A DNA stretch of 29,679 nucleotides, from positions 1-29,679 of the forward strand of contig JAQERH010000036.1 in the NCBI GenBank assembly GCA_027698105.1, given 5' to 3'. The position numbers and the translations under genes are program-made. Source of the stretch: Lachnospiraceae bacterium AM93-12TA. GTDB lineage: Bacteria > Bacillota > Clostridia > Lachnospirales > Lachnospiraceae. Each line of letters starts with the position of its first letter. Within the stretch, counting starts at the first letter, position 1. The notes beneath the pieces were generated by a model, which did no database searches, was not told the DNA's origin, and saw only the letters and a list, made by a program, of their open reading frames with translations. Below are positions 1 through 29,679 of the stretch, one piece after another.

Positions 1-49
1 CATGCGGCTGTTAACCGCAGTGTCGTTGGTTCGAGTCCAACAGGGGGAG
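1..49 (+). tRNA. tRNA-Asn (GTT), 5' part outside window
   Basis: The 3' part of a tRNA: anticodon arm with GTT in a 7-base loop at about 9-15, then a T arm (25-41, GTTGG/CCAAC stem with TTCGAGT loop) and the acceptor 3' strand AGGGGGA with discriminator G at 49. The D arm and 5' acceptor lie before the window. No CCA is encoded. Confidence 0.9.
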
Positions 50-143
50 TTTTGATACCTATACATGATTCGAAGTAGATTTTGCATGAGCTGATTTACG
101 AGATGATAGGAGCGAAACAGTGGAAACTGTGGAGTTAAATTTT

Positions 144-215
144 GGCCCCATGGTCAAGCGGTTAAGACATCGCCCTTTCACGGCGGTAACACGAGTTCGA
201 ATCTCGTTGGGGTCA
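144..215 (+). tRNA. tRNA-Glu (TTC)
   Basis: Complete cloverleaf. The acceptor GGCCCCA (144-150) pairs with TGGGGTC (208-214, one G-T pair), discriminator A215. Anticodon TTC is at 177-179 and the T arm at 191-207 has the TTCGAAT loop. CCA is not encoded. It is second in the tRNA operon, about 94 bases after tRNA-Asn; that gap contains only a small ACAGT/ACTGT hairpin near 117-130. Confidence 0.97.
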
Positions 216-223
216 TTTAATAT

Positions 224-296
224 GCCGATGTGGCTCAATTGGCAGAGCAGCTGATTTGTAATCAGCAGGTTATCGGTTCGAGTCCGATCATCGGCT
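224..296 (+). tRNA. tRNA-Thr (TGT)
   Basis: Acceptor GCCGATG (224-230) pairs perfectly with CATCGGC (289-295), discriminator T296. The anticodon stem GCTGA/TCAGC encloses a loop with TGT at 257-259. The T arm is at 272-288. It lies 8 bases after tRNA-Glu, so both are processed from one transcript. No CCA encoded. Confidence 0.97.
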
Positions 297-305
297 TATT
301 TATCT

Positions 306-379
306 GGACCTTTAGCTCAGTTGGTTAGAGCAACCGGCTCATAACCGGTCGGTCCTGGGTTCGAGTCCCCGAAGGTCCA
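306..379 (+). tRNA. tRNA with CAT anticodon (elongator Met or Ile2)
   Basis: Acceptor GGACCTT (306-312) pairs with AAGGTCC (372-378), discriminator A379. The anticodon CAT is at 340-342. The anticodon stem is ACCGG/CCGGT, without the three G-C pairs of an initiator tRNA, and the first acceptor pair is G-C, so it is not the initiator. Whether it is elongator Met or the lysidine-modified Ile2 cannot be settled by eye. The T stem has one mismatch (356/370). Confidence 0.93.
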
Positions 380-428
380 CTAACACTGACTAAAGAAAAT
401 AATTGATACAAAATTAAGTTTTAATTTT

Positions 429-502
429 GGCCCGGTGGCTCAGTTGGTTAGAGCGCCGCCCTGTCACGGCGGAGGTCGTGGGTTCGAGTCCCATCCGGGT
501 CG
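429..502 (+). tRNA. tRNA-Asp (GTC)
   Basis: Acceptor GGCCCGG (429-435) pairs with CCGGGTC (495-501, one G-T), discriminator G502. Anticodon GTC at 463-465; T arm 478-494. An AT-rich stretch of 49 bases separates it from the previous tRNA. No CCA encoded. Confidence 0.97.
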
Positions 503-529
503 TTTGGCGAAAGCCATCTATATTTATCT

Positions 530-602
530 GGGGTCTTAGCTCAGCTGGGAGAGCATCTGCCTTACAAGCAGAGGGTCATAGGTTCGAGCCCTATAGGCCC
601 CA
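530..602 (+). tRNA. tRNA-Val (TAC)
   Basis: Acceptor GGGGTCT (530-536) pairs with AGGCCCC (595-601), discriminator A602. Anticodon TAC at 563-565 in a TCTGC/GCAGA stem; T arm 578-594. No CCA encoded. Confidence 0.97.
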
Positions 603-631
603 TTTATCTGTCTAAAGCAGATACAACAAAA

Positions 632-717
632 GCCGCAGTGGCGGAACTGGCAGACGCACAGGACTTAAAATCCTGCGAGGGTTAAACTTCGTACCGGTTC
701 GATTCCGGTCTGCGGCA
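632..717 (+). tRNA. tRNA-Leu (TAA)
   Basis: 86-base class II tRNA. Acceptor GCCGCAG (632-638) pairs with CTGCGGC (710-716), discriminator A717. Anticodon TAA at 666-668 and a long variable arm between 676 and about 693. It is the last tRNA of the operon, directly before the terminator. No CCA encoded. Confidence 0.97.
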
Positions 718-720
718 CGT

Positions 721-756
721 AAAGAGTCTTGAGAAATCAAGGCTCTTTTTGTTTTT
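721..756 (+). terminator. Intrinsic terminator of the tRNA operon
   Basis: A 12-bp stem (721-732 with 737-748, one G-T pair) closed by a GAAA loop. The stem ends in T's and is followed by more T's to 756. It begins 4 bases after tRNA-Leu. Confidence 0.92.
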
Positions 757-810
757 CTTTAAGCTTTATAAATCTGCATGTTTTACAGGCAGATACAGGA
801 GGACAGGCAA

Positions 811-1677
811 ATGATCCAGATTCAAAAGACAGACAGGGAAAAACTGGCGGCAGTTTCTTCTTTATTTAAAGGCTGGGATGATACAATGATTTGGTCCTGC
901 CTGGAAGGAGAGATGGGAGCAGTTTATGTATCAGATGAAATACTTTCTGCAAAACTGGAAATCGGAGATTTCTGTTTTTTTGGCGGAAAAGCAGATGAAA
1001 GTCTGGTACATCATAAAAAAAGAGATTATGTGTCAAAACTGAAAATTTTAGTTCCTCAAAACAGGGAATGGAGCTGTCTGATTGAGAAGGTTTATGGAGA
1101 ATCTGCTATAATTCAGAAGAGATATTCTTTTGAGAAGAGCGCAAATGGATTTTCCCGGAAAAAGCTGTGCAAAATTGTGCATGAATTGAACCATGGAGAA
1201 AAGCAGAAGTTTATTTTGACAGATATTGACAGCTGTCCGAAGCTTTTCGATGAAGTTTCCAGATGCTCGTGGGCAAGGGACTGGATCTGTCAGTTTCACG
1301 GATATGAGGATTACAGAAAGAGAGGGATGGGAGTAGCTCTGACATATGATGGAGAACTGATAGCAGGAGCCTCCTCCTATACTGTTTATTCTAAGGGGAT
1401 AGAAATTCAGATTGATACCAGGGAGGATTTCAGAAACCAGGGCTTGGGAAAGATTTGCGGGGCTGCTTTGATACTGCGCTGTCTGAAAAGGGGACTTTAT
1501 CCCAGCTGGGATGCAGATAATGAAATTTCTGCACATCTTGCTTCCAGTCTGGGATATAACCTGGATGGGGAATATCTTGTATATAAAACACAGCAGAATG
1601 AGGGAGTGGGTAGTGCCGGAAGGAGAGATACACTGCCAAATTCACCGGACAAGAAAAATATGAGTGGAAATAACTAA
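811..1677 (+). CDS. GNAT-family N-acetyltransferase (PF12746-like)
   Basis: Predicted cytoplasmic acetyltransferase of 288 residues that moves an acetyl group from acetyl-CoA to an unknown acceptor. The C-terminal half (about 165-262) carries the GNAT core: the acetyl-CoA loop RNQGLG at 208-213 (family pattern R/Q-x-x-G-x-G/A) and the stretch DADNEISAHLASSLGY at 234-249, like the D-A-N-x-x-S segment of PF12746 proteins. The N-terminal half looks like that family's own poorly conserved domain. An in-frame ATG at 778 exists, but AGGAGG at 797-802 is spaced 8 bases from the ATG at 811, so 811 is chosen. The last 25 or so residues are polar and probably disordered. It lies alone between two tRNA loci; the substrate cannot be inferred. 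Confidence 0.8.
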   Translation: MIQIQKTDREKLAAVSSLFKGWDDTMIWSCLEGEMGAVYVSDEILSAKLEIGDFCFFGGKADESLVHHKKRDYVSKLKILVPQNREWSCLIEKVYGESAIIQKRYSFEKSANGFSRKKLCKIVHELNHGEKQKFILTDIDSCPKLFDEVSRCSWARDWICQFHGYEDYRKRGMGVALTYDGELIAGASSYTVYSKGIEIQIDTREDFRNQGLGKICGAALILRCLKRGLYPSWDADNEISAHLASSLGYNLDGEYLVYKTQQNEGVGSAGRRDTLPNSPDKKNMSGNN

Positions 1678-1740
1678 CTGAGCCACAAAATAGCTGCAAA
1701 AGAGTCGAAAAAAAAGATTGAAAAAAATTTGAAATAGTTG

Positions 1741-1769
1741 TTGACAATTTGAATAAATAGGTGTAAAAT
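1741..1769 (+). promoter_or_regulatory. Sigma-A promoter for tRNA-Arg
   Basis: A consensus -35 TTGACA (1741-1746), a 17-base spacer and -10 TAAAAT (1764-1769). Predicted start is near 1776, about 30 bases before the tRNA. It makes tRNA-Arg a transcription unit separate from the upstream tRNA operon. Confidence 0.85.
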
Positions 1770-1805
1770 AACATTCGTTGTTAGGGAGACAAATCACTAA
1801 CAAAT

Positions 1806-1879
1806 GTGCGTGTAGCTCAGCTGGATAGAGCACTTGGCTACGGACCAAGGTGTCGGGAGTTCGAATCTTCTCACGCACG
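1806..1879 (+). tRNA. tRNA-Arg (ACG)
   Basis: Acceptor GTGCGTG (1806-1812) pairs with CACGCAC (1872-1878), discriminator G1879. Anticodon ACG at 1840-1842, whose A is expected to be deaminated to inosine by TadA. T arm at 1855-1871 contains G-T pairs. It has its own promoter and terminator. No CCA encoded. Confidence 0.97.
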
Positions 1880-1910
1880 GTAGAGATTCCTGCATAGGCA
1901 GGACAAGCGA

Positions 1911-1939
1911 AGGACATCTGATTGCAGGTGTCCTTTTTT
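1911..1939 (+). terminator. Intrinsic terminator after tRNA-Arg
   Basis: Ten-bp stem (1911-1920 with 1925-1934) with an ATTG loop, followed by T's at 1934-1939. Confidence 0.88.
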
Positions 1940-2037
1940 CTATTTACATAAGAAAATGTGATACGGCTGCTTCAAAAAGTATTGCAGCAGATTTAGAAGA
2001 TTTTTTTGCAGAGTCAGAGGAAAAGGAGGTATGCACT

Positions 2038-2346
2038 ATGAAAATGGTGACAATCAATATGAAGCAGATGAAGAGCGAGCAGGAGGTTTACGATTTCCTG
2101 AAAAAAGAGTTAGAGTTTCCGGAGGACTTTGAAGGAAGCGTGGATGAGCTGTATGCGGAGCTTTTAGCAATGGAGGAAAATACCTGTGTAGAGATAGTCA
2201 GAGCAGAAAATGATTCTCCTCTGGCAGAGTTTGTAAAAGAGATGGAAGGTGTGATGGAGCGTGCCGCGCAGACAGTCGAATTTAAAGAGGACAGAATGTA
2301 TGCGGTTTTTGCAGATTACGAATACATTCAGAAAACAGCCTGGTAG
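2038..2346 (+). CDS. Barstar-family protein, no barnase partner nearby
   Basis: A 102-residue acidic protein resembling barstar (PF01337), the small inhibitor that plugs the active site of barnase-type RNases. Visible features are the short N-terminal strand, the segment FPEDFEGSVDELYAELL (about 24-40), which corresponds to the barnase-binding helix region of barstar, and the total length near 90-100. AAGGAGG at 2023-2029 lies 8 bases before this ATG. The open frame extends upstream through the tRNA-Arg gene, which is not credible. No RNase gene lies beside it, so it may neutralise RNases from elsewhere or have taken on another role. The stop overlaps the next gene by 47 bases, suggesting translational coupling. 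The family call is by sequence feel and length. Confidence 0.72.
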   Translation: MKMVTINMKQMKSEQEVYDFLKKELEFPEDFEGSVDELYAELLAMEENTCVEIVRAENDSPLAEFVKEMEGVMERAAQTVEFKEDRMYAVFADYEYIQKTAW

Positions 2347-2896
2347 CCTGGAACAGGAACAAGTGGAAATTCCCTGCCGGATTCTCTTTTCTGACAGAAA
2401 GACAATTGCGCTTCAAATAGAAGAAAGCGGCCAGGTTACAGTGCGTGTGCCAAGGACTGTTACAGCAGAACAGGCTCTTTCCTTTGCCCAGCGCCATGAA
2501 GAGTGGATTTTGAGGACGAGAGAACGGATGCTGCAGAGCGTATCTCAACGGCCAGTTTATACGGACGCTGAGATACAGGAGGGAAAAAGAAGACTGAAAA
2601 GACGTCTGGAAGAGCGTCTGCCTGTTTTTGCCCTCCGAATGGGGGTCTCCTATGAAAGAGTGTCGATTCGTACCCAGAAGACCAGATGGGGAAGCTGCAG
2701 TGGGAATGGAAATCTGAGTTTTAACTGGAAGCTGTCCCTGGTTCCTGATGAAATTCTTGATTATGTGGTTGTCCATGAACTGGCTCACAGAATCGAAATG
2801 AATCATTCGGCTAAATTCTGGCGTGTGGTGGAGAACATTCTGCCAGACTACAGGGAGCGGCGGCAGTGGCTGAGAGAGAAAGGGAGGGGCCTGTAA
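2300..2896 (+). CDS. M48/SprT-like zinc metallopeptidase (DUF45, YgjP family)
   Basis: About 198 residues. The C-terminal half carries the gluzincin helix HELAH (159-163) with a further NH(S) at 168-170 as the likely third metal ligand, and the family hallmark TRWGSCS at 128-134. N-terminal strands with SDRKTIALQI fit DUF45. It is predicted to be cytoplasmic; substrates of the family are unknown. Start choice is uncertain. The ATG at 2300 has AGAGGA 8 bases upstream. An in-frame GTG at 2261 has no well-placed ribosome site. A GTG at 2363, just after the barstar stop, would also fit the usual family start. It overlaps the barstar gene and is followed after about 100 bases by recJ, probably in one operon. 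Confidence 0.82.
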   Translation: MRFLQITNTFRKQPGSLEQEQVEIPCRILFSDRKTIALQIEESGQVTVRVPRTVTAEQALSFAQRHEEWILRTRERMLQSVSQRPVYTDAEIQEGKRRLKRRLEERLPVFALRMGVSYERVSIRTQKTRWGSCSGNGNLSFNWKLSLVPDEILDYVVVHELAHRIEMNHSAKFWRVVENILPDYRERRQWLREKGRGL

Positions 2897-2998
2897 ACTG
2901 CATGGGCAGGGAGAAAGGCAGAAAAAGAAATCGAATGGAATAAAAGCATCAGACAGGGGAACAGCAGTGCTGATGATAAAAGGTGAAGGAGTGGTACG

Positions 2999-4714
2999 AT
3001 GGCAGAACAGATCTGGATGCTTCAGACGAAGAGGGCAGATTTTGACGGGATTGCAAGGCAGTTTGGAATTGATCCGGTGACAGCCAGAGTGATCCGAAAC
3101 AGGGGAATCGAGGGGCAGGAGAATATTGAGAGATACCTTTATGGCAATCTTGACGGGCTGTATTCTCCATGGCTCTTAAAAGATATGAGACCGGCAGTGG
3201 ATATTTTAAAGGGGAAGCTGAAAGAGAGGCAGAAAATCCGGATTGTGGGCGACTATGATATTGACGGTGTCTGTTCTACCTATATCCTTTATCAGGCCCT
3301 GAAACGTCTGGGCGGCAGGGTAGACTATGCTATCCCAGATCGGATTAAGGATGGCTATGGCATCAATGAATCGATGATTCAGGCGGCTGAGGAGGATGGA
3401 ATCAATACAATTTTGACCTGTGATAATGGAATTTCTGCTTTTTCTCAGATTCAGCTGGCCAGGGAGCTGGGGATGACAGTGGTGGTGACGGATCACCATG
3501 AGGTTCCCACTGATGGAGAGATGGAAATTCTGCCCCCTGCAGATGCTGTGATTGATCCGAAGCAGAAGGGGTGCAGCTATCCGTTTCCGGAAATCTGTGG
3601 AGCAGTGATGGCCTATAAGCTGGTTCAGGCTCTCTATGAGGAGTTTGGTGTTTCCAGAGAGGAGTGGCTGGATCTGCTGGAATTTGCAGCGATTGCCACA
3701 GTGGGCGACGTGATGAAGCTTCAGGACGAGAACCGCATTATTGTAAAGTATGGGCTGAAAAAGCTGGGCCGTACAAAAAATGTGGGACTCAGAAAACTGG
3801 CGGAAAAGACAAATCTGGATTTAAACAGTATAACAGCGTATCACATAGGCTTTGTCATTGGACCCTGCCTGAATGCAGGGGGAAGACTTCAGACAGCTAA
3901 GCTGGCATTGTCTCTGCTTTTGGCGGAAGATGAAAATGAGGCGGAGGCGCTGGCTCAGGAGCTGAAGGATCTCAACGATATGAGAAAGGATATGACAGAG
4001 CATTGGACGGCTGAAGCGAAGGTCTTGGCTGACACGCAGTACCGGGATGACAGGGTACTGGTGATTTTTCTTCCGGAATGCCATGAATCCCTGGCTGGAA
4101 TTATTGCAGGACGTCTCAGGGAGTACTGCCAGAAGCCGGCTATTGTGCTGACCCGCAGCGAGGAGGCGGTAAAAGGCTCTGGCCGTTCGATAGAAGCTTA
4201 TCACATGTTTCAAAAGCTGTCTGAGGTAAAGCATTTGATGCTGAAGTTCGGAGGACATCCTATGGCTGCGGGACTTTCCCTTCTGGAGGAAAATATTGAT
4301 GCGTTCCGAAGAGAACTGAATGAAAAATCAGGACTGACAGAGGAGGATTTTAAAGCCAGGCTGTGGATTGATGTGCCTATGCCGATTGACTACGTAAGGG
4401 AGCGTCTGGTGGAGGAACTGAAGATTCTGGAGCCGTTTGGCCAGGGAAATGAGAAGCCTCTGTTTGCTCAGAAAAAAGTCCGGATCAGAAGCTGCCGGGT
4501 AATTGGAAAAAATAAAAATGTAGTGAAGCTCGTTCTGGAAGGCAGCAGCGGAATGCCGATGGATGGGATCCTTTTTACAGACGGGCCTGCCTTTGAAGAA
4601 GAGAGGGACGGCAGAAACACGATAGATATTATCTATTATCCGGAAATAAATGAATACAATGGAAACAGAAGCCTCCAGGCAGTGATCAGAAATTATAAAT
4701 TCCCTTCTTTATAA
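2999..4714 (+). CDS. recJ: Single-stranded-DNA-specific exonuclease RecJ
   Basis: A 571-residue 5'-3' exonuclease acting on single-stranded DNA in recombination and mismatch or base-excision repair. The DHH domain shows GDYDIDG (84-90), the CDNG motif (141-144) and the DHH triad at 165-167 inside VVTDHHEVP, all ligands for Mn/Mg. The DHHA1 region contains FGGHPMAAG at 417-425. The last 110 residues fit the OB-type RecJ domain. The length is that of the short RecJ form, without the extra C-terminal domain of some Bacillus proteins. AAGGAG at 2986-2991 is 7 bases before the ATG. It is likely cotranscribed with the DUF45 gene and ends at a terminator shared with convergent argG. Confidence 0.95.
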   Translation: MAEQIWMLQTKRADFDGIARQFGIDPVTARVIRNRGIEGQENIERYLYGNLDGLYSPWLLKDMRPAVDILKGKLKERQKIRIVGDYDIDGVCSTYILYQALKRLGGRVDYAIPDRIKDGYGINESMIQAAEEDGINTILTCDNGISAFSQIQLARELGMTVVVTDHHEVPTDGEMEILPPADAVIDPKQKGCSYPFPEICGAVMAYKLVQALYEEFGVSREEWLDLLEFAAIATVGDVMKLQDENRIIVKYGLKKLGRTKNVGLRKLAEKTNLDLNSITAYHIGFVIGPCLNAGGRLQTAKLALSLLLAEDENEAEALAQELKDLNDMRKDMTEHWTAEAKVLADTQYRDDRVLVIFLPECHESLAGIIAGRLREYCQKPAIVLTRSEEAVKGSGRSIEAYHMFQKLSEVKHLMLKFGGHPMAAGLSLLEENIDAFRRELNEKSGLTEEDFKARLWIDVPMPIDYVRERLVEELKILEPFGQGNEKPLFAQKKVRIRSCRVIGKNKNVVKLVLEGSSGMPMDGILFTDGPAFEEERDGRNTIDIIYYPEINEYNGNRSLQAVIRNYKFPSL

Positions 4715-4749
4715 AGGGAAGAGCACAGGCTGGATGTAAATATCAACGT

Positions 4750-4785
4750 AAAAGAGGGAAGGTCATGTATGGCCTTCCCTCTTTT
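4750..4785. terminator. Bidirectional terminator between recJ and argG
   Basis: A 15-16-bp nearly perfect stem (4750-4765 with 4770-4785) whose ends are AAAA and TTTT. A U-tract is therefore produced on either strand. It lies between the convergent stops at 4714 and 4800. Confidence 0.9.
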
Positions 4786-4799
4786 GTCAGAGCTGGGAT

Positions 4800-6023
4800 T
4801 TATTTATGTTTTGCGGCTTCTGCCATTTTCATGGCGCGAACCTTTAAGGGAAGGCCGAAGAGAGTGATAAAGCCGTCTGCATCGTGGTGATCGTATAATT
4901 CTCCCGTTGTGAAGGAGGCCAGAGATTCACTGTACAGAGAGTAGGGGGAGGTAGTGCCGGCTTTTATAATGTTGCCCTTATAGAGCTTAAAGGTGACGTC
5001 ACCTGTTACGTATTCCTGTGTTTTTTCTACAAAAGCCTGGATGGCTTCCCGAAGAGGAGTGAACCATTTTCCCTCGTAAACGATCTGAGCCAGCTTATTT
5101 CCCATCTCTTTTTTTACTTCCATGACAGCGCGATCCAGCACCAGTTCTTCCAGCTGTGCGTGGGCTTCCATCAGAATGGTTCCGCCTGGGGTTTCATAAA
5201 CGCCTCGGGATTTCATTCCCACTACCCGGTTTTCTACAATATCTGTAATTCCGATTCCGTGCTTTCCGCCCAGCTGATTCAGAGTGCGGATAATATCGGA
5301 AACCTTCATAGGAACCCCATTAATAGAGACAGGAATGCCTTTTTCAAAGGACATGGTGACAGTCTCTGACTCGTCGGGAGCGTCCTGAGGCGTTACGCCG
5401 AGAACCAGAAGGTGGCTGTAGTCCGGCTCTGCCGCAGGATCCTCTAGTTCCAGGCCTTCATGGCTGATATGCCACAGATTGCGGTCGCGGCTGTAGCTGG
5501 AATCGGCAGAAAACGGAAGATCAATGCCATGGGCCTTACAGTAGTCGATTTCCTCCTGACGAGACTGCATGGTCCATACATCAGTCATACGCCAGGGGGC
5601 AATGATTTTCAGATCAGGAGCCAGAGCCTTGATTCCCAGCTCAAACCGGATCTGATCATTGCCCTTTCCAGTCGCTCCGTGGCAGATGGCGCTGGCGCCC
5701 TCCCTGCGTGCGATTTCGACCAGCTTTTTGGCAATGCCCGGCCGGGCCATGGCAGTTCCCAGCAGGTATTTGTTTTCATATACAGCTCCTGCCTGCACAC
5801 AGGGGATAATGTAGTGTTCGCAGAAGTCATCTACAATATCTTCGATATAGAGCCTGGATGCTCCGGAAAGCATGGCTCTCTCTTCAAGTCCGTCCAGTTC
5901 CTCTCCCTGACCGCAGTCAATGCAGCAGCAGATCACCTCGTAATCAAAATGCTCCTTCAGCCAAGGGATGATAGCGGTAGTATCAAGTCCGCCGGAATAT
6001 GCTAAAATAACTTTTTCTTTCAT
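4800..6023 (-). CDS. argG: Argininosuccinate synthase
   Basis: A 407-residue enzyme that joins citrulline and aspartate using ATP, the penultimate step of arginine synthesis. The N-terminus has the PP-loop ATP-binding motif AYSGGLDTT (8-16). GHGATGKGNDQIRFE-like residues near 118-133 bind citrulline/aspartate. Length and termini match the family. The start is set at the ATG complementary to 6021-6023, preceded by AAGGAGA, because residues upstream of it in the open frame are an AT-rich leader with no homology to the family. No argH is adjacent; the gene stands alone with its own promoter and shares a terminator with recJ. Confidence 0.96.
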   Translation of the reverse strand: MKEKVILAYSGGLDTTAIIPWLKEHFDYEVICCCIDCGQGEELDGLEERAMLSGASRLYIEDIVDDFCEHYIIPCVQAGAVYENKYLLGTAMARPGIAKKLVEIARREGASAICHGATGKGNDQIRFELGIKALAPDLKIIAPWRMTDVWTMQSRQEEIDYCKAHGIDLPFSADSSYSRDRNLWHISHEGLELEDPAAEPDYSHLLVLGVTPQDAPDESETVTMSFEKGIPVSINGVPMKVSDIIRTLNQLGGKHGIGITDIVENRVVGMKSRGVYETPGGTILMEAHAQLEELVLDRAVMEVKKEMGNKLAQIVYEGKWFTPLREAIQAFVEKTQEYVTGDVTFKLYKGNIIKAGTTSPYSLYSESLASFTTGELYDHHDADGFITLFGLPLKVRAMKMAEAAKHK

Positions 6024-6111
6024 AATTATTTTCTCCTTCCTATCGGTTCTTCCCTGCAGGCGCATTCTTACAGCCGCAGCCAGAGCCTGCTGAGTGTCAG
6101 ATTCACACGAA

Positions 6112-6167
6112 TGTATATTTATTTGAAATATAGACATAAATATACAATATTGAAAAAGAAAAATCAA
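6112..6167 (-). promoter_or_regulatory. argG promoter within an inverted repeat (candidate arginine operator)
   Basis: On the minus strand, -35 TTGATT (complement of 6162-6167), 17 bases, -10 TATATT (complement of 6139-6144). An 11-base perfect inverted repeat, TGTATATTTAT (6112-6122) and ATAAATATACA (6136-6146), has one arm covering the -10 and the other just past the predicted start near 6132. A second AT-rich TGAAT-like element lies at 6198-6214. ArgR/AhrC boxes are AT-rich palindromes of this kind at promoters of arginine genes. The regulator assignment is inference. Confidence 0.6.
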
Positions 6168-6254
6168 GATATATTTGAAAAAAATTAAAAAACAATGTGA
6201 ATAATATGCATACAATATATTTGGATTTCAGGCGAAAAAAGAAAAGAATCAGAA

Positions 6255-6283
6255 GTCACAAACAGAAGTATTTGTGCTATAAT
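6255..6283 (+). promoter_or_regulatory. Promoter of the azlCD operon
   Basis: A perfect -10 TATAAT (6278-6283) with an extended TGC before it (6275-6277) and a weak -35 GTCACA (6255-6260) at 17 bases. CACAAA (6257-6262) and TTTGTG (6271-6276) form an inverted repeat inside the promoter that could be an operator. Between this promoter and the argG promoter (about 6170-6250) only AT-rich sequence is seen. Confidence 0.6.
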
Positions 6284-6333
6284 GTCAAACAGAGTCAGCC
6301 AGAAAGGGCTGTCAGGGAGTGAAGGAGAAAGGT

Positions 6334-6660
6334 ATGATCAGCAGAAAAGATGTTATGCCGGTGAATTTCCTGAAGAAAGAGAAGTTTACAGGAAGCGATC
6401 AGGGCATGAGATACAGAATGGAAAAAACAGACGGGGAGGAGGAGACGGTTCTCACAGTAACTGTGTGGCCGGAGCCTTACAGCTATGATGCCACTTCAGA
6501 GGAAAAGAAAACGAGGAAACAGTTTTCATTTTCGGAGGAAGGCATTGAACAGGGGGTGGAATGGCTGAATCAGATGAAGCAGGAGCATTTTGCCGGGGGA
6601 GGAATTTTTGAAGAAAAAAAGGAGGGGGAGAGGCACGATGGACTGGAAAAGAGAATTTAA
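6334..6660 (+). CDS. Small conserved hypothetical protein upstream of azlC
   Basis: A 108-residue cytosolic protein not recognised with confidence. It begins MISRKDVMPVNFLKKEK and has a central stretch (about 39-55) rich in beta-type residues (TVLTVTVWPEPYSYD), followed by charged helices. There is no signal peptide or membrane segment. AAGGAG at 6322-6327 fits the ATG at 6334 better than the GTG at 6319. Its 3' end overlaps azlC by 23 bases, so the two are probably translationally coupled. The glycine- and lysine-rich tail may simply reflect the azlC ribosome site being read in this frame. It could be a regulator or accessory factor of the exporter, but nothing in the sequence proves it. Confidence 0.6.
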   Translation: MISRKDVMPVNFLKKEKFTGSDQGMRYRMEKTDGEEETVLTVTVWPEPYSYDATSEEKKTRKQFSFSEEGIEQGVEWLNQMKQEHFAGGGIFEEKKEGERHDGLEKRI

Positions 6661-7444
6661 AAAGGGTGTAAAGAGCGGACTGCCCATTGGAATAGGATAT
6701 ATTCCGGTATCGTTTACATTTGGATTCCTGGCTGTTTCAGGGGGACTTCCTATCTGGGTGGCAGTAATCATTTCCCTGACAAACCTGACCAGTGCCGGGC
6801 AGTTTGCCGGTACAAATTTAATTTTTGCCGGAGCCGGTTATCTGGAAGTAGCGCTTACTACGTTTGTGATTAATATAAGATATATGCTGATGTCTCTTTC
6901 GCTGTCACAGAAGCTGGAGAGGAAAACAGGAACGCTGGCCAGGCTGGTGATGGCGTTCGGTATTACAGACGAGACCTTTGTGGTAGGTTCTCTGAGGCCG
7001 GGAACCTTGACAGCGCCGTTTATGCTGGGACTGATTCTCATGCCAGTAGCAGGCTGGAACCTGGGAACACTGATGGGAGGATGCATTTCTACCCTGCTTC
7101 CCCAGGCACTTCAGAATGCCATGGGAATCGCCCTGTATGCGATGTTTATCGCTCTGATTATTCCGGCTGCCAAGGCTTCGGCGCATGTACTCTGCATTAT
7201 CTGCATAGCTGTGGCAGTGCAGTGCGGGCTGAAGTATATTCCGGTGTTTTCCTTCCTGTCAGACGGCTTTCGCGTGATTATTTCTACAGTGACTGCCGCA
7301 GGACTGGGGGCATGGCTGTTTCCTGGAACCGACGATGGCGGAGAGACAGAGGAAGCCAGGGAAATGGAGCCTAATGAGGAAGAAATGAACGGAGAGATAA
7401 GAGATATGAGTAAGGAAACAGGAGGAAACGGCGATGGAGCTTAA
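6638..7444 (+). CDS. azlC: AzlC, branched-chain amino acid exporter large subunit
   Basis: A 268-residue integral membrane protein, expected to pair with AzlD to export branched-chain amino acids and analogues. The N-terminal hallmark GLPIGIGYIPVSFTFGFLA (about 12-30) is followed by several hydrophobic helices up to about residue 225. The tail (about 230-268) is hydrophilic and strongly acidic and should be cytoplasmic. The ATG at 6638 has a strong purine-rich AGGAGGGGGAG before it. A start at 6590 in the same frame would add 16 residues with no family support. It overlaps azlD by 11 bases, as expected for a two-subunit transporter. Confidence 0.92.
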   Translation: MDWKREFKKGVKSGLPIGIGYIPVSFTFGFLAVSGGLPIWVAVIISLTNLTSAGQFAGTNLIFAGAGYLEVALTTFVINIRYMLMSLSLSQKLERKTGTLARLVMAFGITDETFVVGSLRPGTLTAPFMLGLILMPVAGWNLGTLMGGCISTLLPQALQNAMGIALYAMFIALIIPAAKASAHVLCIICIAVAVQCGLKYIPVFSFLSDGFRVIISTVTAAGLGAWLFPGTDDGGETEEAREMEPNEEEMNGEIRDMSKETGGNGDGA

Positions 7445-7754
7445 ACGTGTATTGATTTGTGTGGCGCTGATGGCACTGGTGACTTATATTCCCAGGGTTC
7501 TGCCAGTGACGATTTTCAGAAAACAGATTCGGTCGCGGTTTATCCGTTCTTTCCTGGATTATACACCCTATGCCGTTTTAGGGGCGCTGACCTTTCCAGA
7601 TGTCTTTTTCAGTACAGGCCACCTGTTTTCCGCGGCAGGAGGAACTGCTGTGGCTGTAGTGTTAGGATATAAAGGGAAGAGTCTGGTGGTAGTGGCAGTA
7701 GCTGCTATTCTTGCAGTTTATGTGCTGGAGCTGCTTGCCGGAGGCGCAGTTTAA
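7434..7754 (+). CDS. azlD: AzlD, branched-chain amino acid exporter small subunit
   Basis: A 106-residue membrane protein with about four hydrophobic helices. The family feature TYIPRVLPVTIFRK (about 17-30) and the FLDYTPYAVLGALTFPD region (about 41-57) are visible. Translation starts inside the azlC 3' end behind AGGAGG (7420-7425). It is needed with AzlC for export. The next gene, folD, follows after 74 bases without an obvious terminator. Confidence 0.92.
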   Translation: MELKRVLICVALMALVTYIPRVLPVTIFRKQIRSRFIRSFLDYTPYAVLGALTFPDVFFSTGHLFSAAGGTAVAVVLGYKGKSLVVVAVAAILAVYVLELLAGGAV

Positions 7755-7828
7755 GAGACTGCCGAGGGAGCAACTGGAATAAGGCGAATATACAAGACAG
7801 AGGACAAAAACAGAAACGAGGAGAGACA

Positions 7829-8674
7829 ATGATTACATTAAGAGGAGCAGAGGTTTCTGAAAAGCTGAAGGTACAGGTTCAGGAGGATTTAAACAGTCTG
7901 GGACGCATTCCAAGACTGGCTATTGTCCGGGTAGGGGAGAGTCCGGATGACATTTCCTATGAAAAAGGAGCTGTCAAGAAGATGGCTGCCTTTGGACTGG
8001 AGGCGGTGAAGTATACGTTTCCGGAGAACATTACAGATTCGGAGTTTAAGGCAGCATTCCGCCGTATTAACAGTGATCCAAAGATAGACGGAATTTTAGT
8101 TTTTCGCCCTCTGCCGGAACAGATTGTTCAGGAGGACATTGACAGAATGATTGATCCATTAAAGGATCTGGATGGAATTTCCCCGGTAAATATTGCCAAG
8201 GTTTTCAGTGGAGACAATACAGGCTTTGCCCCTTGTACTGCTGAAGCGGTGATGGATATTCTGCGCTTTAACGGAATTTCTCCAGCCGGAAAGCGGGCTG
8301 TGATTGTAGGCAGGAGCATGGTGGTGGGAAGACCTCTGGCCATGCTGTTTCTTCAGGAAAATGCTACAGTGACAGTCTGCCATACAAAGACAGTAGATTT
8401 GCCCAAATTGTGCAGAAGTGCAGATATCCTGGTGGTGGCAGCAGGATGCGCCAACATGGTGGACAGACGTTTTGTCCAGCCGGGAGCAGTTGTGATTGAC
8501 GTGGGAATCAATGTGGATGAGAACGGAAAGCTCTGCGGAGACGTAGATTTTAAGGATATTGAGGGAACGGCGTCCATGGCGACTCCAGTGCCGGGCGGCG
8601 TGGGTTCTGTGACGACCTCTGTGCTGGCCAAACGCCTGGTTCACGCAGCCCGCCTGCAGGAGAAGGAAGCTTAG
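7829..8674 (+). CDS. folD: FolD-type methylene-tetrahydrofolate dehydrogenase, variant active site
   Basis: A 281-residue member of the FolD family, which oxidises 5,10-methylene-THF to methenyl-THF and normally also hydrolyses it to 10-formyl-THF. The NAD(P) domain shows VIVGRSMVVGRPLAMLF (about 153-169), and TPVPGGVGSVT is near 250-260. The substrate loop reads DDISYEKGAVKK (40-51). Tyr44 and Lys50 are kept, but the position of the catalytic lysine (human Lys56) is Ala48. The usual Gln (human Gln100) in LVQLP is Phe92 in LVFRP; Asp115 in KDLDG is kept. Lys56 and Gln100 are needed for the cyclohydrolase step, so this enzyme may act mainly as a dehydrogenase. The start ATG lies behind GAGGAGAG. 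It follows azlCD. Confidence 0.9.
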   Translation: MITLRGAEVSEKLKVQVQEDLNSLGRIPRLAIVRVGESPDDISYEKGAVKKMAAFGLEAVKYTFPENITDSEFKAAFRRINSDPKIDGILVFRPLPEQIVQEDIDRMIDPLKDLDGISPVNIAKVFSGDNTGFAPCTAEAVMDILRFNGISPAGKRAVIVGRSMVVGRPLAMLFLQENATVTVCHTKTVDLPKLCRSADILVVAAGCANMVDRRFVQPGAVVIDVGINVDENGKLCGDVDFKDIEGTASMATPVPGGVGSVTTSVLAKRLVHAARLQEKEA

Positions 8675-8738
8675 AAAGTTTCAGAAAATTGACATAGGAC
8701 GTTAAGAAAAAAGAAAAATATTATGTTTCATTTTCCTG

Positions 8739-8744
8739 TATAAT
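8739..8744 (+). promoter_or_regulatory. Possible -10 element for the SIMPL gene
   Basis: A perfect TATAAT 49 bases before the SIMPL-protein ATG. No good -35 lies at 16-18 bases; TTGACA at 8689-8694 is too far (44 bases). Marked as a partial promoter only. Confidence 0.35.
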
Positions 8745-8792
8745 GAAAGAAAAAAGAGACAGAAAAGATAAAAACCAGGAGGAGGGATCAGT

Positions 8793-9539
8793 ATGAAGAG
8801 AAGAGGACTCGTTTTATCTGCTATACTGGCGGGGGCGTTGATGACAACTGCCTGTGCAGCCCAGGCAGGAACAGGAACTGCCGCTGCAGGCGCTTCCCAG
8901 CAGAAGGTAATTAACGTAACTGCATCGGAAACTGTGACGGCGGAGCCAGATATTGCAGAACTGGAGCTTATGGTTTATTCTCAGGCAACGGATGCGAAAA
9001 CCTGTCAGACCCAGAACAGTACGGATCTTGAAAAAACAGTGGAGGCGCTGAAGGGACAGGGAATAGCGGAGACATCCATTCAGACATACAGCTTTGGACT
9101 GAATCCTATCTATGACTGGGATGCAGGAAAGGCCATTACAGGATATGAGATGGAGACGCGGCTTACTGTAAAGGACATCCCCATTGAGCAGGTGGGAGAC
9201 GTGTTATCCTCTGTGGTGGATGCAGGCGTTAATCGGATTGATGCTGTATCTTACCTTTGCAGCTCCTTTGACGAGAAATATGAGGAAGCGCTTCAGCTGG
9301 CTATTGCAAATGGAAAGAAGAAGGCGGAAGCTATGGCTGAGGCAGGGGGATGCTCCATTGGGCAGACGATTTCTATCAGCGAGCTCAGCTCAGACCAGTC
9401 GGCCCGACCTGTTGAAACAAAGATTATGGCTCTGGAGACTGCCAGAGTAGACATGGAGGCAGACATGAATGCAATGGCTGCCATGGGCGGAGAGGTGGAA
9501 ATTGAAGCTTCTGTTTCCATAGATTTTGCAATTAAATAG
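8793..9539 (+). CDS. SIMPL (DUF541) domain exported protein
   Basis: A 248-residue exported protein. A basic start (MKRRG) and hydrophobic stretch to about residue 20 end in MTTAC, so Cys21 could be a lipidation site, although the -3 residue is Thr rather than the usual Leu. The mature part is a SIMPL/DUF541 domain (PF04402), seen in the opening VINVTASETVTAEPDIAELEL (about 39-59, quoted here in two parts of the fold), the YEMETRLTVKD strand near 120 and the closing VEIEASVSIDFAIK. Members form oligomeric periplasmic or surface assemblies of poorly known function. AGGAGG precedes the ATG. The gene is monocistronic or reads into the hairpin at 9558. Confidence 0.85.
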   Translation: MKRRGLVLSAILAGALMTTACAAQAGTGTAAAGASQQKVINVTASETVTAEPDIAELELMVYSQATDAKTCQTQNSTDLEKTVEALKGQGIAETSIQTYSFGLNPIYDWDAGKAITGYEMETRLTVKDIPIEQVGDVLSSVVDAGVNRIDAVSYLCSSFDEKYEEALQLAIANGKKKAEAMAEAGGCSIGQTISISELSSDQSARPVETKIMALETARVDMEADMNAMAAMGGEVEIEASVSIDFAIK

Positions 9540-9557
9540 AAAAAATGTGCATAGAAT

Positions 9558-9605
9558 CTCCATGGGGAGGGATACTAGAGGTATCTTAAACCATGGAGGT
9601 TTTTT
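9558..9605 (+). terminator. Terminator-like hairpin overlapping the ribosome site of the next gene
   Basis: Outer stem CTCCATGG (9558-9565) with CCATGGAG (9591-9598), a symmetric 5/5 internal loop, inner stem GATAC/GTATC (9571-9575, 9581-9585), then T's at 9600-9605. It fits a terminator of the SIMPL gene, yet the 3' arm includes the GGAGG (9595-9599) that serves the ATG at 9609. Confidence 0.65.
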
Positions 9606-9608
9606 ATT

Positions 9609-10043
9609 ATGTGGGGAACGATTACAGCTCTGCTCTCAGGAGCGCTGATGAGCATTCAGGGAGTGTTTAACACAGAGGTGACGAAGCAGACTGGCACATG
9701 GGTTGCATCGGGATGGGTGCAGGCGTCTGCCTTTTTAACCTGCGTGGTGTTCTGGCTGTTTTCAGGCAGGGAACAGATCGGTGGGCTGCTTCAGGTGGAG
9801 CCGAAATATATGCTGGCCGGAGGTGTGATAGGGGCATTTATTACCTTTACTGTGATCAAAAGCATGGGAGCCCTGGGACCGGCTAAGGCAGCTCTTCTGA
9901 TTGTGGTGAGCCAGATTCTGGTGGCCTACGGGATTGAGGTGCTGGGCCTGTTCGGAGTGGATAAGGCAGGTTTTCAGTGGCGCAAGGCCATAGGGACAGC
10001 TGTGGTTGTGGCCGGAATTATTATGTTTCAGTGGGAAAGCTGA
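9609..10043 (+). CDS. YdcZ-type small DMT transporter (DUF606)
   Basis: A 144-residue integral membrane protein with about five hydrophobic helices, matching the short one-domain DUF606/YdcZ branch (PF04657) of the drug/metabolite transporter superfamily. These often act as pairs or dimers. Features seen are the opening GTITALLSGALMSIQGVFN (about 3-21), with the family's conserved Q and N, and KAALLIVVSQILVAYGIE near 96-113. The substrate is unknown. GGAGG at 9595-9599 lies 9 bases before the ATG and is inside the 3' arm of a hairpin. Only one copy is present here. Confidence 0.85.
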   Translation: MWGTITALLSGALMSIQGVFNTEVTKQTGTWVASGWVQASAFLTCVVFWLFSGREQIGGLLQVEPKYMLAGGVIGAFITFTVIKSMGALGPAKAALLIVVSQILVAYGIEVLGLFGVDKAGFQWRKAIGTAVVVAGIIMFQWES

Positions 10044-10054
10044 CGATTTAGTGC

Positions 10055-10083
10055 TTGTGTTTGACAGGGGTTTTAGGTAGAAT
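10055..10083 (+). promoter_or_regulatory. Possible promoter for the SLBB/ComEA gene
   Basis: TTGTGT (10055-10060), 17 bases, TAGAAT (10078-10083). Moderate fit to sigma-A, 56 bases before the next ATG. Confidence 0.4.
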
Positions 10084-10138
10084 AGGAATACAGGCATAAC
10101 AGTATCTTCTGCCAGAAGGACAGGAGGTACCGATACAT

Positions 10139-10876
10139 ATGAAAAAAGAAGAGGCAGCAGGCCGGAGGAAGATAATATCTGCTGTGTTGTGTATGATGGC
10201 AGCCGGGATATGTTACAGCTGCAGCTGCATGGGCAGAGGAGGCTTGAGCAGTCAGACTGAAACCAGAATTGTGATAGGAGAGACTGGAAGTGAGGCGGGG
10301 CTGGAACAGGAGAGCCCTTCCCTGGAATCAGAGACAGTTAGGGAAGAGATTTCCAATACTCCGGAGACGGAAACGTCACAGGAGACAGACTATGTCTATG
10401 TCCATGTCTGCGGTCAGGTAGTTTCTCCAGGTGTGTATCAGCTTTTAAAGGGAAGCCGCGTATATGAGGCGGTGGCTCTGGCGGGAGGCTGTACAGAGAC
10501 GGGAGCGCCGGACTGGCTGAATATGGCTCAGGAGGTCACGGATGGTATGAAAATCCAGGTTCCGGATCAGGAGACGGTCAGACGTCTTATGGAGGAACAG
10601 CCTGCCAAGACTGAGCTGATCCAGATACCAGGCTCTGCCCAGGAAGGATCAGGCAGAGCCGAAGCCCAGACATCCCGGTCTGGAGCTTTAGTGAATATTA
10701 ACACAGCTGATAAGGCTCAGCTGATGACGCTTCCCGGAATAGGAGAATCCCGTGCAGAGGCCATTATCCAGTATAGGGAGGAATATGGCGGTTTTCAGAA
10801 ACCAGAGGATATTATGAAGGTTTCCGGAATTAAGGAAGCTGCCTTTCAAAGGATAAAAGATAGTATCACAGTATGA
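10139..10876 (+). CDS. SLBB plus helix-hairpin-helix protein (ComEA family)
   Basis: A 245-residue protein anchored by one N-terminal membrane segment (about 11-28, Cys-rich), then a polar acidic linker to about 83. An SLBB domain follows (about 85-145, with VCGQVVSPGVYQL), and a pair of helix-hairpin-helix motifs at 184-243 (VNINTADKAQLMTLPGIG and the SGIKEAAFQRIKD hairpin). This is the ComEA layout: the extracellular HhH part binds incoming double-stranded DNA during natural uptake. comEB/comEC do not follow, so it may serve another DNA-binding role at the surface. AGGAGG at 10122-10127 precedes the ATG. The response regulator gene starts 23 bases downstream. Confidence 0.88.
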   Translation: MKKEEAAGRRKIISAVLCMMAAGICYSCSCMGRGGLSSQTETRIVIGETGSEAGLEQESPSLESETVREEISNTPETETSQETDYVYVHVCGQVVSPGVYQLLKGSRVYEAVALAGGCTETGAPDWLNMAQEVTDGMKIQVPDQETVRRLMEEQPAKTELIQIPGSAQEGSGRAEAQTSRSGALVNINTADKAQLMTLPGIGESRAEAIIQYREEYGGFQKPEDIMKVSGIKEAAFQRIKDSITV

Positions 10877-10899
10877 AAATGTGATGAAGAGGTGTGAGA

Positions 10900-11598
10900 A
10901 TGGCAAAGGTCTTAGTAGTAGATGATGAGAAATTGATTGTAAAGGGCATCCGTTTCAGCCTGGAGCAGGATGGGATGGAGGTGGACTGCGCGTACGATGG
11001 AGAAGAGGCGCTTCAGAAAGCCCGGGAGAAGGAGTATGACATGGTTCTGCTGGATGTGATGCTTCCCAAGAGGGACGGCTTTGAAGTCTGCCAGGCCATC
11101 CGGGAATTTTCGGAAATGCCGATTATTATGCTGACAGCTAAGGGCACAGATATGGATAAGATCCTGGGCCTGGAGTATGGTGCAGACGATTATGTGACCA
11201 AGCCATTCAATATTCTGGAGCTGAAGGCCAGAATCAAGGCGATTATGAGAAGAAATACCCGCCGCATGAAAAAAGAGGAAAAGCCCAAAAGCCATGTGAT
11301 TTCGGCCGGGGATTTGAAACTGGATACAGACAGCCGGCGAGTGTTTATTGCAGACAGGGAGATTAATCTGACAGCAAAGGAATTTGACCTTCTGGAACTT
11401 CTTGTCTGCCATCCCAATAAGGTTTACAGCCGCGAGGAGCTTCTGGGCTGTGTCTGGGGAAACAAGGCGGCAGCAGGCGGAGACGTGCGGACAGTGGATG
11501 TTCATGTGAGACGTCTTCGTGAAAAGATTGAGCCGAGTCCCAGCGACCCCAAATATGTGCATACCAAGTGGGGAGTGGGATATTATTTCAGGGCATAG
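10900..11598 (+). CDS. OmpR/PhoB-family response regulator, no adjacent kinase
   Basis: A 232-residue two-component regulator. The receiver domain (1-118) has the acidic pair Asp8/Asp9, phospho-acceptor Asp52 in LLDVMLP, Thr79 and Lys101. The C-terminal winged helix (about 134-232) has LTAKEFDLLELL, VRTVDVHVRRLREKIE and the closing GVGYYFRA wing, as in WalR/PhoP relatives. An AAGAGG site is spaced for the ATG at 10900; the in-frame GTG at 10894 is less likely. No sensor kinase follows. The neighbours are the ComEA-like gene upstream and a GNAT gene downstream, so its kinase must be encoded elsewhere. Confidence 0.93.
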   Translation: MAKVLVVDDEKLIVKGIRFSLEQDGMEVDCAYDGEEALQKAREKEYDMVLLDVMLPKRDGFEVCQAIREFSEMPIIMLTAKGTDMDKILGLEYGADDYVTKPFNILELKARIKAIMRRNTRRMKKEEKPKSHVISAGDLKLDTDSRRVFIADREINLTAKEFDLLELLVCHPNKVYSREELLGCVWGNKAAAGGDVRTVDVHVRRLREKIEPSPSDPKYVHTKWGVGYYFRA

Positions 11599-11626
11599 CG
11601 ATGAGAGCGGCCCGCCCGCAAAACTG

Positions 11627-11653
11627 TGAAAGCCCGGCTATGCCGGGCTTTCA
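11627..11653 (+). terminator. Strong GC hairpin after the response regulator
   Basis: A 12-bp perfect stem (11627-11638 with 11642-11653) with a 3-base loop. The T's are inside the stem and no long T tract follows, so termination may be partial. Confidence 0.55.
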
Positions 11654-11705
11654 GCTCGCTTTGGCAGAAAAAGAACTGTAAAAGAAAATAAACATGCAGG
11701 AGAAG

Positions 11706-12215
11706 ATGGATAGAAAGATGGATATTAAAATCAGAACAGTAAAGCCAGAGGATCTGGATTCAGTAACAGCTGTGGAGGCAGAGTGCTTTCCAGAAGCAGA
11801 GGCAGCAGGCAGGGCAGATTTTGAGAGGCGTATCAGAACCTTTCCGGAGAGCTTCCTGATTGCGGAAAAGAATGGACAGATGATAGGATTTATTAACGGG
11901 TGTGTGACAGATGAGAACACGATCTGTGATGAAATGTATGAGAATGAGTCGTTTCATCAGGAGAGAGGTGCATACCAGAGCGTGTTTGGACTGGATGTCA
12001 TTCCACAGGAGAGAAATAAGGGAACAGCAGAGCTTCTGATGCGGGCGCTTATGGAGCGGGCCAGAAAGGCAGGAAGAAAAGGCATGATTCTCACCTGTAA
12101 GGATCGTCTGATTCACTACTACGAAAAATTTGGTTATGTAAACTATGGAATTTCAAAATCAGTTCATGGAAATGTAGTATGGTATGATATGCGTCTGGAG
12201 TTTGACGAGCAGTAA
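11706..12215 (+). CDS. GNAT-family N-acetyltransferase
   Basis: A small (about 170 residues) GNAT enzyme of the RimI-like or arylalkylamine-acetyltransferase-like type. It opens with IKIRTVKPEDLDSVTAVEAECFP (split over 8-29) and has the acetyl-CoA motif LDVIPQERNKGTAELLM near 96-112, with R/Q-x-x-G-x-A. The tail YYEKFGYVNYG is the usual last strand pair. Start is uncertain among ATGs at 11694, 11706 and 11718: AGGAG at 11698-11702 is too close to 11706 and rather far from 11718, while 11694 lacks a site. It ends 12 bases before the DUF6320 gene, so it probably belongs to that operon. Confidence 0.85.
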   Translation: MDRKMDIKIRTVKPEDLDSVTAVEAECFPEAEAAGRADFERRIRTFPESFLIAEKNGQMIGFINGCVTDENTICDEMYENESFHQERGAYQSVFGLDVIPQERNKGTAELLMRALMERARKAGRKGMILTCKDRLIHYYEKFGYVNYGISKSVHGNVVWYDMRLEFDEQ

Positions 12216-12227
12216 AAAGAGGCTGAA

Positions 12228-14138
12228 ATGAAGAGATGGAAGGACAGAAAGCGTTTTCAGGGAGCCAGCTGGAGACGTCTTGACAATACAGGAAAGCTGT
12301 TTGCTATGGTGACCGGCGAGGATTTGAGCAATGTATTCCGAGTCAGTGCAGTGCTGACAGAGGAGGTAGAGGAGGAACGGCTTCAAAGGGCTCTGAACCA
12401 GACACTTCCGGAGTTTCAGGTGTTCCAGGTGAAGCTGAGACGTGGTTTTTTCTGGAATTATTTTGAGACGAATACCAGAAAGCCGGAAGTGGAGCAGGAA
12501 ACGTCCTATCCCTGCCGTTTTATAGAGCCGCACAGCAGCCAGATGTATCTGTTCCGCGTCAGTTTTTTTAAAAAGCGGATTAATTTCGAGGTTTTTCATG
12601 GTCTGACAGACGGCATGGGAGCTATGAATTTTCTAAAGAAGCTGGTGGAAAATTATCTGAAACTGGGAGAACAAGAAGCTTCTGAAGAAGAGGAGATAGC
12701 GGCGGAAGCAAAAGAAAACAGCCAGGAAATACTCCAAAGAGAAGCCGGATACAGTGATGACGGATATCTGTTTCACTACAGCCGCGGAAAAAAAGGAACC
12801 ATTACAGGATATGAGAAAAAACGGGCGTTTCAGCTGAAAGGGAAAAATCTGCCCTTCGGAGAGACAGCTGTTTTTCATGGTTATTTGAATTTAAAGAAAT
12901 TTAAGGCTCTGTGTCATGAAAAGCAGGTCAGCATGACAAAATATCTGGCAGCGCTTCTTTTGTGGTCCCTGATTCAGGTATATCTGGATGGAGAGACGAA
13001 GGAAGAACCGGTAGCAGTCAATCTTCCCATTAATCTGAGAGCATTTTTCAAGTCTGATACCATGGCTAATTTTTTTGCTGTGACCAATATTTCCTTTCCC
13101 GCGCACAGAAGGCCAGAATCGTTTGATGAGGTGCTTTTGGAAGTCAGTCGGCAGATGGATGAAAAGATTGTCAGGGATCGCCTGGAGGAAACCATTGCCA
13201 GCAATGTATCCCAGGAGAAAAAGTGGTATGTGAGAATTACGCCTCTGGCTTTAAAACATCTGATTACAGGAATGATATTTGCGAAGAATACCAAAGGCTA
13301 TACGCTGACTCTGTCTAACCTGGGACCGATAGCCGTGGAGGAGCCATTTCAGGAGAAAATAGAAGATTTTCATGTGGTAATAGGAGTTTCTCCCCGACAG
13401 CCGGTAAAGTGTGGCGTAATGGCTTTTGGGGATACGGTGGATTTAACTTTTTCCAGCGTCAAGGCGGACAGACGCCTTCCCGACTATGTGTATGGCCAGC
13501 TGGAGCAGGCAGGGCTTCTGACTGGAAGAGAAGAGAATGGAGCATTTGCCTCTGAGTTTGACAGAGGAAGCTATCCGGAGATGACAGAGGAGAAGAACCG
13601 GATTAAGAAAGCGGCCCCCTGGTTTTATGGAGCGCTTCTGGCAGCAGCAGTGATTACAGGCATTGTTAATGCGGCCACCTACAGATGGCTGGGAAGATGG
13701 TGGTCCGTGCTTTCTATTGCAGGCATTGCTTACGCGGCTATGACAGTACGGTTCTCTATTTTGAGGCATTCCAGTCTGGCCGGGCGGCTGGTAAGGCAGT
13801 CTTTAGGAGCCTGTGTGATCCTGGCTTTGATTGACTGGTTCTGCGGTTATGGGGGATGGGCCTTCAACTATGCGATTCCCTGCGTACTCCTGTTTAATGT
13901 AGTCGCAGTGGGAGGACTGATGGCTCTGAACCGGCTGAACTGGCAGATACACTTTATGTACCAGATTGTGATTACTCTGTTTACCATGATACCGCTGGCG
14001 CTGTGGTGGGCCGGTCTGGTGACAAAGCCGTTTTTATCGCTGTTTACAGCGGGGACCGCATTTTTGCTCCTGGCAGTTACCGCAGCGGTGGGAACGAGAA
14101 GCGTAAAGAGAGAGCTGGGAAGAAGGTTTCATATTTAG
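12228..14138 (+). CDS. HxxxDG acyltransferase-like protein with C-terminal membrane domain (DUF6320)
   Basis: A 636-residue two-part protein. The N-terminal part (about 10-425) has the fold signature of condensation, wax-ester synthase and alcohol O-acetyltransferase enzymes. His124 and Asp128-Gly129 form the HxxxDG motif in VFHGLTDGMGAM, and a later NLPINLRAFFKSDTMANFF stretch (about 265-283) and the LSNLGPI segment are typical too. The C-terminal part (about 462-630) has about six hydrophobic helices that I recognise as DUF6320-like. An acyl transfer from a carrier or CoA to a hydroxyl or amine acceptor at the membrane is the likely reaction; substrate unknown. AAAGAGG precedes the ATG. The esterase gene follows after 14 bases. 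Confidence 0.75.
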   Translation: MKRWKDRKRFQGASWRRLDNTGKLFAMVTGEDLSNVFRVSAVLTEEVEEERLQRALNQTLPEFQVFQVKLRRGFFWNYFETNTRKPEVEQETSYPCRFIEPHSSQMYLFRVSFFKKRINFEVFHGLTDGMGAMNFLKKLVENYLKLGEQEASEEEEIAAEAKENSQEILQREAGYSDDGYLFHYSRGKKGTITGYEKKRAFQLKGKNLPFGETAVFHGYLNLKKFKALCHEKQVSMTKYLAALLLWSLIQVYLDGETKEEPVAVNLPINLRAFFKSDTMANFFAVTNISFPAHRRPESFDEVLLEVSRQMDEKIVRDRLEETIASNVSQEKKWYVRITPLALKHLITGMIFAKNTKGYTLTLSNLGPIAVEEPFQEKIEDFHVVIGVSPRQPVKCGVMAFGDTVDLTFSSVKADRRLPDYVYGQLEQAGLLTGREENGAFASEFDRGSYPEMTEEKNRIKKAAPWFYGALLAAAVITGIVNAATYRWLGRWWSVLSIAGIAYAAMTVRFSILRHSSLAGRLVRQSLGACVILALIDWFCGYGGWAFNYAIPCVLLFNVVAVGGLMALNRLNWQIHFMYQIVITLFTMIPLALWWAGLVTKPFLSLFTAGTAFLLLAVTAAVGTRSVKRELGRRFHI

Positions 14139-14152
14139 AAGAGGGATAAAAG

Positions 14153-15322
14153 ATGAACAGCAGACAGAAGAAGAGACAGAAAAAGAGAGAAAGAATCAGA
14201 CCTCAGGCAGTAGAAAAGAGAGAAGAGAATAAAAAGGGAGCGGAAAAGCGGGAGGAGGTCAGCGCCATTGGCCGGCTGACAAGAGAGATGGTCAGCGATG
14301 TGATGGAGACAGCGCTGAAAAAGCCAATCCAGACAGGTGAATTCAGAAAGCGTCCAGTGGAACCGGCCTGGAGATGTCCGGCCGGCTATGTCTATAAGCT
14401 GGTGGAGTCTGATACCTGTACCATGGAATATCTGACCCCGGAGGACGCGGTGACCGGACGGGTGATTCTGCAGCTTCACGGAGGCGGCTACATTGGCCCC
14501 ATGAAAAATATTTACCGCCGTTTTGCAGTCCGCTATTCTAAACTCAGTTATGGCGCTGATGTGCTGAGCGTGGATTACCGGGTAGCGCCGGAACATCCTT
14601 TTCCGGCAGCCCTTGAAGACGCTGTGGCCGGATACCGCTGGCTTCTGGAGGAAAAAGGCTATGAGCCGGAAAAAATTGTAATTGCCGGGGATTCTGCCGG
14701 AGGAGGGCTGGCCCTTTCACTTGTCATGTATTTAAAGGATCAGGGCATTCCGCTTCCGGGAGGAATTATCACTATGTCCCCATGGACGGATGTAACTCTC
14801 AGTGGAGAATCTTATGAAGGCAACTATGAGATCGATCCTCTGTTTGGCAATTCAAAAGAAAATATGCTGTACCAGTGCAGCTATATTGGAGAGGCAGATC
14901 CGAAGAATCCGTATCTTTCTCCGCTGTTTGGCAGCTTTACCGGTTTTCCGCCTATGCTGATGCAGGTGGGAGAGTATGAGGTGCTGTTAAGCGATACAAT
15001 GCAGGTATCCCAGAAGGCTAAAAAGTCAGGCGTAAAGGTGCGGACTTCCGTCTATGCAGGAATGTTCCACGTATTTCAGATGGGCCTTGACCTGATTCCG
15101 GAGAGCCGGGAGGCATGGGAAGAGGCAGGAGAGTTTTTAAGGATTGTCTATGGAATTCAGAGGAATGATGATGGAAAATCAGTGAAAAAGGTAAAAAACA
15201 GAAGGCCTGAGGCAGAGGTAAGAGCAAAAGAACTGTTAAAGGCTATGATACGAGGAGAATTTTCCGGCAGCAGGAGGGAAAAAGACAGTGAAAATGACGG
15301 TGATTGCGGTAGGCAAAATTAA
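14153..15322 (+). CDS. Alpha/beta hydrolase, hormone-sensitive-lipase type esterase
   Basis: A 389-residue carboxylesterase. HGGGY at 109-113 forms the oxyanion hole, Ser181 sits in GDSAGGG (179-185), Asp281 in LLSDT, and His306 in GMFHVFQ. The phrase YRVAPEHPFPAALEDA (142-157) is diagnostic for this family. The first 36 residues are extremely rich in Lys, Arg and Glu with no signal peptide, and might be a nucleic-acid- or membrane-surface-contacting tail. GAGGG is spaced 8 bases from the ATG. The 3' end overlaps rlmH by 35 bases. Placed directly after a putative acyltransferase, it may remove or remodel the acyl group that protein attaches (inference). Confidence 0.88.
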   Translation: MNSRQKKRQKKRERIRPQAVEKREENKKGAEKREEVSAIGRLTREMVSDVMETALKKPIQTGEFRKRPVEPAWRCPAGYVYKLVESDTCTMEYLTPEDAVTGRVILQLHGGGYIGPMKNIYRRFAVRYSKLSYGADVLSVDYRVAPEHPFPAALEDAVAGYRWLLEEKGYEPEKIVIAGDSAGGGLALSLVMYLKDQGIPLPGGIITMSPWTDVTLSGESYEGNYEIDPLFGNSKENMLYQCSYIGEADPKNPYLSPLFGSFTGFPPMLMQVGEYEVLLSDTMQVSQKAKKSGVKVRTSVYAGMFHVFQMGLDLIPESREAWEEAGEFLRIVYGIQRNDDGKSVKKVKNRRPEAEVRAKELLKAMIRGEFSGSRREKDSENDGDCGRQN

Positions 15323-15767
15323 GGAGCGTTTTTTTGAGGAGGCGATTGGGGAGTATTCCAAACGCCTTTCCAGATACTGCAAGCTGGAAATCATCCAGGT
15401 GGCAGACGAGAAGACACCAGATCGGGCCAGTGAAGCAGTGGAGAGGCAGATCAAAGATAAGGAGGGAGAACGGATTCTAAGCCATATCAAAGACAGCGCC
15501 TACGTGATTGCCCTGGCAATCGAGGGGAAGATGCTGGATTCAGAGACTCTGGCAGAGAAAATAAGCTCCCTGGGACTCAGGGGGGAAAGCCATATCCAGT
15601 TTGTGATTGGCGGTTCCCTGGGATTGTCAAAGAAGGTAATGGACAGGGCTGATTTTGCCCTCAGCTTTTCTAAGATGACCTTCCCCCACCAGCTGATGCG
15701 GGTGGTGCTGCTGGAGCAGATATACAGAAGCTTTCGCATTATTGAGGGGGCGCCGTATCATAAATGA
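15288..15767 (+). CDS. rlmH: 23S rRNA pseudouridine-1915 N3-methyltransferase RlmH
   Basis: A 159-residue SPOUT methyltransferase that uses SAM to methylate pseudouridine 1915 in helix 69 of 23S rRNA. The opening MKMTVIAVGKIKERFF, the FVIGGSLGLS knot segment (about 104-113) and the closing LLEQIYRSFRIIEGAPYHK are family hallmarks. The start is a GTG at 15288, favoured by AGGAGGG 9 bases upstream; the ATG at 15294 would be 15 bases away. It begins inside the esterase gene and its TGA overlaps the next ATG (ATGA), so this housekeeping gene is embedded in a lipolytic operon. Confidence 0.96.
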   Translation: MKMTVIAVGKIKERFFEEAIGEYSKRLSRYCKLEIIQVADEKTPDRASEAVERQIKDKEGERILSHIKDSAYVIALAIEGKMLDSETLAEKISSLGLRGESHIQFVIGGSLGLSKKVMDRADFALSFSKMTFPHQLMRVVLLEQIYRSFRIIEGAPYHK

Positions 15768-16360
15768 AACGAATGATTTGTTTTGGAGACTCCAATACCT
15801 TCGGATATGACGCTGGTTCCCGTCTGGGAAGACAGCTGGAAGAGAAGGAGAGATGGCCGGAGGTATTTGCAGATGTTACAGGCTGGGACATTGTAAATGA
15901 GGGCATGAATGGACGGGAAATTCCAGAAGGATGGTTTCTGGAGCGGTTTGACAGGATTCTGGAGGAGGACGCTCCGGCAGACATCCTGGCGGTGATGCTG
16001 GGAACCAATGACATTTTAAATTCCTTTCGCCCTGATGCCGGAGAGGCGGGAAAGAAGATGGAGGCGTTTCTCAGACACGCGCTGAGCCATCCGCAGATTG
16101 GCGGAGACGGGAGCCGGATTCTGCTTATCGCTCCTGCTGCGATTGATATAGGGCGATACGGCAGAGAGGAGGAGGTTTTCGACCAGGAGGTAAAGGCTCT
16201 GGGATCGGTTTACAGAAGGATTGCACAGAGACTGGGAGTGCAGTTTGCAGACACGTCCGACTGGGAGATTCCCCTGGCTCACGATGGGGTACACTGGACA
16301 GGAGAGGGGCATCAGATGTTTGCCAGAAAGCTCTCAGAAGAACTGGGACTTGGACGCTAG
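15764..16360 (+). CDS. SGNH/GDSL-family hydrolase
   Basis: A 198-residue esterase of the SGNH type. Block I GDSNTFG (8-14, nucleophile Ser10), block II Gly/Asn in NEGMNGR (45-51), block III GTND (80-83) and block V DGVHW with Asp174 and His177 are all present. No signal peptide is seen, so it acts in the cytoplasm. It starts by ATGA overlap with rlmH. Members deacylate lipids, sugars or thioesters; the substrate here is open. With the HSL-type esterase it forms the second acyl-ester hydrolase in one operon. Confidence 0.92.
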   Translation: MKRMICFGDSNTFGYDAGSRLGRQLEEKERWPEVFADVTGWDIVNEGMNGREIPEGWFLERFDRILEEDAPADILAVMLGTNDILNSFRPDAGEAGKKMEAFLRHALSHPQIGGDGSRILLIAPAAIDIGRYGREEEVFDQEVKALGSVYRRIAQRLGVQFADTSDWEIPLAHDGVHWTGEGHQMFARKLSEELGLGR

Positions 16361-16377
16361 TCAAACAAGGATGCCTG

Positions 16378-16386
16378 TGATATACT
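16378..16386 (+). promoter_or_regulatory. Possible extended -10 promoter before the transglutaminase gene
   Basis: TGA followed by TATACT (16381-16386), matching an extended -10; the -35 region is poor. It lies 47 bases before the ATG. Confidence 0.35.
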
Positions 16387-16432
16387 TCCTGAAAAGGAAA
16401 AGAGAATTAAGAAACAGGGAGGAGAGACGCCA

Positions 16433-17461
16433 ATGGCGCAGGAATATTACTACGGACAGATGAACCGTGAGGAGCAGGAGGCATATCGAAATATGTTTTC
16501 CGGATTTAGTGAAATTGCTCCGGAAATTTCTGTGAGGAGGCTGGAGAACCGGCAGCTTTCCGACGTCTTTTTCAGGCTCCGGCTGGATCATCCGGAGATT
16601 TTTTATGTGGAAAGCTTTCAGTATCGTTTTACAGAGGACTCCCAGTATGTGAGAATGAAGCCGGCCTATATGTTTGAAAAAAAGAAGATAAAGGAGCATC
16701 AGAAGGCTCTGGAGGGCCGGATCAGCCGTTTAATACGGCAGGTTCAGGAAAAGACAAAGGAGGAGTCAGAGCAGTTTATCCACGACTTCATATGTGAAAA
16801 TGTCTCCTATGATAAATTAAAGAAACAGTATTCCCATGAAATTATCGGCCCGCTTCAGCAGGGAGTAGGGGTGTGCGAGGGGATTGCAAAAACAGTGAAA
16901 ATTCTCTGTGACCGTCTGAACATTGAGTGTGTGATTGCAGTCAGTGAAGCCGCTCCGGACAAGGGCGTGAAGTACCGGCATGCCTGGAATCTGGTGAAGC
17001 AGGGAAAAAGCTGGTATCACCTGGATGCCACTTTTGACAACTCTCTGGGAAGATATGGAGCGCCCCGATTTGATTATTTTAACCTGGGAGACAGGGAGAT
17101 ATTTAGGGATCATCAGAAGCTTCTTTATCCCGTTCCAGCCTGTCCGGACAGCGATCATTTTTACTACAGGGAGCAGCGGCTTTCTCTGACAAAGGAAGAG
17201 GATGTGAAAAAGCGTCTGAAAGCAGTGCTCAGGAAAAAACAGCCTTATTTTGTGTTTCACTGGAGGGGCGGAAGACTGAACCGGGAGCTGGTGCGCTTCT
17301 TTTATGAGGAAGCCTGCCAGGCAGCAGGGGAGAAAGGAAAATTTGCAGCGCTTTCTGTGAACGTACCTCAGTCTGTAATTGAGATATCCATCAGAGACAG
17401 GCAGGCGGAGCAGGAGATCCAGGAAGAAGAGGCAAACGAGGGAGAGCTGACAGAAAAATAG
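16433..17461 (+). CDS. Cytoplasmic transglutaminase-like cysteine protease homolog
   Basis: A 342-residue protein with a transglutaminase-core domain (about 105-205). The catalytic triad is readable: Cys148 in GVGVCEGIAK, His183 in YRHAWNLV and Asp198 in YHLDATFDN. Most relatives of this layout are exported, but here neither a signal peptide nor a membrane segment is present, so it should act inside the cell as protease or peptidase. The N-terminal 100 residues are helical and charged; the C-terminal 130 residues contain a LysArg-rich part and end in a Glu-rich tail. GGGAGGAG precedes the ATG. The DUF4272 gene follows after 28 bases, so the two probably form one operon. Confidence 0.85.
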   Translation: MAQEYYYGQMNREEQEAYRNMFSGFSEIAPEISVRRLENRQLSDVFFRLRLDHPEIFYVESFQYRFTEDSQYVRMKPAYMFEKKKIKEHQKALEGRISRLIRQVQEKTKEESEQFIHDFICENVSYDKLKKQYSHEIIGPLQQGVGVCEGIAKTVKILCDRLNIECVIAVSEAAPDKGVKYRHAWNLVKQGKSWYHLDATFDNSLGRYGAPRFDYFNLGDREIFRDHQKLLYPVPACPDSDHFYYREQRLSLTKEEDVKKRLKAVLRKKQPYFVFHWRGGRLNRELVRFFYEEACQAAGEKGKFAALSVNVPQSVIEISIRDRQAEQEIQEEEANEGELTEK

Positions 17462-17489
17462 TGCCGAAAACAGGGCGCAGGAGGATGCT

Positions 17490-18269
17490 ATGAGATTTTT
17501 TATGAAAAAAAAGAGCGCGTCCAGATATGAAGCAGGGGAGCTTTTATTCTGCCGGGAAGCCCTGGGGAGACAGGCGATTGACCGGATCTCCGATTTGATC
17601 AGGCTTCCGGTACAAAGGGAGGAAAATACAGTCCTGTTACGGCAGCAGGGAATAGAGTTTTCCTTTGCCGCTTTTGGCACAGAGGACGAAGGAGAGGCTC
17701 AGGTTTACGCCAGACAGGAGTTAAGCGGCGTACATGGATACCTGCACAGTCTGGATACCGTTTATGGAGATGTGAAACGCCATCTTCTTTATACGATAGG
17801 AAGGTTCAGAAGTGTTGTGCGGGTTCATTATTCCTTTGAACAGAAAAATGAGAGGGCAGACAGGGAGAAAATTCTTCTGGCAGAGAACCTGATCAATGAG
17901 ATTCTTAAGGAACTTCAGGGTATCCGCACGAAGAGGGGCGGAGCATTGGCAGGGCCGGACGGCAGGATCATTCTTGATGAAAGCGGAAACAGCCAGGTGA
18001 AATCTTATCTGCCGCCTCTGGATGAGAGAAAGGACTCAGCGGATCCAGATGGGAAAACCCCAATGAGGGAGGCGCTGGAGCGACGCAGAAAAAGTGTGAT
18101 GCAGCTGAGAAGAAGGCAGATTTACACCCCTCTCGCCCTGCCTGTCATAGAGACGGAAAGAGAGGCAGAAAAAAGAACAAAACGGCAGATCTGCGGAAGA
18201 GCCGCCGCTCTTTTAGCAGTGTCCCTCTATTCAGAATGTCTTCTGGGGGGAAGGAATGAAACCGTCTGA
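17490..18269 (+). CDS. DUF4272 protein, N-terminal piece (frame broken)
   Basis: 259 residues. The segment QVYARQELSGVHGYLHSLD (71-89) and the late stretch IYTPLALPVIETEREAEKR... AALLAVSLYSECLLGG (about 210-255) look like the first two thirds of a DUF4272 (PF14094) protein. The remainder of that family continues in the next frame from 18256. The break falls at a run of six G (18245-18250): reading through five G's would give ...SECLLGEGMKPSEAG... without a stop. Either this is a natural +1 frameshift, a real mutation or a sequencing error, or two coupled genes. AGGAGG at 17479-17484 is 5 bases before the ATG. Function of the family is unknown. Confidence 0.6.
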   Translation: MRFFMKKKSASRYEAGELLFCREALGRQAIDRISDLIRLPVQREENTVLLRQQGIEFSFAAFGTEDEGEAQVYARQELSGVHGYLHSLDTVYGDVKRHLLYTIGRFRSVVRVHYSFEQKNERADREKILLAENLINEILKELQGIRTKRGGALAGPDGRIILDESGNSQVKSYLPPLDERKDSADPDGKTPMREALERRRKSVMQLRRRQIYTPLALPVIETEREAEKRTKRQICGRAAALLAVSLYSECLLGGRNETV

Positions 18270-18759
18270 AGCCGGAGCATTTATCAGGGATACAGTAAAG
18301 CAGTTCCGGGCGGAGGAATTTTTTTCACCGTCTGAAAAAGCCTATCTGAAGAGCAGGCAGCCGGATGAAAACACGCAGATCCAGTTTTCCTGGCAGTATG
18401 AAAACCTGTATGTGATGGAGTGGGCGCTGGGATTATTTGAAACACTGGACTGGCCGGAAAAAATCTGCAGCGTGGGGGACTGTGTGACGAAAATCAGAGA
18501 GTTCCGCTCTCTGGATGAACTGGTGGGCCAGACAAAGCTTCGCCCAAAACGGGAACTTTTAGATGTGGCAGATTTGTATTACCGCCTTCACTGGGCGTGC
18601 CGGGATGCAGCAGTCAATGGATATCCTTTTCCGGAAGCGGTGCTCTTTGAGGCTGCTGCTGAGCGCCGCCGTGGCCTGTTCTGGGCTGCAGGCTGCCGCA
18701 GTGCCGAGGGAGAAAGATTGACAGGAGACGGCTGGGATCAGACAGATGTAACAACTTGA
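18256..18759 (+). CDS. DUF4272 protein, C-terminal piece
   Basis: 167 residues overlapping the previous frame by 14 bases, one frame forward. It carries the family core FSPSEKAYL (24-32) and IQFSWQYENLYVMEWALGLFE (about 42-62), which marks DUF4272. The ATG at 18256 has GGGGGGAAGG immediately upstream, which could allow reinitiation. The final 20 residues are unlike the family and end just 3 bases into the next promoter region. Probably not independent of the preceding frame. Confidence 0.6.
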   Translation: MKPSEAGAFIRDTVKQFRAEEFFSPSEKAYLKSRQPDENTQIQFSWQYENLYVMEWALGLFETLDWPEKICSVGDCVTKIREFRSLDELVGQTKLRPKRELLDVADLYYRLHWACRDAAVNGYPFPEAVLFEAAAERRRGLFWAAGCRSAEGERLTGDGWDQTDVTT

Positions 18760-18782
18760 CAGAAAAATTAAGACAAATTTTA

Positions 18783-18811
18783 TTGTTTTCAGGAATCATT
18801 TATTGTATAAT
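18783..18811 (+). promoter_or_regulatory. Promoter of the osmolyte transporter operon
   Basis: -35 TTGTTT (18783-18788), 17 bases, perfect -10 TATAAT (18806-18811); start expected near 18818. A TTGACA at 18756-18761 with TTTATT at 17 bases could be a second, weaker promoter. The start falls at the 5' edge of the riboswitch. Confidence 0.75.
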
Positions 18812-18821
18812 AGCATACAAT

Positions 18822-18953
18822 CAATGCAGAACGTCGAATGCCGTCAGCCGCGGCAGCGGGAGAACCAATCTTTTGGGGTGAATTGGCAGAGCCTATGCCA
18901 TAGGAAACCTTCTTTTCCGAATCCGTCAGCTAATCTCGCAGACATTGGAAGGA
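18822..18953 (+). ncRNA. ydaO-yuaA (c-di-AMP) riboswitch aptamer
   Basis: The leader shows the conserved blocks of this class in order: GAACCAA ... TTGGGGTGAATT (18862-18884), a variable hairpin with GGCA/TGCC (18885-18899), GGAAACC, and CCGAATCCGTCAGCTAATCT (18917-18936), ending CGCAGACATTGGAAGGA. The 5' AACGTCG region can pair with the closing CAGACATT as the basal helix. ydaO RNAs bind cyclic di-AMP and switch genes off, typically K+ and osmolyte transporters and cell-wall genes. The downstream genes encode an osmolyte importer, which fits. No protein gene is needed to explain the 350-base gap. Confidence 0.92.
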
Positions 18954-19016
18954 TTTGCGTATTGGCAGTACGTGCTGTTTCAGAGCGTTTTAATGCCTAT
19001 TTCAGAAAAACCTTTC

Positions 19017-19048
19017 ACCGCCTGCTTTCCCAGGCGGTTTTGCTTTTC
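19017..19048 (+). terminator. Riboswitch expression-platform terminator
   Basis: An 8-bp GC-rich stem (19017-19024 with 19031-19038), 6-base loop, then TTTTGCTTTT. It stands between the aptamer and the first transporter gene, so it is expected to form when c-di-AMP is bound. Confidence 0.85.
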
Positions 19049-19112
19049 TGTATTGTGTCACTTCAGGCGGGCAAAAGGCCCATGGGAACCGAACATGCAG
19101 GAGGGTGATTCA

Positions 19113-20246
19113 ATGATTGAATTCAAACATGTTTCCAAAACATTTCACGGCAAGAAAATAATTGACAATATCAGCTTTCAGATTCCGGACGGAGAATTTG
19201 TGGTTCTCCTGGGAGAGAGCGGATGCGGAAAAACCACTACGCTTAAGATGATCAATAAGCTGATTCTTCCGTCAGAGGGTACAGTGGAAATTAACGGACG
19301 GGACATCGCCAATATGGATACCATCGCTCTGCGCAGGCGTATGGGCTATGTAATTCAGCAGATCGGCCTGTTTCCCCATATGACAATCAGGGAAAATATC
19401 GAGATTATTGCGAAGATGAAATCCAAGGACAGGGACCGGATGGAGGAGAATGCCATCCGCCTGATGAATATGGTAAATCTGGATCCGGCTACGTTTATGG
19501 ACGCCTATCCGTCGGAGATGTCAGGCGGGCAGCAGCAGAGAGCAGGAGTGGTTCGTGCCTTTATGGCAGAGCCGGAGATCATTCTGATGGATGAGCCGTT
19601 TTCAGCCCTGGATCCGATTACAAGGGCGCAGATTCAGACAGCCCTCATTGATATGCAGACAGCCATGAAGCGGACGATTGTCTTTGTAACCCATGACATG
19701 GATGAGGCTATTAAGCTGGCAGACCGCATCTGCATTATGGAGGAGGGAAAAATTACCCAGTTTGACACTCCGGAGAATATTCTCAAGAATCCGGCTAATG
19801 ACTTTGTCCGCAATTTTATCGGCCCGAAGCGAATCTGGACTTCTCCAGAGTACATAAAGACCAGAGACATCATGATTACTGATCCGGTGTGCTGTCATCC
19901 GAAGATGCCGATTTTCAAGTGTATTGAGACTATGGGACGCAGAAAGGTAGATACGCTGATGCTGACCGATCAGAAGGGACGTCTCTTTGGCGTTCTCTTT
20001 GCAGAATCTCTCATCGGAGTTCACGATATTAAGAAGCCGGCGGAGGACTTTATGTACCGGGAATTTACCTCTGTAGGACCGGACAGCTCCATTGTGGATC
20101 TGCTTACCCTGTTTGATGAACATCATCTTTCAACGCTTCCGGTTGTGAATAACCAGGGCATTATAGAGGGACTGATTACAAGAAGTACACTGATTAACAC
20201 GCTGAGCCGTCAGTTTATTACGGATTCAGGAAAGGAGGAGTCATAA
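19113..20246 (+). CDS. opuCA: Glycine betaine/carnitine/choline ABC transporter ATPase with CBS pair
   Basis: A 377-residue ATP-binding subunit of an osmoprotectant importer of the OpuC/Bus type. Walker A is GESGCGKTT (34-42), the signature is MSGGQQQR near 138-145, and Walker B is ILMDEPFSALD just after. Residues about 253-370 form two CBS domains (DIMITDPV..., then MYREFTSVGPDSS...STLPVVNNQG). In Listeria OpuCA such CBS domains bind c-di-AMP. The ATG at 19113 has AGGAGGG in front; the open frame extends upstream through the terminator and is not coding. It overlaps the next gene by one base. Confidence 0.93.
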   Translation: MIEFKHVSKTFHGKKIIDNISFQIPDGEFVVLLGESGCGKTTTLKMINKLILPSEGTVEINGRDIANMDTIALRRRMGYVIQQIGLFPHMTIRENIEIIAKMKSKDRDRMEENAIRLMNMVNLDPATFMDAYPSEMSGGQQQRAGVVRAFMAEPEIILMDEPFSALDPITRAQIQTALIDMQTAMKRTIVFVTHDMDEAIKLADRICIMEEGKITQFDTPENILKNPANDFVRNFIGPKRIWTSPEYIKTRDIMITDPVCCHPKMPIFKCIETMGRRKVDTLMLTDQKGRLFGVLFAESLIGVHDIKKPAEDFMYREFTSVGPDSSIVDLLTLFDEHHLSTLPVVNNQGIIEGLITRSTLINTLSRQFITDSGKEES

Positions 20247-21835
20247 TGGGAGTAATGGAAAGCATGAAGGAATTATTGAACTATTTTGTCTCCTCCAGGG
20301 AAGAAATTATTTCCCTTCTGGTCGAGCATATTGAGCTGACGGTGCTGGCGCTTCTGACAGCCATTCTTATCGGCGTGCCTCTGGGAATCCTGATTTCCTA
20401 CATCCGGCCGGCCAGCAAGCCGGTGCTGGCTTTTGCCAACATTGTTCAGGCAGTGCCCAGTATGGCGCTGTTAGGTCTGGCCATTCCTGTATTCGGTATT
20501 GGTATGAAACCAGCTATCTTTCTGGTCGTGATTTACTCCCTGCTTCCGATTATCAAGAATACCTATGCAGGACTGATGAATATTAACGAACAGATGCTGG
20601 AGGCGGCAGAAGGAATCGGACTGACTAAAAGCCAGATCCTGTTTAAGGTGAGACTGCCCATGGCGCTTCCGGTTATTATGACTGGTGTCAGAATTTCTGC
20701 CGTTTCTGCAGTAGGACTGATGACTCTGGCTGCTTATGTAGGCGGAGGCGGACTTGGCTATCTTGTATTTTCAGGAATCAGAACGGTCAGCAACGTGATG
20801 ATCCTGGCTGGAGCGATTCCGGCCTGTATTCTGGCTCTCTTAGTAGACCGGGTGTTTGCAGCCATTGAAACCATTGTGACTCCTGTGAGCCTGTTAGAGG
20901 GAAAGAACAAGGACGAAAAGCGCAGACGGAAAAAGAGAGAGATTTACGTCATTGTCACAGCTGTGGCTCTTATGGTTGCCCTTCTTGTTACCAGTCTGTT
21001 TCAGACAAAGAAGACAGCAGATATCAGAATCGCCAGCATGGACTTTACGGAGAACGAGATTTTTGCCTATATGCTTGCAGAATCCATAGAGAGAGAGCTG
21101 GGCCTGGAGGTGGAAACTACTCCGGATCTGGGAGCCGGATCCGTCTGCATGTCTTCGATTCAGAGTAATGAGATAGACGGATATGTGGACTATACAGGAA
21201 CGCTTTATGTGAATATTTTAAAGAATCCTGCCAGCTCTGATGTGGATCAGGTTTACCAGGATTCTGTGAAGGGAATGAAGGAGCAGTTCGGACTGGACGT
21301 CTTAAATTCCCTGAACGTAAATAATACTTATACGCTTTCTACCACAAAAGAGATGGCAGAGAAGTATGGTTTAAAGACGATCAGTGACCTGAAATCTCTG
21401 CCCCAGCCGGTAACGATTTGTTCCACCCTGGCATTTATGAACCGGGAAGACGGACTGCTGGGTGTGGAAAAGAAGTACGGAATCAGCTTTGATAAGAAGG
21501 GCGTAGACGGTTCTGCCCGTTACACAGCCCTGATGAACGAGGAAGGACAGGTAATAGACGCATACTCTACAGACGGTCTGCTGAAAAAATTTGATCTGGC
21601 CGTATTAGAGGACGATGCAGGCGTATTCCCGCCTTACTATGCAGTTCCTGTTTTCCGGGAGGAAATTATGGAGAAATATCCGGAGATCCGCGAGATTACA
21701 GAGCAGCTGGCCTCTGTGCTGTCTACCGATGTGATGGCAGGACTGAACTATCTGGTAGACGAGGAGGGACAGAAGCCTCAGAATGTGGCTCATGAATTCC
21801 TGGAGGAGAATCTGCCGGAGTACGCGAGAAAATAG
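20246..21835 (+). CDS. Osmoprotectant ABC permease fused to substrate-binding protein
   Basis: A 529-residue fusion. Residues 1 to about 215 are the membrane permease of the OpuCB type (several helices, EAAEGIGLTKSQILFKVRLP coupling loop near 119-138). A charged cytoplasmic stretch (KNKDEKRRRKKRE, about 222-234) leads to one more helix (235-253), and residues about 260-529 form the OpuAC/ProX-like binding domain (IRIASMDFTENEIFAYMLAE, GYVDYTGTLY). The binding domain is thus tethered outside the cell. Together with the ATPase this completes an importer, as in BusAA/BusAB of lactococci. AGGAGT lies before the ATG, which shares one base with the ATPase stop. Confidence 0.93.
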   Translation: MGVMESMKELLNYFVSSREEIISLLVEHIELTVLALLTAILIGVPLGILISYIRPASKPVLAFANIVQAVPSMALLGLAIPVFGIGMKPAIFLVVIYSLLPIIKNTYAGLMNINEQMLEAAEGIGLTKSQILFKVRLPMALPVIMTGVRISAVSAVGLMTLAAYVGGGGLGYLVFSGIRTVSNVMILAGAIPACILALLVDRVFAAIETIVTPVSLLEGKNKDEKRRRKKREIYVIVTAVALMVALLVTSLFQTKKTADIRIASMDFTENEIFAYMLAESIERELGLEVETTPDLGAGSVCMSSIQSNEIDGYVDYTGTLYVNILKNPASSDVDQVYQDSVKGMKEQFGLDVLNSLNVNNTYTLSTTKEMAEKYGLKTISDLKSLPQPVTICSTLAFMNREDGLLGVEKKYGISFDKKGVDGSARYTALMNEEGQVIDAYSTDGLLKKFDLAVLEDDAGVFPPYYAVPVFREEIMEKYPEIREITEQLASVLSTDVMAGLNYLVDEEGQKPQNVAHEFLEENLPEYARK

Positions 21836-21860
21836 TGTGAAAAACGTATGATAAAAAGAA

Positions 21861-21909
21861 CAGGGAGAAGCTTTACAGTCTCCGGCAGGAGGTGCAGGGC
21901 TTCTCCCTG
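21861..21909 (+). terminator. Long inverted repeat after the transporter operon
   Basis: Perfect 11-bp repeat (21861-21871 with 21899-21909) with a nested CTCC/GGAG hairpin in the 27-base loop. Only a short T stretch follows, so efficient termination is not certain. Confidence 0.55.
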
Positions 21910-21968
21910 CTTTGCAAAAAGACAGAAAGAGGGCGCAGCGCGCTGAAAAGAAAAGGAGCACAAAAGCG

Positions 21969-22964
21969 ATGAATTACTATTTAGCCCCTATGGAGGGAAT
22001 TACAGGATATATTTACAGAAATGCCTGCAGCAGGCATTTCGGGGGAGTGAAGAAATATTTCACTCCTTTTCTTTCTCCGCATATGAAGAAAGCTATGACA
22101 TCCAGGGAAAAAAATGATATTCTTCCAGAGCATAATGAGGGCCTCTATGTAGTTCCTCAGATTCTGGCTAATGATGGGGAGGCCTTCTGCAGGGCGCTGG
22201 AGACTCTGGAAGATTTGGGATACCGGGAGGTAAATCTGAACCTGGCCTGCCCGTCTGGTACGGTGGTATCTAAGGGAAGGGGAGCCGGTTTTTTAGCAGC
22301 TGACAGAAGAGAAGCCCTGTCACGATTTTTAGATCAGATTTATGACTGTTCTGAAAGAAAGGGGATGCAGATATCGATTAAAACGAGGCTGGGAATGGAA
22401 CAGCCGGAAGAATTTGAAGATCTTCTCAGCCTGTATACCCGATTTCCGGTAAGCGAACTGGTGGTTCATCCCAGAGTACAGAAAGATTTCTATAAAAATA
22501 CGCCTCACCGGAAGGAATTCTGTCTGGCAGAGGAGACAGCAGAAAATAAGGGAAGGGAAAGCAGCTGGCTCTGCTATAACGGAGATATTTTCAGTCCCAT
22601 GGCTGCAGAGGAGCTTTTTCGGGAATTTCCAAAACTCTCCTGCGTGATGCTGGGCCGTGGAATGATTGCCAATCCGGGTCTTGCGAGACAGCTTTCAGAT
22701 GGAGGCAGCAGGATCACGGAGCAGGAGCTGAGAAACTTTCACGACGAGATTCTGGCAGGCTATCAGGAGATCATGTCAGGAGACAGAAATACGCTGTTTA
22801 AGATGAAGGAGCTGTGGAGCTACCAGCTGGCGCTGTTTCCGGACTGTGAAAAACAGGCGAAAAAAATCCGGAAGGCAGGAACTATGGACAGCTATCTGGC
22901 AGCCGTGGATGAATTGTTCGGGACAGGAAAATTCTGTCCGGATCGCTATTTTGAGGGATTTTAG
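21969..22964 (+). CDS. dus: tRNA-dihydrouridine synthase family protein
   Basis: A 331-residue FMN enzyme that reduces uridines in the tRNA D loop with NADPH. The N-terminal APMEGITGYIYRNA (6-19) is the FMN-binding start of the TIM barrel. The catalytic Cys94 is in LNLACPSGTVVSKGRGAGFL (90-109, canonical N-x-G-C-P with Ala in place of Gly93). ISIKTRLG, LVVHPRVQKDFYK and YNGDIFSP follow in the expected order, and GRGMIANPGL (near 249-258) closes the phosphate site. AAGGAG 10 bases upstream selects the ATG at 21969; earlier in-frame codons give a Lys-rich leader with no match. It stands between the transporter and the RsmH-like gene. Confidence 0.92.
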   Translation: MNYYLAPMEGITGYIYRNACSRHFGGVKKYFTPFLSPHMKKAMTSREKNDILPEHNEGLYVVPQILANDGEAFCRALETLEDLGYREVNLNLACPSGTVVSKGRGAGFLAADRREALSRFLDQIYDCSERKGMQISIKTRLGMEQPEEFEDLLSLYTRFPVSELVVHPRVQKDFYKNTPHRKEFCLAEETAENKGRESSWLCYNGDIFSPMAAEELFREFPKLSCVMLGRGMIANPGLARQLSDGGSRITEQELRNFHDEILAGYQEIMSGDRNTLFKMKELWSYQLALFPDCEKQAKKIRKAGTMDSYLAAVDELFGTGKFCPDRYFEGF

Positions 22965-23007
22965 AGGGAAGGCCGGCAGGGCTTTGCAGCTTTTTCATGA
23001 GGAACAT

Positions 23008-23036
23008 TTTACAGAGCCTGTGCAGTACGCTATAAT
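23008..23036 (+). promoter_or_regulatory. Promoter of the RsmH-like gene
   Basis: TTTACA (23008-23013), 17 bases, TATAAT (23031-23036). Start near 23043, about 65 bases before the ATG. Confidence 0.78.
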
Positions 23037-23109
23037 AAATTTGCAGAACATATAAAAAGCACCAGAAAATCAATCTGAAGCATAGAGAAAACACAAGGAG
23101 AACAGAGAG

Positions 23110-24198
23110 ATGAGCCAGAGAGAGGAAAAGGAGATTCAGAGCACGGGAGGAGCAGAAAGTCAGACTCCCCATAAGAGGAGAGTCCGCTACAAGGGAACCC
23201 ATCCCAGAAGCTATAAGGAAAAATACAAGGAATTAAATCCGGAAAAATATAAGGATACAATAGAGCATGTGATTCAGAAGGGAGGAACTCCGGCGGGAAT
23301 GCACATTTCTATCTGTGTCAATGAGATCCTGGATTTCTTTGATATCCAGCCGGGACAGATCGGGGTGGACGCTACTCTGGGATATGGGGGACATACCAGA
23401 AGAATGCTGGAAAAGCTCCAGGGGAACGGCCATATCTATGGCCTGGATGTGGATCCGATTGAGTCAGAGAAGACAAAAAAACGTCTTCTGGACGCTGGGT
23501 ATGGGCCTGATATTCTTACGGTACGTCTGATGAATTTTGCAGAGCTTGATCAGCTGGCAGAGGAAAAGGGGCCGTTTGACTTTATTCTGGCAGATTTAGG
23601 CGTATCCTCCATGCAGATAGACAATCCAGAGCGCGGGTTTACCTATAAATATGAAGGGCCTCTGGATCTGCGTCTGAATCCGGAGAAGGGCGCAACAGCA
23701 GCAGAAAGGCTTCGGGAGATTGACAGAGAGGAGTTTTGCGGAATGATGATAGAAAATTCCGATGAGCCTTATGCTGAGGAAATCTCCCAGGAGGTATTTA
23801 ACCGGCTTCGCAGAGGGCAGGCGATTGAGACTACGACGCAGCTGAAGGATGCCATTGAGACGGCGCTGTCCTTTATTCCGGAGAAGGAGAGAAAAGAGGC
23901 TGTAAAGAAATCATGCGCCAGAGTTTTCCAGGCTCTTCGCATTGACGTAAACAGCGAATTTGAGGTACTGTACGCTTTTCTGGAAAAGCTGCCCGGCGCT
24001 TTAAAGGAAGGGGGCAAAGCGGCGATTCTGACGTTCCACTCCGGGGAGGACAGAATGGTGAAGCGTTCCTTTAAGCAGCTGAAAAAACAGGGAGTTTACC
24101 AGGAAATTTCAGAGGAGGTAATCCGCCCGTCTGCAGAAGAGTGCGCGAGAAACAGCAGAGCCAGATCCACTAAAATGCGATGGGCAGTAAAGGCTTAA
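23110..24198 (+). CDS. RsmH-like SAM methyltransferase with N-terminal extension (paralog)
   Basis: 362 residues, against about 310 for RsmH/MraW, which N4-methylates C1402 of 16S rRNA. The SAM site is DATLGYGGHT (87-96). ADLGVSSMQID (161-171) and RGFTYKYEGPLDLRLN (175-190) replace the usual DLGVSSPQLD and LDMRM motifs, and LTFHSGEDRMVK (near 309-320) replaces the usual SFHSLEDR. The first 60 residues are an additional basic part with VRYKGTHPRSYKEKYKELNP (25-44). The gene has its own promoter and is not followed by ftsL, pbp or mra genes, so it is not the division-cluster copy. Its target may be rRNA or another RNA. AAGGAG precedes the ATG. Confidence 0.85.
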   Translation: MSQREEKEIQSTGGAESQTPHKRRVRYKGTHPRSYKEKYKELNPEKYKDTIEHVIQKGGTPAGMHISICVNEILDFFDIQPGQIGVDATLGYGGHTRRMLEKLQGNGHIYGLDVDPIESEKTKKRLLDAGYGPDILTVRLMNFAELDQLAEEKGPFDFILADLGVSSMQIDNPERGFTYKYEGPLDLRLNPEKGATAAERLREIDREEFCGMMIENSDEPYAEEISQEVFNRLRRGQAIETTTQLKDAIETALSFIPEKERKEAVKKSCARVFQALRIDVNSEFEVLYAFLEKLPGALKEGGKAAILTFHSGEDRMVKRSFKQLKKQGVYQEISEEVIRPSAEECARNSRARSTKMRWAVKA

Positions 24199-24269
24199 CA
24201 AGTGAAAACGCAGGACTGAACGACAAGGCCTGAAAAAATGGACGCCGCGCTCATAATCTGCCTGTCCCG

Positions 24270-24299
24270 GCATATATATGAAGTATATGATGATAGTGT
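24270..24299 (+). promoter_or_regulatory. Possible sigma-E-like promoter of spoIIIA
   Basis: GCATATA (24270-24276) and GATAGTGT (24292-24299) stand about 15 bases apart, loosely like mother-cell sigma-E elements (ATA ... CATA--T). In Bacillus the spoIIIA operon is under sigma-E. The match is weak. Confidence 0.25.
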
Positions 24300-24345
24300 A
24301 TGAAGCAAGGCAGTAGCCAAAGAACTGAAAGAGGGGCAGCAGGCG

Positions 24346-25338
24346 ATGGCAGATATAAGGACAGGACAGGCAGAGCTGTTACAGATATTTCCTCCTCAGC
24401 TCAGAGAGATACTGTCGAAAGCTGTTTCTGACTGGGAAGAAGTACAGGAACTGAGATTGAGAAGCGGAAAGCCGTTGTTTATTACTGTAAAAGGTCAGGA
24501 ATATGCAGTAGGAAAGGGCGGAAACCTGTCCGTTTCTTCGGATGCAGAGCGGATGAAGAGAGATGGGCAAATCTGCATCGTATCCCAGAGAGAGATTGAG
24601 CAGACCGTTGAGTGCGCGGTCCGCCATTCCCTGTATGCCTTTGAGGAGCAGATTCGCCAGGGATTTCTCACTGTGGCCGGAGGCCACAGAATCGGAGTCA
24701 TAGGGAGAGCTGTGTCGGAGCACAGAGAAATTCGGACGATCAAGCCGATTACAGGGCTGAATATCCGCATTGCCCACGAGAAAAAGGGATGCGCTGACAG
24801 AATTATGCGCTTTCTGGCAGATGCAGGGCAGAAGGAATGGCTCTCTACCCTTTTAGTATCTCCTCCCTGCTGTGGAAAAACGACTCTTTTGAGGGATATT
24901 GTGAGGAACATTTCAAATGGCTGTGGATATATGGAGGGGAGAACGGTAGGAATTGTGGATGAGCGATCAGAAATCGCAGCCTGCTTTCAGGGGATTCCCC
25001 AGAATGATGTGGGAATACGAAGCGATGTACTGGATGGCTGCCCCAAGGCAGAGGGGATGATGATGCTGATCCGGGCCATGTCTCCCAGAGTTGTAGCGGC
25101 AGATGAAATAGGTGGAAAAGGTGATTTAGAAGCCTTACAGTATGCATCAGGCTGCGGATGCAGCCTGATTGCCACAGCCCATGGAGCTTCCATGGAGGAT
25201 CTTGCCTTAAAACCCATGTTTCGTGAGCTGTTTCGAGAGAGGATCTTTTGCCGCTTTGTATTTTTGAGCGGCAGAAAGGGACCTGGCACAGTAGAACGGA
25301 TTTCAGACCATAAAGGATGTGAGATCTATGTTCCTTAA
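24346..25338 (+). CDS. spoIIIAA: Stage III sporulation protein AA (ATPase)
   Basis: A 330-residue ATPase related to secretion ATPases that powers the SpoIIIA-SpoIIQ channel between mother cell and forespore. Walker A is SPPCCGKTTLLRD (172-184), followed by GIVDERSEIAA (near 204-214) and the Walker-B-type VVAADEIGG. The N-terminal third has AGGHRIGVIGRAV (111-123), a family hallmark. The length is close to the usual 305-330. GAGGGG lies before the ATG. It overlaps spoIIIAB by 11 bases. Confidence 0.94.
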   Translation: MADIRTGQAELLQIFPPQLREILSKAVSDWEEVQELRLRSGKPLFITVKGQEYAVGKGGNLSVSSDAERMKRDGQICIVSQREIEQTVECAVRHSLYAFEEQIRQGFLTVAGGHRIGVIGRAVSEHREIRTIKPITGLNIRIAHEKKGCADRIMRFLADAGQKEWLSTLLVSPPCCGKTTLLRDIVRNISNGCGYMEGRTVGIVDERSEIAACFQGIPQNDVGIRSDVLDGCPKAEGMMMLIRAMSPRVVAADEIGGKGDLEALQYASGCGCSLIATAHGASMEDLALKPMFRELFRERIFCRFVFLSGRKGPGTVERISDHKGCEIYVP

Positions 25339-25849
25339 ACTGCTGGGAGCTGTATTTGTCATTATTTCCTGCAGCAAAATAGGCGCAGATATGGCGGCAA
25401 GACTTTCCGTACGGCGGGGAATTTTGAAAAAAATCAAAGTTATGGTAATTCATCTGCGGGGAGAAATTCTCTATGGGAACGCTCCGCTCTATGAGGGGTT
25501 CCAGAAGGCAGGAAAGCGGGCCGGAGGACCGGAGGGACTGCTGTTTGAAACAGTCGCAGAACGAGTCTTAAAAGGCCTGGGAGAAGATTTTTTTACTATC
25601 TGGCAGGAAGAGGCAGGCGCTTATGCGGCCCGGACTCCGCTGTCAGGAGAGGAAGGAGAGCAGCTGCTGGCATTTGGAGAGCATTTAGGATATCTGGACC
25701 GGGAAATGCAGGAAAGGACCCTGGCTTTGTATCTGGAAGAGCTGGAGCAGGAGATAGAAGGACTGAATCAGGAAATTTCCCAGAAAAGCCGCCTTTATAC
25801 CAGCGCCGGAGTTCTGGCAGGACTGTTTCTGACTGTAATATTAATCTGA
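25328..25849 (+). CDS. spoIIIAB: Stage III sporulation protein AB
   Basis: A 173-residue membrane protein with an N-terminal helix (about 3-18) and a C-terminal helix (about 155-173) around a helical soluble core; AB is related to GspF-type platform proteins of secretion systems. The final SQKSRLYTSAGVLAGLFLTVILI-type tail is characteristic. The ATG at 25328 is preferred, because AAAGGA is 11 bases upstream, over a GTG at 25319 that is too close to it. It overlaps spoIIIAA. Confidence 0.92.
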   Translation: MFLKLLGAVFVIISCSKIGADMAARLSVRRGILKKIKVMVIHLRGEILYGNAPLYEGFQKAGKRAGGPEGLLFETVAERVLKGLGEDFFTIWQEEAGAYAARTPLSGEEGEQLLAFGEHLGYLDREMQERTLALYLEELEQEIEGLNQEISQKSRLYTSAGVLAGLFLTVILI

Positions 25850-25915
25850 ACTGCAAAATGTTCATGCGGACAGAAGGAAGAGAACACACAAAACAGAGGT
25901 TAGGGAGGGAAAGGG

Positions 25916-26110
25916 ATGGGAGTCAGCCTGATATTTCGGATTGCAGCGGTGGGGATTCTGGTATCTGTTATCTGCCAGGTGTTAAAACACAGCGGCAGAG
26001 AGGAGCAGGCATTCCTGACAAGCCTGGCAGGTCTGGTTTTAGTGCTGTTCTGGATGGTGCCGTATATTTATGAGCTGTTTGAAACCATGAAGGAGCTGTT
26101 TGCTCTTTAA
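25916..26110 (+). CDS. spoIIIAC: Stage III sporulation protein AC
   Basis: 64 residues with two transmembrane helices (about 4-22 and 34-54), exactly the size and layout of SpoIIIAC. AGGGAGGG stands before the ATG. In sporulating Firmicutes the next gene is spoIIIAD, then AE-AH; here the following gene is unrelated. Confidence 0.93.
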   Translation: MGVSLIFRIAAVGILVSVICQVLKHSGREEQAFLTSLAGLVLVLFWMVPYIYELFETMKELFAL

Positions 26111-26142
26111 TATTTACCAGAAGAGACGGGAGGGAAAAGCTG

Positions 26143-26601
26143 ATGACAGGGGAGGAGCTTAAAAAGAGAGGATTTATTTATTTTGAGGGCATCCGGGAAG
26201 GGCTTGAAACATTTGAACACCAGATAGCAGTGATGGATCGGAATCAGGCCTTCGCCCATTTTTCAGAGCTGAGAGAAGCATATGGAGCAGATAACAGCTT
26301 TCTTGATTTTTACCTGTTCGCCTTAAAAGAGGAAGAGCGAAAAAAGGCCGAGTCCGTCCTGACAGAAGACGAGACAGAGGCCCTGAAAATCTGGGAGAAA
26401 AAAGCAGGATTTCCTAAGGGGGATCAGGTGATTTTTCCCATGGATGATGTTCTTTTAAAGGCAGCGGCTGTTCTCAATGAAACAGGAATGCTTTTTTCCA
26501 CCATGTATTTTGCCAAAGCAGATGAAAAACAGTCGGAAAAGGAGACAAAGGCAGAGACCTGGTGGGGAAATTTTAACGGAGAATATATCAGATTTTATTA
26601 G
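26143..26601 (+). CDS. Uncharacterised soluble protein in the spoIIIAD position
   Basis: 152 residues, not recognised. It is hydrophilic, helical and acidic, with no membrane segment, so it cannot be SpoIIIAD (two to three helices, about 130 residues). The central stretch AHFSELREAYGADNSFLDFYLFALKEEER (quoted in part, 38-66) and PMDDVLLKAAAVLNETGMLF (about 106-125) may be conserved in relatives. GGGAGGG precedes the ATG 32 bases after spoIIIAC, so it looks cotranscribed with AA-AC. The coding region ends 39 bases before the convergent next gene. An imperfect GC-rich hairpin follows at about 26602-26624. Confidence 0.6.
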   Translation: MTGEELKKRGFIYFEGIREGLETFEHQIAVMDRNQAFAHFSELREAYGADNSFLDFYLFALKEEERKKAESVLTEDETEALKIWEKKAGFPKGDQVIFPMDDVLLKAAAVLNETGMLFSTMYFAKADEKQSEKETKAETWWGNFNGEYIRFY

Positions 26602-26640
26602 GGCAGCAGCAGCCTGCCGCCCCAGGGAGAATCGGTCTTT

Positions 26641-27741
26641 TTATAAAAGACAAAATGAGGCATCATGAAATTGCCGTACATTGAAAACAATCCGCCACTC
26701 TACAGCATTTTGAACCGGTTCAAAATGTAGAGCGGAACAGGCAGTGTGCGCTGGATGCTCCCTTCCCCAGATGATGGAGGAAGGCCCGTCTGCTCCGCCG
26801 ATGATACCAATGCAACAGGCATTGCAGGCAAGAGGATGGAAGGAATCATACTCTTCCTCGATTTTCTTAGGCTTATCACTTTCAGCACAGTCAAAAATTG
26901 TAATGGGATCTGTCGGTTCAGGAAAAATGGTATAACTCATGACGGTACAGTGCCTGGGATAGAGAAAGCGGGCAAAAGCGCCGGAGTGGAATGTGCTTTC
27001 AGGGAGTGTCTGCGTTTCCAGATCCTGCACAGTCAGAGTATGGGACATCTGGCTGACCGGGTTAAAAAAGGTAAAGGAATCTCCCGGTGCATGGACAGTA
27101 AAATGAGGTCCTGGAATCCGTTCCCTCTGCTGCTTCATGGTAAGGGAAAGAGTCTTGATTTCAGGACGGCGGCCGCCTGCCCAGGAAAAGGCATTTCTGC
27201 AGATTACCCAGCCAAAGGACGGATCCAGTCCATAGTAGTCAGTGATCCATTCTGCCTCTGGATCCTGGTGGATTTTGCCTGGAAGACAGGGATTAAAGCA
27301 GATAGAACAGCCGTGGGCACAGGAAAGGTTTTTTCCATTTACCTGGATATCAGGTGAAAAATGCAGGCACAGAGGATTTTCCAGTTCCAGCTGCATCTGC
27401 TGTTCTGGCGTAAAGCAGTCACAGGAATCGTGATCCGGGTTTAGATTCCATTTTTCCATAAAGCGCCGGATCGATTCTGCGCTGACCTGCATACAGAAAT
27501 CAATGACCAGACCTTGTCCGCAGGAATATACCGCAGGAATGATCCAGCGGTATCCGGCCCAGTCAAATGTCTGATTGATTTGGATTTCCTTTCCAGCATG
27601 GTCCCTGCCATGATGTCCCCAGAAGCTGCCGTCAAAATAAACCTTCCATTCCGGGAAAACAGGCTTAGCCGGTCTGTCCATAATTACATCTTGATAATCG
27701 TCGGTATATTTAATTTTGCCGGAATCAAACATGTTATCCAT
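26641..27741 (-). CDS. Cys-rich unknown protein with a GIIGGADGP motif
   Basis: A 366-residue soluble protein I do not recognise as a whole. Residues 141-152 contain four cysteines spaced C-x3-C-x2-C-x3-C (CAHGCSICFNPC), with Cys107, Cys109 and Cys125 before them. A second group is C306-x2-C309-C310, directly before IGIIGGADGPSSIIW (311-325). This last motif closely resembles the GIIGGADGPT segment of the beta subunit of Na+-translocating decarboxylases (OadB/GcdB), which is a membrane protein, whereas this one has no membrane helices. ATG at 27741 is favoured by GAGGT 7 bases upstream; a TTG at 27744 is possible. It is last in a minus-strand operon after the HxlR and acetyltransferase genes. 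Confidence 0.55.
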   Translation of the reverse strand: MDNMFDSGKIKYTDDYQDVIMDRPAKPVFPEWKVYFDGSFWGHHGRDHAGKEIQINQTFDWAGYRWIIPAVYSCGQGLVIDFCMQVSAESIRRFMEKWNLNPDHDSCDCFTPEQQMQLELENPLCLHFSPDIQVNGKNLSCAHGCSICFNPCLPGKIHQDPEAEWITDYYGLDPSFGWVICRNAFSWAGGRRPEIKTLSLTMKQQRERIPGPHFTVHAPGDSFTFFNPVSQMSHTLTVQDLETQTLPESTFHSGAFARFLYPRHCTVMSYTIFPEPTDPITIFDCAESDKPKKIEEEYDSFHPLACNACCIGIIGGADGPSSIIWGREHPAHTACSALHFEPVQNAVEWRIVFNVRQFHDASFCLL

Positions 27742-27762
27742 CAAAGTTACCTCATGAAGAAG

Positions 27763-28356
27763 CTAGAATAAAATATGTTCGGGTGCGATTTTATCATTTT
27801 CTGTAATCGGGCGAATTACTTTACAGGGTACGCCGGCAGCAACTACTCCTGCCGGGATGTCATGTGTTACCACGCTTCCTGCTCCAATGACTGAACCGGC
27901 GCCGATTGTTACTCCGCCACAGATCGCTGCGTTTGCGCCAATCCATACATTTTCTTCTAATGTGATGGGAGCCGAAGTACCGATGCCCTGACTGCGCTGT
28001 TGTGGGTCGACAGAATGCCCCGAACAGGCCAGACATACACCTGGGGCAATGAATGTGCCAGCGCCAATGTTTACTGGAGATGTGTCCAAAATGACACAAT
28101 TATAATTGATCACTACCAGGCCGTGTGTGTGGATATTGAAGCCGTAATCGCAGTGAAAGTCTGGCTCGATCCCCAGCATCGGCGAGCACGTTCCCAGAAG
28201 TTTTTGCAAAATGGAACGACGTTTATCCTGCTCATTCGGAGCTGTCTGGTTATATTCCCAGCAAAGCTGCTTTGCATAATTGCCTGCTTCAGTGGGAGTG
28301 TTTTCATAGCCGCTGGCATAAGAGGCAGGGCGTTTCATAATTTCAAGAGGATTCAT
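27763..28356 (-). CDS. Sugar O-acetyltransferase, hexapeptide-repeat (Maa/LacA type)
   Basis: A 197-residue left-handed beta-helix enzyme that transfers acetyl from acetyl-CoA to a sugar hydroxyl. The N-terminal cap (about 1-55) has the Maa-type helices; the coil region has the hexapeptide rungs VNIGAGTFIAPGVCLAC, then GHSVDPQQRSQGIG (113-126) with the catalytic His and the usual loop Asp, then VWIGANAAICGGVTIGAGSVIG. AAGGAG stands before the ATG. It lies 37 bases downstream of the HxlR gene and 21 bases upstream of the Cys-rich gene, so all three are probably one operon. Confidence 0.92.
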   Translation of the reverse strand: MNPLEIMKRPASYASGYENTPTEAGNYAKQLCWEYNQTAPNEQDKRRSILQKLLGTCSPMLGIEPDFHCDYGFNIHTHGLVVINYNCVILDTSPVNIGAGTFIAPGVCLACSGHSVDPQQRSQGIGTSAPITLEENVWIGANAAICGGVTIGAGSVIGAGSVVTHDIPAGVVAAGVPCKVIRPITENDKIAPEHILF

Positions 28357-28393
28357 AGTTACAGTTCTCCTTTTTTATTATAACTGGCTTTGA

Positions 28394-28729
28394 TTACCTG
28401 GGGCGATTGTTTTCTCCCCAAATACACAGCTGATCCAACACTTTCATAAGTGATTTTCCCCGTTCACTCAAACTGTACTCAACTTTCGGGGGAATCTGGG
28501 GGTATTCTTTGCGCAGAATGAGCTGATCCTTCTCCAGCTCTTTCAGATTTGCTGCAAGAGTTTTATCAGAAATCTTTTTAAGATACCTTCGAAGCTCATT
28601 AAATCTAACCACTTCAAATTCCATCAGACAATATAGTATTACCATTTTATGTTTGCCTGAGATGAGGGACAAGGTGTAGCTGAAACCTGTATCTTCAAAA
28701 TTTGCGTTTTCAATATAAGGTTTGATCAT
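28394..28729 (-). CDS. HxlR-family winged-helix regulator
   Basis: A 111-residue MarR-like regulator of the HxlR/YodB group. It shows the typical core LISGKHKMVILYCLMEFEVVRFNELRRYL (in part, 23-51), KISDKTLAANLKELEKDQLI (recognition helix region) and the wing PPKVEYSLSERGKSL. AGGAGA fits the ATG at 28729; the longer frame to 28759 crosses the regulatory region. It is divergent from a flavin reductase, a usual target arrangement, and probably controls both directions. A Cys near the N-terminus, used for redox sensing by YodB, is not visible here. Confidence 0.9.
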   Translation of the reverse strand: MIKPYIENANFEDTGFSYTLSLISGKHKMVILYCLMEFEVVRFNELRRYLKKISDKTLAANLKELEKDQLILRKEYPQIPPKVEYSLSERGKSLMKVLDQLCIWGENNRPR

Positions 28730-28747
28730 GACACTTTCTCCTAAGAT

Positions 28748-28772
28748 AGTACCTGTCAAAAAAGATGGTACT
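28748..28772. promoter_or_regulatory. Palindrome between hxlR-like gene and flavin reductase (candidate operator)
   Basis: AGTACC (28748-28753) and GGTACT (28767-28772) form an inverted repeat with 13 bases between. The right arm abuts the -35 of the flavin reductase promoter. HxlR/YodB-type operators often contain TAC/GTA half sites. The 124-base region between the divergent genes contains this and the promoter only. Confidence 0.65.
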
Positions 28773-28799
28773 TGTAATTTTTCGTGCAGTTTTTATAAT
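28772..28799 (+). promoter_or_regulatory. Promoter of the flavin reductase gene
   Basis: -35 TTGTAA (28772-28777), 16 bases, perfect -10 TATAAT (28794-28799), 55 bases before the ATG. Confidence 0.65.
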
Positions 28800-28853
28800 T
28801 ATAAGCAGGAGCACAAAACGTGTCAATACAAACTGAAAAGTGAGGGATTTCGT

Positions 28854-29420
28854 ATGAGAAAAACACTGAAACAAACAGAAGGAATTTTTCCTATGCCGGT
28901 ATTGATGGTCGCCACGTATAATGAAGACGGAAGCGTCAATGTGATGAATGCGGCCTGGGGAACGATGCAGGCTCGCGGCAATGTGGCACTTCAGTTAACT
29001 GAGTCGCACAAAACTGTTAAAAATATCAAGGAACGAAAAGCGTTTACAGTCAGCATTGCAGATGCAGCCCATGTAGTCGAAGCAGATTATTTTGGCGTAG
29101 TATCAGGAAATCATGAAAATAAGAAATTTGAAAACAGCGGTATGACAGCCACAAAGTCCGAGGTTGTCAACGCTCCTGTTATCAATGAATTTCCTATCTG
29201 CATGGAGTGCGAATTTATTGAATATCAGACGAATGCTTATGGATGCGGTGTGATTGGAAAGGTTGTTCGAATTACGGCTGATGAAAGCGTTATGAACGGT
29301 GAGACGATTGATATGTCGCTGGTCAATGCGATTGCATTTGATCCTTATACACACGGATATTATAAAGTCACAGAAAGAGTTGGGGAAGCGTTTAAGGACG
29401 GACTTAAATTAAAACGCTAA
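28854..29420 (+). CDS. Flavin reductase family protein (FMN-binding split barrel)
   Basis: A 188-residue flavoprotein of the flavin-reductase-like domain (PF01613 type). The opening GIFPMPVLMVATYNEDGSVNV and NVMNAAWGTMQ (about 9-43) form the first strands of the FMN barrel. QLTESHKTVKNIKERKAFTVSI (about 45-66) has the usual T/S-K-N phosphate-binding region. The last part FDPYTHGYYKV... is typical. Products reduce flavin with NAD(P)H, or act as detoxifying reductases. GAGG precedes the ATG at 28854; the longer frame from 28722 runs through the promoter. It is likely repressed by the divergent HxlR regulator. Confidence 0.9.
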   Translation: MRKTLKQTEGIFPMPVLMVATYNEDGSVNVMNAAWGTMQARGNVALQLTESHKTVKNIKERKAFTVSIADAAHVVEADYFGVVSGNHENKKFENSGMTATKSEVVNAPVINEFPICMECEFIEYQTNAYGCGVIGKVVRITADESVMNGETIDMSLVNAIAFDPYTHGYYKVTERVGEAFKDGLKLKR

Positions 29421-29471
29421 TTTTCTACGAAAAGCAGATTTCATAACTTTTATCAATATCTGTTTAACTGA

Positions 29472-29536
29472 GCGGAGAGGATGCTTTCTTTTCTTGGATT
29501 AACAGCTTAGCCAGCCCAAGAAAAGAAAATGTCCGC
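29472..29536. repeat. Long inverted repeat in terminal non-coding stretch
   Basis: TTTCTTTTCTTGG (29485-29497) is a perfect inverted partner of CCAAGAAAAGAAA (29516-29528), enclosing an 18-base loop, with outer arms GCGGA (29472-29476) and TCCGC (29532-29536). No T tail follows on either strand, so it is an unusual terminator or another structured element. The rest of 29421-29679 is AT-rich and holds no gene I can support. Confidence 0.6.
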
Positions 29537-29679
29537 CTCCATTCGTAATATTTTATATATCATGGAGATTCCGCAATATAAGATTCTTATTTAATGGAAA
29601 TACCAAAATCATAAAGTTCTTTTTTCGAGACCGTTTCAAGTTTTGTGTAAACTCAAAAAACTGATATAAGATATGTCAT

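What the first reader, a model, noticed from the sequence alone, without database searches (positions are those of the whole stretch)
24346..26601. spoIIIA operon stops after spoIIIAC
spoIIIAA, AB and AC are intact and in order, but spoIIIAD-AE-AF-AG-AH, which follow in nearly all spore formers, are absent. A soluble unknown gene with a good ribosome site takes the spoIIIAD position, then a minus-strand accessory set begins. Possible explanations are loss of sporulation, relocation of AD-AH, or a misassembly at about 26110-26143.
Basis: partly seen in the sequence, partly recalled or inferred. Interest (0 to 1): 0.8.

Follow-up and report, generated by a model that had tools for sequence, protein, structure and literature searches.

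The report
Spore operon split across the chromosome
In at least two bacteria related to Clostridium fessum, an eight-gene operon that spore-forming cells use to support the developing spore has been broken after its third gene, and in the one relative with a single-contig genome the other five genes sit intact elsewhere on the chromosome.

Summary
spoIIIAA, AB and AC are intact at 24346-26110; spoIIIAD does not follow, but a 152-aa soluble orphan (26143-26601) does. No genome is held for the window, so its own AD-AH could not be sought. The nearest relative found (G402, one 3.89-Mb contig) has the same AA-AB-AC-orphan block at 3.59 Mb and an intact AD-AE-AF-AG-AH set at 1.285-1.289 Mb on the other strand. 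This is a real, inherited split of the operon, not a misassembly and probably not loss of sporulation: SpoIIIAC is 64/64 identical in the two species despite 19 synonymous codon changes. The split is rare: 7 of 8 genus genomes have AB and AE about 1 kb apart, and AD follows AC in 76 of 76 scorable loci (of 80). Each half keeps outer neighbours, suggesting a rearrangement that broke between AC and AD, perhaps an origin-centred inversion; its other end was not found. How AD-AH are transcribed is unresolved, and the orphan's role is unknown. A new variant of a known operon, of modest interest.

The parts
23110..24198 (+). second RsmH-type methyltransferase gene (PF01795), directly upstream of spoIIIAA here and in G402; marks the shared upstream flank
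   Evidence: Pfam; 83% identity to the G402 neighbour; two PF01795 copies in G402
24248..24278 (+). sigma-E-type promoter-like site of spoIIIAA (-10 box GCATATATA at 24270)
   Evidence: 1 of 500 mononucleotide shuffles as good, but score 8.8 against a training median of 13.7; a block CATAATCTGCCTGTCCC then CATATATAT is shared with G402; consensus match only
24346..25338 (+). spoIIIAA, ATPase of the SpoIIIA-SpoIIQ complex
25319..25849 (+). spoIIIAB (ORF from GTG 25319; ATG at 25328 is an alternative start)
25916..26110 (+). spoIIIAC, last SpoIIIA gene here; 64/64 residues identical to G402
26111..26142 (.). position of the operon break: in intact relatives spoIIIAD follows AC here
   Evidence: 76 of 76 scorable loci of 80; same break in G402
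26143..26601 (+). 152-aa soluble orphan (DFY / LFST / WGN family) in the spoIIIAD position; same place in G402

Best explanation
The spoIIIA operon of this lineage has been cut between spoIIIAC and spoIIIAD by a chromosomal rearrangement in a common ancestor of the window species and G402. Shown: in G402, AA-AB-AC (with the orphan) and AD-AE-AF-AG-AH are two intact clusters on opposite strands, about 0.71 and 0.88 Mb from dnaA on opposite sides if the contig is circular; AA-AC share upstream neighbours with intact genus members and AD-AH keep the downstream neighbours common in the family. Inferred: the window species also has AD-AH elsewhere; the break was one end of an inversion roughly centred on the origin; the mother cell still makes all eight proteins, AA-AC from the old sigma-E-type promoter and AD-AH from a promoter not yet identified; the complex then assembles as usual. 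The orphan was probably brought next to AC by the rearrangement or inserted afterwards, and is now read as a fourth gene of the AA-AC transcript.
For: Same block in G402: AB at C1:3589807-3590328(-), orphan at 3588826-3589266(-), 59% identical. SpoIIIAE at C1:1286045(+), over the Pfam cut-off; AD, AE, AF and AG hit their NCBIfam families, though all four below the curated cut-offs, and AH is 56-67% identical to relatives' AH. PF06686 places AC and AD apart in G402, both over its cut-off. dnaA at C1:403462. Upstream genes of the window also lie upstream of the intact operon: recJ, folD, regulator, lipase and rlmH in G003, recJ and folD in G404, folD, regulator and lipase in G405. asp23 lies downstream in 41, nusB in 37, xseA in 38 of 80 loci (67 with 9 kb or more downstream) and all three behind AH in G402. 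Window and G402 form one clade in the SpoIIIAA tree (98/98). AC is 100% identical with 19 of 64 codons changed synonymously. Among the 120 SpoIIIAE matches listed of 285, 25 clusters are 61-73% identical to G402's, one is 99%, and the others are 52% or less.
Against: The window species' own AD-AH were not seen, as no genome is held. The second end of the supposed inversion was not found: hutH and rplY, which flank the two G402 breaks, do not occur together in any of the 8 other genomes searched, so a two-step or cassette move remains possible. No significant sigma-E site lies upstream of AD in G402 (55 of 500 shuffles as good), and the AA sites of the window (8.8) and G402 (5.4) score below the training median of 13.7, while the AD upstream regions of 78 intact loci, where no promoter is expected, reach a median of 4.0 and a 90th percentile of 11.0. 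The circularity of the G402 contig was assumed.
Confidence: 0.85

Rival explanations
1. AA-AC moved as a three-gene cassette (excision and re-insertion, or duplication and loss) rather than by an inversion with one end at AC|AD.
For: The second inversion end was not found. A hutU-like gene lies near spoIIIA both in G402, upstream of AD, and in G406, upstream of AA.
Against: AA-AC in the window lie downstream of the recJ-folD-lipase-rlmH row, as the intact AA does in G003 and, in part, G404 and G405, so AA-AC seem not to have left their upstream flank. The hutH orthologues of G406 and G407 are not on the spoIIIA contigs. In G402 the halves lie on opposite sides of dnaA at similar distance and both point away from it.
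Confidence: 0.25
2. The window species has lost AD-AH and no longer sporulates; AA-AC are decaying remnants.
For: AD-AH are not in the window, and no genome is held to search.
Against: AC is identical to G402 at 64/64 residues with 19 synonymous codon changes. AA, AB and the orphan are open, 64%, 65% and 59% identical, with 58-60% of fourfold sites differing. SpoIIIAE proteins of fitting divergence exist.
Confidence: 0.05
3. The junction at 26110-26143 is an assembly error.
For: None found beyond the oddity itself.
Against: The same AC-orphan junction occurs in G402. AA and orphan clusters share a longest contig of 120,585 bp (P0130, P0001) and of 162,253 bp (P0139, P0004).
Confidence: 0.02
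4. The orphan replaces SpoIIIAD functionally in the complex.
For: It takes the AD position in two species.
Against: AD itself is intact in G402. The orphan has no family match and no transmembrane-like segment. Its relatives in 28 of 397 family genomes show no spoIIIA gene in the stretches fetched (about 1.5 kb each side).
Confidence: 0.03

Closest known systems
Canonical spoIIIA operon (AA-AH contiguous), as in Bacillus subtilis, Clostridioides difficile and the Lachnospiraceae loci examined here
   Same: Same proteins; AA-AB-AC in the same order; sigma-E-type site before AA; in G402 asp23, nusB and xseA behind AH.
   Different: Cut between AC and AD into two distant clusters, with an orphan in the AD position.
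Internal promoter before spoIIIAG-AH (B. subtilis; C. difficile); passages seen in PMC4605598 and PMC6934232
   Same: Shows that the 3' part of spoIIIA can have its own promoter.
   Different: That boundary lies before AG inside an intact operon; here the break lies before AD and the halves are physically apart.
Partial spoIIIA gene sets of Planococcaceae and Lysinibacillus; passages seen in PMC7924749 and PMC3533761
   Same: Departures from the standard eight-gene operon.
   Different: There genes are missing; here all eight are present in G402 but in two places.

Membership tests
Canonical spoIIIA operon | SpoIIIAA, SpoIIIAB and SpoIIIAC encoded in order | tested here: met
   AB is under the NCBIfam cut-off but over the Pfam one
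Canonical spoIIIA operon | SpoIIIAD follows SpoIIIAC directly | tested here: not met
   in G402 AD is 2.3 Mb away in contig coordinates
Canonical spoIIIA operon | all eight genes in the genome | not testable with these tools
   no genome held for the window; met in the relative G402
Canonical spoIIIA operon | sigma-E promoter before AA | tested here: inconclusive
   motif match, 1 of 500 shuffles as good, but below the training median (8.8 against 13.7); transcription not measured
SpoIIIAC/AD family (as identity of the orphan) | match to PF06686 or TIGR02849 and transmembrane helices | tested here: not met
   no family match at E<=0.001; maximum hydropathy 1.16
Functional sporulation (A-Q channel) | heat-resistant spores that depend on these genes | not testable with these tools
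   needs a culture

The most novel reading that the evidence does not exclude
The split fixed a new functional division of the A-Q machine: AA-AB-AC plus the orphan form one mother-cell module and AD-AH another, timed by different promoters, and the orphan is a new cytoplasmic accessory or regulator of the SpoIIIAA ATPase side in this lineage.
Probability: 0.08. Interest if true: 0.65.

Novelty: new variant of a known kind. Interest (0 to 1): 0.36.

Why it matters
spoIIIA is treated as a signature operon of spore formers, and its contiguity has been used to identify its genes (PMC7924749, passages seen). A lineage in which the operon is cut in two, with both halves intact in the one genome where both can be seen, shows that contiguity is not required and warns pipelines that rely on gene context. 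It also offers a natural test of whether AA-AC and AD-AH need to be made from one transcript, and raises the question of which promoter now drives AD-AH.

Tried and rejected
Scanning genome contigs with the orphan alignment found no relative, so the allowed second scan used SpoIIIAA. A plasmid search with the first 25 kb of the window gave, in the 20 rows listed of 78 records, only matches in the tRNA region and one to rsmH.

The inversion test by the partner junction failed: hutH occurs in 3 of 9 genomes and rplY in 5 of 9, and only G402 has both. I rejected the hutU-like gene near spoIIIA in G406 as the ancestral flank: the G402 and G406 regulators there are only 24% identical and the hutH orthologue of G406 is on another contig.

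Literature: seven searches listed no paper whose title or abstract start reports a split spoIIIA operon; one search showed 15 of 41 papers and only 12 of 776, the others all their papers. Passages of PMC7924749, PMC3416734, PMC4605598, PMC6934232 and PMC3533761 were seen and report none. Only open-licence PMC papers are held, so this does not prove absence in print.

Full report
WHAT IS THERE. The window (no genome held) carries spoIIIAA 24346-25338, spoIIIAB 25319-25849 and spoIIIAC 25916-26110, all open. SpoIIIAA and SpoIIIAC pass their NCBIfam cut-offs; SpoIIIAB passes Pfam's but not NCBIfam's (117.3 against 146.5 bits). The next gene, 26143-26601, is a 152-aa protein with no family match and no transmembrane-like segment. 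Minus-strand genes follow: 26641-27744 without a family, 27763-28356 hexapeptide acetyltransferase, 28394-28759 HxlR-type; then a plus-strand flavin-reductase-like gene.

IS IT UNUSUAL. In 80 SpoIIIAA loci from named genomes, AC and AD could both be scored in 76, and in all 76 the AD match begins 0-268 nt after AC. The other four are two contig ends (L025, L027) and two loci where AC escaped the query (L076, L077). All eight genes were detected in 61 of 80. In a class-wide sample of 79 genomes, 59 had SpoIIIAC/AD matches and 20 had none. Reading the listed rows by eye (the list is cut), 56 of the 59 have AC and AD side by side, two (G420, G452) list too few rows to judge, and one, G402, has them apart. 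The sample was centred on G402, so G402 is not an independent draw.

THE SAME SPLIT IN A RELATIVE. SpoIIIAB was searched in the 8 genomes held for the genus of G001, which includes Clostridium fessum (G003, from L039). The best match was G402 at 65%; the rest were 44-51%. G402 is the only one of the 8 with the orphan (59%). Its AB is at C1:3589807-3590328(-) and its orphan at 3588826-3589266(-), with AC between them. SpoIIIAE lies 0.8-1.1 kb from AB in the other 7 genomes, but in G402 it is at C1:1286045-1287004(+). AD starts at G402:C1:1,285,377, and AE, AF, AG and AH follow in order. AD matches TIGR02849 at 82.4 bits (cut-off 85.6) and PF06686 over its cut-off; AE, AF and AG match their NCBIfam families below cut-off (AE is over Pfam's); AH has no NCBIfam match but is 56-67% identical to relatives' AH. 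All eight genes are thus present in G402, in two clusters.

NOT AN ASSEMBLY ERROR. The junction recurs in G402's own assembly. In the protein database the clusters for the window-type SpoIIIAA and orphan share a longest contig of 120,585 bp (P0130, P0001), and those of a third lineage share 162,253 bp (P0139, P0004, both named from a Clostridium sp. MAG). That these are the same contigs is inferred from the equal lengths.

NOT DECAY, AS FAR AS TESTED. SpoIIIAC is identical over 64 residues between the window and G402 although 19 of 64 codons differ. AA, AB and the orphan are 64%, 65% and 59% identical, with 58-60% of fourfold sites differing. G402 also has SpoIVB and a SpoIIGA-type peptidase (PF03419, 8 of 8 genus genomes). 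Of the 120 SpoIIIAE matches listed (285 found), 25 clusters are 61-73% identical to G402's; apart from one at 99%, the others are 52% or less. The window species' SpoIIIAE probably lies among the 25, by analogy with its 65% SpoIIIAB; this is inference.

HOW IT AROSE. Gene names without a family call here (recJ, folD, asp23, nusB, xseA, dxs, recN, hutU, rplY, GDSL) are my reading of the sequences; rlmH, lipase, rsmH, dus and the transporter rest, hutH and SpoIVB. The window and G402 share, in order, lipase, GDSL, transglutaminase, DUF4272 gene, two transporter genes, dus, second rsmH, AA-AB-AC and orphan, with other genes interspersed in G402. Upstream of the intact operon lie recJ, folD, regulator, lipase and rlmH in G003, recJ and folD in G404, and folD, regulator and lipase in G405; in G001, G406 and G407 none of these was found in the stretch read upstream of AA. 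Downstream, asp23, nusB, xseA and dxs were found in 41, 37, 38 and 32 of 80 loci (67 with at least 9 kb downstream), and G402 keeps them behind AH with an insert. Each half therefore keeps outer neighbours and the break lies at AC|AD. dnaA of G402 is at 403,462. If the 3,891,914-bp contig is circular, AD-AH lie 0.88 Mb clockwise on + and AA-AC 0.71 Mb anticlockwise on -, both pointing away from dnaA. That is what an inversion roughly centred on the origin would leave; a random relocation would give it in a few per cent of cases (my estimate), so the support is modest. The partner junction was not found. In the SpoIIIAA tree the window and G402 form one clade (98/98) outside the six other genus members used (93/93). 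G403 was not included, the G402 row lacked its N-terminus, and two Enterocloster rows fall in the same larger group, so the place of the split clade relative to them is open.

PROMOTERS. A model trained on the best 50 of 80 AA upstream regions has a strong -10 box TCATATATT. The window's AA has GCATATATA and G402's has TCATATATA (1 and 3 of 500 mononucleotide shuffles as good), inside a block shared by the two species. Against this, their scores (8.8 and 5.4) are under the training median (13.7), and the AD upstream regions of 78 intact loci, used as a negative control, score 4.0 at the median and 11.0 at the 90th percentile (maximum 18.5). Upstream of AD in G402 the best site is weak (2.3; 55 of 500). 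A promoter before AG-AH is known in B. subtilis and C. difficile (passages of PMC4605598 and PMC6934232) but would not serve AD-AF. How AD-AF are transcribed is the main open step.

THE ORPHAN. Relatives occur in 28 of 397 family genomes at E<=0.001 (25-45% identity). None of the 28 loci shows a spoIIIA gene in the stretch fetched, about 1.5 kb on each side, L081 being cut short by its contig end. Conserved motifs are DFY, LFST and W-G-N (17 rows). The model is an alpha/beta fold with mean pLDDT 84.9, two of its five versions being poor, and no informative structural match. The gap from AC to the orphan is 32 nt in the window and 164 nt in G402, so tight coupling is not conserved. The simplest reading is a passenger read from the AA promoter.

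KNOWN OR NEW. [quoted passage not shown] the seven paper searches, two of them showing only part of their lists, gave none that reports one. I file this as a new variant of a known operon: real, heritable, rare in what was sampled, probably without a change in function.

Noticed in passing
window 17490-18759: A DUF4272-type gene that is one 426-aa frame in G402 is two overlapping frames (259 and 167 aa) in the window: a frameshift or a sequencing error.
   Followed up: no
window 18822-18959: c-di-AMP riboswitch (RF00379, 88.8 bits) upstream of an osmoprotectant-type ABC transporter.
   Followed up: no
window 1-717 and 1806-1879: tRNA genes: eight Rfam matches in all, seven of them clustered in 1-717 and one of these cut by the window start.
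   Followed up: no
window 23110-24198: The rsmH-type gene next to spoIIIAA appears to be a second copy: G402 has another, better-scoring one at C1:1882843; G003, G406 and G407 also have two, G001, G403, G404 and G405 one.
   Followed up: partly
L127 12101-13612 (G402): SpoIVB lies convergent to the orphan in G402; no second SpoIVB-like frame appeared in the fetched AD-AH stretch, which includes a recN-like gene.
   Followed up: partly
window 26641-27744 (-): 367-aa protein without Pfam or NCBIfam match, in a minus-strand set with an acetyltransferase and an HxlR regulator; no counterpart in the G402 stretches read.
   Followed up: no
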